Positions 1 to 64,000 of a stretch of 64,000 nucleotides of DNA are shown here, in pieces. The stretch covers positions 62,001-126,000 of the forward strand of contig CAJTBO010000002.1 in NCBI GenBank assembly GCA_910573755.1. The letters run 5' to 3'. Source of the stretch: Lachnospiraceae bacterium. Lineage in GTDB: Bacteria; Bacillota; Clostridia; Lachnospirales; Lachnospiraceae. Each line of letters begins with the position of its first letter. Position 1 is the first letter of the stretch. A model generated the notes under the pieces. The model was not told where the DNA came from and made no database searches. It was given only the letters and a program-made list of their open reading frames with translations. The position numbers and the translations under genes were made by a program.

Positions 1-1
1 G

Positions 2-970
2 ACAGATAAACAAGGGAAAAAGAAAAAGGAGAATCTGTTCGGGCTTGGGGAGAGCGCCGACTGGAAGCTTCTTGCCGGGGCAGGCGATGTGACGAAAGTG
101 CGGGAAAAGACGGCGTGGCAGCTCTGGGAGGAGATAGCGGACCGGCAGAAGAATGTTTCGGAAGGCGCCACGGCGATGGAATACTGCGAGGTGATTCTGG
201 ACGGTGATTATATCGGGATGTATCAGGTGCTGAAAAGGCTGGATGAGGATACGATGGATCTGCAGGATACGGATGTGCTGTACAAATTCCTGCAGGCGGA
301 AATGCCTTTGGACGAGGACATCCGGAGCAGCATCGACGCGGGTTATGTAGTCTGCTATCCGATCAGGATCCGCTATCCGAAGCAGGGGGAGGGAGATCTT
401 TCACAGCAGTGGGAGCCGATGCGGCAGTATCTGGGGGCGGCATACTGGCATATTGATTTTGAAAAACTGTATTCGGTGATCGATCTGGAAAATACGATGG
501 ACTATTATCTGTTTCTGGAAGCCGTATCAGGCTGGGATAACGCCTGCAAAAATACCTACCGGATCGCCCGGCGGAACAAAGAAGGGGAGACAAGAATCCT
601 TACGATCCCCTGGGATCTGAATTATACCTTCGGGGATGAGTTTACGGTGGAGATCGAACTCGGAAAGACCAGATTCAATCCGGATACGAGGCAGTTGTAT
701 ACGGAACCTGTGATCCGGCAGCTTTTTATGAATAATGCGCACGGGGAAGAGGATGTACTGCGTGAAAAGTGGCAAGACTACAGACAGGATATTTTCAGTG
801 ACGGGCATGTGCTCGGGCTGATGCAGGAAAACATGGAATACATGCAGAAAACAGGCGCTTTTCAGAGGGATTCCGAAAGATGGCCCATGCTGAATAACGA
901 TGATGATCTGACAAAGATCATGGCGTATGAAAAAGAAAGGCTTGCATATTTAGATGAATATTTCAGGTAA
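2..970 (+). CDS. CotH-like protein, 5' end cut off by window edge
   Basis: The open frame runs in from the left edge, so the start lies outside; codons from base 2 already match the downstream paralogue (the stretch encoding ESADWKLLAG). The visible 322 residues cover most of a CotH-type domain: a DWKLLA segment, a KVREK segment, MEYCEVILDGDYIGMY (the usual guest-to-host strand pair of the family) and ITIPWDLNYTFGDE near the end. CotH is known as an atypical kinase that phosphorylates spore-coat proteins; in surface-polysaccharide loci its substrate is not established, so kinase activity here is inference. The 3' end overlaps the next gene by 17 bp, implying co-translation. The two proteins are clear paralogues. 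Identity as CotH-like is fairly secure, function is not. Confidence 0.75.
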   Translation, partial: TDKQGKKKKENLFGLGESADWKLLAGAGDVTKVREKTAWQLWEEIADRQKNVSEGATAMEYCEVILDGDYIGMYQVLKRLDEDTMDLQDTDVLYKFLQAEMPLDEDIRSSIDAGYVVCYPIRIRYPKQGEGDLSQQWEPMRQYLGAAYWHIDFEKLYSVIDLENTMDYYLFLEAVSGWDNACKNTYRIARRNKEGETRILTIPWDLNYTFGDEFTVEIELGKTRFNPDTRQLYTEPVIRQLFMNNAHGEEDVLREKWQDYRQDIFSDGHVLGLMQENMEYMQKTGAFQRDSERWPMLNNDDDLTKIMAYEKERLAYLDEYFR

Positions 971-2636
971 AAGGAAACTGTCGCCGCATTTTTATCCATA
1001 TGGTATTCTGCTGCTTTTCAGCGCGGGCCTGCTGTTATGGTTTCTGCTGCCGGCGGAAGGGGAAACTGCGGTAAAAGCATTTGGAGACTATGTGACGGAT
1101 CTTCGGGAAGCGGAACAGATGCTTTCGGGAAAAGAGGAGACGGAACGCCTTCTGGAAGACGGGGAGGCGGGGCTGCATGTAAACGGCTATGAGGCGGCGT
1201 TTGATAAAAAGAAGCAGATCTTTTATCTCTACCAGCCGGCAGGGAGCGAAGCATGGCAGGGCGATCTAAGGCCCTATGGTGCGGAACTTTATATTCTGTC
1301 CGATGAATACACGGAAGATCCCTTTCGGGCGGTGGAAAAGGGGCATGTCTTTGAGGCGGTATTTTGTACGAAAGACAGTTATCAGAGAGCGGGGATCGTA
1401 TTGACGGGCATGCCGGTGGTCAAAATAGAGACACAGAGGGAGGAACCCCGGGAATATCCGGTGGAGGATATTGACAACTATGTATTTAACTCGGAAACCC
1501 GTTATTATGGAGAGATCACGGTGTTCCAGCCGGGCAGCCTGGCCCTGCCTGAAAACAAAGGCGCCGCAGAAGCGTATCAGGTGCTGCACAGGAAAGTCTG
1601 TTATCATGAAAGAGGACAGAACTCCGCTTTGTTTTCCAAAAAGAGTTATGCGGTAAAACTGCTGAACCAGAAAGAAAAGGGCATTTCCGAGCCGCTGCTT
1701 GGCATGCAGCGCAGTACGGACTGGAAACTTCTTGCCATGTATTCCGATCCCAACAAGGTCAGGGATAAGGTATCTATGGATCTCTGGGAGGAGATAGCGA
1801 AGGCTGAGGAAGGATTCAATGAAAGAGGTCCCGAGATGGAATACTGTGAGGTGGTGCTGGACGGGGAATATATGGGACTTTACGGTATGATGCTTCCGGT
1901 TGACGAGCATACGCTGGGACTTGGGGAAGGGAATGTGCTTTATAAGATACTGGACTGGTATATGCCGGAGCCTGCGGATATTCAGGCATCCATCGACCAG
2001 AATTATGAGGTCTGCTATCCGGTGCGGATCAGATATCCGGAGAAAAACGGTGCGGTGGAGGAACTCTGGAAACCCATCACAGAATATTTTACCTGTAAAT
2101 ACTGGAGCATTGATTTCAATGCCTATTCCGAGATGAGTTATGTGGAAAATTTGGCGGATTATTATATTTTCATTCAAACCGTATCGGGATTTGACAATTA
2201 TCTCAAAAACACCTATATTTTTTCGGAAGAGACAGACGGCGGGGCGGGCTATAAAATGATCACGATCCCCTGGGATCTGAATTACACCTTTGGAAACTGT
2301 TACAGTTATGAGCCGGATCTGAATTATACGGCGTTTAATGATGACGCAAGTGTCAACTATGTGGAGCCGGTGCTGGAACAGCTTTTCCGTTCAAGTTTTA
2401 ACGGGGAGGGGGAAGTGCTGAAGGAGCGGTGGAATAAATACCGGACGGGCATCCTGCGCACGGAACATATCACGGAACTTCTGCAGGAGAATATGGATCA
2501 TTTACAGGAAACAGGAGCTTTTGCGCGGGATACGGAAAGATGGGAAGGCGCTTTGAACAGTTCCGACCTGTCGGAGGTGGAGAGTTATGTGGAGCGGCGG
2601 ATGCTTTATCTGGATGAGTATTTCGGGAATTTTTGA
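954..2636 (+). CDS. Membrane-anchored CotH-like protein
   Basis: A 560-residue protein starting inside the end of the preceding paralogue. Residues about 13-33 form a single hydrophobic anchor (YPYGILLLFSAGLLLWFLL), followed by a charged spacer and an extracytoplasmic CotH-like domain from about residue 200. Diagnostic stretches are STDWKLLAMY, NKVRDKVSMDLWEEIA, MEYCEVVLDGEYMGLY and MITIPWDLNYTFGN. CotH family proteins bind ATP and phosphorylate proteins; whether this one acts on a wall protein, a polysaccharide or a spore component cannot be read from the sequence. The tandem arrangement suggests duplication followed by divergence. No ribosome site at ideal spacing precedes ATG 954, so coupling to the upstream gene is likely. 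Confidence 0.75.
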   Translation: MNISGKRKLSPHFYPYGILLLFSAGLLLWFLLPAEGETAVKAFGDYVTDLREAEQMLSGKEETERLLEDGEAGLHVNGYEAAFDKKKQIFYLYQPAGSEAWQGDLRPYGAELYILSDEYTEDPFRAVEKGHVFEAVFCTKDSYQRAGIVLTGMPVVKIETQREEPREYPVEDIDNYVFNSETRYYGEITVFQPGSLALPENKGAAEAYQVLHRKVCYHERGQNSALFSKKSYAVKLLNQKEKGISEPLLGMQRSTDWKLLAMYSDPNKVRDKVSMDLWEEIAKAEEGFNERGPEMEYCEVVLDGEYMGLYGMMLPVDEHTLGLGEGNVLYKILDWYMPEPADIQASIDQNYEVCYPVRIRYPEKNGAVEELWKPITEYFTCKYWSIDFNAYSEMSYVENLADYYIFIQTVSGFDNYLKNTYIFSEETDGGAGYKMITIPWDLNYTFGNCYSYEPDLNYTAFNDDASVNYVEPVLEQLFRSSFNGEGEVLKERWNKYRTGILRTEHITELLQENMDHLQETGAFARDTERWEGALNSSDLSEVESYVERRMLYLDEYFGNF

Positions 2637-2652
2637 TGCGGAATAGATAAAT

Positions 2653-2681
2653 TTGTATATTTCCTGAAGTTATGGTACAAT
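2653..2681 (+). promoter_or_regulatory. Putative sigma-A promoter for the long surface operon
   Basis: TTGTAT (2653-2658) and TACAAT (2676-2681) are separated by 17 bases, close to the sigma-A consensus. It lies just after the CotH stop and upstream of the structured leader, so transcription would start near 2688 and give a leader of about 178 bases before the gene at 2866. Seen by eye only. Confidence 0.5.
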
Positions 2682-2691
2682 GTCCACGCAG

Positions 2692-2840
2692 GCGATGCGC
2701 AGTGCGTCGTGAGATATGCGAAAAGTGGCGTCATGCCAGCATGTAAGCCCCTTTTCACATATCTCACGGCATAGGGCGATAGCCCGTGAGCGAGATGCAG
2801 CGAAGCGGCATCGAGCGGCACTGCGTCGATGCGGAAATGT
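2692..2840 (+). repeat. Structured palindromic leader element
   Basis: This non-coding stretch folds into several hairpins. The largest pairs 2709-2729 with 2747-2767 (GTGAGATATG against CATATCTCAC, with two mismatches over 21 bp). Smaller ones are GGGCGATAGCCC (2774-2785) and GATGC/GCATC around 2795-2812. It may be an intergenic palindromic repeat of the genome or a cis-acting RNA in the 5' leader of the operon. There is no U-tract, so it is not an ordinary intrinsic terminator. The other parts of the 229-base gap hold only the promoter and a ribosome site. Confidence 0.5.
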
Positions 2841-2865
2841 GAGTTCGTGAATTGGGGATATATGG

Positions 2866-4059
2866 ATGAAAGACAGGATTTATGTCTGCCACACTTACTA
2901 TCATGCATATGTGGCATTTTTAAAAGAACTACATCTGCGGCGGGAAGGCGACGCGCCGGGGCATGGAGAGGCATCGTTGGTACTGAGCAGCATGTCCAAT
3001 GATTTTGAACGGTTCGGGGAAAGGGCAAAAGCCACCGGACTGTTTGCCGAAGTGATCTCCTTTGAGGAAAAGCGGGAAGATTATTTTCCGGAACTGGCTT
3101 CGTTCCGGCAGGATAAAGGAAATATCGTTTTGAATATGTGGCAGCGCATCCGCTTTACAAAGCGTTATGCCAAGCTGGAAGCACCCTATATCCCGGTAGA
3201 TTTCAGAAAATACCGGGAAATATATGTGTTCTGTGATTCGGACCCGATCGGATATTATTTGAACCGGAATAAAATACATTACCATGCGATGGAGGACGGT
3301 TTAAACTGTCTTGTCCATTTTGACGCGGCAAGGTATGACAACAGGGGGCACTTTGGGCTGAAGGCATTTTTGTCAAAAAAGCTGAATCTGATCTTCGTCC
3401 AGAACGGGTACGGAAAATACTGTCTGGATATGGAGGTCAACAGTATATCCGCTATCACGATGCCGTGCCCTTACTATAAGGAACTGCCGAGACAGAAGCT
3501 GGTGGATGAACTGACAGGAGAAGACAAGGATATCATTCTGCGGGCTTTTGTGAGGGACATGGACAGTCTGCTGAAAAAGATCAAAGAATGCGGCGGAACG
3601 GACGATGGCGGGAAAGAGGCGCCGGCAGGATCGCAGGAGGAAATGTGCGAAAAAATGAAAGCAGGTGCGGGGAAGCAGAAACGGGATAAGATATTGCTTC
3701 TCACAGATCCGCTCTGTACATTGGATGTGCGGGAGAGGATTTTTAAGGATATTGTGGAAGAATACGAAAAACAGGGACAGATCTTTATCAAACCCCATCC
3801 CCGCGACGAACTGGATTACCGGAAGGTTTTCCCGGGGTATCCCATGTTTGACGGGACGGTCCCCATGGAAATGCTGAATTTTTTCCCGGATCTCCACTTT
3901 GATCAGGTGGTGACGGTGTTTACGGATTTGAAGGGGATTCGGTTTGCGGACAAGCTCGTCCGTCTGGGGGATGAATTTATGGATCGATACGAAGATCCGG
4001 AAATTCATAACCAAAACAAAAGGATCGGCATCATAGAGAAGGACACTGATAATTTGTAG
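2866..4059 (+). CDS. GT-B-type glycosyltransferase, GT52/sialyltransferase-like
   Basis: A 397-residue cytoplasmic protein with no membrane segment. It starts at ATG 2866 with GGGGA upstream. The N-terminal half carries FCDSDPIGYYLN and YHAMEDGLNC; the C-terminal half carries ILLLTDPL and FIKPHPRDELDYR. The EDG and KPHPRD signatures are typical of the GT52 lipooligosaccharide sialyltransferase and related capsule transferase families, in which the C-terminal half binds a nucleotide sugar. A low-complexity charged linker (about residues 240-275) separates the halves. Presence of CMP-nonulosonate genes 12 kb downstream would fit a nonulosonate or sialic-like donor, but that is inference. It is the first gene of the long operon. 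Confidence 0.55.
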   Translation: MKDRIYVCHTYYHAYVAFLKELHLRREGDAPGHGEASLVLSSMSNDFERFGERAKATGLFAEVISFEEKREDYFPELASFRQDKGNIVLNMWQRIRFTKRYAKLEAPYIPVDFRKYREIYVFCDSDPIGYYLNRNKIHYHAMEDGLNCLVHFDAARYDNRGHFGLKAFLSKKLNLIFVQNGYGKYCLDMEVNSISAITMPCPYYKELPRQKLVDELTGEDKDIILRAFVRDMDSLLKKIKECGGTDDGGKEAPAGSQEEMCEKMKAGAGKQKRDKILLLTDPLCTLDVRERIFKDIVEEYEKQGQIFIKPHPRDELDYRKVFPGYPMFDGTVPMEMLNFFPDLHFDQVVTVFTDLKGIRFADKLVRLGDEFMDRYEDPEIHNQNKRIGIIEKDTDNL

Positions 4060-4137
4060 AATTGGGTGAAAAACAAATGTTATATGCCGGGGAATATGTG
4101 TGTCAGGCCTGCATCCCACCCGACCTGAGGAGATAAT

Positions 4138-5883
4138 ATGCGAGACATCCTGAAAAAATTGAACGTTCTGTTGGATAAAAAACAAAAACGCACCATGCTT
4201 TTTATGGTTTTGATGATGATCTTCGGCGCTGTCTTGGAGGCATGCAGCGTATCCATGGTTATCCCGGTGGTAGGCGTGGTCATCGATGAAAACTCTATAC
4301 AGAAATACGAGATCGTAAGAAACATATACAATGCGCTGCATATGCAGAGCATCACACAGTTTGCGCTGCTCATGATGACGGCGCTGATCCTGATTTTTAT
4401 CATCAAAAATATATACCTTTACTGGCAGTTAAAGCTTATGTACCGGTTTGTCTATACAAACCAGTTCCGGACTTCCGAGCGGATGATGAAAAATTATCTC
4501 AGGAAGGGCTATGAATTTTATCTGAACGCGGATACAGCCGTTATTCAGAGGAATATCACCTCGGATGTCAATAATATGTACGCGTTGATCCTGTCGTTGC
4601 TGCAGCTGATCTCGGAGGTCATTGTTTTTGTAGTGCTGCTCGGCGTTATGGTGGCTTCGGACTGGAAAATGACAGTGATCATTGCGCTGCCGCTGCTCGC
4701 CATGTTGTTTATTATTAAAAAAGTGGTAAAACCGATCATGAATAAGGCGGGGAAGGAAAATCAGGACTTTTACAGCGGGCTGTTTAAGTGGATATCCCAG
4801 ACGGTGCAGGGGATCAAGGAAGTAAAGATAGCCGGAAAAGAGCAGTATTTTACGGAAGAATATATCAAGTGCGGCAGGGGCTATGTGAATGCGGTACAGA
4901 AATATACTTTGTATAACAGTATTCCGCGGCTTTTGATCGAGACGGTCTGTATTGCTTCGCTGGTAGGGTATATGATGATACTGGTCAGTCAGGGGGAGAG
5001 CGTGAAAGAAGTGACTGCGGTGCTCTCTGCCTTTGTGGTGGCGGCGGTGCGTATGATGCCCTGCGCCAACAGGATCAATAACCAGCTTACTTCGATGGCG
5101 TTTTATCAGCCGTTCTTTATGGGAGTCAGCGATAATCTGCAGGATGAGATTTCCGGGGAAAATACGGATATGAGTTTTGCGGAGGTGGCAAAGGAAAAAC
5201 TGCCGGTGAAAAAGAGCATCGAACTGCGGGATATCACTTATCATTACCCGAACGCGGAGCCGCTTATTTTTGATCATGCCGATATGGAGATCCCGGTGGG
5301 CGCCGCGGTGGGCATCGTGGGCGCTTCCGGCGCGGGAAAGACCACGGTGGTGGATATTTTGCTGGGGCTGCTGGAGATCCAGACCGGCGGCGTCTATGCG
5401 GACGGCGTCAGCATTAAGGAAAATTACAGAAGCTGGCTGAAAAATGTGGGGTATATCCCTCAGATGATCTTTATGCTGGACGATACGATCCGCAAGAATG
5501 TGGCGTTCGGAATAGCCGGGGAGGAGATCGATGAGGAGAGGCTCTGGGAAGTGCTGAAAGAGGCGCAGCTGGATGAGTTTGTAAAAAGCCTGCCGGAGGG
5601 TGCGGATACCAGTATCGGAGAGCGCGGCATCCGTATTTCCGGCGGCCAGCGGCAGAGGATCGGTATCGCCAGAGCGCTGTATTATGATCCCGAGGTGTTG
5701 ATACTGGATGAGGCGACTTCCGCGTTGGATAACGATACGGAAGCAGCGATCATGGATTCCATCAACAGCCTGCACGGCAGAAAGACGCTGATCATCATCG
5801 CCCACAGGCTGCAGACGATAGAGAAGTGCGATATGATCTATCGTGTGGAAAATGGGAAGGCGGTGCTGGAGAAACAAAGATAG
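4138..5883 (+). CDS. ABC transporter with fused permease and ATPase (MsbA/PglK type)
   Basis: A 581-residue half-transporter. About six membrane segments occupy residues 15-320, followed by the nucleotide-binding domain: Walker A GASGAGKTT, signature ISGGQRQRIGIARAL, Walker B VLILDEATSALD and the switch histidine in IIIAHRLQT. Such homodimers flip lipid-linked oligosaccharides (PglK, WlaB) or other lipids. Its position between sugar transferases and membrane glycosyltransferases favours flipping of an undecaprenyl-linked glycan. A GAGGAG ribosome site precedes ATG 4138. The family is certain; the substrate is inferred from the neighbours. Confidence 0.85.
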   Translation: MRDILKKLNVLLDKKQKRTMLFMVLMMIFGAVLEACSVSMVIPVVGVVIDENSIQKYEIVRNIYNALHMQSITQFALLMMTALILIFIIKNIYLYWQLKLMYRFVYTNQFRTSERMMKNYLRKGYEFYLNADTAVIQRNITSDVNNMYALILSLLQLISEVIVFVVLLGVMVASDWKMTVIIALPLLAMLFIIKKVVKPIMNKAGKENQDFYSGLFKWISQTVQGIKEVKIAGKEQYFTEEYIKCGRGYVNAVQKYTLYNSIPRLLIETVCIASLVGYMMILVSQGESVKEVTAVLSAFVVAAVRMMPCANRINNQLTSMAFYQPFFMGVSDNLQDEISGENTDMSFAEVAKEKLPVKKSIELRDITYHYPNAEPLIFDHADMEIPVGAAVGIVGASGAGKTTVVDILLGLLEIQTGGVYADGVSIKENYRSWLKNVGYIPQMIFMLDDTIRKNVAFGIAGEEIDEERLWEVLKEAQLDEFVKSLPEGADTSIGERGIRISGGQRQRIGIARALYYDPEVLILDEATSALDNDTEAAIMDSINSLHGRKTLIIIAHRLQTIEKCDMIYRVENGKAVLEKQR

Positions 5884-5910
5884 GCGTAGAGACGGCAGGG
5901 AAAGGATCAT

Positions 5911-7470
5911 ATGAAAAAGGAATTATTATTTGGCGGGATAATCAGTAAAGCGCTGAACCATATTGTGACAGTAATAGGAATTACGATTTTTGGGTATTTG
6001 ACATGGTACAGTTTCAGGTACACCTATAACTTTGTCCCGGATTATCATGAAATGTTTGTGATTGAAAAAGATAATTTATTTCTGCATGTCGTTGCGCTTG
6101 TAGTTTGTACTGCCGCAGTATGTATATTTGAGTGTTTTAAGGAGACACTGCGGGAGGATAGAAAGAGAAAAATAGAAAAGTCCTTTCTGATTGTGGTTAT
6201 GCTCATCACGGCGGTATTTGGCGTCTGGTGGGTATCTGTTGTACATGCCCAGCCATGTACTGACCAGAAATGGGTGATAGAAGGTACATATTCCCTGATG
6301 GAAGGGAATTATGAGACGTTGAAGCCGGATCAATATTTTGGAATGCATTCTTATCAGCTTAACCTTGCGGTAGTTTTTCGTTTCCTTTTTACGCTGTGCA
6401 GGGTAAAGGACTATCATGTGATACAGTATTGTAATGTAGTGTGTGTTCCGATTATTATATTGGCGGGCTACAAGATTGTTGAAAATTTGACGGAAAAGGG
6501 CAGAGGCGTCATTTTCTATTGTCTGTTGGCGCTGTCTTGCCTGCCGTTGATATTTTATACACCCTTTGTTTACGGAGAGATATTTTCTGTTATGGCAGGA
6601 GTGGTGTTTGTATGGTTTTTGATTGAAGTTTTGAAGAACGGGAGAAAGTTCCTTCTGTTTCCAACTATGTTGAGCAGTGTATTCGGCGTACTGACGAGAG
6701 GAAATTTCTGGATTGTTATTATAGCCGGAGGTATTGTGTTGGCGGTGTACGGGATAAAGAGAAAGGACAGAATGCTTCTGATTCTCTTGATTCTTACCAT
6801 TATAGCACCACTGGGAACTCAAAAAGGAATAGAGAAAGTTTATGAACGGCGCTCAGGTATCAAACTGGATGAGGGGATGCCATTGATTAGTACGATTGCG
6901 ATGGGAATACATGATGAGGGGACTCAGCCGGCAGGATGGTCTAATATGCATAATTATTATGCATACACATTGAATGATTATAATACAGAAAAAGCGGCAG
7001 AGTTTTCAAAAGCGTATATACGTGCGCGCGTGGAGACGTTTAGGGATGGCAGAGCTGACTGGAAGGAATATTTTAAAGAAAAGCTTTTAACTCAATGGGA
7101 GGAACCTACCTGGCAGAGTCTTCTGGCGAATCATGATTTTGCGGAAGAGCCAGGACCATTTATTGAAAGTGTTTATTATGGGGAGGTAAAGCGTGGTATT
7201 TTAAGTTTCTTAAATGAGTATCAGTGGCTGCTGTATGTAGGGACATGTTTATTTTTTTGGTATTGTTGGAAAAGGAAGAAGCCATTCTATATGCTATTGC
7301 CGGAGGTTATTTTAATCGGGGGAGTACTGTTTAGCTTATTGTGGGAAGCCAAGACAAGATATAGTTTTCCTTATATGGTTTATATGTTGCTTTGTGCTGC
7401 GATCGGACTGACATGGTTGTCAGAATGCTTGGGGATGGCAGTGGATAAAAGAAAATGTGCAGGAGATTAA
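5911..7470 (+). CDS. Polytopic membrane protein, possible GT-C glycosyltransferase
   Basis: A 519-residue protein with about ten to twelve hydrophobic segments. The first external loop contains acidic and aromatic residues (CTDQKWVIEGTYSLMEGNY), and a further charged external region (about residues 315-425) precedes the last membrane segments. This layout resembles GT-C enzymes that use polyprenyl-phosphate sugars, but I recognise no specific family signature. The gene is noticeably AT-richer than its neighbours (for example the stretches around 6060-6130 and 7180-7340), suggesting later acquisition. It starts 27 bases after the transporter stop. Confidence 0.5.
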   Translation: MKKELLFGGIISKALNHIVTVIGITIFGYLTWYSFRYTYNFVPDYHEMFVIEKDNLFLHVVALVVCTAAVCIFECFKETLREDRKRKIEKSFLIVVMLITAVFGVWWVSVVHAQPCTDQKWVIEGTYSLMEGNYETLKPDQYFGMHSYQLNLAVVFRFLFTLCRVKDYHVIQYCNVVCVPIIILAGYKIVENLTEKGRGVIFYCLLALSCLPLIFYTPFVYGEIFSVMAGVVFVWFLIEVLKNGRKFLLFPTMLSSVFGVLTRGNFWIVIIAGGIVLAVYGIKRKDRMLLILLILTIIAPLGTQKGIEKVYERRSGIKLDEGMPLISTIAMGIHDEGTQPAGWSNMHNYYAYTLNDYNTEKAAEFSKAYIRARVETFRDGRADWKEYFKEKLLTQWEEPTWQSLLANHDFAEEPGPFIESVYYGEVKRGILSFLNEYQWLLYVGTCLFFWYCWKRKKPFYMLLPEVILIGGVLFSLLWEAKTRYSFPYMVYMLLCAAIGLTWLSECLGMAVDKRKCAGD

Positions 7471-7539
7471 GTATGTTTAGTCTGCCAGAACGGATAATGT
7501 GAAGAGATGCAGTAAAGTATATCGGGAGAAAAGATTAGG

Positions 7540-8562
7540 ATGAAATGCAGCGTGATCGTGCCGGTCTATAATATGGCGGCGGACGGAAAACTGGAATATT
7601 GTCTGAACTCGCTGATCCATCAGACATTGAAAGATATTGAGATAATCGCTGTGGACGATGCATCCACAGACGGTTCGCTGGATATTTTGCGGCGTTATGA
7701 ACTGGACTATCCGGAAAAGGTTAAAGTGATCCACTATGAAAAAAACAGGCGGCAGGGCGGCGCCAAGAACGAGGGGTTAAAGGTTGCGCGGGGGGAATGG
7801 ATCGGATTTCTGGACAGTGACGACTGGGTGACGCCGGATTTTTATGAGAGGCTGATCGGGAAGGCGGAGGAAACCGGGGCGGATGTGGCAGGATGTGACT
7901 ATTCTCTGGTGTCAGCGCATACGATGGAAGCCGGTGAGGTGATTCAGAATAATACGGATGACCAGACCGGCATCTGCGATGAGGCGCAGCACAGAAAGCT
8001 GGTGATGCGGCCCGGCAGCATGGTTATAAAGGTGTATCGGGGCAGTATGATCAGAGAGAACGGATTGAATTTTCCGGAGGGGATCTTTTATGAGGATAAC
8101 TGTGCAGGGACAGTCTGGATGCTGTACTGCAGACGGTTTGAGAAGATTAACGAGCCGCTTTATTACTATTACCAGCACAATGTATCCACGGTGCACTATA
8201 TATCGGAAGAAAAGTGCCGGGACCGGATGAAGGCAGGGGAACTGATGGTGATGGAGTGCAGCAGCCGCGGTTTTCTGACAAAATACCGCCCGGAAATAGA
8301 ATTCCGGTTTACGGAAATCTATTATATTACGACGCTGTTTTCCTATATGTCCGGGGTTAAACACAGAAAACTTTCCTTTCTTGCCGAGCTGAGGGACGGG
8401 ATGAAAAAATATTTCCCGACGTTTCAGGATAATCCCTATTATCTGAAGGAAATCGGAGGGGAAGAGAGGAAGCTGGCAAGGTTCCACCAGAAGAGCAATA
8501 TCGGATTCTACTGTTATTATATCGCTCTGAATGCATGGAGAAAGTGGAAGAAGAAACGATAG
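7540..8562 (+). CDS. GT2 family glycosyltransferase
   Basis: A 340-residue cytoplasmic GT-A enzyme. The N-terminus has the canonical SVIVPVYN strand, IIAVDDASTDGS (nucleotide-binding aspartates) and GFLDSDDWVTPDFYE, which contains the DxD-type metal site. The acceptor half has the FYEDNCAGTVW segment. No membrane segments are seen. It probably adds one sugar to the lipid-linked repeat unit. The donor and acceptor cannot be predicted. A 69-base gap separates it from the gene before. Confidence 0.85.
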   Translation: MKCSVIVPVYNMAADGKLEYCLNSLIHQTLKDIEIIAVDDASTDGSLDILRRYELDYPEKVKVIHYEKNRRQGGAKNEGLKVARGEWIGFLDSDDWVTPDFYERLIGKAEETGADVAGCDYSLVSAHTMEAGEVIQNNTDDQTGICDEAQHRKLVMRPGSMVIKVYRGSMIRENGLNFPEGIFYEDNCAGTVWMLYCRRFEKINEPLYYYYQHNVSTVHYISEEKCRDRMKAGELMVMECSSRGFLTKYRPEIEFRFTEIYYITTLFSYMSGVKHRKLSFLAELRDGMKKYFPTFQDNPYYLKEIGGEERKLARFHQKSNIGFYCYYIALNAWRKWKKKR

Positions 8563-8603
8563 CCGCAAAATCGGAACGGAAAGGCAGTCACGGAACTGTA
8601 ACT

Positions 8604-10889
8604 ATGAAAAAGAAATGGGTATTGCTCCTGCAGCTTCTGGTGTTGATGCTGTGCGTTGCAGGGCTGTTTGGAAAAGATAAAACATGGAATATGGAAGGCG
8701 CGGAATTTTCCGGCATGCAGCAGGAGGATGGGCGCTTTGTCTTTAGCAGCGGGGCATTTTCATTGGGTCCCGGTGTTTATAAGGCGCATCTTTCCTATGA
8801 AACGCAGGATGATATGGTAAATGCATGGAATGTGGAGGCAGAAGGATCAGCTTTTGACGGGCTGCTTTCCAACGCCTGCATGCTGTACAGCGGCCTTACC
8901 GAGACGGATATGTATTTCTGGCTTCTGGAAAAAACAGATTCCCTGCAGGTCAAAGTGATCTGCGATGCATCCAGCGGGGTGGTGATACATGGCACCGGTC
9001 TGGAGGAAACCAATCTGGGCGCCAGATGTCTTCTGGTAATATTCCTTACAGTTTTTATACTGTGGGATATATTGATCTTTCAAAATGGAAATGCTTTTTC
9101 TCAAAACGATATTAAAAAGACGGCATGGGAGTCAGAGATGGAGCGGCGGGGTATCCTGTTTGGAATGATCGTGCTTGTTTTGGTATCTTCCGTGCCGTTG
9201 CTGACGGGATACGAGATTGCTTCGGCTGACTTAAACGGCCATCTGCAGCGGCTTGAAGGAACAAAGGATGCTCTGCTTGCCGGACAGTTTCCGGTGCGTA
9301 TCCATCCGAACTGGCTGCAGGGATACGGTTATGCCACAGGAGTTTTTTACTGTGATACCTTCCTTTATATTCCGGCTTTTTTGCGCATGACGGGATTCCC
9401 GTTAGGGGCAGCATATCTGATCTATAAGTTTTTAGTGAATGCGGGAACCGTGGTGATCGCCTGTGAAAGCTTCGGCAGAATCTTTAAGAACCGGCTCATC
9501 GGACTTTTTGCGGCGGCGCTTTATACGCTGAATATTTACCGGCTTGTCACCATGTATTTAAAAGACCATCTGGGGCAGTATACGGCGGCAATGTTTCTGC
9601 CTTTGTTTGCGTATGGGGTATGGAGGCTTTTATCTGAGGACGGAAAACAGAAAGAGTATAAAAGGATCTGGATCTTGCTGGTATTTAGTGTGACCGGAAT
9701 CATCCAGAGCCATATATTAACATGCGAGATGACAGCTGTTTTCAGCGTGATCATCGGGCTGGTTTTTATAAAACGGGTGCTGCGGAAAGAAACGCTTCTG
9801 GAAACGGGAAAGGCGTTTGCGGGTATTATCCTGCTGAATTTCTGGTTTATCATACCGTTTTTGGATTATATGATGACTCAGAAGTTGATCATCACAGGAG
9901 AACAGGTTTATACGCGGGAAATTCAGGGAAGAGGGAGTCTTTTGCCGCAGCTTTTCGGGATTTTCGCGTTGTCAGGGCCTGCGGATCATGATGTATCTTC
10001 TGGGATGCAGGGGGAGATTCCGTTTACCATAGGAGCGGGCCTTTTGGCGGGACTGTTTTATTACGGATATCTCTGCCTGACCGGGCGGGTCAGAGGGCAG
10101 AAAAAGGATGCGATGAGATCGTTGGGCATTTTTTCGGCGGTACTCTCCGTGCTCACATTGTTTATGGCAAGCGTATATTTTCCGTGGAACAGGCTGCAGG
10201 GGCTGGGCGGTTTTCTGGCGAAAGGCATTTCGGCGATTCAGTATCCGACCAGGATTTATGTGATAGCGGCAGTCTTTCTTTCCATACTTGGCGGCTGTAT
10301 ATTGAAACTGGAATATGATAGCGGAAGAATGAAGAGTTTATGGCTATATGCAGGCGGCACACTGATCACACTTTTCCTCGTGACAGGGATGTATTTCAGC
10401 GGTCTTTTGTCGGAGTCGCCTTTTTATAAGATTTATGAGGAAAATTCTTTTGGAAATTCCTATCTTTCCGGGCGGGAGTATCTGCCGCTGGGGACGGATG
10501 AAAGCCTTTTAAAGGCGGGAAGGGTGATTGCGTCGGAAGGAATTTCCTGTAAAGATTTTAAAAAAGATCATGCAGGGGTGGAACTTTACTGTGAAAACGG
10601 CAGTGCCGCAGATGGATACGTGGAATTGCCTTTGCTTTACTATCGGGGATATCAGGCAGGAGACAGGGAGACCGGGGAAAGATTTACGGTGTCTGACGGT
10701 GATAACCATGTGGTGCGGGTGGAAGTGCCCGGAGGGTATCAGGGAGAAATTTATACATCCTTTGCAAGTCCCTGGTATTGGAGGGCGGCGGAAATCGTGA
10801 CGGTGATCGCATGGTGTTGTTTTTTGGTGTGTTGTTTTAGAGGACGGATCAGGAGGGATACCCTGAAAAACGGGCGCTCTTCATTATGA
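8604..10889 (+). CDS. PTPS-related/YfhO-like membrane protein (paralogue 1)
   Basis: A 761-residue polytopic protein. I chose ATG 8604 (MKKKWVLLLQ), which starts directly at the first membrane segment; an earlier ATG at 8535 lies inside the previous gene and lacks a ribosome site. After an N-terminal anchor and a beta-rich extracytoplasmic domain (about 25-145), a multi-pass core follows with the motif DLNGHLQRLEGTK, GQFPVRI and FLYIPAFLRM. This fits the membrane family annotated as 6-pyruvoyl-tetrahydropterin-synthase-related or YfhO-like, thought to be GT-C-type glycosyltransferases. A soluble beta-rich tail closes the protein. It is the first of three consecutive homologues. Confidence 0.6.
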   Translation: MKKKWVLLLQLLVLMLCVAGLFGKDKTWNMEGAEFSGMQQEDGRFVFSSGAFSLGPGVYKAHLSYETQDDMVNAWNVEAEGSAFDGLLSNACMLYSGLTETDMYFWLLEKTDSLQVKVICDASSGVVIHGTGLEETNLGARCLLVIFLTVFILWDILIFQNGNAFSQNDIKKTAWESEMERRGILFGMIVLVLVSSVPLLTGYEIASADLNGHLQRLEGTKDALLAGQFPVRIHPNWLQGYGYATGVFYCDTFLYIPAFLRMTGFPLGAAYLIYKFLVNAGTVVIACESFGRIFKNRLIGLFAAALYTLNIYRLVTMYLKDHLGQYTAAMFLPLFAYGVWRLLSEDGKQKEYKRIWILLVFSVTGIIQSHILTCEMTAVFSVIIGLVFIKRVLRKETLLETGKAFAGIILLNFWFIIPFLDYMMTQKLIITGEQVYTREIQGRGSLLPQLFGIFALSGPADHDVSSGMQGEIPFTIGAGLLAGLFYYGYLCLTGRVRGQKKDAMRSLGIFSAVLSVLTLFMASVYFPWNRLQGLGGFLAKGISAIQYPTRIYVIAAVFLSILGGCILKLEYDSGRMKSLWLYAGGTLITLFLVTGMYFSGLLSESPFYKIYEENSFGNSYLSGREYLPLGTDESLLKAGRVIASEGISCKDFKKDHAGVELYCENGSAADGYVELPLLYYRGYQAGDRETGERFTVSDGDNHVVRVEVPGGYQGEIYTSFASPWYWRAAEIVTVIAWCCFLVCCFRGRIRRDTLKNGRSSL

Positions 10890-10931
10890 TCTGAGTGCCG
10901 GCTAAGGCAGTTGAGCGGGAGTTTGGGTGAA

Positions 10932-13253
10932 ATGGGACAAAGAAAGAGCCGTAAAAACAGAATAGTGTCAGGTATTCTTGTGCTGGTACAGCTTTCTTTT
11001 GTGCTGTTTTGTCTTTGGGGACTGAGTCGGGAAAAAGAAAGTTACCTGATGGAAGAACAGACGACAAGGGCATTTGGCGGGAGCAGGGATGAGAACGGGA
11101 CGTACCGCATTGATGAATATGACGTATTGCCGGAGGGTGTTTTTCTGTCTATGGAACTGCCCGGTCTGAAGAAAGGCGTGTATGAGGTACAGATAGCATA
11201 TGATGCGGATGCCGAGCAGGTGAGCAGGGTGTCTTCGGACAGTGCGGGGTATCGTAAACTGTATACTAATACAGTGTCGCTTCGTCCGTCAAATATTCAG
11301 AAGGAAGTTGCTTATCGGTTCATGCTGTTGGAAAATGCGGACGATCTCAGAGTGGAAATTCTGTATACCGGGGCAGGAACGCTTGCAGTAACAGATTTCA
11401 GGGTGGTGCACACAAGGCAGGAATACGGTATGGGGCTTTTCTTTGTTGTGCTGTTTTCCCTGCTGGCGGATATTCTGTTGTATTTCCTTGTATGGAACAG
11501 GGGGAAAATACCGGGAAGGACAGAGCGGAAAATATTGTTTGGACTGTCTGTGATCTTTCTGCTGTCCTGTGCAAATCTGCTGACGGATTACGCACATTTG
11601 GGTGATGATGCGTTTTTTCATTTGAACAGGATCGAAGGGATCGCAAGGGAATGGGCAAACGGAAATTTTCCGGCAAGGCTGGAGTCCTATTGTATGTTTG
11701 GCATGGGATATCCGATGTCTGTGATGTATCCGGAGGTACTTTTGTGGCCTGCGGCATTTCTGCGTATGATAGGATTTGATCTTTCGTTCTGTATGAAAGC
11801 GGATATTGCGTTTATCAATATATTGACTACGCTCCTTTCCTATTATAGTTTTAAAAATATTTTTAAGAGCAGACAGATCGGGCTGTGGGGAAGTGCCGTA
11901 TATACGTTATCTTTGTACAGGCTTTATAATATTTATGACAGGGCTGCCGTCGGGGAATTTATCGCCATGACATTTCTGCCTCTGATATGCTGGGGGCTGA
12001 CGAGGGTGTTCTCGGAAAAGGAGGAAGCGGTAAAAGAGAAAAAGACGGTGTTTCTGCTGGCTTTCGGGTATATGGGGATATTGTACTCCCATGTGCTGAG
12101 TCTGGAATTTACAGTGGTATTTACGGTTTTACTCTGTTTGATCCTCTGGAGACGTTTTTTCCGCAGAAGTACATTTTTTACTTTTGTAAAGGCGGCGTTA
12201 CTGGCGGCGGGGCTCAGTTTATGGTTCCTGATTCCTTTTTTGGACTATTCTTTGCATGCGGGTCTGAATGTATTTGATACCGGAAATCCGATTCAGATCC
12301 TGGGATTGTATCTGGCACAGCTTTTCTGGTTTTTCCCCTGGAGAGGGTGGTCGTCTTATATGTATGTCTCGGGGATGCAGTACGTCAGGGCTTACGGCAT
12401 GGGGCTTGCGCTGGCAGTGGTGTTTTTCAGCTTTTTGTATTTCCGTGTAAAGGGAATCGCGGGAAAAAGGATGCAGGATTTTGAAACATATCCGAAAGTG
12501 AGGGTTGCGGCGGTAACAGGGATTTTGGCGATGTTTATGAGCCTGAATATCTTCCCGTGGGATGCGATCAGTGAACTCTCCGAGGGACTGAAGAAGGTAG
12601 TGTACAGTATTCAGTTTCCGTATCGTTTTCTGGTGATTGTGACAATCTCGCTTACCTTTTTGGGGTGCGGCCTGTTTGCGATGCTCCGGCAGGGAGAAAA
12701 CGGGAAAAAGGGAACAGGCTTTGCTGTTTCCGTTTTGATATTGACTGTCTGGGGAAGCAGTTTTTATATGAATCATGAAATACAGGGACGGACATGGTCG
12801 GATTTCAGGGAAGCGGCGGCAATGGGATCGGCAATGATCGGAAACGGAGAGTATCTTCCTGCCCGGACGGATGTGACGGCACTGCCATATACGGAAGCGG
12901 CTGCGGGAGAGGGCGCGGTTTTGCGGGCATATACGAAGAAAGATGATCATGTGGAATTTTGGTGTGAAAATAATGGATCTGCAGAAAGTTTCGTAGAGTG
13001 TAACCTTTTATATTATCCCGGTTATCGGGCACTGAAGGGTGATACGAAGGAAGAACTGGCGGTAGTCCCGGGAGAAAATAATGTATTGAGAGTGGAGATA
13101 CCGCAGGGCTTTCAGGGAAATGTTATCATAGATTTTGTCGGAAAAAGCTACTGGAGGATCGGAAATGCTATTTCAGCAGTTTTGTGGCTGTGGGTGGCCG
13201 GATATGGGGCGATTGCTTACTATAAAAGTGTGAAGAGAAAGACCGGACGGTAA
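10932..13253 (+). CDS. PTPS-related/YfhO-like membrane protein (paralogue 2)
   Basis: A 773-residue homologue of the upstream gene with the same order of parts: anchor, external beta-rich domain (residues about 30-160), multi-pass core, and external tail. The core motif is DDAFFHLNRIEGIAREW followed by GNFPARL. ATG 10932 (MGQRKS) is preceded by GGGAG at 9 bases; a TTG at 10911 is the alternative. The external tail has the same pattern as paralogue 1 (FVECNLLYYPGYRAL here, YVELPLLYYRGYQAG there). A role in transferring sugars or modifying a polymer on the outer face is inferred from topology. Confidence 0.6.
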   Translation: MGQRKSRKNRIVSGILVLVQLSFVLFCLWGLSREKESYLMEEQTTRAFGGSRDENGTYRIDEYDVLPEGVFLSMELPGLKKGVYEVQIAYDADAEQVSRVSSDSAGYRKLYTNTVSLRPSNIQKEVAYRFMLLENADDLRVEILYTGAGTLAVTDFRVVHTRQEYGMGLFFVVLFSLLADILLYFLVWNRGKIPGRTERKILFGLSVIFLLSCANLLTDYAHLGDDAFFHLNRIEGIAREWANGNFPARLESYCMFGMGYPMSVMYPEVLLWPAAFLRMIGFDLSFCMKADIAFINILTTLLSYYSFKNIFKSRQIGLWGSAVYTLSLYRLYNIYDRAAVGEFIAMTFLPLICWGLTRVFSEKEEAVKEKKTVFLLAFGYMGILYSHVLSLEFTVVFTVLLCLILWRRFFRRSTFFTFVKAALLAAGLSLWFLIPFLDYSLHAGLNVFDTGNPIQILGLYLAQLFWFFPWRGWSSYMYVSGMQYVRAYGMGLALAVVFFSFLYFRVKGIAGKRMQDFETYPKVRVAAVTGILAMFMSLNIFPWDAISELSEGLKKVVYSIQFPYRFLVIVTISLTFLGCGLFAMLRQGENGKKGTGFAVSVLILTVWGSSFYMNHEIQGRTWSDFREAAAMGSAMIGNGEYLPARTDVTALPYTEAAAGEGAVLRAYTKKDDHVEFWCENNGSAESFVECNLLYYPGYRALKGDTKEELAVVPGENNVLRVEIPQGFQGNVIIDFVGKSYWRIGNAISAVLWLWVAGYGAIAYYKSVKRKTGR

Positions 13254-13278
13254 TAACGGTTTTGAGGAGGCGATAGGG

Positions 13279-14763
13279 ATGAAACAGATAAAAATAGCAA
13301 AACGGGATGAGAAAAAAGTGAATATTGTATTGGGCTGCCTTTTACTGACATTTCTGGCATCCCTGCCGCTGTTTACGGATTTTCTGCTTTACGGGGCTGA
13401 TCTGCAGTTTCAGCTTTTGAGGATAGAAGCGTTGAGAGACGGGCTGAAGGAAGCGGGAATTTTGCTCTGGTCAAAACCGGACTGGATAGAACCGAAGGGA
13501 TTTTCCTTTGCATTTTTTTACGGGGATACGTTCCTGTACATTCCGGCGTTTTTCCGGATGGCGGGCATCAATGTGCAGATGAGTTATCGGATTTTTCTGG
13601 TAATGATCAATGCGGCTACGGCTTTTGGTTCTTTTGCGGCTTTCCGGAAGATATTTCAGGATGACTATACGGGGCTTTTGGGCAGTGCGTTATATACCAT
13701 GTCGGTTTACCGTGTTTTTCTGCTGTATTCGGAAGCAGAACTGGGAGAGGTGCTGGCACTGATCTTTCTTCCGTTTGTCTTGGCAGGTGCCTGCCTGATT
13801 TTCTGCGAGGGACAGAAAGAGCGGAGGTTTGGATGGATATGGCTTTCGCTGGGACTTTCAGGCATGCTGCGAAGTCATATATTCAGTTTTGGGACCGCGG
13901 TTATGTTTCTGGTTATTTTTGCTGCCGTACAGTTCAAAAGGCTGAAGGAGGCTGCCGTGTGGAAACAGATCGGATTGAGTGCGGCAGCCGTTCTGCTTTT
14001 GAACTGCAATTATCTTTACGCTGTGCTGCAGTATGTGCGGACAGGCGGATTTGTGATAAATCCTATTTCCGGTGTGCCGATTCAGGATAAGGGAGTCCAG
14101 ATCATACAGCTCTTTATGGGATTTTATCAGGCAGGCGGCAATCGTGAGTTTGGGGCAGGCGGCGTAGGCGATGCCGCGCCTGTGGGACTGGGCATTGTTT
14201 TTCTGCTTGCAATATCTGTATTTTGCTATTTTATTTTCGTGTATGGAGAGGATTTTGAAAAGGAGGAAAAGGGAAAAGGCGCTATGGCGCTTGGAATAGG
14301 ACTTTTTGCCTGTCTGCTCGGAACGCTTTGCTTCCCCTGGGATTCCGTTTTAAAATGGTCCGGACTTACCTCTTCTCTGGTATCGATGATACAGGCGCCG
14401 TGGCATTTTCTGCAGACAGCGCTTCTGGCGTTCACGGTGCTGGGTTGTATTACTTACCGGATGGCAGGAAAGAAATTTGGGGAGTTGTATGGAAAAATAT
14501 ACGGATTGGGACTGGCAGGAGCCGGTATTTTCTCCTCGTCCTATCTGGTCGCAAATTTGTTGTTTTATTCTGACTTTATAAGGGTGAGGGCAGGAGAGGA
14601 AATCTGGGTACCGATCGCGGAGGAAGGCGGGGAAGGACTGCCGGTACTGGCGTCCGGCGTGCAGCATTTCGCGGCTGACGGGCTCTGGTATGTTTTTGCG
14701 GTGGTAAGTATTTTGACACTTGGCTTGTGTATATTTTATATTATAAAGAAAAAGAAACAGTAA
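13279..14763 (+). CDS. PTPS-related membrane protein (paralogue 3, core only)
   Basis: A 494-residue homologue of the two preceding proteins that lacks both the N-terminal external domain and most of the C-terminal tail. The core motif is recognisable but eroded: YGADLQFQLLRIEALRDG and DTFLYIPAFFRMAG, while the FPxR element became ILLWSKPD. It begins at ATG 13279 after a good GAGGAGG site. About ten to twelve membrane segments are visible. It may be a shorter enzyme with a different acceptor. The order of the three genes suggests successive duplications. Confidence 0.55.
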   Translation: MKQIKIAKRDEKKVNIVLGCLLLTFLASLPLFTDFLLYGADLQFQLLRIEALRDGLKEAGILLWSKPDWIEPKGFSFAFFYGDTFLYIPAFFRMAGINVQMSYRIFLVMINAATAFGSFAAFRKIFQDDYTGLLGSALYTMSVYRVFLLYSEAELGEVLALIFLPFVLAGACLIFCEGQKERRFGWIWLSLGLSGMLRSHIFSFGTAVMFLVIFAAVQFKRLKEAAVWKQIGLSAAAVLLLNCNYLYAVLQYVRTGGFVINPISGVPIQDKGVQIIQLFMGFYQAGGNREFGAGGVGDAAPVGLGIVFLLAISVFCYFIFVYGEDFEKEEKGKGAMALGIGLFACLLGTLCFPWDSVLKWSGLTSSLVSMIQAPWHFLQTALLAFTVLGCITYRMAGKKFGELYGKIYGLGLAGAGIFSSSYLVANLLFYSDFIRVRAGEEIWVPIAEEGGEGLPVLASGVQHFAADGLWYVFAVVSILTLGLCIFYIIKKKKQ

Positions 14764-14785
14764 TTTGCCGGAACAGGAGATCATT

Positions 14786-15490
14786 ATGAGAAAGATAGCA
14801 ATTATCACCGCGCGGGGCGGCAGTAAAAGGATACCGAGAAAGAATATCCGTCCTTTTCTGGGAAAGCCCATTATGGCGTATTCAATAGAAGCGGCGCTGC
14901 AGAGCAATATTTTTGATGAAGTGATGGTGTCTACGGAAGATGAGGAGATCGCGGCGCTGGCAAGGCGGTACGGGGCAAAAGTTCCTTTTTACCGCAGTGA
15001 AAAAACATCCGGGGACTTTGCGGGGACAAACGATGTGCTGCTGGAGGTGCTGGGGGAGTATGAGAAGCGGGGAGAGCACTTTGAACTGGGATGTTGTATT
15101 TATCCGACGGCTCCCTTTGTGACAGCGGAAAAACTGACAGAGGCAGTGGGAAAGCTGGAGGCGGCGGATGCCGATACATTGATTCCGGTGGTGGAGTTTT
15201 CCTATCCGCCGAAGCGTGCCATGGTTATCCGGGACGGCATGCTGCAGTTTGGGGATCTGAGGTATATTGACAGCCGTTCCCAGGATCTGGAAAAAGAGTA
15301 TCACGATGTGGGGCAGTTTTACTGTTTCAGGACAGAGGCTTTCCGGCAGAACAAAAAGCTGATGCTGGGAAAGATCCTGCCCTATGTGGTCAGTGAGATG
15401 GAAGTGCAGGATATTGATAACGAATCGGACTGGCAGATCGCGGAGATCAAGTATCAGGCGATGACGGACAGAGACGGTAAAATGCAGTGA
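14786..15490 (+). CDS. pseF: CMP-nonulosonate (pseudaminate-type) cytidylyltransferase
   Basis: A 234-residue cytidylyltransferase of the NeuA/PseF family, which activates a nonulosonic acid with CTP to give the CMP-sugar. The N-terminal nucleotide loop IITARGGSKRIPRKN is intact, as are FLGKPIMAYSI, VMVSTEDEEI and YPTAPF, and YHDVGQFYCF near the end. The VEFSYPPKRAM and YHDVGQFY segments resemble PseF more than NeuA. ATG 14786 follows CAGGAG at 6 bases, so it was preferred over a TTG at 14765. With PseI and PseG homologues 2-4 kb downstream this indicates a pseudaminic-type sugar, although a related nonulosonate cannot be excluded. Confidence 0.8.
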   Translation: MRKIAIITARGGSKRIPRKNIRPFLGKPIMAYSIEAALQSNIFDEVMVSTEDEEIAALARRYGAKVPFYRSEKTSGDFAGTNDVLLEVLGEYEKRGEHFELGCCIYPTAPFVTAEKLTEAVGKLEAADADTLIPVVEFSYPPKRAMVIRDGMLQFGDLRYIDSRSQDLEKEYHDVGQFYCFRTEAFRQNKKLMLGKILPYVVSEMEVQDIDNESDWQIAEIKYQAMTDRDGKMQ

Positions 15491-15581
15491 ACGGTTGTGC
15501 GGCTGTATAAGAAATAAAGCGCGGTAAGCTGCTTCGGTGTGGACGGTCAGGACAGCCGGGGTGTGTTTGTGGAGAGTATAT

Positions 15582-16586
15582 ATGAATTTATTGCTGACAT
15601 CGATCGGAAAGAGAATAGAGTTGACAGAACATTTAAAAACCCGTTTTCGTGTGGTCGGCGTGGATGCTTCGGCTATGAATCCGGCAAAAATGTTTGTGGA
15701 TGCTTTTTATCAGGTACCGAAATGCAGGGAAGGCGGTTATGTGGAAACCCTTTTTGAAATCTGCAGGAAAGAGGACATCTCTCTTCTTGTGCCTTTATAT
15801 GAGCCGGAATTTTTTGTTTTGGATGAGGCAAGGGCGAGGTTTGAGGAGATCGGTGTAAAGCTGGTATTATCGGACAGGCAGATATTGGATGTCTGCAGTG
15901 ATAAAAGAAAGACGGCGGCTTTTTTTGAAAAATATGGCATTCCCGCGCCCGAAACGCTTCCGGCGAAAGAGGTAGAGGAGATTATTGCCGGAAAAGAGGC
16001 GGTGTATCCGTTTATTTTAAAGCCTGCGGGCGGCATGGGAAGCGAAGGGATATTTCGTGCGGGAAACCGGAGGGAACTGGCGTTTTTTTATGAATACGCG
16101 GGCAGGGATGTGCTGGTGCAGAGGTGCGCGGCAGGCAGGGAGTATACGATCGATGTCCTTTGTGATTTCTTTGGGGAAACGGTTTATATCGTGCCGCGGA
16201 TCAGGCTGGAGGTGATTTCCGGGGAGGTTTCAAAGAGCCGGACAGACATGCGGGAGTGTGTAATAAAAGGAACGGAAAAGCTGCTTGCGGCATTGAGGGA
16301 AGAAGGCTGCGTCTGCGGTCCGATGACGATACAGTGCTTTTTGGCGGAAGATGATACAAGTATTTCTTTTATTGAGATCAATCCCAGATTCGGCGGCGGC
16401 GTGCCGCTTGCCTTTGCGGCGGGAGCCGACTATGCGGAGGCGCTTTTAAAAATGGCGCAGGGCTATGCTGTAAACCGGCCGGAGAGTGCCGCGGAGGCGG
16501 CGGGGAAGCCGGACTGGACATCTTTCCGGGAGCGGGAGATCAGGGAATTGACGATGCTGCGGTATTCGTCGGCAGTTTATGAATAA
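15582..16586 (+). CDS. ATP-grasp enzyme
   Basis: A 334-residue CarB-like ATP-grasp protein. The N-terminal pre-ATP-grasp domain starts NLLLTSIGKR. The ATP-binding lobes follow (FILKPAGGMGSEGI, VLVQRCAAGREYTIDV), and the metal site is in FIEINPRFGGGVPLA. ATP-grasp enzymes join a carboxylate to an amine or thiol through an acyl-phosphate. Being wedged between pseF and pseI with a HAD phosphatase suggests a role in tailoring the nonulosonate or attaching an amino-acid substituent; this is inference. ATG 15582 was chosen because it begins the conserved fold. The 91-base gap before it holds nothing notable. Confidence 0.7.
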   Translation: MNLLLTSIGKRIELTEHLKTRFRVVGVDASAMNPAKMFVDAFYQVPKCREGGYVETLFEICRKEDISLLVPLYEPEFFVLDEARARFEEIGVKLVLSDRQILDVCSDKRKTAAFFEKYGIPAPETLPAKEVEEIIAGKEAVYPFILKPAGGMGSEGIFRAGNRRELAFFYEYAGRDVLVQRCAAGREYTIDVLCDFFGETVYIVPRIRLEVISGEVSKSRTDMRECVIKGTEKLLAALREEGCVCGPMTIQCFLAEDDTSISFIEINPRFGGGVPLAFAAGADYAEALLKMAQGYAVNRPESAAEAAGKPDWTSFREREIRELTMLRYSSAVYE

Positions 16587-16703
16587 GGACGGGAAAGGCG
16601 TTCGCCGCGGTCGGCTTCACGGACCTGCCCTGAGTGTCCGCTGAAGTGGGCGGATGGAAGTTTGGAAGGTTTGGATGAAACGCGGCACGGGATATGGAGA
16701 AAT

Positions 16704-17426
16704 ATGATAAAAGCGGTAATATTTGATTTGGATGATACCTTATATCGGGAGCGGGATTTTGTGGATCAGGCCTTCCGGAGCGTGGCGGAGGTCATGGCGG
16801 GGTATCTTGCCAAAAACGGAAAGGCTCCGGAAAAAGAAGAAAACGGGAATTTGCGTGCTGTAGAGGCGGGAATAAGCCCTGAAGAACTGTTCGAACAGAT
16901 GATAGAACTGATGGAGCAGGAGGGCAGGGGAGAGATTTTTAACCGCCTCTGCGAGCGGTATGATGTGGATATTCCGGTGCAGGAACTTGTAAGGATATAC
17001 CGGGAGACAGAGCCTGTGCTTGTTCTTTATCCTGACGGGGAGAAATTTCTGGCGAGGCTGGAAAAAGAACAGATCAAAACAGGACTGATCACGGATGGAA
17101 ACGTGCAGGTGCAGCATAATAAGATCCGGGCGCTGGGACTTGATCAAAGGCTGGATGTGGTGCTCGCCAGTTACGACCTCGGGCTGAGAAAACCGGATAC
17201 CGGGGTGTATACGTATTGTCTTGAAAAACTGGGGTGCAGGCCGGAAGAAGCCGTTTATATCGGAGACAACCCGTTGAAGGATTTTATCGGGGCCGGAAAA
17301 CTGGGCATGAAAACGGTGCGCATCATCAGACCGGAAGGGCTGCATATGTGGAGGACGGCGCAGGAAGGCTATGAGGCGGACCGGACGGTGCATCTGCTGA
17401 CGGAAGTATCGTTGGAACAGTGGTAG
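16704..17426 (+). CDS. HAD-superfamily phosphatase
   Basis: A 240-residue HAD hydrolase. All four motifs are present: nucleophile FDLDDTLY (Asp8, Asp10), motif II LITDGN, the lysine in LRKPDTGVY, and motif IV YIGDNPLKDF. A helical cap lies between residues about 15 and 95. ATG 16704 follows GGAGA closely; an earlier start at 16662 adds a non-conserved tail. HAD enzymes often act as sugar-phosphate phosphatases; in this location it could remove the 9-phosphate of a nonulosonate-phosphate or act with the ATP-grasp neighbour. The substrate is unknown. Confidence 0.75.
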   Translation: MIKAVIFDLDDTLYRERDFVDQAFRSVAEVMAGYLAKNGKAPEKEENGNLRAVEAGISPEELFEQMIELMEQEGRGEIFNRLCERYDVDIPVQELVRIYRETEPVLVLYPDGEKFLARLEKEQIKTGLITDGNVQVQHNKIRALGLDQRLDVVLASYDLGLRKPDTGVYTYCLEKLGCRPEEAVYIGDNPLKDFIGAGKLGMKTVRIIRPEGLHMWRTAQEGYEADRTVHLLTEVSLEQW

Positions 17427-17599
17427 GAAGAGAACGGATTCTGCTTCCGGTATTTTATATCTGCGGCTTTTTTTGCCCGTACCGGATCTGCTGTAACAGA
17501 ATGGACGGATAAAACCGGGAAAAACAGGATAATAAGACAGGAAAGTAAAACAGCGCGGGAAGGCGGAAGGTAAAAATAACGGCGGCAGGGAGGAAGGTT

Positions 17600-18688
17600 A
17601 TGAGGAAAGAAATCGAAATAGCAGGCAGAAAGATCGGAGAGGGGCATCCGGCTTTTATCATTGCGGAGATGTCGGCAAATCATAATATGGATTACGGCAG
17701 AGCGGTGGAGATCATCCATCAGGCGAAGGAAGCCGGTGCGGATGCGGTAAAAATACAGACCTATACTGCCGACACGATCACCATCGACAGCGACAGATCA
17801 TGGTTTCAGATCACGCAGGGGACACTCTGGGACGGAACAACCTTGCATAAGCTCTATGAAAAGGCATATACCCCCTGGGAGTGGCAGCCGAAGTTAAAGG
17901 AGGAAGCCGGGAAGGCGGGGCTGGTCTTTTTTTCGGCACCTTTTGATCATACGGCGGTGGACTTTCTGGAAGAGATGCAGGTGCCCTGCTATAAGATCGC
18001 ATCCTTTGAATTAAACGATATTCCGATGCTCCGTAAAATTGCAAAGCTCGGAAAGCCGATCCTGATGGCAACCGGCGTTTCCTATGAGAAGGATATCCGG
18101 CTTGCGGTGGAAACCTGCGAAGAAGAGGGAAACGATCAGGCGATCCTGTTAAAATGTACCTCTGCCTATCCGGCGCCTTATGATGCGGTGAACCTTAAGA
18201 TGATCCCGGCTATGGCAAAGACTTTTGACTGCCTTACAGGGCTTTCGGATCATACAATGGGATATCAGGCAGCAATCGGCGCGGCAGCGATCGGCGCCTG
18301 TGTGATAGAGAAGCATTTGACCTTAAAGCGGGAGGATGGCGGAGCGGACGCGGCTTTTTCTATGGAACCTCAGGAATTCCGGGAGATGTGCGAGGGAGTG
18401 CGCATTGTGGAACAGGCGTTGGGAAGAGAGACCTACGATCTGTCAGAAAAGCAAAAAAGAGAGAGGGAACATTCCCGTTCTTTGTTTGTGACAAAAGATA
18501 TAAAAGCCGGAGAATATTTTACTCCGGAAAATATACGCTCCATCCGCCCCGGTTTCGGACTGCATACGAAGTATTTTGAGGAAATACTGGGAAAACGCGC
18601 AGCTCAGGATCTGGAGACGGGAACGCCCATGCATTTTTCTTATGTGAAGGGTATGGAAGATAGAAAAGATGAACTTGGTTTAGATTAG
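17600..18688 (+). CDS. pseI: Pseudaminic acid synthase-type NeuB enzyme
   Basis: A 362-residue NeuB-family synthase, which condenses phosphoenolpyruvate with a 2,4-diacetamido hexose to form a nonulosonate. The barrel starts with AFIIAEMSANHNMDYGRA; the segments ADTITIDSD and GTLWDGTTLHKLYEKAYTPW are characteristic of PseI. LTGLSDHTMGY and VIEKHLTL carry the metal and PEP ligands. The C-terminal SAF (antifreeze-like) domain spans about residues 290-350. ATG 17600 has GGAGGAAGG upstream. The preceding 173-base gap has no gene. Confidence 0.85.
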   Translation: MRKEIEIAGRKIGEGHPAFIIAEMSANHNMDYGRAVEIIHQAKEAGADAVKIQTYTADTITIDSDRSWFQITQGTLWDGTTLHKLYEKAYTPWEWQPKLKEEAGKAGLVFFSAPFDHTAVDFLEEMQVPCYKIASFELNDIPMLRKIAKLGKPILMATGVSYEKDIRLAVETCEEEGNDQAILLKCTSAYPAPYDAVNLKMIPAMAKTFDCLTGLSDHTMGYQAAIGAAAIGACVIEKHLTLKREDGGADAAFSMEPQEFREMCEGVRIVEQALGRETYDLSEKQKREREHSRSLFVTKDIKAGEYFTPENIRSIRPGFGLHTKYFEEILGKRAAQDLETGTPMHFSYVKGMEDRKDELGLD

Positions 18689-18725
18689 AGAACGTCCGGG
18701 TGACAACTTACCAATAAGGAGATAT

Positions 18726-19775
18726 ATGTTTTACATCAGAGCAGACGGAAATGAAAAAATCGGCATGGGGCATATAATGCGCTGCCTGACTGTCGCGGAT
18801 GCATTGCGAAAGCAGGGAGAGGAAGTGCTGTTTTTGACGGCGGATGAAAAACCGGTAAAATTTATAGAGGAGAGAGGATTTGCAGCGAAGATCCTGTTCA
18901 CGTATTATGACGAAATGGAGGTGGAACTGCCTCAGCTGCTTTCGGTTTTTATGGGAAACAGCGGCAGCGGGCAGCAGGAAAAGCCGAAAATTCTGGTGGA
19001 CAGCTATTTTGTGACGGAATTTTATCTGAAAAATCTGAGGCTTTCCGCCAAAGTGATCCTGATGGATGATGAAAAAAGAGCGGTGTATCCCTGTGACGGG
19101 CTGGTTAATTATAATATATATGGCAAGACTTTAGGATATGAGAAGGATTATCCTTCAGAGACAACGCTGTTTCTCGGCTGCGGCTATATGCCGCTCAGGG
19201 AACAGTTCCGGGGCAGAAGTTACGAAGTGCGGGATAAGGCGGAGCATATCCTGCTGACAACGGGAGGCGGGGACAGCTGCCATATGGCGCTTGCAATGTC
19301 GAAGCGGCTGCTGCAGTCAGGACAGGAAAAGACGGGGCCTGTATGGCATATTGTGTGCGGGCCGTACCAGCCGGATACAAAGGAACTGGAAGAACTTGCG
19401 CTTGCGGCGGGAGATGGTATGCTGCGGATACATAAAAATGTGACAGACATGTCAGATCTTATGAGAAGCTGTGATATCGCGGTTTCTGCCGCAGGCAGTA
19501 CGTTATATGAGCTTTGCAGTATCGGTGTGCCGGCGGTGGGGTTCTATTTCGCGGAAAACCAGCGCAGAAATATGGAGTCTTTCGGGAAGCTGACGCCGGT
19601 GATGAACGCCGGGGACTTTTCGGTCCGGCCGGAAAGGGTTCTTGATTTTATCGTAAAGGAAGTGGAGGTGCTCTGCCGGGAGAAGGAACTGCGGCAGAAG
19701 ATCAGCCTTGCCATGCGGAGCATTGTAGACGGAAAAGGCGCGGACAGGCTGGCGGAGGAGCTGCTTGTGATGTGA
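18726..19775 (+). CDS. pseG: UDP-sugar hydrolase of the PseG type
   Basis: A 349-residue GT-B-like protein of the PseG family, which removes UDP from UDP-2,4-diacetamido-2,4,6-trideoxy-altrose to supply the PseI substrate. The glycine-rich N-terminal loop GNEKIGMGHIMRCL holds the catalytic His16. The C-terminal half has ILLTTGGGDSCHMA and the donor-site segment AVSAAGSTLYELCSIGVP. It follows pseI by 37 bases with AGGAG before ATG 18726. PseB, PseC and a certain PseH are not in this window, so the precursor must come from elsewhere or a different route. Confidence 0.8.
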   Translation: MFYIRADGNEKIGMGHIMRCLTVADALRKQGEEVLFLTADEKPVKFIEERGFAAKILFTYYDEMEVELPQLLSVFMGNSGSGQQEKPKILVDSYFVTEFYLKNLRLSAKVILMDDEKRAVYPCDGLVNYNIYGKTLGYEKDYPSETTLFLGCGYMPLREQFRGRSYEVRDKAEHILLTTGGGDSCHMALAMSKRLLQSGQEKTGPVWHIVCGPYQPDTKELEELALAAGDGMLRIHKNVTDMSDLMRSCDIAVSAAGSTLYELCSIGVPAVGFYFAENQRRNMESFGKLTPVMNAGDFSVRPERVLDFIVKEVEVLCREKELRQKISLAMRSIVDGKGADRLAEELLVM

Positions 19776-19874
19776 CGGCTGCGGCAATGAGCCGGAAAAG
19801 GTTATGGAAAAGAAAAGCTGAGGTGCAGGCAGTCTGCCGCCGGGGGACGCAAAGATATAAAAGAGGAAGATCGT

Positions 19875-20735
19875 TTGGGCAAAGAAAGTATTTCGGGAAA
19901 AAAGGAAACATATAAAAAACTGTCCGGCATAGCGGCAGCGCTTGTGATTGCCGGGGCTTTATTGTATTTTGGCTATTGTGATCTCGAGGCGGAGACGGCA
20001 CGGCAGCCTTACAGAATCGTGGCGCTGGGGGACAGCATTATCGGAAAGGAACGTGACAGCACCTGTATACAGGCGCGTATGGAAGAATATACGGGGGTAT
20101 CCGTGTTAAGCGGCGCTTTCGGCGGGAATCTTGCCAGCAGGGGGAAGGATGCGGACAGGTTTTCCTGGCATGAGGAATCACTGAACCTGTATTCGCTGGC
20201 GGAAGCCCTCTGCCGGAAGGATTTTGGCGTGCAGAAGGCAGATCTGGCGGCGAGCCAGACGAAGGCGTGGTATTTTGAAGAGGCGTTGGAAGGCCTGGAA
20301 GGGGCAGATCTGGCGCAGACGGATATCCTGCTGCTGGAGTTTGGCGTGAATGATTACATGGCGGGGAAGGCGCTGGATGATCCGGAGGATCCTCTGGATA
20401 TCAATACTTACGGAGGGGCGCTGCGGTATTCGATAGAACTGTTTGAGAAGACTTACCCTGATCTGGAGATCGTACTTGTGACGCCTGCATTCTGCCATGT
20501 TGTGGATCATGGTTTTTGCACGGATGTGGATTTCGGGGGCGGAACGCTGGAGATTTATGTGGAGCGGGAAAAAGAGATTGCCGGGCAGTACGGGCTCAGG
20601 GTGATCGATGTATTCTATGAGTTTGGTATGGATGAGACAAATGTGATGGATCTCACGGAGGACGGGATGCATTTAAATCTTGAGGGGCGGGAGGCCTACG
20701 CCCGTTTTCTGGCAGAAAAGCTGGGGCTTGTATAG
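19875..20735 (+). CDS. Membrane-anchored SGNH/GDSL-family hydrolase (1)
   Basis: A 286-residue protein with one N-terminal membrane segment (residues about 16-34) and an external SGNH domain. Block I is LGDSI with Ser54, block III is FGVND (157-160) and block V is DGMH with Asp263 and His266, so the catalytic set is complete. Such enzymes remove or transfer O-acyl groups on carbohydrates. The start is a TTG at 19875 with GAGGAAG at 5 bases, since no ATG or GTG fits the anchor. The membrane acyltransferase at 23566 may supply the ester it acts on; this is inferred. Confidence 0.75.
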   Translation: MGKESISGKKETYKKLSGIAAALVIAGALLYFGYCDLEAETARQPYRIVALGDSIIGKERDSTCIQARMEEYTGVSVLSGAFGGNLASRGKDADRFSWHEESLNLYSLAEALCRKDFGVQKADLAASQTKAWYFEEALEGLEGADLAQTDILLLEFGVNDYMAGKALDDPEDPLDINTYGGALRYSIELFEKTYPDLEIVLVTPAFCHVVDHGFCTDVDFGGGTLEIYVEREKEIAGQYGLRVIDVFYEFGMDETNVMDLTEDGMHLNLEGREAYARFLAEKLGLV

Positions 20736-20829
20736 AGCGGAGACAAAACTGCCGCCTGTGGGGGCGGGATAGGTCCGCGGCGGAAGCAGTAGGCGAAGGC
20801 GGGCGTAAAAGAGTCAAGGAGAAGAGCAA

Positions 20830-22434
20830 ATGAGAACACCTGCGGAAATATGGAGTTATCTGAGAGGAAACATACGGAAGGAATGGAAAACAGCATTCTG
20901 GACAGTGTTCATTTTGGGGCTGTTGATACACTTTCCGGTGATTGCCGGGGATTTTCCGAATCACGACGGGCTGGCAAGCATGTATTTTGACCAGAATATG
21001 ATCACCTCAGGCAGGTGGTTTCTGATGATCGCCTGTGGATTTTCATCCTATTTTGCGCTGCCCTGGGTGATCGGGCTGTTGTCTTTGTTCTTTTTGGGGA
21101 TCGGCGCGGCGGCGCTTATCGAATTTCTGGAGATAAAGAACGAGCTGAGCGTTATGTTGCTGGCGGGGCTTCTGGTCAGTTTTCCGGCGCTTGCCTCTAC
21201 CTACGCTTATATTTTTACGGCGGACGGTTATATGCTGGCGCTCTGCCTTGCCTTTTTTTCCGTTGCGCTGACAAAAAGACGGGAGTGGGGATTTTTGCCG
21301 GGAGGGATCTGTCTGGCATTCAGTATGGGAACTTACCAGTCCTATCTGTCCTTTGCGATTCTGCTGAGTATCTATGGCTGTCTGATGAGCCTGATGAGTG
21401 AATGTTCCGTAGAAAAAAAACGAAGGAATATACTGCATTATCTGTACATGGGGCTGATCGGTACGGGGCTCTACTATGTGATCTTGCAGATTTTATTAAA
21501 GATACAGGGAAAAGAACTGGATACTTATCAGGGGATCAGCGGGATGGCTTCCGGGGGAGGCCTGTCTCTTCCGGAGAAACTGAAAAATATCTGTCAGGAT
21601 TTTCTGGCATTTACAGGAAAAGGGAATGTGTTGTATAATGATATGATATCTTTTGCGGCGGTCGGCCTGATCATGGCGGCTGCACTGACGTTGTTTGTCA
21701 GGCTTGTGATCCGCAGAGGGTATTATAAAAAGTGGTATTTTTATCTGATCCTGCTGATCGCGGTACTGCTGATACCGCTTGCCTTTAATGTGATCCTGCT
21801 GATATCGCCGGATGTGACGTATCATTTGCTGATGCGGTATCAGTGGTGTCTGCTTCCGATCCTGACGCTTGCCTTTTTGCTGCGCTACGGTTTTTTGCAG
21901 ACGGAACTTTCCGGGCAGTTTTCGCCGCTTCACAGGCGGGAGGCCAAAGTATTGAAAAAGCCGTCGGTGATCTGCAATATTGTGCTGCAGTGGGCGGTGC
22001 TTGCCGCGTCTGCGGTATTGATCCTGCACTATGGGGTGGCGGATAATATCGCTTATTCCAATCTGCAGAAAAAGTATGAGAAGACTTATGCCTACTGTCT
22101 GCGGCTGACGGACCGGATGGAACAGACCAAAGGGTATTATACCGGGATGCCGGTGGCGATGATCGGGGTGCAGAATAAAGAAAATTTACCGGAGACGGAT
22201 ATCACCGGGGCGGTCACCGGCAATATGATCGGTATGACAGGGGACTATCTGGTTTATACTGATACGAATTATCAGGCATTTATGAAACATTATCTGGGAG
22301 TAACGATAAATCTGGTACCGGATGAGGAGATGGAGCGAATCTACGATACGAGAGAGTATCAGGAACTGAACAGTTTTCCGCAGGAAGGCTCCATGAAGGT
22401 TGTGGACGGTATTTTGTATATCAAGACCGAGTAA
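20830..22434 (+). CDS. GtrII-like glucosyltransferase, multi-pass
   Basis: A 534-residue protein with about eleven membrane segments. Features of the Glucos_trans_II (GtrII) family are the early external NHDGLASMYFDQN, the SGRWFLM segment and the long hydrophobic core ending in an external tail of about 90 residues. GtrII enzymes take glucose from a polyprenyl-phosphate carrier and add it to an O-antigen outside the membrane. The next gene encodes the matching polyprenyl-phosphate sugar synthase type, which supports this. A GtrA-type flippase is not seen beside them. AAGGAG precedes ATG 20830. Confidence 0.7.
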   Translation: MRTPAEIWSYLRGNIRKEWKTAFWTVFILGLLIHFPVIAGDFPNHDGLASMYFDQNMITSGRWFLMIACGFSSYFALPWVIGLLSLFFLGIGAAALIEFLEIKNELSVMLLAGLLVSFPALASTYAYIFTADGYMLALCLAFFSVALTKRREWGFLPGGICLAFSMGTYQSYLSFAILLSIYGCLMSLMSECSVEKKRRNILHYLYMGLIGTGLYYVILQILLKIQGKELDTYQGISGMASGGGLSLPEKLKNICQDFLAFTGKGNVLYNDMISFAAVGLIMAAALTLFVRLVIRRGYYKKWYFYLILLIAVLLIPLAFNVILLISPDVTYHLLMRYQWCLLPILTLAFLLRYGFLQTELSGQFSPLHRREAKVLKKPSVICNIVLQWAVLAASAVLILHYGVADNIAYSNLQKKYEKTYAYCLRLTDRMEQTKGYYTGMPVAMIGVQNKENLPETDITGAVTGNMIGMTGDYLVYTDTNYQAFMKHYLGVTINLVPDEEMERIYDTREYQELNSFPQEGSMKVVDGILYIKTE

Positions 22435-22472
22435 AAGAAAGCCTGCGGACTTGGGATATGAGGAGAGATAAG

Positions 22473-23411
22473 ATGCTGTCGATCATCTTACCGGCATATA
22501 ACGAAAAACAGAATATAGAGAGAACGGCAAAAACCCTTTCCGGAATACTGGAAAAAGAGGGGATTCCTTTTGAACTGCTTTTTATCAGCGACGGATCCGT
22601 GGACGGTACCTATGAGGAGATCTGCCGTCTGGCGGAGTTGGACGGCAGGGTGCGGGGGGCCGAATTTTCCCGGAATTTCGGGAAGGAGGCGGCAATCTTC
22701 GCAGGGCTGGAACTGGCGCTGGGGGATGGCTGTATTGTGATGGACTGCGATCTGCAGCATCCGCCGGAGGTGATTCCGGAGATGTACAGGCTGTGGCAGG
22801 ACGGCTATGAGGTCGTGGAGGGCATTAAAAAAAGCCGTGGGAAAGAGAGCATCTTACATGGCATGTCTGCGGGGCTGTTTTACGGGATCATGAGCAGGAT
22901 GATGCGGATGGACATGCGTTCCTCCTCGGATTTCAAGCTGCTGGACCGGAAGGTGGTAAATGTACTGCTGGAGCTCGGAGAGCGGAACACCTTTTTCCGG
23001 GCGCTGTCTTTCTGGGCGGGGTTTCGTGCGGCAAAAGTGGAGTATGAGGTGCAGGAGAGGGCTTTTGGCAGCAGTAAATGGTCTTTCAGAAGTCTGGTCA
23101 GATACGCGGTTTCCAACGTGACTTCCTTCAGTACCATACCGCTGCAGATGGTGACGGTGATGGGAATGGTTTCCATCATATTCAGTGTGATCCTTGCCCT
23201 TCAGACGCTGGTCAAATATCTGACGGGGACGGCTGTGGAAGGGTTTACGACGGTGATCCTGCTGATTTTGATCATCGGGGGTTTTATCATGATAAGCCTC
23301 GGGATCATCGGGCATTATCTGGCACGGATCTATGAGGAAGTGAAGGGGCGGCCGCGGTATATTATACGGAGCAGGACGCAGGATGCCGTATCCGGGGATG
23401 CGGCAAAATAA
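22473..23411 (+). CDS. GT2 polyprenyl-phosphate sugar synthase (GtrB/DPM1-like)
   Basis: A 312-residue membrane-attached GT2 enzyme. The GT-A domain shows SIILPAYNEKQNIE, LFISDGSVDGT and VMDCDLQHPPEVIPE (catalytic aspartates), and two C-terminal membrane helices lie at about residues 225-290. Members move a sugar from UDP or GDP onto polyprenyl phosphate for use by GT-C enzymes. ATG 22473 is preferred because AGGAGAG sits 5 bases before it; an in-frame ATG at 22458 precedes the site. It pairs naturally with the GtrII-like gene just upstream. Confidence 0.8.
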   Translation: MLSIILPAYNEKQNIERTAKTLSGILEKEGIPFELLFISDGSVDGTYEEICRLAELDGRVRGAEFSRNFGKEAAIFAGLELALGDGCIVMDCDLQHPPEVIPEMYRLWQDGYEVVEGIKKSRGKESILHGMSAGLFYGIMSRMMRMDMRSSSDFKLLDRKVVNVLLELGERNTFFRALSFWAGFRAAKVEYEVQERAFGSSKWSFRSLVRYAVSNVTSFSTIPLQMVTVMGMVSIIFSVILALQTLVKYLTGTAVEGFTTVILLILIIGGFIMISLGIIGHYLARIYEEVKGRPRYIIRSRTQDAVSGDAAK

Positions 23412-23565
23412 GGAGAAATACGAAAGTGCGGGATTCCGGTCTGAGGGGACGCGGATCGGGCGCACGGGAGTTGACGGTAAGTGGTTACTTTTCATGGGGC
23501 GGGAATGCGCATTTACTGCGCGTTCCGTGAGGACACGATTTAAATTCGGGGCGGGAAAGGAATGC

Positions 23566-24807
23566 ATGAAAAAAGCGGGACAACATAAAAAGCGCATGGT
23601 AAATATTGAGGTGCTGCGCCTTCTGGCAATGATGATGGTGGTTTCCCTTCATTATCTGGCGAAGGGGGAACTTTTGGAAAAGCTGACCGGGCCGCTTTCC
23701 GCGAAGGGGCATCTGGCGTGGCTTCTGGAAAGCTTTTCCATTGCGGCGGTGGACGTATATGTGCTGATCAGCGGTTACTTTCTGGTGGAGACGGGATTTC
23801 GCTGCAGGCGGGTGATATCTCTTGTACTGCAGGTGATGTTTTATACATGCCTTCTGCCGGTGGTGCTGATCCTGACGGGAATCCTGCCGGTCGGCGAGAT
23901 CACTTTTTACAATATATTACAATGTATTTTCCCGACCAATATGCTGCATTACTGGTTTGTGTCGGCGTATGTTTTGATGTTTCTGTTTACGCCGGTGCTG
24001 AACGCGGCGGTGCATGGAATGAAGAAAAGGCAGCTGCAGACGGCGATCGTGATCCTGCTGATCATGGAATCCTTAAGCAAGACGGTGATCCCGGTGAGGC
24101 TGGAACTGGATAATCTGGGATATGACGCCTACTGGTTTATGGTGGTCTATCTGATTGCGGCGTATATCCGGCTGTACGGGATTCCTTTTCTGGAGAAAAA
24201 GGGCGGAAGGGCGGCAGCTTGTTACATCGGGGCGTGCCTCGGGATGTATGGGCTGACGATGCTGATCAGGGGGGCTTATCTTCTGACGGGGCAGTTTGAG
24301 AATTTTATCGAGTCGGCTTACGGCTACAATCATCTGCTGACGATCGGGGCGGCTACAGCGCTGTTTTATGTATTTAAAAACCGGGAGACGGAAGAAGGGG
24401 AGCAGACGCAGGCGAAGGCTGCAGTGACAGGGGAAGGAGAGAAGACGCAGAGGAAGGATGCGAAAGTTGGAGAGGCAAAGCAGGTGTCTGTAGAGGCAGG
24501 CGCAGCAGGAGGGCTGTCAGGCTTTATCTGCAGGATCGCGCCCTGCAGTTTTGGTGTATATTTACTTCATGAGCAAGTGAATGTCCGTTATGTATGGCCC
24601 TTCTGGCTGGGGGCGGATAAATGCGGTTCGGCGTTTTCTCTGCTGTGGCACTGGGCGGCGGCAATATTGACTGTAATGGTCATTGGACTGGCGGTGGATC
24701 ATATCAGAAGCCTGTTGTTTCGGGGCGCGGGGAAGCTGTTTGCAGGCGGCAGGCTGGATCAGGGGCTGAGAAAGATAGACGGTCTGGTAAACGGGCTTGC
24801 GCAGTAA
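23566..24807 (+). CDS. Membrane acyltransferase (Acyl_transf_3)
   Basis: A 413-residue protein with about ten membrane helices. The N-terminal NIEVLRLLAMMMVVSLHY includes the RxxA and active-site His pattern of the OafA/YrhL-like family. A charged, Gln/Lys/Glu-rich cytoplasmic insertion is visible at about residues 270-315. Members transfer acetyl or similar groups to surface sugars. ATG 23566 (MKKAGQHKKR) has GGGAAAGGA upstream; the longer frame from 23383 adds a non-conserved tail. Combined with SGNH hydrolases in this region it implies O-acylation and turnover of the surface polymer. Confidence 0.75.
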   Translation: MKKAGQHKKRMVNIEVLRLLAMMMVVSLHYLAKGELLEKLTGPLSAKGHLAWLLESFSIAAVDVYVLISGYFLVETGFRCRRVISLVLQVMFYTCLLPVVLILTGILPVGEITFYNILQCIFPTNMLHYWFVSAYVLMFLFTPVLNAAVHGMKKRQLQTAIVILLIMESLSKTVIPVRLELDNLGYDAYWFMVVYLIAAYIRLYGIPFLEKKGGRAAACYIGACLGMYGLTMLIRGAYLLTGQFENFIESAYGYNHLLTIGAATALFYVFKNRETEEGEQTQAKAAVTGEGEKTQRKDAKVGEAKQVSVEAGAAGGLSGFICRIAPCSFGVYLLHEQVNVRYVWPFWLGADKCGSAFSLLWHWAAAILTVMVIGLAVDHIRSLLFRGAGKLFAGGRLDQGLRKIDGLVNGLAQ

Positions 24808-24945
24808 ATGAAGCTGGCGGAATAATATGAGTTTGGCGGTGAAAGGGACTGGCTGTAAGAGGGCATGAGGCGATGATATTCCGGAAGCGGGGTGGAAGGC
24901 ATGTTCGATACGGGATCAGACGGTCTTTATGGAAACGGAATTGAT

Positions 24946-26754
24946 ATGATAAATGAAAAGCAGAAAATAAGAAAAATTGTATATATCCTTTTTCTGGCCG
25001 TTCTGGTGCTTTACCCTCTGCGGCATGTCTGGCTTGGCGTGGAAGTGACGGACGGTGCTTACAGTGCCGGGAATTATCGTTTTCTGGATCATATAAACCC
25101 CATGTGGCTTTTCGGAACGTATCTGGCGAATGTGACCGGACACTTTCTGACCGGGCTGCCCGGCGGGGATACGCTTATAGGGTTAAATTGTTATACCGCG
25201 CTGTTTATCAGTGTGACGGCGGCGGCATTGTATCTGTTTTTAACGAAAGCGGTCCGTATGGAGAGCGCTCTGGTTTTTTTCGGGGAACTTCTGGCGGTCA
25301 GCCTATGCTGGTGTCCGACGACGATCCTCTATAATTATATGACCTATTTTTTCTTCAATCTTGGGCTTGTGTTCTTATATCTGGGACTGGTGAAGGAAAA
25401 GAGGATGCTGCTTTTTGCGGCGGGCATTCTGCTGGGGATGAACGTGTTGGTCCGGTTTCCCAATCTGACAGAGGCGGCGCTCATCTTATCTTTATGGTAT
25501 TACGGAGTGCTGCAGAGAAAGCGCATAAAGGATGTGGTACAGGAGACGGGGATCTGCCTGACCGGTTATCTGGCGGGGGCGGGTCTTGTGCTATTGTCTG
25601 TTGCGGCGCGGTATGGCCTGGCGGAGTATGCGGCGGGGATCATTAGACTGATGCAGATGCCGGCGGAGGCATCGGATTACACGCCTGTATCCATGGTGCT
25701 GACAGTGCTTCTGGATTATAAGTTCAGCGCGAAGTGGCTGATCCATATGATTGTGCTGGCGGGGGCAGGCTGTCTGTTTTCCGTTCTGGTCTGCAGGGCG
25801 GGGCGGCGTTTCCGGGTGATCCTGTTGTTCGGGAAAATGATCTTCCTCGGCGGGATACTGGTATTGTTCCGCTGGTGGTACGGGCTGGGCGTTTTCAATA
25901 TAAAATATTATACGTATGAGAGTATGTTTCAGTGGGTGGCGGTATTTCTGATCCTTGTGATCGCTGCAGGGATCTATGTGCTGTTTTCCGAAAAGTTTAC
26001 CCGCAACGAAAAACTGCTCTCCTCCATGACGTTGATCCTGATTGCGATGACGCCTCTTGGCAGCAACAACCATCTGTATCCGAATATGAATAATATGTTT
26101 CTGGTGTTTCCTTTCGGGTTATCGCTCTTTTGGCGGTTTTTGAAAAATCTGTATAAAGCCGGCAGTGCGCCCGTCGGAAAGGCGCAAACGGAAGTTTCCC
26201 TGTTTCCGGTCAGGGCGATGCTGGCGGCTTTTCTGGGAGTGATGAGTCTGCAGTGTCTGTTATTCGGGGCGGTATTTACGTTCCGGGACGGGATGAGCGG
26301 GCAGAAGAGGGATACCAGGATAGAAAAGAATGCGGTACTGAGAAAAATGGTGACCAATGCGCCGCTTGCGGAAGCGGTGGAAGGGCTGACTGCGTATATT
26401 GAGACGGAAGGGCTTGCTGACAAGAGTGTCATATTGTACGGGCAGATCCCGGGCATCTCCTATATGCTGGATATGCCGCCGGCAATTTCAACTTCATGGC
26501 CCGATCTTGCATCTTATCATTATGAAGTGATGGCGGAGGATATGAAAAAATTAAGGGAGCAGACATCGGAGGCGGAGAGGCCGCTGATCATTCTCGGCAT
26601 CGGTCCTGAGAGGTGGATCCGCGGGGAGGAACTGACGGAGATGGAACTTGCCTCTTATATGATCAATGAGAAATGGCTGATGATCTATGATTATATGGTG
26701 GAGCAGGGGTATAAGAAGACCTTTGAGAACGGGATGTTTGCGGTGTACCGGTAG
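24946..26754 (+). CDS. Large polytopic membrane protein, GT-C-like
   Basis: A 602-residue protein with about twelve membrane segments and a C-terminal external domain of about 130 residues. After the first helix an external loop has the acidic motif GVEVTDGAYSAGNYRF, consistent with a GT-C catalytic loop, but no named family is certain. Starts at 24946 (ATG), 24901 (ATG) and 24892 (GTG) are in frame; the first begins right at the membrane segment and was chosen. It lies between an acyltransferase and wecE. Confidence 0.5.
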   Translation: MINEKQKIRKIVYILFLAVLVLYPLRHVWLGVEVTDGAYSAGNYRFLDHINPMWLFGTYLANVTGHFLTGLPGGDTLIGLNCYTALFISVTAAALYLFLTKAVRMESALVFFGELLAVSLCWCPTTILYNYMTYFFFNLGLVFLYLGLVKEKRMLLFAAGILLGMNVLVRFPNLTEAALILSLWYYGVLQRKRIKDVVQETGICLTGYLAGAGLVLLSVAARYGLAEYAAGIIRLMQMPAEASDYTPVSMVLTVLLDYKFSAKWLIHMIVLAGAGCLFSVLVCRAGRRFRVILLFGKMIFLGGILVLFRWWYGLGVFNIKYYTYESMFQWVAVFLILVIAAGIYVLFSEKFTRNEKLLSSMTLILIAMTPLGSNNHLYPNMNNMFLVFPFGLSLFWRFLKNLYKAGSAPVGKAQTEVSLFPVRAMLAAFLGVMSLQCLLFGAVFTFRDGMSGQKRDTRIEKNAVLRKMVTNAPLAEAVEGLTAYIETEGLADKSVILYGQIPGISYMLDMPPAISTSWPDLASYHYEVMAEDMKKLREQTSEAERPLIILGIGPERWIRGEELTEMELASYMINEKWLMIYDYMVEQGYKKTFENGMFAVYR

Positions 26755-26817
26755 GTGGACGCCGGACTGCGGGTACATTCCGGCGGTGTGCCGGTAGATG
26801 GACGCCGGGCTGCGGAT
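26740..26817 (+). repeat. Imperfect tandem duplication at a gene end
   Basis: A 35-bp unit at 26740-26774, including the stop codon of the preceding gene, is repeated at 26783-26817 with four differences, all transitions. The period is 43 bases. The rest of the 146-base gap has no gene; a GGAGG ribosome site precedes the next start. Confidence 0.6.
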
Positions 26818-26900
26818 GCTTTTGCCATTATTTATCCGGCGATGGGCATTATTGTAGTTTTGGCAGGAAATATTATGCAGAAGAACAGTGGAGGATAAGT

Positions 26901-28031
26901 ATGATTCGATTTAATGTACCGCCCTATACAGGGAAGGAAATGGAGTATATCAGGCAGGCTGTGAAGGCACAGAAGATCTGCGGGGACGGGGAGTTTACAA
27001 AAAAGTGCAACGAGTGGATCGAGAAAAGGACAGGGGCGAAGAAGTGTCTGCTGACCACTTCCTGTACCCATGCCACGGAACTGGCGGCGCTGCTCTCGGA
27101 TATTCAGGAGGGGGATGAGGTGATCATGCCCTCCTATACGTTTGTTTCCACGGCGGACGCTTTTGTACTGCGGGGAGCAAAGGCGGTATTTGTGGATATC
27201 AGGCCGGATACAATGAATATTGATGAGACGAAGATCGAGGCGGCAATTACGGAAAAGACAAAGGCGATCGTGCCGGTGCACTATGCGGGAGTTGCCTGTG
27301 AGATGGATACGATCATGGATATTGCAGCCCGGCACGGACTGGCGGTGATCGAGGATGCGGCGCAGGGAATTCTGTCCACTTATAAGGGAAGACAGCTTGG
27401 GACGATCGGTACCTTTGGCTGTTTCAGTTTCCATGAGACAAAAAATTACAGCATGGGGGAAGGCGGCGCGCTTCTGATCCAAAGGGAGAAGGATATAGAG
27501 GAGGCGGAGATCATCCGGGAAAAGGGAACGAACCGGAGCAAGTTTTTCCGGGGACAGATCGATAAGTATACCTGGGTGAATTTCGGTTCCTCTTATCTGC
27601 CCAGCGATATGAACGCGGCTTACCTGTATGCGCAGCTGGAACTGGCGGATAAAATTTTTGAAGATCGAATGAACAGTTGGGAACACTATAAGAGAGAGCT
27701 GACGCCGCTGCAGGAAAAAGGAAAGATCGAGCTCCCGGTGATCCCGGAAGGGTGTACGCATAATGCGCATATGTTCTATATTAAAGCGAAGGATTTAGAG
27801 GAGAGGACGGCGCTGTTATCATTTTTGAAGGAGAAAGGAATCCTGGCGGTATTCCATTATATTCCGCTGCACAGCGCGCCGGCGGGATTGAAGTTCGGGC
27901 GGTTTTTTGGAGAAGATGTCTATACCACAAAGGAAAGCGAGCGGCTGGCGAGGCTGCCGATGTATTACGGGCTGGAAGCGGAGCAGGTGGATTATATCTG
28001 CGAGCAGGTGAAAGCGTTTTATGGAGATTGA
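26901..28031 (+). CDS. wecE: dTDP-4-amino-4,6-dideoxygalactose transaminase
   Basis: A 376-residue PLP-dependent sugar aminotransferase that closely follows the enterobacterial WecE/RffA pattern throughout: IRFNVPPYTGKE, KICGDGEFTKKC, DEVMPSYTFVSTADAF-type segment, IRPDTMNIDE, VPVHYAGVACEMDTIM and the PLP lysine in FHETKNYSMGEGGA. The enzyme converts dTDP-4-keto-6-deoxyglucose, made by RmlA and RmlB, to dTDP-Fuc4N. Both of those enzymes are encoded at 42.6-44.6 kb. GGAGG lies before ATG 26901. The next gene is a probable acetyltransferase for the product. Confidence 0.9.
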   Translation: MIRFNVPPYTGKEMEYIRQAVKAQKICGDGEFTKKCNEWIEKRTGAKKCLLTTSCTHATELAALLSDIQEGDEVIMPSYTFVSTADAFVLRGAKAVFVDIRPDTMNIDETKIEAAITEKTKAIVPVHYAGVACEMDTIMDIAARHGLAVIEDAAQGILSTYKGRQLGTIGTFGCFSFHETKNYSMGEGGALLIQREKDIEEAEIIREKGTNRSKFFRGQIDKYTWVNFGSSYLPSDMNAAYLYAQLELADKIFEDRMNSWEHYKRELTPLQEKGKIELPVIPEGCTHNAHMFYIKAKDLEERTALLSFLKEKGILAVFHYIPLHSAPAGLKFGRFFGEDVYTTKESERLARLPMYYGLEAEQVDYICEQVKAFYGD

Positions 28032-28086
28032 TAGGTGGTGGTCACGGACCATGCCCTGCGATTATGAAGTAAGGAAGAAATAGAGT

Positions 28087-28641
28087 ATGTCAGAATTTCA
28101 TTTACAGGGAGAGAAAATATATCTTCGTCTGATGACGGTTGAGGATACGGACAGGATCGTGGGGTGGAGAAATAATTCCAGAGTGCGGAGGAACTTTATT
28201 TATCAGAAGCCCTTTACAAGGGAGGGGCATCTTGCCTGGATCAGGGATCAGGTGGATACCGGCAAGGTGGTTCAGTTTATCATCTGCGAGAAAGGGACAG
28301 ACAGGCCTGTGGGCAGTGTCTATTTCCGGGATATCAGCAAGGAGCACCATAAAGCGGAGTACGGTATTTTTATCGGAGAAGATGACGCGGTAGGGAAGGG
28401 GATCGGCTCGGAAGTCTGCCGTCTCGCCTGCGGGTACGGATTCAGGGAAAAAAAGTGGCATAAGATCATCCTGCGCGCGTTTTCCGATAATAGGGCGGCG
28501 ATCAGAAGTTACGAGAAGGCAGGGTTTGAGCAGGAGGCTTATCTGAGAGAGGAGGTCTGCATTGACGGTGTCTACCGGGATGTGGTCCTGATGGGGCTTC
28601 TGAATCCGGATCGGGCGGACAAAACGCCGGGATGCAGGTGA
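28087..28641 (+). CDS. GNAT N-acetyltransferase
   Basis: A 184-residue GNAT enzyme of the RimJ-like type. It starts with IYLRLMTVEDTD and has the acetyl-CoA loop in the DDAVGKGIGSEVCR segment (VGKGIG) and the C-terminal NRAAIRSYEKAGFEQEAYLR signature. Its position 56 bases after wecE suggests acetylation of dTDP-Fuc4N to dTDP-Fuc4NAc. A PseH-like role in the nonulosonate pathway is the main alternative, because PseH is also a GNAT and no other one is present here. Confidence 0.75.
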   Translation: MSEFHLQGEKIYLRLMTVEDTDRIVGWRNNSRVRRNFIYQKPFTREGHLAWIRDQVDTGKVVQFIICEKGTDRPVGSVYFRDISKEHHKAEYGIFIGEDDAVGKGIGSEVCRLACGYGFREKKWHKIILRAFSDNRAAIRSYEKAGFEQEAYLREEVCIDGVYRDVVLMGLLNPDRADKTPGCR

Positions 28642-28718
28642 TGATCTGAAATCATGTAACGGTTCAGCCGTTGGCTTTGCTGTTACGAAATAATATCATA
28701 AATCTTCACGAAGATTTA
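28641..28718 (+). repeat. Three small inverted repeats between genes
   Basis: Three palindromes follow one another: ATGAT-N5-ATCAT (28641-28655), AACGG-N5-CCGTT (28658-28672) and the longest, TAAATCTT-CACG-AAGATTTA (28699-28718, 8-bp perfect arms). There is no U-tract for a clear terminator. They may be operators or RNA hairpins that adjust expression of downstream genes. Confidence 0.4.
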
Positions 28719-28732
28719 CAGAAAGGCAGCAA

Positions 28733-29668
28733 ATGAAAAAGATCAGTTTTGTAATTCCATGTTATCGTTCCGCTCTTACGATCGGTAAGGTGGTGGAGGA
28801 AATTAGAGAAAGTATGTCCGGGCTGGCGGACAGGTACAGCTACGAGATGATCCTGGTGAATGATTTCCCGGCGGACGATACGTTTGAGGTGATCAGAAAG
28901 CTGGCAGAGGAAGATCCGCGTATTACCGGCGTGAACCTTGCCAGAAATTTCGGGCAGCATGCGGCGCTGATGGCAGGGTTTCATTATTGCAGCGGCGATA
29001 TTGCGGTCTGTCTGGATGACGACGGGCAGACTCCGGCGGATGAGGTGGGAAAACTTCTGGATAAACTGGAAGAGGGGTATGATGTGGTCTATGCGAAATA
29101 TAACCATAAGCAGCATTCGGCGTTCCGGAATTTCGGCAGTAAAGTCAATGAACTGATGACCCGTTTTATGCTGGGAAAGCCGAAGGATTTGTATATTTCG
29201 AGTTATTTTGCGGCGAGGAAGTTTGTGATAGAGGAGATGACAAAGTACCGGAACAGTTATCCCTATGTGATCGGGCTGGTGCTTCGCACCACGAAAAATG
29301 TTGCCAATGTGGAAGTTTCCCACAGGGAGAGGGAGATAGGAACCTCCGGCTATACGCTGGGCAAGCTATTCGGACTCTGGTTTAACGGATTTACGGCATT
29401 TTCCATCAAGCCTTTAAGGCTTGCCACGGCATGCGGTGCATTCTGCGCGTTTGCGGGATTTTTATACGGGATCTATACGATCATCAAAAAGCTGATCAAT
29501 CCGCTGGTACCGATGGGCTGGAGTTCCACGATGGCGGCGATCATGTTTATCGGCGGGATGATGATGCTGATGCTGGGGCTGATCGGGGAATATATCGGCC
29601 GTATCTATATCAGCCTGAATGATGCGCCGCAGTACGTGGTGCGTGAGACGACAGGACAGAAAGAATGA
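28733..29668 (+). CDS. GT2 polyprenyl-phosphate sugar synthase (second)
   Basis: A 311-residue enzyme of the same family as the one at 22473. It has FVIPCYRSALTIG, MILVNDFPADDT, VCLDDDGQTPADEV and two C-terminal membrane helices at about residues 225-290, ending with RYIGRIY-like IGEYIGRIYISLN. It would make a second lipid-linked sugar donor for extracytoplasmic transfer. Its stop overlaps the next start (ATGA), linking it to the multi-pass protein that follows. In this family the sugar cannot be assigned from sequence alone. Confidence 0.8.
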   Translation: MKKISFVIPCYRSALTIGKVVEEIRESMSGLADRYSYEMILVNDFPADDTFEVIRKLAEEDPRITGVNLARNFGQHAALMAGFHYCSGDIAVCLDDDGQTPADEVGKLLDKLEEGYDVVYAKYNHKQHSAFRNFGSKVNELMTRFMLGKPKDLYISSYFAARKFVIEEMTKYRNSYPYVIGLVLRTTKNVANVEVSHREREIGTSGYTLGKLFGLWFNGFTAFSIKPLRLATACGAFCAFAGFLYGIYTIIKKLINPLVPMGWSSTMAAIMFIGGMMMLMLGLIGEYIGRIYISLNDAPQYVVRETTGQKE

Positions 29669-31023
29669 GAAGAACGATAACCTGGGTGTTATATATAATA
29701 ATGGGTGTGCAGATCGTGTTTGGCTGTGCTTACTTTGCGGGTAATTTCTCTGCGGAACAGCAGTTTGCGGAGAGGTATGCGTCTGTTATGCCGATGGGAA
29801 TAGTTTCTCTGATACAGCTGTTTGCGGCGGCGGTTTCCATATGGTATGTTCTTGGGAAACTGGGATTTGAGGGGAAACGGGAGAAGCGGTTTCTGCGCGG
29901 GTACATCTGCGCGTTCCTGCTGACAGTGCCCTGCCTTTTGCAGATGCATACGGCAAGACTTGTATGGTCGCCTGCGTTATCCTGCTTTTTATGGATGCTC
30001 GGGCTGGTCATGGAGACCGCGGTCCGGGGAGTTTCTAAAAAGAAAGTGCTTTTTTTGACAGGAGCCTATTTTCTGTATGGAGTGATATGTCCTGACGGGC
30101 TTTGGCTGGGAGGTATTTTATTATTTTTCTGTTTGTTGTACAGGCGGAAAAGAGAAAGAATAACGGAAAACAGGGATAAGTCAGGGAAAGAGGCGGGGGA
30201 GCAAAGAGAAAAGGTTCCCTTCGGCCTGGCGGTATTTTTTACGGCGGCGGTGATCTTTCTGGCAAACGCCGGGCTAAACAGCGCATTTCCCGAGGCGCGC
30301 CGGATCTATCGGGAAAACAATCCGGGGACGGCGGCGGTATCCCGGTTCGTCTGGCCGAATTTTGCATCCAATTATTTCTTCTGGGACGAGGAAGTGAAGG
30401 CGGTCTTATCGGAGGAGGATGCGGTGCGGCTCTGTCAGCGGATCGATCTGCTGGAGACGGAGTTTTATCCGGCGATGGTGGAAGCCTACGGAACCGGGAA
30501 GGCGACAAGGCTGTGTCTTGAGATGGGGTATCGCTGCCTGATGGACCGCAGCAGGGAGACGGTGCTGGAGATCGGCAGGGATCTGAAGGATTATCTTCTG
30601 ATACCTTTCACGATAGAGAACAATCTGCGGGGGAGGGGAGTATCTCTGACTGCCTGGAACTACGGGCGGATGAGGGCCCGTTCACCTGTGCTTGTAAAAT
30701 ATTATGTTCGCTACGGAAGCTTTGAACTGCCGATACTGCTGCTTTGCAGTCTGCTGTTGTGGTGGTTTCACAAAAATGACCGGATGAGTCAATGGGTAAA
30801 ACAGCAGGCGGAGAACAGTGAAAAGCCGTTATTTTATAAATACGGCGGCGGTGAAAAAATTTCCGTACAATGGAAGATCCTGTTTTTTGTGGTGATCTTA
30901 TATACGTTGTGGTACACGATGCGGAGCAATCTTCCTATTGATTATAAACTGGTGCTGCCGATACTGTTTATCTGGTATCTGGCATCCGTCGGAGGCCTGT
31001 TATGTCAAAAGCCGGAAAACTGA
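29665..31023 (+). CDS. Polytopic membrane protein of unknown family
   Basis: A 452-residue protein with about nine to ten membrane segments. A long external loop (about residues 210-330) carries many charged residues, including RFVWPNFASNYFFWDEE and several conserved-looking tyrosines and tryptophans. I do not recognise the family. It overlaps the polyprenyl-sugar synthase by 4 bases and is overlapped by the next gene by 22 bases, so the three are likely produced together. A role as the glycosyltransferase using that lipid donor is reasonable but unproven. Confidence 0.45.
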   Translation: MRRTITWVLYIIMGVQIVFGCAYFAGNFSAEQQFAERYASVMPMGIVSLIQLFAAAVSIWYVLGKLGFEGKREKRFLRGYICAFLLTVPCLLQMHTARLVWSPALSCFLWMLGLVMETAVRGVSKKKVLFLTGAYFLYGVICPDGLWLGGILLFFCLLYRRKRERITENRDKSGKEAGEQREKVPFGLAVFFTAAVIFLANAGLNSAFPEARRIYRENNPGTAAVSRFVWPNFASNYFFWDEEVKAVLSEEDAVRLCQRIDLLETEFYPAMVEAYGTGKATRLCLEMGYRCLMDRSRETVLEIGRDLKDYLLIPFTIENNLRGRGVSLTAWNYGRMRARSPVLVKYYVRYGSFELPILLLCSLLLWWFHKNDRMSQWVKQQAENSEKPLFYKYGGGEKISVQWKILFFVVILYTLWYTMRSNLPIDYKLVLPILFIWYLASVGGLLCQKPEN

Positions 31024-32642
31024 TCAGGAATTACTATTCATATTTTATACTGGCGGCTGCCTTCGGGGTGCTGCTTTTCTGGAACGCGTTCTATCTGGAA
31101 AACTGGCTGGATTCGGATATGGCGGCGGAAATGATGTTTTCCCGCCTGCTTTCGGAGGAAGGAAAGCTGTTTGCCACCACGGGCTGGTACTATTCCACGG
31201 AATTCAGGTTTCTGTATACCCATCTGATCATGGGACCGTTGTTTCGTATCTGTAACAACTGGCATCTGATCAGGATGATAACGAATGTTATTTTTTATTT
31301 ATTACTGCTGTTATCTTATTTTTACATGATGGCGGAGCTGCCGGCGGAGAAAAACAGGAAGGTGCTGGGAGGCGCGGTTTTACTGCTTCCCTTTTCGGAG
31401 ACGATGATGCTGCATATGCATATGGGAAATACTTATATGTCCCATGTGATCATTCTGTTTTTCTATCTGGGGCTGTTTTTCAGGCTGGCAGGAAACGGGA
31501 AAGGGAAACAGGGAAAAAAGCGTTCCTGTTACATTCTGTTTTTATGGGCGGTTTATCTGGGATTGTCGGTGATTTGCGGCGTTTCCGGCGTCCGCTATAT
31601 GCTGGCGCTGCAATGTCCGCTGGTGCTTGCTTCTATCTGGTATCCGGCGTGCAGTGAAGCCTTCGGTGATCTGCGGAGAAAGATCAGCAGGGAGAAGATC
31701 GGGGCGGTTTTTTGCGGGGAGCGGCTGAGATTTTTGGTGGTCTCTCTGGCAGGAGCTTTCGGCTGTGTAGCGGGGTATGTCGTCAATGTATTGTATGTGA
31801 GCCGTACTTACAGTTTTCAGACCTATGAAAGCACCAATTTTATTGATGTGTATCAGGGGGTTTTCCTGCAGCGGCTGCAGGATGCCTTCGGTTCGCTTCT
31901 GATGCTGTTTGGCTATATTCCGGGGAAAAGTGTGTTGTCCCTGCGGGGAGTGATCTCCCTGATCGCGTTTTTGCTGCTGTTCCTTCTGGGCTATGCCGCG
32001 CTGAAGGTGCGGAAGGAGCGGGAGGCTTTCAGGCAGTTTATGGTATTTCTGTTTTACGGCAGTTTTCTGCTGAACAGTTTTGTCTTTGTCTTTACGAACA
32101 GTACGCTGGTGCCCAGATATTACATTACAACTGTTATTTTATTGATCCCGCTGACGATCTTCTATCTGGAAGAGGAGGAGAAGCCGCTCGATAGGTATAT
32201 GTTTGTTTTTCTGCTGGCGGCCTGTCTGTTTCTGGCGACGGCGAAGACCGGCCTGTCCATGATGGGAACGGATAAAAATGCAGAGAAGAAGGTGATCGCA
32301 CAGGAGCTGGTGGAGGAGGGCTATACTTTCGGCTATGCCACTTACTGGAATGCCAATATCCTGCAGGAGCTGTCCGGCGGAAAGGTAGAGGTTGCCAATC
32401 TGCACAGGGCGGATGACGGCGGTTTTTCCCTGTTTCAATGGTCTTCAATGCGGCGTTATTATGACCCGGATTATCCCCGGGGGAAGGTATTTCTGCTTCT
32501 GACGAAGGAGGAGGAAGAGGCGCTTGACAAAAGCGGGCTTTTGCGGACAGGCGAGGAGGCCTTTCGTGAGAGCGGTTATGTGGTGTACAGGTACGAGAAG
32601 AACAAGGACTTTTTAGAAGCGGCGCAGGAGGTCTTTTCATGA
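31002..32642 (+). CDS. Polytopic membrane protein, GT-C-like
   Basis: A 546-residue protein with about twelve membrane segments. After the first helix an external acidic motif NWLDSDMAAEMMFSRL appears, the place where GT-C enzymes carry catalytic acidic residues. The C-terminal 100 residues form an external domain (from about GLSMMGTDKNAEKK). It starts inside the previous gene and ends in a 4-base overlap (ATGA) with the SGNH gene. No exact family is recognised; the topology suggests lipid-linked sugar transfer outside the membrane. Confidence 0.5.
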   Translation: MSKAGKLIRNYYSYFILAAAFGVLLFWNAFYLENWLDSDMAAEMMFSRLLSEEGKLFATTGWYYSTEFRFLYTHLIMGPLFRICNNWHLIRMITNVIFYLLLLLSYFYMMAELPAEKNRKVLGGAVLLLPFSETMMLHMHMGNTYMSHVIILFFYLGLFFRLAGNGKGKQGKKRSCYILFLWAVYLGLSVICGVSGVRYMLALQCPLVLASIWYPACSEAFGDLRRKISREKIGAVFCGERLRFLVVSLAGAFGCVAGYVVNVLYVSRTYSFQTYESTNFIDVYQGVFLQRLQDAFGSLLMLFGYIPGKSVLSLRGVISLIAFLLLFLLGYAALKVRKEREAFRQFMVFLFYGSFLLNSFVFVFTNSTLVPRYYITTVILLIPLTIFYLEEEEKPLDRYMFVFLLAACLFLATAKTGLSMMGTDKNAEKKVIAQELVEEGYTFGYATYWNANILQELSGGKVEVANLHRADDGGFSLFQWSSMRRYYDPDYPRGKVFLLLTKEEEEALDKSGLLRTGEEAFRESGYVVYRYEKNKDFLEAAQEVFS

Positions 32643-33508
32643 AAAAAGAAGCGGAAATTCTGCAGGTGTGTTCCCGGAAAAAAGAATTGCTCAGGGCATT
32701 TATCCTGATGGCGGGGACCGCCCTTTGCGTATGTGCGGTGCTGGGATTCGGGAAGCTGGCGGCGGAATGGAGAAAGCGGCAGGCGGTAAAGGAGCGGGGG
32801 GAAGTGGAGATTCTGGTGCTGGGGGACAGCATCTGGGATCTGGAACGGGGAGAGAGCGGCATCGCGGCGCTTCTGGAAAAGGAACTGGGAAATGCGGTGG
32901 TATATAACTGCGCGGTAAAGGGAAGCCGGGCGGCGAAGGACGACTATGGGCTGGCAGCCATGGCGGAATATATAGCGGGAAAACGTGAGATTGTTTTCCC
33001 GGCGGATGCGAAAGCGCCGGAAATTCTGGAGACGGTGGATCGTTCGGAGGTGGATTATATTTTTATCGCCTATGGGCTGAACGATTATTTTGCTGCCGTA
33101 AAACGGAAAAATCCGGATGACTGTTATGATGTCACAACTTATGAGGGGGCGCTCTGCGCTTCCATTGAGATGCTTCGGGAAAGCTGTCCGGAGGCGGAGT
33201 TTGTGATCCTTTCCCCGACCTATTGTCAGGGGTATTCCTACGGGCAGGTGGTTCACGAGAGCACGACCTATGATTACGGGGCGGGAACCTGTGATGATTA
33301 TGCGGCATCGGCAAAGCGGATCGCGGAGGCCTACGGGTATCCGTTTGTGGATAATTATGGAGAACTCGGGATCTCGATCCATAACGGAGCGGCATATCTG
33401 GAGGACGCGACCCATCTGACGGAAAAAGGACGCAGGGCTTATGCCGAAAATCTGGCGGCTCATCTGGTCAGGTGGTGGCAGGAAAGCGGGAAGACAAATG
33501 GGGAATAA
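32639..33508 (+). CDS. Membrane-anchored SGNH/GDSL-family hydrolase (2)
   Basis: A 289-residue paralogue of the gene at 19875 with an N-terminal membrane segment (about 18-38). All catalytic blocks are intact: LGDSIWD with Ser64, YGLND (145-149) and DATH with Asp256 and His259. SPTYCQG and the long block around residues 190-220 match the other two paralogues in this window. It probably removes or transfers an acyl group on the surface glycan. Its start overlaps the previous stop and its end overlaps the next start, so it belongs to the same translational chain. Confidence 0.75.
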   Translation: MKKEAEILQVCSRKKELLRAFILMAGTALCVCAVLGFGKLAAEWRKRQAVKERGEVEILVLGDSIWDLERGESGIAALLEKELGNAVVYNCAVKGSRAAKDDYGLAAMAEYIAGKREIVFPADAKAPEILETVDRSEVDYIFIAYGLNDYFAAVKRKNPDDCYDVTTYEGALCASIEMLRESCPEAEFVILSPTYCQGYSYGQVVHESTTYDYGAGTCDDYAASAKRIAEAYGYPFVDNYGELGISIHNGAAYLEDATHLTEKGRRAYAENLAAHLVRWWQESGKTNGE

Positions 33509-35309
33509 CGAAAGCAATATAAAAAGCTTCAGGCAGGAGCGTGGAAAGCTTTTCCGGAAAAAGAATAAAGGGGAATTTGCGGTGCTGGCGGTGATCTTTC
33601 TGCTTGGCTGTTTTTTTATTTCCCGAAAAGAAGGCTACCACATGGACGAGTTGTTGTCGTTTGAACTTGCAAATGCGGAATTTACGCCCTGGATCGTGAC
33701 GACACAGCCGGAGGGGAGGCTGGAAAAGTTCGTCAGAAACGAGATTTACGGGGACAGCTTCGGGGAGACCGTTGCCAATATAACGGAGAATGTAAAGGAT
33801 GTGCTGAAAAACCGGGGGGCAAGCAAAATGCTTTCCTACAAGGCGGACGTCTACGAGGAGCCGGTCTGGATCCCTGCAGAGCAGTTCAGGGATTATATTA
33901 CCGCGGACAGCCGGGATAATTTTAATTATCTGTCGGTTTATTTTAATGTAAAGGATGACAATCATCCGCCGCTGCATTTTATGGCGCTTCACACGGTGAG
34001 TTCCGTCTTTCGGGGAAAGATCTCTCCCTGGATGGGGTGCGGTATCAATCTGGTATTGATACTGGGGATCTGCATATTGCTGATGAAGATCTGCCGGGAA
34101 TTTCTCTTTGCGGATAAAGAACCGGGGATCGCAGTCTGTATCTTGTATGCCTGCGGCATGGCGGGAATTGCTACGCTGCTGCTGATCAGGATGTATGCGA
34201 TGCTGACTTTTTTCTGTATGGCGGCGCTGTATCTTCATATGAAAAAGAAAAAGACAGGGCGGTGGAAATACCAAAATAAGCTGCTGGTCCTTGTGACGGT
34301 ATGCGGTTTTTTAACGCAGTATTATTTTGTGATTTTTATGTTGTTTCTGGCGGGGGTCACGGTGGTTTACCTCTGGAGGACAGAGAAGAAAAGCCTGCTT
34401 TATTATATCAGGACGATGGGGATTTCAGCCGTGCTTGGGCTGTGTATTTTTCCGTTTTCCGTGTCGGATGTGCTCTACAGCGAGCGGGGGGTGGAATCGG
34501 TGCAGAATCTGGGCGGCGGTTTTTCCGGGCTCGGAGAGCGGCTCGGCAATTTCTGGAAGATCGTGCTGGAGCAGGTGCTGGGCGGCGGCGCGGGAACCGG
34601 GATTTTTTTGATAACGGTTGCGGCTGCGCTTGTCTGCTGGGGATTGGTGAAACTCGGACAGGACCGTGAACTGGCTAAAGTGAAAAAGGTGGAGCGGGAA
34701 AAAGCGAGAAGGTCAAAGGGTTCTCCGGTATGGGAATACAGTATGATCTGTGTCCCGTGTATCGGCTATTTTCTGGTGGTGGTAAAAATCGCGCCCTATT
34801 ATGCGGATCGTTATCTGATGCCTGTATTTCCGCTGATGGCGCTTTTAATGGGGGTTGTTTTAAGAAAAAGTCTGGATTTTCTGGAAAAGTATCTGAAAGC
34901 GTTCGGGCACAGGGGGGTATTGACCGCGCTGGCTGTGCTGCTGGTAGCGCCGAATCTGTGGATGACAACGCCAGCCTACCTGTATCAGGGATATGGCCTG
35001 CAGGAAACCATGGCGAAGGAGTACTGGGACAGGGCATGTCTCTGCGTCTATGAGGGTGTCGGTTATTATCAGAATCTGATGGAGTTTACGCACTATAAAG
35101 AGACGCTGATGGTGACGCAGGAAGAGCTCCTTTCGCGTTCCCGGGACGAAGTGCTGGAGACGGAAGAAGAGCTGGTAGTGTTGATGAAGAGAAATATTGA
35201 CCGGGAGGCAGTGGAGGAGTATCTGGCGAAGGAGTACGGATATGCGCCGGCGGAGTATATGATCAGGGAGTCGGTGCACGGGGACGTGGTCAGGTTTTAT
35301 CGGAAGTAA
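33498..35309 (+). CDS. GT39/PMT-like multi-pass glycosyltransferase
   Basis: A 603-residue protein with about ten to eleven membrane segments. The first external loop contains GYHMDELLSFELAN, with the Asp-Glu pair seen in GT39/GT83 dolichyl- or undecaprenyl-phosphate sugar transferases, and the later DDNHPPLHFMALH matches the second conserved loop of that group. The C-terminus is a soluble external domain of about 100 residues. ATG 33498 is preceded by GCGGGAAG and lies within the SGNH gene end. A GT-C activity is likely; the sugar and acceptor are unknown. Confidence 0.65.
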   Translation: MGNNESNIKSFRQERGKLFRKKNKGEFAVLAVIFLLGCFFISRKEGYHMDELLSFELANAEFTPWIVTTQPEGRLEKFVRNEIYGDSFGETVANITENVKDVLKNRGASKMLSYKADVYEEPVWIPAEQFRDYITADSRDNFNYLSVYFNVKDDNHPPLHFMALHTVSSVFRGKISPWMGCGINLVLILGICILLMKICREFLFADKEPGIAVCILYACGMAGIATLLLIRMYAMLTFFCMAALYLHMKKKKTGRWKYQNKLLVLVTVCGFLTQYYFVIFMLFLAGVTVVYLWRTEKKSLLYYIRTMGISAVLGLCIFPFSVSDVLYSERGVESVQNLGGGFSGLGERLGNFWKIVLEQVLGGGAGTGIFLITVAAALVCWGLVKLGQDRELAKVKKVEREKARRSKGSPVWEYSMICVPCIGYFLVVVKIAPYYADRYLMPVFPLMALLMGVVLRKSLDFLEKYLKAFGHRGVLTALAVLLVAPNLWMTTPAYLYQGYGLQETMAKEYWDRACLCVYEGVGYYQNLMEFTHYKETLMVTQEELLSRSRDEVLETEEELVVLMKRNIDREAVEEYLAKEYGYAPAEYMIRESVHGDVVRFYRK

Positions 35310-35366
35310 GGGCGATGGCTGAGCAGGCGGGATAAAGCGGTTTGCCGGGGTATTAGCGAAAATATA

Positions 35367-35395
35367 GTGAAAAGAAGTTTTGAACGTGTTATAAT
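35367..35395 (+). promoter_or_regulatory. Weak internal promoter candidate
   Basis: A perfect TATAAT (35390-35395) lies in the 133-base gap between two membrane genes, but the -35 box at 17 bases (GTGAAA) matches only partly. It could provide a secondary start for the two downstream genes. No other feature is visible in this gap. Confidence 0.3.
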
Positions 35396-35442
35396 TTGAA
35401 AGGAAAATATCAGACATGTAAGAGCTGGGAACGGAATAGAAA

Positions 35443-36567
35443 ATGATAGTAAAATTGGTAATGCTGGGGATATGGATGGTACTGGTGCCCTTGGGGATCG
35501 GGTACTTTGCGCTGGAAGCCGGAAAGGTGAAGAAGGCGGGCACGCCGGGATATTCGCTTTGTCTCGGGTATATTTTGATGTGGGCTGTTTTTCAGCTGAT
35601 CGCGGTGCCGGTTGTGCTGAAGGCGGGAAAGTTTCGGCAGGTGGAACTGGTTTTTGAGGCGGTCTGCCTGACCTTTGCCATTGCGGGGGCGCTTTTGTTT
35701 TTACTGCGGTTGAAAAGCGGCGAATGGGAACAGGGCGTTTTCCGGTGGGAGGAAGTGCGAAGGAAAGTAAAAAGCCGTGAGGGAGCTGCGGTTTTGCTGC
35801 TCTGGGCGGTGTTTCTTGGGAGTCTGCTGTTTCAGGCGGCGCAGGCTTACCGGCTGGCTTATGCGGACGGTGACGATGCCTATTATATTCCGATCTCCAC
35901 GGCGGCAAATCTGGGCGGCGGGATGTACGCCGTCGATTCCTATACGGGGGCACCGACGACGCTGGATATGCGGCACGGACTGGCGCCTTTTCCGATCTGG
36001 GTTTCTTTTATCGCGGCGAAATGCGGCGTCAATGCGGCGGTGGCTGCCCATTCCCTGATGCCTCTTGTGCTGATACCGGTGACATATGTGCTGTATCTGG
36101 AGATCGGGAAGCTGTTGTGCAGGGATGTGGTTTCCGGAAAAGAGGGCAGGGCACAGGCAGGGCGGAACGTATTGCTGCCGGTGTTTATGATCTTTGTTTC
36201 GCTCTTGCAGATCTGGGGGAATTATTCTATTTATCCGGCATCCACCTTTTTGCTGACCAGAACCAGGCAGGGGAAGGCGGCGCTCGGAAATGTGATCCTG
36301 CCGTTTTTGCTGCTGCTGCTGTATAAGATGGCGGAAGAGGTGAAGGAGCAGGGAAGGGCAGGGATGCGGAATGTGCTGTGGCTGACGGCAGCCATGACGG
36401 CGGGATGTCTTTGCAGCACTATGGCCGGCTTTTTGTGCGGGCTGCTGGTGATGATGACGGCGGGGCTTTTGTTTATTCTGTACCGGAAGCCGCATATTTT
36501 GTGGCAGTGCCTATCGGGCTGTGTGCCGGGAATCATTTATTCGCTGTTGTATCTGTATTTGAAATGA
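35443..36567 (+). CDS. Polytopic membrane protein, DUF6077-like
   Basis: A 374-residue protein with about nine membrane segments. The external loop after the third helix has YADGDDAYYIPISTAANLGG and DMRHGLAPFPIWVS, an acidic pattern similar to GT-C enzymes. The overall layout resembles a Firmicutes family known only as a domain of unknown function (DUF6077); I am not certain of this. It lacks an external C-terminal domain, which the next gene has, so the two might act as one unit. Confidence 0.5.
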   Translation: MIVKLVMLGIWMVLVPLGIGYFALEAGKVKKAGTPGYSLCLGYILMWAVFQLIAVPVVLKAGKFRQVELVFEAVCLTFAIAGALLFLLRLKSGEWEQGVFRWEEVRRKVKSREGAAVLLLWAVFLGSLLFQAAQAYRLAYADGDDAYYIPISTAANLGGGMYAVDSYTGAPTTLDMRHGLAPFPIWVSFIAAKCGVNAAVAAHSLMPLVLIPVTYVLYLEIGKLLCRDVVSGKEGRAQAGRNVLLPVFMIFVSLLQIWGNYSIYPASTFLLTRTRQGKAALGNVILPFLLLLLYKMAEEVKEQGRAGMRNVLWLTAAMTAGCLCSTMAGFLCGLLVMMTAGLLFILYRKPHILWQCLSGCVPGIIYSLLYLYLK

Positions 36568-36720
36568 GCGGGAGTATATATTATATATGCGGCGGGGAGG
36601 GGACGGCATCCTATCGTTCGGACAGGAGGAGAGGCGGACGGACATAGCCGCGAAGACCGGCGGATCTTAAGTGGTTCCGCCTATAGATGAGAATTGCCTG
36701 CAGAGGGTGAGGAAACGAAA

Positions 36721-37503
36721 ATGTGGAACGAGATATTTGTGTTATTTAAAAATTATATCGGGGACGGTCGGGCGGCAGGGTTGTTTCTGCTTTCTTTTCT
36801 GTATCTGCTGTTTGTGGAAAAGGACAGGACCAAGAGGATCATTCTGTTATACACATCCGCCCTGACAGTGGCGCTGTTTTTCTTTCCGCTGTTTGCGAAA
36901 TCAGTCTATCAGTATCTGGATGAGGAGACCTATTACCGGATCTTGTGGCTGGTGCCGATGACGGCGGTGATTGCATACGCGGGAGTCCGTCTGATAGCCG
37001 GATGTTCCGGAAAATGGCGGATGGTGCCCGCGGCTGTATTTGCCTGCGTGATGATCGTTGCCACGGGGGATTATGTGTATGATAATCCGTATTTCGGACC
37101 GGCTTACAACCGGTTTCATGTGCCGCAGACAGTGGCGCTTGTCTGTGATGCCATTATCGTGGAAGGGCGGGAAGTGCGGGCTGTTTTTCCCGATGAGATG
37201 CTGCCTTATGTGAGACAGTATACCGCCAACGTCTGTATGCCCTACGGCAGGGAGATGGCGGTGGAGCGCTGGGAGAATGACAATCCGCTCTATGACGCCA
37301 TGAAGGAGGAGGAAGCGGACTGTGAAAAGATCGCTTCTCTGGCGGCGGAGCAGGGCTGCCATTATATTATCCTGCATGAGACAAAGCCGGGACAGGAAGG
37401 ATTTGAAAAAACCGGCTACCGTTATGTGGAAACGGCAGCCGGTTATCGCATTTATCTGCAGGACGGAGTTTATCTGGGACTGGATTATGAACAGGGTGAA
37501 TGA
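36721..37503 (+). CDS. Membrane protein with external C-terminal domain
   Basis: A 260-residue protein with three or four membrane segments (residues about 15-110) and a soluble C-terminal domain of about 140 residues ending near GYRIYLQDGVYLG. That tail resembles those of the larger GT-C-like proteins nearby. The protein looks like the missing rear part of the 374-residue protein upstream, but 153 bases with stop codons lie between them, and ATG 36721 has its own GTGAGG site. I treat it as a separate gene. It is the last gene of the first + strand operon; the neighbour is convergent and starts 9 bases away. Confidence 0.5.
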   Translation: MWNEIFVLFKNYIGDGRAAGLFLLSFLYLLFVEKDRTKRIILLYTSALTVALFFFPLFAKSVYQYLDEETYYRILWLVPMTAVIAYAGVRLIAGCSGKWRMVPAAVFACVMIVATGDYVYDNPYFGPAYNRFHVPQTVALVCDAIIVEGREVRAVFPDEMLPYVRQYTANVCMPYGREMAVERWENDNPLYDAMKEEEADCEKIASLAAEQGCHYIILHETKPGQEGFEKTGYRYVETAAGYRIYLQDGVYLGLDYEQGE

Positions 37504-37511
37504 CCTGATTT

Positions 37512-38705
37512 TTAAAAGTCATAATCATTGAATCTGTTCAGTGCATACAGAAACCTGTCCGCAAGAAGGGTGTGTCCTTTTTCATTCAGTAAAACATTGT
37601 CTTTCAGATAATCATCTGCAATTTCTTCATAGACACTGCCGTAAAAGTTATCCACAAAGGTGACATGGTGGTCCATACAGGTCTGAGACTGGAGCCCGAT
37701 ATAATTGGACATAGGCTCTTCCAAAACCTCGGTGGTGAAAGAGGAGGTATAGTTTCCGTTCTCGTCTACGGCGTAGGCATAGGTGGGCGACATCACGATG
37801 ACCCTGACATGGGGGAGAAACTCCCGGATCAGATCCAGCCCGGCGCTTAGTGCGCCGCAGTATAAAGTGGGATCGGATTCTTTATCGATATCGTAAGAGC
37901 CCCTCTGATCCAGATAATCAGCCCCGTCATAATAAATGCAGAGCACATCCAGTTCATTGTAGTCGATGGACTGTAAAAGATCCAGAGATTCCTTTACATC
38001 CTCCGGAAAGCCGCCTAAATCCCGTTCCGCCCAGGAAATGGTCTTGGTGTTGTCTATTGTGAAGATCGTACACAGGTTATAAAAGGAAAACGCATCATAG
38101 ATAAAGGTATCCTTATAGGTGTCGTTCTTCATACTCATATAAGAGCCGGGGATGGCGCAGTTGTAAACCGTGGCGCCGGTTTTTTCCTGTACGATATTTG
38201 CGATGTTGCTGTCAGAGTCTTTCCCGTCCGCAAGAGAACCGTTTCCGAGAAACAGGATGCGCAGATCGCTGTCTTTTTCTTTCTGGCTGGTGTCGGAGGA
38301 ATCCAGCGGCACAATGGAGTCGAGAGGCTCCGTATCAAAAGAGAGCGTGGTATCATTCTCGCGCTCTGTGCTCTCGCGGACCCGCTTGTCCCAGAAGAGC
38401 AGTTTGAAAGCAATGGTCACAAAGACAAGAGCGATCAGGGAAAGCAGGATAACCTGAAAATTGATCCGCATTTTTTTCTTTTTGCGGGAGGACTTTCCGG
38501 AAGATGATTTTTTTGGAGCGGATCCCCCGGGGGAAGGTCTGTGCGAAGCGGACTGTTTTTTGGAAACGGGTCCGGCATGAGCTTCCTCGTTTGCCTCCAG
38601 TTCTGCTTCAAGCTCGTCCAGAGTGCTCTCTTCCAGATCGATCCATTCCGGCTCTTTGGAACGCCGTTTTTTATGATCGGATATATTTTGATTGTTTTTT
38701 GTCAT
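37512..38705 (-). CDS. SGNH-family protein with degenerate catalytic motifs (likely inactive)
   Basis: A 397-residue protein: an 80-residue acidic then Lys/Ser-rich cytoplasmic tail, one membrane segment (about 82-104), and an external SGNH-like domain. It aligns with the two intact paralogues here (VYNCAIPGS, SPTYAYAVDENG, TFVDNFYG), but block I reads GNGS rather than GDS, block III reads DGAD rather than GxND, and block V reads DNVL (369-372) where the paralogues have DATH or DGMH, so the catalytic His is Leu. It may bind rather than cleave glycans, or act on a partner. It stands alone on the minus strand with AGAAAGG before the start. Confidence 0.7.
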   Translation of the reverse strand: MTKNNQNISDHKKRRSKEPEWIDLEESTLDELEAELEANEEAHAGPVSKKQSASHRPSPGGSAPKKSSSGKSSRKKKKMRINFQVILLSLIALVFVTIAFKLLFWDKRVRESTERENDTTLSFDTEPLDSIVPLDSSDTSQKEKDSDLRILFLGNGSLADGKDSDSNIANIVQEKTGATVYNCAIPGSYMSMKNDTYKDTFIYDAFSFYNLCTIFTIDNTKTISWAERDLGGFPEDVKESLDLLQSIDYNELDVLCIYYDGADYLDQRGSYDIDKESDPTLYCGALSAGLDLIREFLPHVRVIVMSPTYAYAVDENGNYTSSFTTEVLEEPMSNYIGLQSQTCMDHHVTFVDNFYGSVYEEIADDYLKDNVLLNEKGHTLLADRFLYALNRFNDYDF

Positions 38706-38894
38706 GTTCTGTGAAACCTTTCTGAAATAGGATCGGGAAAGTTTCCCTTTTATTTATTGTTCGTGTTATGAAATAGGGTGTGGAAAGCGGCCGTTAATTA
38801 TGCAGAGGACTGCCTGCGGTGTACGGTGTGCTTTTTTGTTCCCGTGTATATAAGATTCTCGAAAAGAGGGAAAAGTTTACATACAGGGTCTTTT

Positions 38895-38946
38895 ATGAAA
38901 AAAGACCATAACAGAACGGCATTTTCATCCTGTTATGGCCTTTTAA
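38895..38946 (-). terminator. Bidirectional-looking intrinsic terminator
   Basis: Arms GACCATAACAG (38904-38914) and CTGTTATGGCC (38930-38940) form an 11-bp stem with one G-U pair. On the minus strand it is followed by TTTTTTC, ending the zinc-ribbon transcript; on the plus strand a TTTT run follows. The 311-base gap between 38706 and 39016 contains this and no convincing gene. Confidence 0.75.
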
Positions 38947-39016
38947 AAATACAGTTTTTCTGTATTTTTCCCATATTCAGTTTTTAAGTAGGCGAGACAT
39001 ATCTTTGGAATGTCTC

Positions 39017-39331
39017 TCAGTTGGTTGCAGCGAGGCCGATGAGGGTTCTTTTTGTATCAAACGGGTAGATGTTATCCGGTGTCTGGGTGAGCAGTTCCTT
39101 GTACCACTTACTGTACTTGTACATCCGGTAGGTGGTACTGAGTTTTGCGAGCCGCTCGGGGTCTTTGAGGCGTGCCGTGAAAGCAGCCCGTTCCTCCCGG
39201 GACATATTTGTGTAATCCAGATAAGAGATCTGTAATTCGGCAAGAGGCGCTTCGCATCTTGGACAGGACATTTTATGCCCGTTTAACATATGAACCTTCT
39301 GGCAACGCTTACAATAATGCATGTACATCAT
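39017..39331 (-). CDS. Small zinc-ribbon protein
   Basis: A 104-residue protein. An N-terminal zinc ribbon has the two cysteine pairs CKRC and CPRC separated by about 17 residues; the rest is helical and basic (YKYSKWYKELL). I recognise no specific function; small zinc ribbons of this type often bind nucleic acid or proteins. ATG 39331 follows GGGGA at about 8 bases on the minus strand, so I prefer it over a TTG seven codons earlier. Its promoter overlaps an operator-like palindrome, and a good terminator follows. Confidence 0.65.
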   Translation of the reverse strand: MMYMHYCKRCQKVHMLNGHKMSCPRCEAPLAELQISYLDYTNMSREERAAFTARLKDPERLAKLSTTYRMYKYSKWYKELLTQTPDNIYPFDTKRTLIGLAATN

Positions 39332-39377
39332 GAAAAATTCCCCTTTTTTCAAAAAAATATTGTAATACGTTAGTTAA

Positions 39378-39406
39378 ATTCTGGCAGTTTTTGCCAGAAA
39401 AGTCAA
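39378..39406 (-). promoter_or_regulatory. Promoter with operator-like palindrome
   Basis: On the minus strand TTGACT (39401-39406) and CAGAAT (39378-39383) are 17 bases apart. Between and over them lies a perfect inverted repeat, TTCTGGCA-N5-TGCCAGAA (39379-39399). A protein bound there would block the polymerase directly. The zinc-ribbon gene begins 47 bases downstream. The regulator is unknown. Confidence 0.5.
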
Positions 39407-39463
39407 TAGTTTTTCCTTTTTTTCATCGACAAAATGCAAACTTTTGGAAGTTGCAGGGAATCC

Positions 39464-39492
39464 TTGAATTAGAAGGAAAAAAGTGCTACAAT
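39464..39492 (+). promoter_or_regulatory. Sigma-A promoter for the lysozyme-rhamnose-export operon
   Basis: TTGAAT (39464-39469) and TACAAT (39487-39492) are 17 bases apart. Transcription would start near 39499, giving a leader of about 60 bases before ATG 39559. It is divergent to the zinc-ribbon promoter, 58 bases away. Confidence 0.65.
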
Positions 39493-39558
39493 ATTACAGA
39501 TATTGTGTATAAGGGAAAATAGCGGGATTCCGCAAAAACAGAAAGGTTACATAAGTTT

Positions 39559-42489
39559 ATGAGTTTATTTGGGAAAGGAAAGAAGCAGAAAAAATACCGG
39601 GATAGAGAATTTTCGGGAAAAAGAAAGTATTTTTCCGAAACAGATGATTATGAAGACGAGTATGAGGAAGACGAATACTATGAGGATGAACCGGACGACG
39701 GATATTATGAGGATGAGGAATATTACGGGGACGGGGAGCAGGATGAGTATGCAGGGGAGGAATACGGCGGAGAAGAGCCTTATGAATATATAAGGGACAA
39801 GTATTATGAACCTGAAGAGTCCGAAGATTATATAAGGGACGAATATTATGAGACGGGGGAAGCCGACGGCAGTGAGTATTATGAAGAGGAATACTACGGC
39901 GATGACACGGACTACTATGGAGAGAGCGATGATGAAGGGGGCTTTGACGATGATGACGACGAAGACCTGTATTATGTAGATGACGGGGAATACGAAGACT
40001 ATGATGATGACGAGGACGACGATGATTTCGTAACATACCGCAAGAAAAAGGGAGTGGCGGGTGCTGTCCTTGCTTTCCGTAATCTCCCTCTGATCGATAA
40101 AGTAATTGCCTTTACAGGGGTGGCGGTGCTCGTCTTTGCGGTGCTTACAGGCACGATCTTTATCGCGGCAAGAAATGAGGACAAAGCCGTGGCGGCTTTT
40201 GCGGAAGTGGGCACTTCTCTGGACGGTATAGAAATTATCGGTGAGAGCGGCCTTCTGGCGGTGGCGGATGCCCAGCTTGCGAAGGAAACGGCGGCGGAAG
40301 TAGAAGAAGAGATACAGGTAGTGGAAGAGGAAACGGTTAAGGGAGCTAACGTTGCACTGAAGATGACTTCCATTGTAAAGGATTTAAAGATCAAGTTTGT
40401 CAATACGGCATCCGATAAGCTGATCGCGAATGTGCCTTTTCAGGTGGAGATCACAACCCCTTCCAATAAAACGGAAACCTGGACGGATGACGACAGGGAT
40501 GGCGTGATCTATAAGGAGAATATTGAAGCCGGTACTTATAAGGTGAAGATGGTGGAACTGACCGGGGAAGGATATTCGGATTACAAGGTTTCCGCAGAAA
40601 CGCAGAGCGTAGAGGTAAAGGCAAATATTGACTATAAGAAAGTAGATGTCAAAGAAGAGATCAAGACAGAAGCGGAAGTCAATGCGGCGGTGGAAGATAC
40701 GGCTGTTGCCGAAGTGGTGGAAGAGTCCAAGCTGACGGATACGGTGCCGTTTGTGAAGTCTACCCAGACCGGCGGCGGACAGGTTTCCTATACGAAAATC
40801 GATAAGAACACGATCAGGGAGCCGGGAGCAACGGCGTCTATTGAGACGACAGGGTATTATCTGATGACGCAGGGAAGGGATGTCAGCGGGAATAATCCGC
40901 CAGCCCCGGTGCTTACCATTGATAAAGGGCCTATCAATATAAAGGTCGGGGAAACAGCGGCAATAACGGTCAAAGAAAATACGGCAGGTACCATTGCCTG
41001 GTCTTCCAACAATGAAAATGTTGCATCCGTGGACGGCAATGGCAAGGTAACGGGCAAAGCTGCGGGTACGGCAGCGATCACGGCAAGTGCCGGCGGAATA
41101 GTAGTTAATTGTACCGTCAATGTTACGGCAGACGCAGCTACTCTTACGATCAATCCGTCATCACTGGCACTGTCTGTGGGGGCAAGCGGAACCATCACGG
41201 CGTCGAGCAACCAGAACACGGTTTCCTGGGCATCTTCCGACGCAAGTGTGGCAACGGTTACGCCGGCGTCAGGTACAAAGTCTGCGACGATAAAAGCCTT
41301 GAAGGCGGGAACGGCTAAGATCACGGTAACGGCAGGCGATGCAAGTCCGCAGGTTTGTACCGTGACAGTGACCGACACGGGTGTCAGTGTAGATAAGGCT
41401 TCCGTTCAGATACAGGTGAAAAAGACTGTCGACATCAAGGTGACAACGGTACCTGACAGCGCAAAGATAAAAGAGGTGGTTTCCGGAAAGAAGGAGATCG
41501 CGACGGCTGCCTTTAAGGATAAGACCGTGACGGTGACCGGCGTTGCGTTGGGCGATACGGAGGTTATCATCAGATGTGATAACGGAAAAGAAGTAAAAGT
41601 CGCGGTAAAAGTAGTAAACAATTATGAGCTGGATACCACATCTCTGTTAAAGGATAAAAACGGCAATCAGGTATATGTGCTGGAGAACGGCAAATACCGG
41701 AAAGCGGTATTTGCAGATTATTATAAGTTTACCGAATTTTATCTGGAAACACAGGAAATCCTGTATACAGGCTGGCAGAATATAGGCGGCAAGACCTATT
41801 ATTATCTGGAAAACCATCAGTATGTGACAGGAGAACAGGTGATTCAGGGGGCAAAATATACGTTTGCCAGCGACGGCACTCTGGTGACAAGTTCCGGTAC
41901 GTTCGGAATCGACGTTTCCAAGTGGAACGGCAATATTGACTGGAACAGCGTGAAAGCATCCGGAGCGTCCTATGCGATCATCCGCTGCGGCTACCGCGGC
42001 TCCAGCACAGGCGCGCTGATCACGGATCCGAAGTTTGCGGCAAATATTTCCGGTGCGAATGCGGCGGGGCTGAAGGTGGGCGTATACTTCTTCACGCAGG
42101 CGGTGAATGAGAAGGAAGCGGTGGAGGAGGCTTCCATGGTGCTGGATCTTGTGAAGAAATATAAGATTTCCTATCCGATTTTCCTCGATGTGGAGAGCAG
42201 CGGCGGCAGGGCGGACGGTATTGACAAAGCGACCCGTACCGCAGTATGTAAGGCGTTCTGCGCGACGATTCAGAATTCCGGATACACAGCCGGCGTTTAC
42301 GCGAACAAGACCTGGTTTACCAGTAAGATCGATACGGGAGCGCTCGGATCGTATAAGATCTGGCTGGCACAGTATGCGGCGGCGCCCAGTTACAGCGGAA
42401 GGTATAACCTGTGGCAGTACAGTTCAAAAGGTTCTGTGCCGGGGATCAAAGGAAATGTAGACATGAACCAGAGTTATCTGGGGTATTAA
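39559..42489 (+). CDS. Membrane-anchored GH25 lysozyme with acidic tail, SpaA-like and Big_2 domains
   Basis: A 976-residue protein. Residues about 35-155 are almost only Asp, Glu, Tyr and Gly; a basic patch (YRKKKG) and a membrane segment (about 180-205) follow, so the acidic part should be cytoplasmic. Outside come a helical stalk, a SpaA-like beta domain (about 270-360), Big_2-type repeats (about 455-680), a short cell-wall-binding repeat with TGWQNIGGKTYYY, and a C-terminal GH25 muramidase domain. Catalytic acids are probably Asp785 (GIDVSKW), Asp877 and Glu879 (FLDVES). GH25 cuts the MurNAc-GlcNAc bond. The gene opens the rhamnose/export operon, which suggests local wall opening or attachment of the new polymer. 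Confidence 0.85.
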   Translation: MSLFGKGKKQKKYRDREFSGKRKYFSETDDYEDEYEEDEYYEDEPDDGYYEDEEYYGDGEQDEYAGEEYGGEEPYEYIRDKYYEPEESEDYIRDEYYETGEADGSEYYEEEYYGDDTDYYGESDDEGGFDDDDDEDLYYVDDGEYEDYDDDEDDDDFVTYRKKKGVAGAVLAFRNLPLIDKVIAFTGVAVLVFAVLTGTIFIAARNEDKAVAAFAEVGTSLDGIEIIGESGLLAVADAQLAKETAAEVEEEIQVVEEETVKGANVALKMTSIVKDLKIKFVNTASDKLIANVPFQVEITTPSNKTETWTDDDRDGVIYKENIEAGTYKVKMVELTGEGYSDYKVSAETQSVEVKANIDYKKVDVKEEIKTEAEVNAAVEDTAVAEVVEESKLTDTVPFVKSTQTGGGQVSYTKIDKNTIREPGATASIETTGYYLMTQGRDVSGNNPPAPVLTIDKGPINIKVGETAAITVKENTAGTIAWSSNNENVASVDGNGKVTGKAAGTAAITASAGGIVVNCTVNVTADAATLTINPSSLALSVGASGTITASSNQNTVSWASSDASVATVTPASGTKSATIKALKAGTAKITVTAGDASPQVCTVTVTDTGVSVDKASVQIQVKKTVDIKVTTVPDSAKIKEVVSGKKEIATAAFKDKTVTVTGVALGDTEVIIRCDNGKEVKVAVKVVNNYELDTTSLLKDKNGNQVYVLENGKYRKAVFADYYKFTEFYLETQEILYTGWQNIGGKTYYYLENHQYVTGEQVIQGAKYTFASDGTLVTSSGTFGIDVSKWNGNIDWNSVKASGASYAIIRCGYRGSSTGALITDPKFAANISGANAAGLKVGVYFFTQAVNEKEAVEEASMVLDLVKKYKISYPIFLDVESSGGRADGIDKATRTAVCKAFCATIQNSGYTAGVYANKTWFTSKIDTGALGSYKIWLAQYAAAPSYSGRYNLWQYSSKGSVPGIKGNVDMNQSYLGY

Positions 42490-42607
42490 ATTGCGGCAGG
42501 ATTTCCCGAAGCGCATAAGCCGGTCCGGAGATGCGGAGCAGCCGGAAACCGGCTTTGAAAAATGCGTCGTATGGAATCCTGCGGAAATGAGATGGGAGAA
42601 CAGGAGT

Positions 42608-43690
42608 ATGAGAACTTATCTGGTAACAGGCGGGGCCGGTTTCATCGGTTCCAATTATATTCATTACATGCTGAACAGGTATGATAACGAGATTCGTATC
42701 ATCAATGTGGATGCGCTGACCTATGCGGGAAATCTTGAGAATCTGCGCGATGTTGAGAACAGGGACAATTATACCTTCATAAAGGCGGATATCTGTGACA
42801 AGGATGCTATTGGAAAGATCTTTGCGGAGAATGACATTGACAGGGTGGTTCATTTTGCGGCGGAGAGCCATGTGGACAGAAGCATCAGGGAGCCGGAGAT
42901 TTTTATAAAGACCAATGTGCTGGGAACCGCGGTTATGTTGAACTGTGCGAAGGCGGCGTGGGAAAATCCGGACGGCAGCTATAAGGAAGGGAAAAAGTTT
43001 CTGCATGTTTCCACCGATGAAGTGTACGGTTCGCTGGAAAACGACGGGGAATATTTTTATGAGACGACCCCCTATGCGCCGCACAGTCCTTATTCCGCAA
43101 GCAAGGCGAGTTCGGATATGCTGGTAAAGGCTTATATGGATACCTATAAGTTTCCCGCCAATATCACCAACTGTTCCAACAACTACGGCCCTTACCAGTT
43201 CCCGGAAAAGCTGATCCCGCTGATCATCAACAACGCACTGCAGGGGAAAAAGCTGCCGGTATACGGAGACGGAAGGAATGTCAGGGACTGGCTCTATGTG
43301 GAGGATCATGCAAAAGCAATCGATATGGTACAGGAACAGGGCAGGCTGTTTGAAACCTATAATATCGGCGGCCATAATGAGAAACAGAATATTGAGATCG
43401 TTAATATTATCATAGAGACACTGCAGGAGATGCTGCCGGAGGACGATCCGAGAAAAGCGCTTGTGAGCAAGGATCTGATCACCTATGTGGAGGACAGGAA
43501 GGGACATGACAGGCGTTATGCGATCGCGCCGGACAAGATCAGGGCGGAGATCGGCTGGGAGCCGGAGACTATGTTTAAGGAAGGTATCCGCAGGACTATC
43601 GAATGGTTTTTCGGACATGAGGAATGGATGAAAAATGTGACCAGCGGAGACTACCAGAAATATTACGAAGAGATGTATCAGGTGAAGTGA
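42608..43690 (+). CDS. rmlB: dTDP-glucose 4,6-dehydratase
   Basis: A 360-residue extended short-chain dehydrogenase. NAD loop TGGAGFIGSNY, VSTDEVYGS and the YSASKASSD catalytic Tyr-Lys pair are all present; NCSNNYGPYQFPEKLIPL and DHAKAI-like segments complete the RmlB pattern. The product dTDP-4-keto-6-deoxyglucose feeds both RmlC (rhamnose) and WecE (Fuc4N). ATG 42608 has GGGAG 9 bases before; a longer frame from 42491 has no conserved sequence. It is 118 bases after the lysozyme stop and 9 before rmlA. Confidence 0.95.
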   Translation: MRTYLVTGGAGFIGSNYIHYMLNRYDNEIRIINVDALTYAGNLENLRDVENRDNYTFIKADICDKDAIGKIFAENDIDRVVHFAAESHVDRSIREPEIFIKTNVLGTAVMLNCAKAAWENPDGSYKEGKKFLHVSTDEVYGSLENDGEYFYETTPYAPHSPYSASKASSDMLVKAYMDTYKFPANITNCSNNYGPYQFPEKLIPLIINNALQGKKLPVYGDGRNVRDWLYVEDHAKAIDMVQEQGRLFETYNIGGHNEKQNIEIVNIIIETLQEMLPEDDPRKALVSKDLITYVEDRKGHDRRYAIAPDKIRAEIGWEPETMFKEGIRRTIEWFFGHEEWMKNVTSGDYQKYYEEMYQVK

Positions 43691-43699
43691 GGAAGAAAA

Positions 43700-44558
<859 letters not shown>

Positions 44559-44569
<11 letters not shown>

Positions 44570-45908
44570 GATCAAAAGACGCGCCATCCTGATCAGCATC
44601 GGCATGATCCTGCTTGTGGTCATCGTGGCGGTTTCGGGAAATCTGTCCAGATTAAAGAACAGGTTTTCGGAGAAAGAGGAAGAGGAAACGACGGAAAGTG
44701 AGGCGCCATCCCGGATCGCCTCCCTGACGGAGGATGAGGCGGCCGGAGAGGATGGGGAAACGGAAGATTCGGGAAATTACGCAAAAGAGGGATTTGCGGG
44801 TTCCGACCCTTCCCTGCAGGTGGGAGATGACCTGCGCGCCTTTATGCGGGAAGAAACTTTTTTTGACAGGGAACTTACCAGTTACGAAAAGAGACTGCTG
44901 GAGGAAAATGAGAAGGGGCTCTATATTGTGACCACTTCGGTGGAACAGGATCTGAGAATACAGATCCTGGATAACAGCGGTGCGGTTGTGACGGGAGTGC
45001 CCTTTGTGATCAATCTGAAAGATAACGGAAGTTATAAGGATCAGGATAAAGACGGCATTATTTATATAAGCGGCCTCAGAGCCGGGGAATATGAGGTGAC
45101 ACTTTCGGAGGTTGCCGATTACGAAGTACCCAAGCCCACACTTGTGTCAGTAAAGGATAAGGTGGCATATACGGCAATTCCGGATATTACGCTGCTGATG
45201 AAGACAGAGGCGGATATCATAGCGGAAGAAGAGGATACGGAACAGAAAGACGCTCTGGAGGATGCGGATGATACGGAGATCGTAGACATCCGGGATTTAG
45301 GCGGCGAGGGACAGATGGGAATCGATGTCTCTAAATGGAACGGCAGTATTGATTGGGACAGGGTACGGAACGCGGGCATTACATATGCGATCATCCGCTG
45401 CGGTTACCGGGGATCATCCACCGGAGCGCTCGTGGAAGACCCCTATTTCAGGGAAAACATGCAGGGAGCTCTGAATGCGGGGCTGAAAGTGGGCGTGTAT
45501 TTCTTTACACAGGCGACAAGCGAAGTGGAAGCCGTGGAAGAGGCGAGTATGGCGATCGCGCTCTGCAGAGATTATAAGGTGACTTATCCGGTCTTTATTG
45601 ATACGGAGGGCGCCGGCGGAAACGGACGTGCCGACGGACTGGATATCGAGACCAGAACAAAGGTATGTCAGGCGTTCTGTCAGACCGTGGAGGATGCAGG
45701 ATACACCGGCGGTATCTACGGCAGCAGAAACTGGTTCAGGTCAAGGCTGCGGATGGACGCGCTGGAGAACCATGTGATCTGGCTGGCTGAATACCGCGAG
45801 AATCCGGTATATGCGGGGAATTACCATTTCTGGCAGTATACTTCCTCGGGAAGTGTGGACGGTATCGAAGGCAGAGTAGATCTGGACATCAGCTATCTGG
45901 CATATTAG
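44559..45908 (+). CDS. Membrane-anchored GH25 lysozyme (second)
   Basis: A 449-residue protein. A basic N-terminus (KIKRR) and a membrane segment (about 8-27) are followed by an acidic linker, a SpaA-like domain (about residues 120-210) resembling that of the 976-residue lysozyme, another acidic linker, and the GH25 domain from about 250. Probable catalytic acids are Asp256 (GIDVSKW), Asp348 and Glu350 (FIDTEGAGG). ATG 44559 has AGAGG at 6 bases; a TTG two codons earlier is less likely. It lies inside the rml cluster, between rmlA and rmlC, and lacks Big_2 repeats and the long acidic tail. Confidence 0.85.
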
Positions 45909-45941
45909 ATCTTATATGATTTGTTTCATAGGGCGGAGCCC

Positions 45942-45979
45942 GTGCATCCGGGGGATCGAAGATTTCCCGGATGGTGCAC
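45942..45979 (+). repeat. Intergenic hairpin
   Basis: GTGCATCCGGG on the left pairs with CCCGGATGGTGCAC on the right, with a two-base bulge, in the 166-base gap before rmlC. No U-tract follows, so it is probably a palindromic repeat or an RNA-processing site rather than a terminator. No gene is seen in the gap. Confidence 0.45.
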
Positions 45980-46074
45980 TGTGTAGGCAGATGAAGGAAA
46001 ATAATGGAAGAGGAAGCGCCGTGCTTGCACAAAAGCGGATTGAAAGGATAAAAGTGAGATAAGGGGAGCGGAAT

Positions 46075-46638
46075 ATGGGTAAAATAAAAGTGGACACCTG
46101 TGAGATCGAAGGGCTGAAGATAATCACGCCGTCTGTTTTCGGGGACAGCAGAGGTTATTTTATGGAAACCTATCAGTATAATGATTTCAAAGAGGCCGGG
46201 ATCGGGCAGGTATTTGTGCAGGATAATCAGTCTTCTTCCAGAAGAGGCGTGCTTCGGGGACTGCATTTCCAGATCGATTATCCGCAGGATAAGCTGGTCC
46301 GGGTGATCAGGGGAGAAGTCTTTGACGTGGCGGTTGATTTAAGGAAGGGTTCTCCTACCTTCGGGAAATGGCACGGTGAGATTTTGACGGAAGAGAACAA
46401 GAAGCAGTTTTTTATTCCGAAAAATTTTGCCCATGGTTTTCTGGTGCTTTCCAAGACGGCGGAGTTTTGTTATAAATGTTCGGATTTTTATCATGCGAAT
46501 GATGAGGGCGGGATTTATTATGCCGATCCCGAGATCGGGATAGAATGGCCGATTCCGGAGGGAATGGAACTTATTATGTCGGATAAAGATACAAAATGGG
46601 CAGGTTTTTCCGCTTATAAAGAGAATATGGGCGTATAG
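46075..46638 (+). CDS. rmlC: dTDP-4-dehydrorhamnose 3,5-epimerase
   Basis: A 187-residue cupin enzyme. The active-site region RRGVLRGLHFQ has the catalytic histidine; DVAVDLRKGSPTFGKW and FFIPKNFAHGFLVLS complete the family pattern. It converts dTDP-4-keto-6-deoxyglucose to the L-lyxo form, which RmlD then reduces to dTDP-L-rhamnose. No rmlD is present in this window. GGGGAG precedes ATG 46075. Confidence 0.9.
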   Translation: MGKIKVDTCEIEGLKIITPSVFGDSRGYFMETYQYNDFKEAGIGQVFVQDNQSSSRRGVLRGLHFQIDYPQDKLVRVIRGEVFDVAVDLRKGSPTFGKWHGEILTEENKKQFFIPKNFAHGFLVLSKTAEFCYKCSDFYHANDEGGIYYADPEIGIEWPIPEGMELIMSDKDTKWAGFSAYKENMGV

Positions 46639-46651
46639 GAGATTGCCATAA

Positions 46652-47656
46652 ATGAATCATAAGAGAATTTCCAAGAAGATGGGGATCGCCATTTTCTGTT
46701 TGCTTGCCGGGATTATGGCACTGATTATTATACTGCACCATAATTCCTTTGCCGATCCGCAGGAAGAGCTGGTGAAAAAGATCATAGCCTGTGTGCTGAT
46801 CGTTCTTTCCTGTATTATTTTTATCATATTTTATGACAAACTTACGGTACTTCCGGTGGAACTGTTTGAAAACAGGCGGCTGATCTGGAAGCTTGCCAGA
46901 AATGATTTTAAAAAGCGTTATGCGGGCTCCTATCTGGGCATTATCTGGGCGCTTGTACAGCCGGTAGTGACGGTTGTCATGTACTGGTTTGTCTTTGAAA
47001 ATTTTATGGGTTCCAAGGCGCAGTTTTTATCCAGCGGCACCAGTATGCCCTATGTGCTTTTTTTGGCGGCGGGGCTGTGCCCCTGGTTTTATTTTTCGGA
47101 GGCTTTAAACAACGGGACAACGGCGCTTCTTGAATATAATTATCTGGTAAAAAAGGTGGTTTTTAAGATCAGCATCCTGCCGATCATCAAGGTGATCGCG
47201 GCGACCTTTATCCACCTGTTTTTTGTTCTGGTGCTTTTAATCGTGGCGGCATGCTACGGATGTTATCCGACGATCTATACGATACAGATCATTTATTACA
47301 GTTTTTGTACATTTATTCTGGTACTGGGGCTGTCCTATACGACCTGCGCGATCGTCATATTTTTCCGGGATCTGACACAGATTATTTCTATCGTGCTGCA
47401 GGTCGGCATGTGGGCGACGCCGATCCTCTGGAGCATTGCTGTGCTGGAGGACAAGCCGCCAATCTGGAATACCATCATAAAAATAAATCCACTGGTATAT
47501 ATTGTAAATGGATACAGGAGCGCGCTCTGTGAAAAACAGTGGTTTTTTGAGGATTTCTATTCGACCATGTACTTTTGGATCTTTACGGTTGTGGTGTTCG
47601 GGATCGGGGCGCTGATCTTTAAGAGATTGAAGGTGCATTTTGCAGATGTATTGTAA
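46652..47656 (+). CDS. wzm: ABC-2 permease for polysaccharide export
   Basis: A 334-residue permease. The C-terminal 265 residues are a typical Wzm/TagG core with six helices (LARNDFKKRYAGSYLGIIWALVQP-type entry helix, then FLAAGLCPWFYFSEAL). The N-terminal 70 residues add two more hydrophobic segments, which is unusual for the family. With the ATPase encoded next it forms a channel for a finished lipid-linked polymer. TAGGAG precedes the start. It follows rmlC by 13 bases, tying rhamnose supply to export. Confidence 0.9.
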   Translation: MNHKRISKKMGIAIFCLLAGIMALIIILHHNSFADPQEELVKKIIACVLIVLSCIIFIIFYDKLTVLPVELFENRRLIWKLARNDFKKRYAGSYLGIIWALVQPVVTVVMYWFVFENFMGSKAQFLSSGTSMPYVLFLAAGLCPWFYFSEALNNGTTALLEYNYLVKKVVFKISILPIIKVIAATFIHLFFVLVLLIVAACYGCYPTIYTIQIIYYSFCTFILVLGLSYTTCAIVIFFRDLTQIISIVLQVGMWATPILWSIAVLEDKPPIWNTIIKINPLVYIVNGYRSALCEKQWFFEDFYSTMYFWIFTVVVFGIGALIFKRLKVHFADVL

Positions 47657-47679
47657 ATTTTTGGAATAAGGAAGAGTTT

Positions 47680-48993
47680 ATGGAACAGGAAAAACCGGTA
47701 GCGATCTCCGTAAGGGGAGTTGAAAAAATATATAAATTATACGATAAATCGTCCGACAGGGTCAGAGAGGCGCTGGGGCTTACGCGGAAAGCGCGGCACA
47801 AAAAACACTATGCGCTGAACGGTATTGATATGGAGATCTATCAGGGCGAATGTGTCGGAATTATCGGGACGAACGGTTCCGGCAAGTCCACTATTCTGAA
47901 GATCATTACCGGGGTGCTCTCACCGAGCAGGGGAGAGGTGGAGGTAAACGGGCGCATTTCCGCGCTTTTGGAGCTGGGCGCCGGATTTAATATGGAATAT
48001 AACGGGATCGAGAACGTTTACCTGAACGGGATGATGATCGGTTTTTCGGAGAAGGAGATTGATGAAAAACTGCAGGATATTCTGGACTTCGCGGACATCG
48101 GGGAGTATGTGTATCAGCCGGTAAAAACCTATTCCAGCGGTATGTTTGTCCGGTTGGCTTTTGCGGTTGCCATCAATATCGAGCCGGAAATTTTGATCGT
48201 GGACGAAGCGCTTTCCGTGGGAGACGTATTTTTTCAGGCAAAGTGTTATCATAAATTTGAAGAATTTAAGGAAATGGGGAAGACCATCGTCTTTGTCAGC
48301 CATGATCTGAGCAGTATCAGTAAATATTGTGACAGAGTGGTGCTCTTAAACAAGGGCGTGAAGCTGGGGGAGGGCTCTCCCAAAGAGATGATCGATACTT
48401 ATAAACGGGTACTGGTGGGGCAGTATGAGATTCCTGATGGCGCAGAACATACGAACCTGCTGCATGATAAGGATATCCGGGAGAAGGCGGCAGGAAAGGC
48501 GCAGGAGAAGAAAGCGGTAGAAGAGAACGGAGCGAAACAGGGAATCAATCCGGAACTGCTGGAATACGGTTCCAAAAAGGCAAGGATTGAGGAATACGGC
48601 CTGACGGATTGTAATGGCGTAAAGACGACTGCCGTTATAAAAGGACAGGAGTATACGATCAGGATGAAGGCGGTCTTTACGGAGGACTGCCCCGCGCCGA
48701 TTTTTGCGTTTACGATCAAAAATATCAAAGGAACAGAGATCACCGGGACAAATACAATGGTGGAGAAGGCTTTTCTGGAGCCGGTAAAGGCAGGCGAGGT
48801 GAAGGAGATTACCTTTACGCAGCACATGAACCTGCAGGGCGGGGAGTATCTGCTCTCCCTCGGGGTGACCGGTTATGAAGGGGATGACTTTACGGTGTAC
48901 CACAGGCTGTACGATGTGCTGAATATGACGGTGATCTCCGATAAGGATACGGTGGGGTTCTATGATCCGGAGTCTGCAGTGCAGGTTCTTTAA
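47680..48993 (+). CDS. wzt: ABC exporter ATPase with C-terminal carbohydrate-binding domain
   Basis: A 437-residue Wzt homologue. Residues about 1-245 form the ATPase, with Walker A GTNGSGKST, signature YSSGMFVRLAFAVA and Walker B ILIVDEALSVGD. After a charged linker (about 255-295) a beta-sandwich domain (about 300-430, VKTTAVIKGQEYTIRMK onward) resembles the Wzt C-terminal domain that in E. coli O8/O9a recognises the capped, methylated end of the O-antigen. That domain next to a WbdD-like gene suggests that export is tied to capping. The start follows AAGGAAGAG. Confidence 0.9.
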   Translation: MEQEKPVAISVRGVEKIYKLYDKSSDRVREALGLTRKARHKKHYALNGIDMEIYQGECVGIIGTNGSGKSTILKIITGVLSPSRGEVEVNGRISALLELGAGFNMEYNGIENVYLNGMMIGFSEKEIDEKLQDILDFADIGEYVYQPVKTYSSGMFVRLAFAVAINIEPEILIVDEALSVGDVFFQAKCYHKFEEFKEMGKTIVFVSHDLSSISKYCDRVVLLNKGVKLGEGSPKEMIDTYKRVLVGQYEIPDGAEHTNLLHDKDIREKAAGKAQEKKAVEENGAKQGINPELLEYGSKKARIEEYGLTDCNGVKTTAVIKGQEYTIRMKAVFTEDCPAPIFAFTIKNIKGTEITGTNTMVEKAFLEPVKAGEVKEITFTQHMNLQGGEYLLSLGVTGYEGDDFTVYHRLYDVLNMTVISDKDTVGFYDPESAVQVL

Positions 48994-49088
48994 GGAGGAT
49001 GCAGGCGGCGGACGGCTGCGGTAAAAACGGGGAAGACAAAAAGGATACGGAGAATAATAACATATCGGAAAAGACGGAGAAAGCCAGG

Positions 49089-51284
49089 ATGGGTAAAATA
49101 AAAGAGAGAGAAGATACCGGCGGAATAGAGCGGATCGGGAAGGTAAGTCTGGATCTGACGCATTATCCGGGGGAGGATCTGTATTGCGACGGGGCGGTGG
49201 AGGATGAACTGCTGAGGATCGCCAGAGATTATGCGGAGGTGGAGTATCCGGGGATCATAGAGGATGGCAGAAACTGGGAACTGCTGTATCATCTGTCGGC
49301 ACAGCGGGAAAATATTGTGGAATGGCTTCCTATCGATAAAAGTATGAAGGTACTGGAAGTGGGGGCGGGCTGCGGCGCAATAACAGGAGCGCTTGCCGAA
49401 AAAGCGGGCAGTGTGACCTGTGTCGATCTGTCGAAAAAGCGCAGTATGATCAATGCCTATCGGCATACGAACTGTGAGAATGTGACGATCCATGTGGGGA
49501 ATTTTCAGGATATTGAACCGGACCTGCCCTGTGATTATGATTATATCTGCCTGATCGGCGTACTGGAATATGCACAGGCTTATATCGGCGGAGATGCGCC
49601 CTTTGAGAATTTTCTGAAAATCATCAAACATCATCTGAAACGCGCGGGACATATCGTGATCGCCATCGAAAATAAATTCGGGCTGAAATACTGGGCGGGA
49701 TGCAAGGAAGACCATCTGGGCACCTATTTTTCCGGATTAGAAGGCTATCCGGAGGGTGGTGTGGTGCGGACTTTCACAAGAAACGGACTGGAAAAGATAT
49801 TTGAAAACTGCGGAATAGAGGAGTACGCCTTTTATTACCCCTATCCGGATTATAAGTTTATGACCACGCTTTATTCGGATGAGCATCAGCCGAAGATCGG
49901 GGAACTTTCCAGCAATATCCGCAATTTTGACAGGGACAGGATGATACTGTTCGACGAGAAAAAGGTTTATGACAGTATATTGCGGGAAGGATTGTTCCCG
50001 TTATATTCTAATTCGTATCTGGCTGTGATCGGACCGAAGCCGTCTGTGTGTTATGTGAAATATTCCAATGACAGACAGAGAGAATACCGTATCAGGACAG
50101 AGATCCTGCCTGTTTCGCTGACAGGGATGGAAGGCAGGGAAGGGATGACGCCGGAGGAGGAAAGCCATCTGCCGAAGCTCCTTGCTGTGAGAAAACATCC
50201 GTTATGTAAAGAGGCACAGGAACATATCAGAAATATTGACAGAGCTTACCGGAAACTGAAGGATCGATACAGCGGCGGGGAATTGCGGATCAACCGCTGT
50301 AAGCTGGTGGAAACACCGGAAGAAGATTTGTATGTGGAACTGGAATATATAGAGGGCGTTACGCTGGCGGAGCTTCTGGATAACTGTCTGGAGCGGGACG
50401 ATATGGAAGGCTTTATGGAGCTTTTCCGGAAATACCTTGTGTTGGTGGATCATCACAGCAGAGAGCCGGTGTCGGATTTCGATCTGATCTTTTCCAATAT
50501 ATTGATCAGTGCGAAAGATGCGGCAAAACCCCTTGATGCGCTGCACAACAGCGTCTGGACGCTGATCGATTATGAGTGGACATTCGGAAAACAGGTGGAT
50601 ACGAAAGAACTGGCATTCAGGGCCGTTTATTGTTATCTGCTGGAGGATGAGAAGAGAAATAAATTAGGGCTTGATCTGATCATGCAGGAGTTGGGAATTA
50701 AAGACGAGGAAGCGGAGGAATACCGGATGCAGGAAAGGGCGTTCCAGCGGTTTGTGACGGGGAATCACCGCTCTATGGTGGAGATCCGGGATCTGATCGG
50801 CCACAAATGTTTTAGACCGGAAGGGTTTCTGGAAAAGATCCGCTTAGAAGAGAGGCGCGGGCGCATCCAGATATATGAAGACCGGGGACAGGGATTTCAG
50901 GAGGAGGCTTCCTTTTTTGCGGATGAGCAGATGACGGAGGATGAACAGGGAATCCATCTTGCCTTGCCGGTGGAGGCAGGAGTAAGGCAGCTTCGGATCG
51001 ATCCGGCGTTTGCCGACTGTATGGTGCGGATAAAACAGTTGAACTGGAATGATAACGCTCTGGCATGGAGCGGGAAGGCATCTGTGCTTACGGCGAACGG
51101 GACAAGGCTGGACGAGACGGGCAGTTTTGTTTTTTCCACGGAGGACCCGAATCTGGTGATCTCACTGCAGGATCAGCCTTTTGAGGAAGTAAATTTTCTG
51201 GAGGTTTGTATGGAACGCTCCTTCATAGGAAGGGAGATGGCGCTGGATATCGAAAATGCGGCAAAAAGGAGGCTCCGTCTGTGA
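49089..51284 (+). CDS. Methyltransferase-kinase protein, WbdD-like chain terminator candidate
   Basis: A 731-residue cytoplasmic protein. The N-terminal SAM-dependent methyltransferase has motif I VLEVGAGCGAITG (about residues 87-100), VTCVDLSKKR and YICLIGVLEYA. The centre carries kinase-like motifs: a catalytic-loop pattern DFDLIFSN (about 461-468) and a metal site in LIDYEWTFG (about 491-498). A beta-rich tail closes it. The same order occurs in WbdD, which phosphorylates and methylates the end of the O8/O9a polymer to stop growth. The ATG at 48999 touches the AAGGAGG site with no spacing, so ATG 49089 (GGAGAAAG at 5 bases) was chosen; this is not certain. Function is inferred from domains and location. 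Confidence 0.6.
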   Translation: MGKIKEREDTGGIERIGKVSLDLTHYPGEDLYCDGAVEDELLRIARDYAEVEYPGIIEDGRNWELLYHLSAQRENIVEWLPIDKSMKVLEVGAGCGAITGALAEKAGSVTCVDLSKKRSMINAYRHTNCENVTIHVGNFQDIEPDLPCDYDYICLIGVLEYAQAYIGGDAPFENFLKIIKHHLKRAGHIVIAIENKFGLKYWAGCKEDHLGTYFSGLEGYPEGGVVRTFTRNGLEKIFENCGIEEYAFYYPYPDYKFMTTLYSDEHQPKIGELSSNIRNFDRDRMILFDEKKVYDSILREGLFPLYSNSYLAVIGPKPSVCYVKYSNDRQREYRIRTEILPVSLTGMEGREGMTPEEESHLPKLLAVRKHPLCKEAQEHIRNIDRAYRKLKDRYSGGELRINRCKLVETPEEDLYVELEYIEGVTLAELLDNCLERDDMEGFMELFRKYLVLVDHHSREPVSDFDLIFSNILISAKDAAKPLDALHNSVWTLIDYEWTFGKQVDTKELAFRAVYCYLLEDEKRNKLGLDLIMQELGIKDEEAEEYRMQERAFQRFVTGNHRSMVEIRDLIGHKCFRPEGFLEKIRLEERRGRIQIYEDRGQGFQEEASFFADEQMTEDEQGIHLALPVEAGVRQLRIDPAFADCMVRIKQLNWNDNALAWSGKASVLTANGTRLDETGSFVFSTEDPNLVISLQDQPFEEVNFLEVCMERSFIGREMALDIENAAKRRLRL

Positions 51285-53422
51285 GCAGTTATCTGAAAAA
51301 AGCGGTACAGAAGATTTTAATACGGAAAAGACATCGAATATATGAGGAACGGATTGCCCGGCAAGCCGTTCCTTATGGCGTCTGGCTGGAAAACCTGATC
51401 GGGCGGGAGAAGCAGGAGATCCTGCGCTGGAAGGAAGAGAAAGAGCGTGCAGGGGAGCGGCGTTTATCTGTGGCGATACTTTCCTGGCGGGAGTTTTGCG
51501 ATTGTATCTGCGAGGGAAAATACAGGGAAAGGCAGGAAGATCTGTGGATTGTTACACCGGCGGCATCTCATCTGGCGGATGAGGCGGCAGCGGAAGCGGA
51601 GCGGTATTTTCTGGAACATCCGGCGTGTGATATCGCTTATGGGGATGAAGACGGATATTTTAAACCGGGGTGGTCTCCGGATCTGCTGCTGTCTTTTTTC
51701 TACTTCGGAAACGTGTTTGCGGTGAGACGGGAACTTGCGGGAAAGGCTGCGGGGAAAATCTGCGCCGGCTGCGGGAAGAGTGCAGGGAAGCTGCCTGAAA
51801 GGGCAGAATCCGGCGAGTTTGATGCGGAGACAGCGAAACGGATTTACGAAATCGTACTTTACTGTATAGATGAGGCAAAGGAAGCGGGACATATCGAGAA
51901 GATACTGTTTTTCATAAAAGGACGGGGCGGTTTACAGGGGAAGACCGTTTTTTCGGAAGAGCAGAGGGAAGAAGAGGGAAAAACGAGAGCAGACGGCATG
52001 GCTTCTGATGATCGGTTTGAGAAGGGCTGGGGGATGGAGCCGGCTTTCGATGAAATAAAAAAGGGGCATCTCTATTCCGATGCGGAGATTCCGGCGGAAA
52101 AGGAAAAGCAGGAATTGGTATCGATCGTTATTCCGTCTAAGGATAATCCGGCAGTGCTCTCAAACTGCATTCACTCTCTGCGGGAACAGACGGCATATCA
52201 GAATTTTGAGATCATTGTGATAGATAACGGCAGTAATGATAAAAACAGGAAGAAAATCAGGCAGATGCAGCACCAGCTGAAGGAGGAATATTCATTCCGC
52301 TATATCTATATGCCGATGGCATTCAATTTTTCCGCTATGTGCAATATCGGCGCCGGGGAGGCGAAGGGAAAGTATCTGCTGTTTTTGAATGACGATATGG
52401 AGATTGTCAGAGAGGACTGGCTCTCTGTGATGGTGGCAAAAGCGGCAAAAAGTTACGTCGGAGCGGTAGGGGCAAAGCTGCTGTATCCCGATTCCGACAA
52501 GATCCAGCATCTGGGCATTACAAATATCCATCTGGGACCGGCGCATAAACTGCAGTTTTCTTCCGATAAAAAGGAATATTACCACGGGATCAGCAAATGT
52601 GCGGTGAACGTCTCTGCCGTGACCGGGGCATGTCTGCTGCTTCGGAGAGAGGTATTTGAGGAGATCGGGGGATTTGAAGAAAAGCTGCAGGTGGCGTTTA
52701 ATGATGTGGAACTTTGTTTTCATCTGCTGAGGGCAGGCTATCGTAATGTGTGCTGCAACCAGACTTTTTTATACCATCATGAGTCCCTGAGCCGCGGCTT
52801 CGATGCGGGAGAAGAGAAGGTGGCAAGGCTTCACCGGGAGAGGGATCTTCTGTATGCGGCTTACCCTGAAATGTGGAACAGTGATATATATTATTCGAAA
52901 AAGCTGGTGACGGATATTCTGGATCGGGGATATGCGCCCGCCTGCCGTTTTGAGGAAAAGAGGTTGTCAAAAAAGGCGGAAGCGGTGCGGATGGATGGAG
53001 GACTGAATCCGCTCTGGCACAATGAGTGTTTGTATATGGGATTGGAGTTTACAGGAGATGAGAGCGCCTGGAAGACAGGGAGGTCCGGCGGCGGAGATTA
53101 TTATATACAGGGCTGGTCTTATGCCGTGAATGTAGATAACAGCCGTTATGAAAAAAGCCTGCTGTTAAAACCGGCGATATCTGTAGGGGAGCAGGACGAA
53201 AAAGGGATGGAAGTCTGGAAGATCCCTTATGAGGAATGTTACAGACCCGATTTTCAGGAGAACCTGCCCTATATAGACCACCCGGCGCTCTGCGGGGTCA
53301 GTGTTTGGATTCCCCGGGATGCATTGCCGGCGGGGAAGTACCTGATCGGGTACCTTTGGGAGGATACCTGTTCAAGGCAGAAGCTTTACGGATTCAGCGC
53401 GGAGACATTGCTGGTAGAGTAG
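51281..53422 (+). CDS. Large GT2 glycosyltransferase
   Basis: A 713-residue protein. The N-terminal 270 residues are poorly conserved and contain a degenerate GT-A-like segment (CDIAYGDEDGYF). The GT2 domain starts near residue 280 with VSIVIPSKDNPAVLSNC, IIVIDNGSND and FLNDDMEIV (the metal-binding Asp pair), and the acceptor half has GACLLLRREVFEEIGGF. This resembles rhamnosyltransferases of O-antigen and rhamnan pathways. GTG 51281 has AAGGAGG 8 bases before it and overlaps the previous stop as GTGA. It is the last gene of the operon. Confidence 0.85.
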   Translation: MSSYLKKAVQKILIRKRHRIYEERIARQAVPYGVWLENLIGREKQEILRWKEEKERAGERRLSVAILSWREFCDCICEGKYRERQEDLWIVTPAASHLADEAAAEAERYFLEHPACDIAYGDEDGYFKPGWSPDLLLSFFYFGNVFAVRRELAGKAAGKICAGCGKSAGKLPERAESGEFDAETAKRIYEIVLYCIDEAKEAGHIEKILFFIKGRGGLQGKTVFSEEQREEEGKTRADGMASDDRFEKGWGMEPAFDEIKKGHLYSDAEIPAEKEKQELVSIVIPSKDNPAVLSNCIHSLREQTAYQNFEIIVIDNGSNDKNRKKIRQMQHQLKEEYSFRYIYMPMAFNFSAMCNIGAGEAKGKYLLFLNDDMEIVREDWLSVMVAKAAKSYVGAVGAKLLYPDSDKIQHLGITNIHLGPAHKLQFSSDKKEYYHGISKCAVNVSAVTGACLLLRREVFEEIGGFEEKLQVAFNDVELCFHLLRAGYRNVCCNQTFLYHHESLSRGFDAGEEKVARLHRERDLLYAAYPEMWNSDIYYSKKLVTDILDRGYAPACRFEEKRLSKKAEAVRMDGGLNPLWHNECLYMGLEFTGDESAWKTGRSGGGDYYIQGWSYAVNVDNSRYEKSLLLKPAISVGEQDEKGMEVWKIPYEECYRPDFQENLPYIDHPALCGVSVWIPRDALPAGKYLIGYLWEDTCSRQKLYGFSAETLLVE

Positions 53423-53434
53423 GGGTGCGAAAAT

Positions 53435-53464
53435 TTGCGATGTGCTTGAATGCGGTGTTACGAT
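53435..53464 (+). promoter_or_regulatory. Weak promoter candidate upstream of hsdM
   Basis: TTGCGA (53435-53440) and TACGAT (53459-53464) are 18 bases apart, each with four of six consensus bases. Base composition changes sharply to AT-rich at this point. If it is not used, hsdM would be read through from the polysaccharide operon. Confidence 0.25.
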
Positions 53465-53501
53465 ATTTTGGAATTTTCAAAAGATTGAGGGGGATGCAAG
53501 A

Positions 53502-55073
53502 GTGGCAGCAAAAGCAAAGATGAAAGAAATTTCTATGGAGGAGGCTCTATGGAAGTCTGCGGATAAATTGAGGGGGTCTGTAGAACCATCTGAATATAAG
53601 CATGTCGTTTTAAGTTTGTTTTTCCTAAAGTTTGCAAGTGATAAGTTTGAGGCTCAAAGAGCAAGAATCACTGCAGATGGTATGGAGAAATTTGTGGATA
53701 ATATTGCGTTCTATACAAAAGATAATGTGTTCTATTTGCCGCAGGAAAGCAGATGGACTTATATTATGGAGAACGCCAAGCGGGATGATATTGCTTTAAG
53801 GATAGATACAGCACTCTTTACGATTGAGAAAACGAATCCCATTTTAAAAGGCGCTTTGCCGGATAACTATTATTCCCGCTTACAGATCGATAAGGTTAAA
53901 CTGGCTTCTTTGCTGGATGAAATCAATAAGATTGACACGACAAAAGATAAAGAGAACGATATCATTGGTCGTATGTACGAATATTTTCTAAGTAAATTTG
54001 CGATTGCAGAGGGAAAAGGGAAAGGAGAATTCTATACACCAAAAACGATTGTCAATTTAATTGCAGAGTTGATAGAGCCCTACGATGGAACATTATATGA
54101 TCCGTGTTGCGGTTCGGGAGGTATGTTTGTACAGTCCATAAAATTTATTGAGGCACATCATGGGAATAAAAAGAAAGTTTCCATATATGGGCAGGAATAT
54201 ACAAATACAACTTATAAATTGGCGAAAATGAATCTGGCAATTCGGGGAATATCGGCGAATCTTGGAGAAATGGCAGCGAATACGTTTACAAATGACCAGC
54301 ATAAAGATTTGAAGGCGGACTATATTATGGCAAATCCGCCGTTTAATCAAAAAGAATGGCGTGCCGCTGATGAACTGACAGATGATGCAAGATGGAACGG
54401 GTACGAAGTACCGTCAACAAGTAATGCAAACTATGGGTGGATATTGAATATTGTATCAAAAATGTCACAAAACGGAGTGGCGGGCTTTTTGCTTGCTAAT
54501 GGTGCATTGTCTGATGATGGAACAGAGCTGAAAATCAGACAAAGACTGATTGAAAATGATTTAGTGGAAGCAATTTTGATATTGCCGAGGAATCTTTTTT
54601 ATACGACTGATATCAGTGTAACTCTTTGGATTCTGAATAAGAATAAAAAAGAGCGTACAGTGGATATGAATGGGGTGGGGAAACACTATCGCAATAGGGA
54701 AAAGGAAATACTCTTTATGGATTTGCGGCAGATAGGAAGTCCATATGAAAAGAGATACATAGAGCTGACAGAGGCGGATAGGGCAAAGGTGGTCGAAACG
54801 TACCATAACTGGCAGCAGGTAGGGTATGAGGATACTTACGAGAATATATCGGAATTTTGTTATTCTGCGGGGTATGATGAGGTGGCAGAAAAAGGATTTA
54901 CTCTTGTTCCAAGCAGATATATTGAGTTTGTGAATCGGGATGAAACGATTGATTTTGATACGAAGATGAAAACGCTTCAAGCGGAATTAAAGGAATTGCT
55001 GATTGAGGAAGAGAAATCAAAAGCGGATTTGCTGGAGGTGTTTAAGGAGTTGGGGTATGAAATCGAATTATAG
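53502..55073 (+). CDS. hsdM: Type I restriction-modification methyltransferase subunit
   Basis: A 523-residue HsdM. The N-terminal helical domain begins near MEEALWKSADKLRGS; the methyltransferase core has GEFYTPKTIV, DPCCGSGGMF (SAM binding) and NPPF at residues 278-281 (N6-adenine catalysis). The C-terminus is a coiled region that contacts HsdS. Two HsdM act with one HsdS to methylate adenines in a bipartite target. GTG 53502 has GGGGG about 9 bases before; ATG 53520 is an alternative. Its end overlaps hsdS by 17 bases. Confidence 0.95.
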   Translation: MAAKAKMKEISMEEALWKSADKLRGSVEPSEYKHVVLSLFFLKFASDKFEAQRARITADGMEKFVDNIAFYTKDNVFYLPQESRWTYIMENAKRDDIALRIDTALFTIEKTNPILKGALPDNYYSRLQIDKVKLASLLDEINKIDTTKDKENDIIGRMYEYFLSKFAIAEGKGKGEFYTPKTIVNLIAELIEPYDGTLYDPCCGSGGMFVQSIKFIEAHHGNKKKVSIYGQEYTNTTYKLAKMNLAIRGISANLGEMAANTFTNDQHKDLKADYIMANPPFNQKEWRAADELTDDARWNGYEVPSTSNANYGWILNIVSKMSQNGVAGFLLANGALSDDGTELKIRQRLIENDLVEAILILPRNLFYTTDISVTLWILNKNKKERTVDMNGVGKHYRNREKEILFMDLRQIGSPYEKRYIELTEADRAKVVETYHNWQQVGYEDTYENISEFCYSAGYDEVAEKGFTLVPSRYIEFVNRDETIDFDTKMKTLQAELKELLIEEEKSKADLLEVFKELGYEIEL

Positions 55074-55578
55074 GAAACTGGGCGAATATATTTGTCAAGT
55101 AGATATAAGAAATAAAGATTTGAAAGTCTCTCAGTTATTGGGAGTAAGTATCAGCAAATCTTTTATGAAGTCTATTGCAAATACTGTAGGAACAGACTTT
55201 TCAAATTATAAGGTAGTTCATAAAGGACAATTCGCATATGGACCAGTTACATCAAGAAATGGTGAGAAAATATCCATTGCATTGCTGAAAGAAGATGAGT
55301 GTATTATTTCAAGTTCGTATATAGTGTTTAAGATAGCAGATATAGAAAAGTTATTGCCAGAATATTTGATGCTTTGGTTTAAAAGACTGGAATTTGACAG
55401 ATATGCCAGATATAAATCTCATGGTAGTGTTCGGGAAATCTTTGATTGGAATGAGATGTGCAATGTATATTTGCCTATTCCTTCTATTGAAGAGCAGAGA
55501 AAAATTGTTGAAGCTTATATGAGTGTAGAGGAGAGAATTAATCTTAAACGGAAGATAAATGATAATTTAGCGGCTTGA
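55057..55578 (+). CDS. hsdS: hsdS 5' half: first recognition domain only
   Basis: The frame encodes 173 residues: one target-recognition domain (about residues 8-140, LLGVSISKSFMKSIANTVG) and the start of the central helix (IVEAYMSVEERINLKRKINDNL). It stops two codons after the recombination site at 55556-55569. A full HsdS has two recognition domains; the second lies just beyond, inverted. Flipping the cassette would restore a full-length gene. As it stands the product is a half-subunit, which in some systems can dimerise and work. ATG 55057 with AAGGAG at 7 bases is the start. The recognition domain differs from that of the second hsdS. Confidence 0.85.
   Translation: MKSNYRKLGEYICQVDIRNKDLKVSQLLGVSISKSFMKSIANTVGTDFSNYKVVHKGQFAYGPVTSRNGEKISIALLKEDECIISSSYIVFKIADIEKLLPEYLMLWFKRLEFDRYARYKSHGSVREIFDWNEMCNVYLPIPSIEEQRKIVEAYMSVEERINLKRKINDNLAA
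55556..55569 (+). repeat. Recombination site A (TAAATGATAATTTA)
   Basis: This 14-bp sequence codes INDNL in hsdS and marks the exact point where homology to the second hsdS stops. It is in the direct orientation, facing the inverted cassette. The same sequence occurs at 61537 and, reversed, at 56176 and 62157. Confidence 0.7.
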
Positions 55579-56175
55579 CATAGTTATGGCAATTATTTCT
55601 TGGAGTTTTTTGAGCTTTTGCATTTCACTTGTGTTTTCCTTCATTTGCTCCAAAACTTGATAGCCGACTATGCTGAATGCTTCGAGTTTTTCAGCAGATG
55701 GTTGTACCATCGGAAAAGAAGCCAATTCCTCGCCGGAAACTCGTTGCCTGCCACTTGAACCATTCATAAACTGTAATGCAAAAGTGACGAATCTTGAGTT
55801 CCTAATTAGAAAATAGTAGAAACAAGATGGCATATTATCCTTTGCAGCGAAAACGATGCATTCAGTCGATCCAAATGCAACTTCGCCGTCAGAAAGGATG
55901 TTTATGTATGCCGCTTTTCCGTTTTCGAGACATGGTGTAATTCGAGCGATAAGGGTGTCGCCGTTAATAAATCGAACACCTCCGTTATATGGTTTGATTA
56001 CGTCGCCGGTAGGTATGCAACCGTATGTTGGGAGTGTTGCCATTTCAAAGCAACGAGCTTCTTCGCCTTTTGCGAGGAAGCGAACAGGATTGACAAGGGC
56101 TATATCAGCCAATGTGCAATCCGGTTCTACATTAGCAATGAACAATTTATCAAAATATGCTTGTGCTGTTGCTTC
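55570..56175 (-). pseudogene. hsdS: Silent inverted second recognition domain cassette of hsdS
   Basis: A 606-bp segment on the minus strand encodes residues EATAQAYFDKLF through EIIAITMSSR, the second recognition domain and C-terminal helix of HsdS. It matches the expressed copy at 61551-62156 over its whole length, with one difference I can find (a Cys codon in place of Tyr near 55857). It has no start of its own. Sites A and B lie at its ends in inverted orientation, so inversion would fuse it in frame to the upstream half gene and end that gene in TAA inside the site. It is therefore a switchable module, not a decaying relic. Confidence 0.8.
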
Positions 56176-56188
56176 TAAATTATCATTT
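56176..56188 (-). repeat. Recombination site B, joined to the truncated DUF262 gene
   Basis: TAAATTATCATTT, the reverse of site A with 13 of 14 bases. Immediately to its right the DUF262 gene continues (TTTGGCAGTATTG), so the right flank is unlike that of site D. The site overlaps codons for YHFF of the DUF262 protein. Confidence 0.65.
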
Positions 56189-58400
56189 TTTTGGCAGTAT
56201 TGTATATGTCTCAAATGATGTTGGTGGATGCAATGAGCATATTATAATTGATGGTCAGCAGAGGATTACTACGGTTTCTTTACTCTTACTGGCGATTAGG
56301 AATTACATTATAGAACATCCGGATCTTGACACAGGTGTGAATCCAAGGAAGATTACAGATGCTTATTTGACGGATGTATATGCAAACAGCGAGAAAAAGT
56401 TGAAACTTAAGTTGATTCAAGGTGATGATGAGGCATATGACCGTTTGATAGAAAATGGCACTCCAATTGCCAATAATAATATTACTGCGAATTATAATTA
56501 TTTCTTTAAAGAAATTTCTAAACGTAATGCTTTGGAAATTAAGGGACTTTATGATGCTGTTATGAAATTGATTATTGTCAATATCAGCTTGAAACCACAG
56601 GATGGCGATGATCCACAGCTTATTTTTGAAAGTTTAAATTCAACTGGTTTGGGACTGGATGAGTCAGACAAAATCAGAAACTATGTTCTTATGGGAATGC
56701 CGGCAGCGAAGCAGGAGACTTTTTACAAAAAGTATTGGGAACCCTTAGAGAGACTCGTGTCACATAATGATATGAAAACCTTTATTCGCTATTATCTTTC
56801 GGTGAAAACAAGGGATTTATTTAAGGAAGACAGGTTGTATTTCAGATTTAAGAGTTTTCGTATGCATCAGGTTTGTACAATCGAAGAGATTTTTGAAGAT
56901 ATTTTGCTATTCGCTGGTTTTTATAAAACTATCCGTCAACCAATAAATAAGAAGAATAGTTATGAAGTCGTTTTGGCTAGAATCAATAAATTGGAAATAA
57001 AAAGCTGTACTCCTATTTTGATGGAATTATTTATTGCCCATGAACAGAACCAGCTAAGTGATACCGAATTAACAGATGCATTCCATACCTTAGAGAGCTA
57101 TATGGCACGAAGAATCATATGTGGTCTTGGAACACAGTATTATAACAAACTGTTTGTTGGTTTGGGAGCAGAGATTGAAAAACTTTTGGAGAAAGGTGGA
57201 GCTGCGTATTTAGATGCTTTTAAATCTGCCTTATTAAATAAATCAGGAAAAAGCCGCTTCCCAAATGATCACGATTTTATGGATAAATTTATGACTTTTG
57301 AACTTTATAATGCAAAAGCATCTGTCAGAAAATATTTTCTTGAGCGGTTTGAAAATTTCGGAAACCGTGAAATGATAGCGGTTGAGGAACAAATCAGTGA
57401 TGGTTCTTTAACTATTGAGCATATCATGCCTCAAACATTGACGGAAGAATGGAAGGTGGGGTTAGGAGAACAATGGGAATTAATATATTCCAAATATATT
57501 GATACGATTGGTAATTTGACATTAACAGCGTACAATAGTGATTACAGTAATCTCAGTTTTATAAAAAAGAAAACTTTACCAGAGAAAGGTTTTGAGACAA
57601 GTAAGTTACGGTTGAATGAGTATGTCAAAAATTGTGAGTCTTGGGGAGAAAGTGAAATCCTTGAACGTGCCCGACAATTATATAAATTAGCGGAACAGAT
57701 CTGGCCTATGGCTGAAACAGATTATGAATCGCAGGAAGAAGATAATTGGATTTGCTGGGATGATGAGGATTATGATTATACAAATAAAACCATTCTAAAA
57801 ATTGTACTCATGGGAGATGAGCTGCAGACTGAAAATATTACAGATGCTTATCGGAAAATCAATGTGACTGTTTATAATATGGATCCGGCCGGCTATGTGG
57901 CAATGGAAAACTCTTGGAGTGGAACAGATGTGAGGAGAATTCGCAGCCCCTATGAGATAGGACCATCAGTTTATATTACTACGAATCTTAATTCTCAATC
58001 CAAGGCGGCTATAAGAGAATTATGTGAATATTTTAAGTTTGATTCCTCAGATTTGCGGTATTTAGTAAAAGCTACATTTGATATTAATAATGAGGCAACA
58101 TATGATGCTGTAACTGCAGGACAGCTGGCATATCGGCTTATAGAAAAGTTATTGACAGAAGACAAATTAACGGAACAGGAAGTTGAACAACTTAAAGAAA
58201 AAGAATTTTGCAGAAAAATGTTTTATAAAGTTGTATATCCAGTGCTGGCTAACAACAGGGAAGACAATAGAGGGAAAAGCAAGAAATGTCGCTATTATAG
58301 CAAGCCGATTCAATTTAGAGGAAAGAATATATACATATCGACAGAGTGGTTTGATGAGAGCAGAAAAGATCTGGTGGAATGGTATAAACGGCATACATAA
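56189..58400 (+). pseudogene. 5'-truncated DUF262/DUF1524 (GmrSD-like) gene
   Basis: The frame continues for about 737 residues from the recombination site; the open frame extends a little further left to an ATG at 56157 inside the hsdS cassette, on its antisense. It joins the DUF262 family at FFGSIVYVSN, then has the catalytic HIIIDGQQRITTVSLL and, later, the HNH-type DUF1524 segment IEHIMPQTLTEEW with NLTLTAYN. DUF262 proteins normally have about 60-90 residues before this, including an IPxYQRxYxW motif; these are absent. The family includes GmrSD type IV enzymes that cut modified DNA. The loss probably makes it inactive. Confidence 0.75.
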
Positions 58401-58444
58401 AAAATTAGCGCTGAAAATATCAGGATTGAAATGGAGGCCGCAAA

Positions 58445-59785
58445 ATGGCAGAGAGTCAAAATATAGAATGGAAAGAATCGTGGCGTGACGAATATCTTAA
58501 ATGGATATGTGGATTTGCAAACGCACAGGGGGGCAAAATTTATATTGGAACACGAGATGATGGAACGGTAATTGGAGTTAGTAATTCAAAAAAGCTGTTA
58601 GAGGATATTCCCAATAAAATCCAAAACAAATTGGGAATTATGGTGGATGTAAATTTGCTTACTGAAGGTGAATTGGATTATATTGAGATAGTCGTTAACC
58701 CTTGGTCGTTTCCTGTAAATTATAATGGAGAATATCATTACAGAAGCGGCAGTACAAAACAGCTGCTTCGGGGGAATGCATTGACGAGTTTCTTAATGGC
58801 AAAGACAGGGCTAAAATGGGATGCGGCGACAATATCCAATCTTGGAGTAGATGATCTGGATCAGGAGAGCTTTGATATTTTCAGAAGAGAGGCCTTGCGA
58901 AGCGGGCGAATGACAAAAGAAGATCTGGATATTGCGAATGTCGAGCTGTTGGAAAAACTGGATTTAGTAGTAGATGGAAAACTTAAACGCGCAGGGGCAT
59001 TGTGTTTTTATCGCAACCCAGAAAAGCTTATTGGTGGATGCTATGTGAAAATCGGAAAATTTGATGGCAGTGAGTTATTATATCAGGATGAAGTGCATGG
59101 TTCTTTGCTTATTTTGGCAGATAGGGTGATCGACCTGATTTATTTAAAATATTTGAAAGCAGCAATTTCATATTACAAAGAAACAAGAGTGGAAACCTAT
59201 CCTTTTGCTCGTGATGCCGTAAGAGAAGCAGTTTTTAACGCTTTGATTCATTGCAATTGGGCTGACAATGTTCCAGTACAGATACGTATCGAAGATGATG
59301 CCATGTATATCAGTAATTGCAGCATGTTGCCTTTTGGCTGGACGGTTGAGACACTTTTAAGCACACATGTATCAAAGCCATACAATCCTGATATTGCAAA
59401 AGTATTTTATCGTGCAGGATATATTGAGAGCTGGGGACGAGGGATTCAGAAGATTCGGGATGCCTGCAAAAATCTCGGGGCGGATGATCCTGAGTATATT
59501 GTTCATGGAGAAGATATTATGGTGAAATTTTCTGCCCTCCAAAGTGCCAAAGTTTTAGATACCAAAGCCCTAAATGTCACAAAAGATGTCACAAAGGATG
59601 TCGCAATAGAAATAAAAATATTAGCTTTACTTAAAGAAAATGCATCTATTACTACCACTGAAATGGCCAGGAAGCTATCTGTTAACAGACGAACAATTCA
59701 GAGAAGCCTGGATGTATTAAAGAGTAAAGGTACGATTGAACGCAAGGGTGGTAAACGATATGGTTATTGGGAAGTTTACGAATAG
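58445..59785 (+). CDS. AlbA_2 / ATP-binding transcriptional-regulator-like protein
   Basis: A 446-residue protein. The N-terminal AlbA_2 (Schlafen-like, divergent AAA-4) domain has NIEWKESWRDEYLKWICGFAN and GGKIYIGTRDDGTVIG. The centre has a GHKL-type ATPase-like domain, with REAVFNALIHCNW and GRGIQKIRDAC. The end is a winged helix (TTTEMARKLSVNRRTIQRSLDVLKSKG). These proteins are common in defence and mobile regions; some act as regulators, others as parts of defence systems. AT-rich codon use matches its neighbours. It starts 44 bases after the DUF262 frame. Confidence 0.75.
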   Translation: MAESQNIEWKESWRDEYLKWICGFANAQGGKIYIGTRDDGTVIGVSNSKKLLEDIPNKIQNKLGIMVDVNLLTEGELDYIEIVVNPWSFPVNYNGEYHYRSGSTKQLLRGNALTSFLMAKTGLKWDAATISNLGVDDLDQESFDIFRREALRSGRMTKEDLDIANVELLEKLDLVVDGKLKRAGALCFYRNPEKLIGGCYVKIGKFDGSELLYQDEVHGSLLILADRVIDLIYLKYLKAAISYYKETRVETYPFARDAVREAVFNALIHCNWADNVPVQIRIEDDAMYISNCSMLPFGWTVETLLSTHVSKPYNPDIAKVFYRAGYIESWGRGIQKIRDACKNLGADDPEYIVHGEDIMVKFSALQSAKVLDTKALNVTKDVTKDVAIEIKILALLKENASITTTEMARKLSVNRRTIQRSLDVLKSKGTIERKGGKRYGYWEVYE

Positions 59786-59877
59786 TTTTTGTATTCCCAT
59801 CGTACCATTCCCAGAAGAGAAGGGATGTATATTTTCGCTGGAGTAATCAATATTGGAGTGATAATGATATAGAAAGA

Positions 59878-59904
59878 TTGAGCAGAATCAAGGAATATTA
59901 TAAT
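59878..59904 (+). promoter_or_regulatory. Candidate promoter upstream of the recombinase
   Basis: TTGAGC (59878-59883) and TATAAT (59899-59904) are 15 bases apart, shorter than ideal. It lies in the 259-base gap before the recombinase gene. Confidence 0.3.
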
Positions 59905-59973
59905 TGAAGAATTATAATCTGAAAAAACTTCTGTAGTGCAAATCGTCCATTTAAATGTGTAGATTTTCCTCAT

Positions 59974-60010
59974 CAACGGCGGGGGTATTCAAGTTAAAGA
60001 ACAGCCGTTG
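59974..60010 (+). repeat. Inverted repeat in front of the recombinase gene
   Basis: CAACGGC (59974-59980) pairs with GCCGTTG (60004-60010) over a 23-base loop, in the leader of the recombinase gene, 34 bases before its start. It may be an operator or an RNA hairpin that tunes recombinase level. Confidence 0.35.
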
Positions 60011-60044
60011 CTTGTCGTTCTCTAAATAAAAAGGAGAAGTGACA

Positions 60045-61028
60045 ATGAAAGAACAATTCATCAATGAAATACAGAGAAAAATGTTGCCATATCTTAATAA
60101 TGAGCAATTAGTAAAACTCAAAAACATACTGATAGAATCTGTACAAGGATTGACTATCTGTGATGATGGAAATGGACAGCAATTGGAAGAACTTGATGCA
60201 GTTAAAGTATTTATTGGAGCAAAGCGTATTGAAGGGTGCTCTGAAAAAACATTGAATTATTATCAAAGTACGATAGAGGCTATGCTTTTCAACATTGGAA
60301 AAGCAGCACAACAAATTACGACAGATGATCTGCGATGCTATTTAATTGATTATCAGACACAACGGTGTTCCAGTAAGGTTACGATTGATAATATCCGGCG
60401 GATATTATCCAGCTTTTTTTCATGGCTTGAAGACGAAGATTATATCGTAAAGAGTCCTGTACGAAGAATCCATAAGGTAAAAACAGCAAAAGTTGTTAAG
60501 GACACTTATACAGACGAGGCAATGGAAATTATGCGTGATGGATGTGGTAATATTCGTGATTTGGCTATTATTGATTTACTGTCATCATCTGGAATGCGAA
60601 TTGGAGAAATGGTAACACTTAACAGAGAGGATATCAATTTTAATGAACGGGAATGTGTCGTTATGGGCAAGGGGAATAAGGAAAGACTTGTTTATTTTGA
60701 CGCACGGACAAAAATCCATTTGCAGAATTACTTGGGAAGCCGTACAGATACTAATCCGGCTCTTTTTGTATCACTCAATATTCCATGTGATAGATTAACG
60801 ATTGGCGGAGTAGAAAAACGTTTGCGAGAACTTGGTCGAAAGCTGGGAATCCCCAAAGTTCATCCCCATAAGTTCCGGAGGACGTTAGCAACGACAGCAA
60901 TAGATAAAGGGATGCCTATTGAACAGGTACAGCAGCTTTTAGGGCATCAGAAAATTGATACAACCATGCATTATGCAATGGTAAAGCAGCAAAATGTAAA
61001 ATTGGCGCATAGGAAATATGTAGGATGA
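60045..61028 (+). CDS. Tyrosine site-specific recombinase, likely hsdS invertase
   Basis: A 327-residue XerC/D-type integrase. The N-terminal core-binding domain (SAM-like) spans about 45-135; the catalytic domain carries Arg185 (SSGMRIGEM), His275-x-x-Arg278 (HPHKFRRTL), His301 (LLGHQK) and Tyr310 (MHYAMV), so the set is complete. It starts at ATG 60045 with AAGGAG at 8 bases; a GTG two codons before is too close to that site. Recombinases of this kind next to duplicated hsdS genes invert the specificity cassettes in phase-variable type I systems. It ends 9 bases before the second hsdS. Confidence 0.85.
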   Translation: MKEQFINEIQRKMLPYLNNEQLVKLKNILIESVQGLTICDDGNGQQLEELDAVKVFIGAKRIEGCSEKTLNYYQSTIEAMLFNIGKAAQQITTDDLRCYLIDYQTQRCSSKVTIDNIRRILSSFFSWLEDEDYIVKSPVRRIHKVKTAKVVKDTYTDEAMEIMRDGCGNIRDLAIIDLLSSSGMRIGEMVTLNREDINFNERECVVMGKGNKERLVYFDARTKIHLQNYLGSRTDTNPALFVSLNIPCDRLTIGGVEKRLRELGRKLGIPKVHPHKFRRTLATTAIDKGMPIEQVQQLLGHQKIDTTMHYAMVKQQNVKLAHRKYVG

Positions 61029-61037
61029 GGTATTGAT

Positions 61038-62159
61038 ATGGAAGAGCATAAAAGCATAGATGAACTTGTGATAAGAGTTGATGAACGCAATATAGATGAA
61101 AGCATATCAGAACTGATTGGCGTCAGTATTGATAAATGTTTTATTAAGTCAGTAGCAAATGTTAATGGAACAGATTTGTCAAAATATAAAATTATCCGGA
61201 AAGATGATTTTGCTGTAAGTCTTATGCAGGTTAGCCGAGATGGAAAAATACCAGTTGCAAGAATGATAGAGTATGATGTTGCGATAATGTCGCCAGCATA
61301 TCCTATTTTTAGAGTAAAAGACAAGAACATTATTCTTCCTGCATACCTCGATATGTGGTTCAAGAGACCAGAATTTGACAGAGAAGCTGCCTTTATTGCG
61401 GTTGGTGGGGTAAGAGGAAGTATGCCTTGGGAAGAATTTGCAAAGATGAAGCTACCCGTTCCAGATATTGACAAGCAAAAGAAAATTGTAGAGGCATATG
61501 AAGCCATTACAAATCGAATAGAGCTTAAACAGAAGATAAATGATAATTTAGAAGCAACAGCACAAGCATATTTTGATAAATTGTTCATTGCTAATGTAGA
61601 ACCGGATTGCACATTGGCTGATATAGCCCTTGTCAATCCTGTTCGCTTCCTCGCAAAAGGCGAAGAAGCTCGTTGCTTTGAAATGGCAACACTCCCAACA
61701 TACGGTTGCATACCTACCGGCGACGTAATCAAACCATATAACGGAGGTGTTCGATTTATTAACGGCGACACCCTTATCGCTCGAATTACACCATGTCTCG
61801 AAAACGGAAAAGCGGCATACATAAACATCCTTTCTGACGGCGAAGTTGCATTTGGATCGACTGAATACATCGTTTTCGCTGCAAAGGATAATATGCCATC
61901 TTGTTTCTACTATTTTCTAATTAGGAACTCAAGATTCGTCACTTTTGCATTACAGTTTATGAATGGTTCAAGTGGCAGGCAACGAGTTTCCGGCGAGGAA
62001 TTGGCTTCTTTTCCGATGGTACAACCATCTGCTGAAAAACTCGAAGCATTCAGCATAGTCGGCTATCAAGTTTTGGAGCAAATGAAGGAAAACACAAGTG
62101 AAATGCAAAAGCTCAAAAAACTCCAAGAAATAATTGCCATAACTATGTCAAGCCGCTAA
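61038..62159 (+). CDS. hsdS: Full-length hsdS specificity subunit
   Basis: A 373-residue HsdS with two recognition domains: the first (about residues 10-145, GVSIDKCFIKSVANVNGTDLSK) and the second (about 185-345, PVRFLAKGEEARCFEMATLP). Conserved helices lie between them (IVEAYEAITNRIELKQKINDNLEA) and at the end. It makes the complete DNA-binding subunit that sets the target for HsdM and HsdR. The second half is the same 606 bp that is present, inverted, at 55570. The stop TAA is part of recombination site D. GATGAGG before ATG 61038 is the ribosome site. Confidence 0.9.
   Translation: MEEHKSIDELVIRVDERNIDESISELIGVSIDKCFIKSVANVNGTDLSKYKIIRKDDFAVSLMQVSRDGKIPVARMIEYDVAIMSPAYPIFRVKDKNIILPAYLDMWFKRPEFDREAAFIAVGGVRGSMPWEEFAKMKLPVPDIDKQKKIVEAYEAITNRIELKQKINDNLEATAQAYFDKLFIANVEPDCTLADIALVNPVRFLAKGEEARCFEMATLPTYGCIPTGDVIKPYNGGVRFINGDTLIARITPCLENGKAAYINILSDGEVAFGSTEYIVFAAKDNMPSCFYYFLIRNSRFVTFALQFMNGSSGRQRVSGEELASFPMVQPSAEKLEAFSIVGYQVLEQMKENTSEMQKLKKLQEIIAITMSSR
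61537..61550 (+). repeat. Recombination site C (TAAATGATAATTTA)
   Basis: It is identical in sequence and orientation to site A and encodes the same INDNL residues. It marks the left end of the expressed second recognition domain. A and C are direct repeats, so recombination between them would remove the 6 kb in between and fuse the first half of hsdS at 55057 to this second domain. Confidence 0.7.
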
Positions 62160-62170
62160 ATTATCATTTA
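62157..62170 (-). repeat. Recombination site D, containing the hsdS stop codon
   Basis: TAAATTATCATTTA is the exact reverse of sites A and C and starts with the stop codon of the full-length hsdS. Sites C and D bound the expressed cassette. It lies 35 bases before the hsdR start. Confidence 0.7.
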
Positions 62171-62205
62171 GGGTAAAATATTTGACAAAAGGGAGATAAA
62201 ACAAA

Positions 62206-64000
62206 ATGTCATTCAACGAGCGTGCATTAGAACTATCTATCATAGAACTTCTACAAAACAAAGGCTATATCCATCAGATAGGCAATGAATTGATCCGTGA
62301 AAAGTCAGAAGTTCTGATAGTAGGCGATTTAAAAAAATATTTGCATACCCGATATGTTTCGGATGAACTGACAGAAAGTGAAATTGACAGCATTATTCTC
62401 TCTTTGCGCACCGTAGGTGGAACTTTGTATGAATCCAACAAAACAATTATGTCCATGATAATAGACGGATTTGTGTTCAATCGTGAGGATAGGGATAAGA
62501 AAGATATATTTATCGAATTGATAAACTATGGAGAGCCGGGGAAAAATATCTTTAAGATTGTAAACCAGTTAGAGATAGAAGGATGTAATTATCAGGTTCG
62601 TATTCCTGACGGTATTATTTATGTGAATGGACTTCCACTGGTGGTATTGGAATTTAAGACCGCAATACAGGAAAACACAACCATAATGGATGCATACACG
62701 CAGTTGACAGTCAGATATCAGAGAGATATCCCGGAAATTTTCAAATGCAATGCATTCGTGGTTATCAGCGACGGGGCAAACAGTAAGTATGGCTCATTAT
62801 CCACCCCATATGAATTTTTTTACGCTTGGAGAAAGGTTCATGATGATGACAGGGAAATGGACGGCATCAATTCTTTGTTTACAATGATAGACGGCTTGTT
62901 TGCACAGGACAGGCTTCTTGCGGTGATAAAGAACTTTATCTATTTTCCTGACGCTTCAGACAAAAATACAAAAGTAGTGTGCCGATATCCGCAGTTTTTT
63001 GCAGCCAACAATCTGTATGAAAATGTGAAAGCACATATGAAGCCGAATGGCGATGGCAAGGGCGGTACATATTTTGGAACGACTGGATGCGGAAAAAGCT
63101 ATACAATGCTCTTTCTTACCCGAATGATTATGAAAAGCAGTTATTTTAAAAGTCCAACTATTTTAATTATTACTGATAGAACCGATTTAGACGATCAGCT
63201 TTCCAAACAATTTGTTGCGTCGAAACAGTTTATTGGGGATAACAATGTAATAAGCATAGAGTCAAGGGATAAGTTGCGTGAAGAATTACAGGACAAGCCA
63301 AGCGGCGGGGTGTATTTGACTACAATACAGAAGTTTACGGAAGATACGCAGCTTTTAACAGACAGATATAATGTGATCTGCATTTCGGATGAGGCTCACC
63401 GTTCACAGATTAATCTTGATATGAAAGTGAAAGTTACGGATAAAGGCGTAAATAAAACGTATGGTTTTGCCAAGTATCTGCATGATTCTTTACCGAATGC
63501 AACCTATATTGGTTTTACAGGGACACCGATTGATGCCACGGTGGAAGTATTTGGAGATATTGTCGGGCATCCATATACCATGACAGAAGCAGTGAAAGAT
63601 GAAATAACAGTAAATCTTGTTTATGATGGAAGGGCGGCAAAGGTAACATTGCGTGAGGATAAGCTGCGCGAAATTGAAGAATATTATGATAAATGCGCCA
63701 GTCTTGGAACGTCTGAAGAACAGATTGAGGAAAGCCAAAAAGCGGTAGCGCATTTGGATGCGATTATTGGCGATCCTGACCGGCTAAAGGCAGTAGCAAA
63801 AGACTTTGTATCATATTATGAGAAAAGAATAGAAGAAGGTTCTACAGTTGCGGGCAAGGCAATGTTTGTATGTGCAAACAGACTAATAGCTTATGCATTT
63901 TACCTGAATTTGATGGAACTTCGTCCTGAATGGAAAGAAAAGAGGAAAGTACCGGAGGGTATGGAATTATCGGAAAAAGAGGAAAAGGAATTAAAGCCAA
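62206..64000 (+). CDS. hsdR: Type I restriction subunit, 3' end cut off by window edge
   Basis: The first 598 residues of HsdR are visible. The N-terminal nuclease domain has the PD-(D/E)xK pattern in PDGIIYVNGLPLVVLEFK. The helicase motor has Walker A TTGCGKSY (about residues 290-297), DEAH at 395-398, and motif III FTGTPIDA. HsdR uses ATP to pull DNA and cuts it at a distance when the target is unmethylated. ATG 62206 has GGGAG at 10 bases. Because hsdR and hsdM lie outside the switching modules, both can be made in every arrangement. Confidence 0.95.
   Translation, partial: MSFNERALELSIIELLQNKGYIHQIGNELIREKSEVLIVGDLKKYLHTRYVSDELTESEIDSIILSLRTVGGTLYESNKTIMSMIIDGFVFNREDRDKKDIFIELINYGEPGKNIFKIVNQLEIEGCNYQVRIPDGIIYVNGLPLVVLEFKTAIQENTTIMDAYTQLTVRYQRDIPEIFKCNAFVVISDGANSKYGSLSTPYEFFYAWRKVHDDDREMDGINSLFTMIDGLFAQDRLLAVIKNFIYFPDASDKNTKVVCRYPQFFAANNLYENVKAHMKPNGDGKGGTYFGTTGCGKSYTMLFLTRMIMKSSYFKSPTILIITDRTDLDDQLSKQFVASKQFIGDNNVISIESRDKLREELQDKPSGGVYLTTIQKFTEDTQLLTDRYNVICISDEAHRSQINLDMKVKVTDKGVNKTYGFAKYLHDSLPNATYIGFTGTPIDATVEVFGDIVGHPYTMTEAVKDEITVNLVYDGRAAKVTLREDKLREIEEYYDKCASLGTSEEQIEESQKAVAHLDAIIGDPDRLKAVAKDFVSYYEKRIEEGSTVAGKAMFVCANRLIAYAFYLNLMELRPEWKEKRKVPEGMELSEKEEKELKP

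Follow-up and report, generated by a model that had tools for sequence, protein, structure and literature searches.

In the closest described systems, SpnIII/cod with PsrA and the corresponding loci of S. suis and L. monocytogenes, type I restriction genes are accompanied by a tyrosine recombinase and exchange of target recognition domains (TRDs), and hsdS carries short inverted repeats, IR1 of cod being 15 bp long (PMC7394358, PMC7096588, PMC7662400). As described in the available text on the SpnIII type, the second hsdS is silent, having no start codon or promoter, and lies on the opposite strand (PMC7394358). Two further systems are relevant: (i) pneumococcal tvr (SpnIV), in which TRD segments are also moved by a recombinase, through excision and reintegration at direct repeats, and an RNA hairpin acting as a transcription attenuator restricts recombinase expression (PMC6265443, in part); and (ii) Mycoplasma pneumoniae, in which HsdS variants and truncated HsdS increase upon protease depletion, a Lon-controlled effect for which the portion of the account consulted reports no clear degron (PMC7737663).

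We analyzed a window of 64,000 nucleotides from a Lachnospiraceae bacterium, at the end of which lies a phase-variable type I restriction system of this known kind; its in-line design recurs in dozens of loci, mostly in Firmicutes. Unlike in SpnIII-type loci, both TRD1 halves are on the plus strand with their own starts and only the 3' cassettes turn over, so that the silent, opposite-strand hsdS of SpnIII and S. suis is not found here, the hsdS at 55057 having a Shine-Dalgarno sequence (AAGGAG) upstream of its ATG; in addition, the unfinished product has a degron-like tail. Unlike tvr, the locus has inverted sites and a leader RNA over the Shine-Dalgarno sequence, and, in contrast to the M. 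pneumoniae proteins, its C-terminal tail appears to be written by DNA orientation. Beyond the original prediction, we describe an orientation rule, this degron-like tail, a structured recombinase leader, truncation of a DUF262 gene at a site, and duplication of the TRD2 cassette.

Gene content of the locus

Consistent with the original prediction, hsdM, a half hsdS, an inverted cassette, a tyrosine recombinase, a full hsdS and hsdR are all present, each except the cassette being identified by Pfam; the hsdM, hsdS and hsdR functions are thus found in one locus with a linked site-specific recombinase. The methyltransferase gene hsdM (53520..55073, plus strand; N6_Mtase, E 2e-97, and HsdM_N) likely starts at ATG 53520, GTG 53442 also being possible, and its product shares 80–94% identity with the HsdM proteins encoded at 11 related loci. 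It is followed by the half hsdS (55057..55578, plus strand; Methylase_S), whose 173-residue translation contains TRD1a only. The complete hsdS (61038..62159, plus strand; 373 aa by Pfam and open reading frame) joins TRD1b to TRD2, and hsdR (62206..64000, plus strand; Pfam) encodes 1046 aa and ends outside the window, at 65346 if the same numbering is continued. Between the cassettes lie a DUF262 gene, discussed below, a gene for a 446-residue AlbA_2/HATPase_c_4/HTH protein (58445..59785, plus strand; Pfam), and the intact recombinase gene (60045..61028, plus strand), which encodes a Xer-type tyrosine recombinase of 327 aa with its catalytic motifs present (Phage_integrase, E 5e-33) that scores above the cut-off of the NCBIfam XerA-type model.

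The recombinase gene is preceded by a leader RNA (59966..60047, plus strand) in which covariation supports an H-type pseudoknot and a hairpin over the recombinase Shine-Dalgarno sequence. The alignment comprises 46 of 78 upstream regions, omitting near copies and some regions whose upstream part differs (e.g., L041, L047, L049, L062, L092 and L099), and the resulting model, R1, matches the present copy (G000:C2:121966-122047) with an E-value of 4e-14. An assignment to a listed Rfam family was rejected, a search of the window at E up to 1 having given one chance-level match, and the leaders of seven further loci had no Rfam match at gathering cut-offs. The "xerDC motif" was not found; the one relevant paper, as far as its available text goes, has the STAXI motif, which is a different structure.

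Cassettes and recombination sites

The two TRD2 cassettes lie in opposite orientations at 55556-56189 and 61537-62170, sites included, and form a 633-nt inverted repeat with 632 identical bases, the lone mismatch being at 55859/61867; this single difference points to recent exchange. Cassette 1 (55571..56174, minus strand) is inverted with its minus-strand frame open. Searched alone, this frame has no Pfam match, and we call it TRD2 from its identity with the latter part of the complete hsdS, where repeat comparison places cassette 2 (61552..62155, plus strand) in forward orientation. The inversion of cassette 1 leaves the first hsdS as half a gene, and only the second specificity is complete in the present copy, as had been proposed. 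Turning cassette 1 over computationally yields an hsdS of 373 codons, the same length as the second. As both cassettes carry the same TRD2, two full-length specificities are on offer, TRD1a+TRD2 and TRD1b+TRD2, the very pair originally envisaged; in a relative whose two cassettes differ, four combinations would be possible.

A 15-bp site, TAAATGATAATTTAG, flanks each cassette on both sides. Repeat and site comparison identified S1 (55556..55570, plus strand) with the sequence TAAATGATAATTTAG, S2 (56175..56189, minus strand), which agrees at 14 of 15 bases and whose outer arm is supplied by DUF262, S3 (61537..61551, plus strand), and S4 (62156..62170, minus strand), which contains the hsdS stop codon. 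The four sites, the shared 633-nt repeat and the linked recombinase bear out the view of this locus as invertible. The 15-mer occurs exactly three times in its own genome, against about 0.0002 chance hits in the window by a composition-based estimate, and the pattern read backwards has no match. Sites consist of arms TAAA/TTTA around a 6-bp spacer, TGATAA here, that is common to all sites of a locus: a single spacer was seen in each of the 65 loci with at least four sites, with nine versions overall. Sites were searched within two mismatches (three for 19 more distant loci) of seven consensus versions. In the two sets of further loci (more distant and viral-contig), both sites of a cassette had to share the spacer (the eight central bases in the more distant set), while first-set counts were made without that requirement. 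By consensus, sites were not located in 12 of the 19 more distant loci, and the same 12 were also missed by an 11-mer recurrence scan.

Searches with the 15-mer and the cassette DNA led us to reject a third cassette in the assembly, and when the TRD2 cassette was searched against DNA of the whole family, the only matches beyond its own genome were short and partial. A short-read assembly could not fix the orientation of a middle segment flanked by identical inverted cassettes.

Rearrangement and cassette orientation among relatives

Alternative states are seen directly in natural variants of relatives, as are the sites in the sequence. L029 and L030 have flanks 99.98% identical over 5470 nt, yet one 675-nt cassette is at the other position and inverted; in L079 and L094, an 878-nt cassette is inverted in place at 99.8% identity. 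L042 and L059 contain tandem cassette copies, and the 104 cassette pairs common to several loci, a tally in which the near copies L052 and L069 were kept, are spread over all four position/orientation classes (37, 25, 23 and 19).

Of the 59 two-cassette loci that could be scored, 57 have one forward and one inverted cassette, two (L047 and L082) have both inverted, and none has both forward. This count includes the near-identical backbones L029/L030 and L079/L094, as well as L038, L053 and L070, in which the recombinase segment is reversed relative to hsdM. It omits the near copies L052 and L069, four loci in which a cassette could not be scored (L075, L085, L088 and L093), and 16 loci that lack a cassette or contain two or more recombinases, including L042 (I,F,F) and L059 (F,F,I). 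The same pattern was seen in 3/3 loci of the more distant set, in which L151-L153 were not recounted because of DNA in common with the first set, and in 5/5 of the viral-contig set, for which figures are given with and without L182, L184 and L200, which share long stretches with earlier loci; six of these eight further loci share no DNA with earlier ones. On the recombinase tree, the orientation state changes 19 times, the mean for shuffled states being 19.1.

The DUF262 gene and the slot between the cassettes

The GmrSD/DUF262 (RloF-like) gene (56184..58400, plus strand) lacks its 5' end: GmrSD_N is matched from profile position 39, homology starts at CATTT of S2, and alignments to homologs begin only at residue 8-10 of the query. 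DGQQR and the GmrD domain are retained; the missing N-terminal part includes the YQR stretch, here taken for the conserved QR pair. We rejected both an intact gene, since all homologs start earlier, and a relocated start, for which the assembly offers no more than a paralog on C10 with 46% identity and two short, weak matches. The gene was cut at a recombination site, probably when an internal sequence resembling a site recombined. DUF262 (RloF) genes have already been described between hsdS and hsdR of type I loci, in the part of PMC4619093 available; unlike those, the present copy is without its N-terminal part and is cut at a recombination site.

The original prediction considered two defence-type genes between the cassettes unusual. 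Extra DNA in this slot is, however, common: the gap from S2 to the recombinase is 81–916 bp in the close relatives examined, and that of L032 carries an 89-codon ORF. DUF262 is absent from the slot in all of these relatives, and this particular cargo is therefore this copy's own.

The C-terminal tail of the half-HsdS

With cassette 1 inverted, the TRD1a frame crosses the site into the far end of the cassette and stops as ...KINDNLAA; TRD1b, by computation, would end in the same way if cassette 2 were inverted. The half-HsdS thus carries the C-terminal Leu-Ala-Ala of an ssrA-type degron. Among 138 cassettes, 126 inverted-cassette tails end in alanine (124 when read for at most 40 codons), with differing codons and lengths and 47 distinct DNA strings, and the remaining 12 end in Val (seven), Ser (two), Asp (two) or Thr (one). 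As controls, no full HsdS of the 138 ends in alanine and only one does in the next frame; the third frame says little, as it stops immediately in 132/138. Three cassettes with long inserts end WVA, LLAA and STAA, still in frame, and in five mutually related cassettes the tail adjoins the site though the forward stop is about 200 nt away. In the viral-contig set, 4/16 tails do not end in alanine (4/11 after removal of loci sharing DNA with earlier ones).

According to the available text of PMC7652416, recognition by ClpXP depends chiefly on the terminal Ala-Ala, although GFP with LAA alone was not degraded by E. coli ClpXP, whereas longer tags were; variants such as LVA, AAV and SVA are listed in the accessible part of PMC9382460. 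The host tmRNA tag is ADNKLALAA, and ClpP is present. In an AlphaFold model, the half-HsdS finishes in a helix (residues 144-172, mean pLDDT 87.9; 71 in its last block) whose tip is formed by the tail, a helix end and not a free strand. Literature linking inverted hsdS to a degradation tag was not found among the best 10–20 matches listed per search.

Discussion

The explanation that best unites these observations, and that we consider probable, combines four-site TRD2 exchange, an inversion-written degron tail and one specificity subunit at a time. The recombinase, predicted to be active and to switch the locus in this strain, would exchange strands at the four sites, moving or turning over TRD2 cassettes and thereby coupling TRD2 to TRD1a in one state and to TRD1b in another; in this copy, the two cassettes have become identical. 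Inversion behind TRD1 would finish the frame as ...KINDNLAA, and Leu-Ala-Ala would act as an ssrA-type degron through which ClpXP removes the half-subunit; with a ribosome site of its own, this protein might otherwise form dimers that recognize a palindromic target. Tail and exactly-one-forward rule together would then leave one specificity subunit at a time. The chances appear evenly balanced that DNA inversion, through a short reading frame at the far end of each cassette, appends an ssrA-like -L(A/V)A proteolysis tag to unfinished HsdS subunits, which are then destroyed, and, with obligate one-forward/one-inverted cassettes, enforces a bacterial allelic exclusion.

The tail could serve another purpose or none. 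In a plain phase-variable locus it would have no degradation role, Ala-Ala-stop being a by-product of recombinase-conserved DNA or shared cassette-end ancestry: the DNA seen most often at the 3' end of cassettes is GCGGCTT(A/G), 74/138 tails are one of three strings, and, because cassettes move between loci and few strings are common, many tails are related by descent. We nevertheless find this rather unlikely, as the DNA that follows this core at the 5' end of cassettes differs, the alanine tail is also reached by other codons and lengths (LRLQAA, LYAA, LCAA, LMVA and YDVAA), and three cassettes carry it in frame 84–141 nt further from the site. Alternatively, the half-HsdS might be kept and used, its dimer giving a second, palindromic specificity and its C-terminal alanines aiding assembly. 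The gene does have a good ribosome site, and half-HsdS can dimerize and be active, engineered forms giving active enzymes in the available portion of PMC6158711; still, much of the tail variation (LAA, LVA, QAA, MVA and AV) is like that of known degron variants (PMC9382460, in part) and unlike a structural contact, and this specificity would be lost in the forward state, which makes such a use improbable.

That strong selection for having only one complete HsdS, rather than recombination chemistry, underlies the one-forward/one-inverted state seems to us just short of an even chance. The absence of both-forward and the rarity of both-inverted loci agree with it, and a degron on the half protein follows the same logic; the same counts are expected, however, if the two sites of one cassette never recombine together, and lactococcal cells tolerate several HsdS, which weighs against selection. 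A decayed locus, frozen with a truncated cargo gene and identical cassettes, would fit the broken DUF262 and the narrowed choice left by a duplicated TRD2. We give it little credence, since the catalytic motifs are present, all four spacers are identical, both hsdS frames are open once joined, and the near-identity of the cassettes suggests recent exchange.

Phase-variable type I systems rewrite a lineage's methylome and phage resistance. Loci such as this one make testable the avoidance of two simultaneous target subunits and the fate of half-made ones, and their cassette ends and leader RNA can serve as markers when genomes and metagenomes are searched for loci of this type. A tag on the unfinished protein may be the cell's way to keep one target-recognition subunit, and an orientation-encoded degron, if true, would be a new coupling of DNA rearrangement to protein turnover.

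Organization of the locus and its specificities

The gene inventory of the original prediction was borne out: hsdM (53520–55073), a half hsdS (55057–55578), an inverted second-domain cassette (cassette 1), a DUF262/GmrSD gene, an AlbA_2/HATPase_c_4/HTH gene, a tyrosine recombinase (60045–61028), a complete hsdS (61038–62159) and hsdR (1046 aa), the last gene of the locus, which extends beyond the window end, are all present in this order. The recombinase scores above the cut-off of the NCBIfam XerA-type recombinase model and contains its catalytic motifs. Cassette 1 and the corresponding segment of the complete hsdS (cassette 2) form a 633-nt inverted repeat with one mismatch, and a single residue (Cys/Tyr) distinguishes them. 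Cassette 1 is bounded by sites S1 (55556, + strand) and S2 (56175, − strand), and cassette 2 by S3 (61537, +) and S4 (62156, −); all read TAAATGATAATTTAG, S2 with one arm base changed, and all three copies of the exact 15-mer in the 4.88-Mb assembly lie at this locus.

Turning cassette 1 over at S1/S2 would generate a 373-codon hsdS that joins the first recognition domain of the half gene (TRD1a) to the second domain (TRD2), equal in length to the present gene, in which TRD1b precedes TRD2; TRD1a and TRD1b are 45% identical. Because the near-identical cassettes differ in one residue, the window's copy is predicted to offer two full-length specificities, as had been proposed for TRD1a or TRD1b joined to a shared TRD2, while four would be possible where the two cassettes of a locus are different. 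The same genome encodes other type I hsdS genes (contigs C9, C10, C31 and C42) and a second recombinase, 37% identical to that of the locus; near one of these hsdS genes lies another DUF262 gene, with 46% identity over the start (G000:C10:39053–43844; G000:C17:95240–96253). By eye, glycosyltransferase-like genes flank on both sides (window 51206–53422; related locus L004, 15437–18001), which suggests a restriction island inside a surface-polysaccharide region.

Rearrangement among related loci

Relatives were taken as the best 80 of 571 matches from a scan of genome contigs with the recombinase. In 11 of these 80, HsdM is 80–94% identical to that of the window; nine of the 11 (including one identical pair) have four sites in the same order, L042 has six, and L044 is cut off by a contig end. 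At all sites, arms near TAAA and TTTA surround a 6-bp spacer. Nine spacer versions occur across loci, and wherever a locus has four or more sites, a single version is common to all of them (65/65 loci). Where loci of different spacer share a cassette (L043/L086, L036/L089, L077/L079), each copy bears the spacer of its own locus.

Near-identical backbones reveal rearrangement. L029 and L030 have 5470 nt in common at 99.98%, with a 675-nt cassette at position 1 in the former and inverted at position 2 in the latter, and in L079/L094 an 878-nt cassette is turned over in place (99.8% identity). The cassettes of L029 (8854–12186) and L030 (8881–12162) differ in part (X,Y versus Z,X), so replacement from outside takes place in addition to rearrangement. 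Consistent with exchange between direct sites, L042 (2894–8126) and L059 (8975–14742) carry tandem recombinase-TRD1-cassette modules. Among 104 cassette pairs common to different loci, near copies included, all four classes occur: 23 share position and orientation, 19 position only, 25 orientation only, and 37 neither. Identity between cassettes can greatly exceed that between the backbones carrying them (L043/L086, 91% for a cassette versus 67% for HsdM). In two short contigs (L062, 1–3240; L099, 1–3222), which bear the labels Cyanobacteria and Gastranaerophilales MAG, hsdM and recombinase are divergent and both ends terminate in an identical inverted sequence (TAAATTATTGTTTA), which points to either another architecture or a circle. 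Several IMG/VR contigs start or stop within a few bases of the recombinase gene (right ends, L183, L186, L189, L190, L192; left ends, L182, L199), so that the recombinase of a restriction locus may mark the place where provirus boundaries were set.

The DUF262 gene was absent from between hsdM and hsdR in all 11 close relatives. Its frame in the window begins within cassette 1 and S2, and all 13 homologs from 397 family genomes align only from residue 8–10 of that frame; in five homologs examined, 52 residues separate the first Met of the open frame from the alignment start. The missing start was sought in the rest of the assembly and not found. Homology starts at CATTT of S2. On the site's strand, the corresponding place in the L102 homolog reads AAAATGAGAG, against AAAATGATAA at S2 (8/10 by eye), and that of L103 matches at 7/10 (by eye), making it plausible that the gene was cut by recombination at a site-like sequence.

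A structured leader precedes the recombinase

A covarying leader RNA (59966–60047) comprises a hairpin P1, an H-type pseudoknot between the P1 loop and a strand further downstream, and another hairpin that covers the Shine-Dalgarno sequence; it is kept in dozens of related loci. Of 78 upstream regions, 46 were aligned; pairing holds in 93.4% of cells, and 116 show a change on both sides, values each matched by none of 500 shuffles; 12 pairs show double changes, a number reached by 25 of 500 shuffles. When partners were slid, 35–57% paired. Across 291 genomes of the class, a model of the leader gave seven matches that were strong (E below 1e-11) and five that were weak (E 0.0005–0.007). Six of the strong ones lie at loci that have this recombinase and the seventh, in G205, precedes a recombinase fragment; the weak ones have no recombinase nearby. 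The leader is not universal, since the model had no match in G264, whose recombinase shows 58% identity. No Rfam family matched at the thresholds used (Rfam 15). A hairpin restricting the recombinase is described for the tvr locus (PMC6265443).

One cassette forward, one inverted

Starting from 81 loci (the window and its 80 relatives), we excluded two near copies, 16 loci without a cassette or with more than one recombinase, and four with an unscorable cassette. The remaining 59 were inverted/forward (31), forward/inverted (26) or both inverted (2), and never both forward; relatedness aside, independent 50/50 flipping would give this outcome with a probability of about 3e-15. In a recombinase tree of 57 loci, constructed by a quick method, 19 changes between states were counted (10 on strongly supported branches only), matching the shuffled mean of 19.1, and the inverted/forward and forward/inverted states therefore switch freely. 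The same rule held in 3/3 scorable loci among 16 having no DNA in common with the first set and in 5/5 among 21 examined on viral contigs; when L184 and L200 are set aside, two of the viral-contig loci with DNA in common with earlier loci, the added loci agree in 6/6. The rule may arise from recombination itself, if the paired sites of a single cassette never recombine together and only inter-cassette exchange, or excision and reintegration, takes place, or else from selection, through loss of cells having two complete HsdS or none.

The tail of the unfinished subunit

Behind an inverted cassette, the TRD1 frame crosses the site and reaches a stop two codons further on, ending in KINDNLAA in the window (55578); TRD1b would receive the same end were cassette 2 inverted. 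The tail ends in Ala in 126 of 138 cassettes and in Val in seven, the other five ending in Ser (2), Asp (2) or Thr (1), and the most frequent ends are NLAA (78) and NLVA (22). At the DNA level the tails comprise 47 distinct strings, and the Ala-Ala codons vary (GCG GCT, GCA GCT, GCC GCC, GCA GCC, GCT GCC, GCT GCT). Tails of other lengths finish alike or nearly so (LRLQAA, LYAA, LCAA, LMVA); three long-insert cassettes have open frames of 34, 53 and 50 residues that end in WVA, LLAA and STAA, and in five others, interrelated at about 70% or more, the tail adjoins the site though the forward stop lies about 200 nt off. As controls, an Ala end was found in 0/138 complete HsdS and, with the next frame read instead, in 1/138; there was none in the third frame, which says little because that frame stops at once in 132/138. 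Ala-ending tails recurred in the further loci, at 7/7 tails in those without DNA in common with the first set and at 12/16 in the viral-contig set (7/11 without three loci sharing DNA with earlier ones); tails of 28 and 21 residues ending in RRAA and RPAA are among them.

These ends resemble ssrA tags. The host tmRNA tag is ADNKLALAA, and its genome encodes ClpP. A terminal Ala-Ala is described as the chief ClpXP determinant, and LAA alone on GFP as too short a tag (PMC7652416); reported tag variants include LVA, AAV and SVA (PMC9382460). In the predicted half-HsdS structure (mean pLDDT 87.9), the final long helix spans residues 144–172, with the tail at its tip. We infer that the half-HsdS bearing this tail would be degraded. 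Its removal would have a reason, since half-HsdS is reported to be able to dimerise and act on palindromic targets (PMC6158711). Most notable at this locus is the combination of a conserved tail on the unfinished subunit with the rule that one cassette faces forward.
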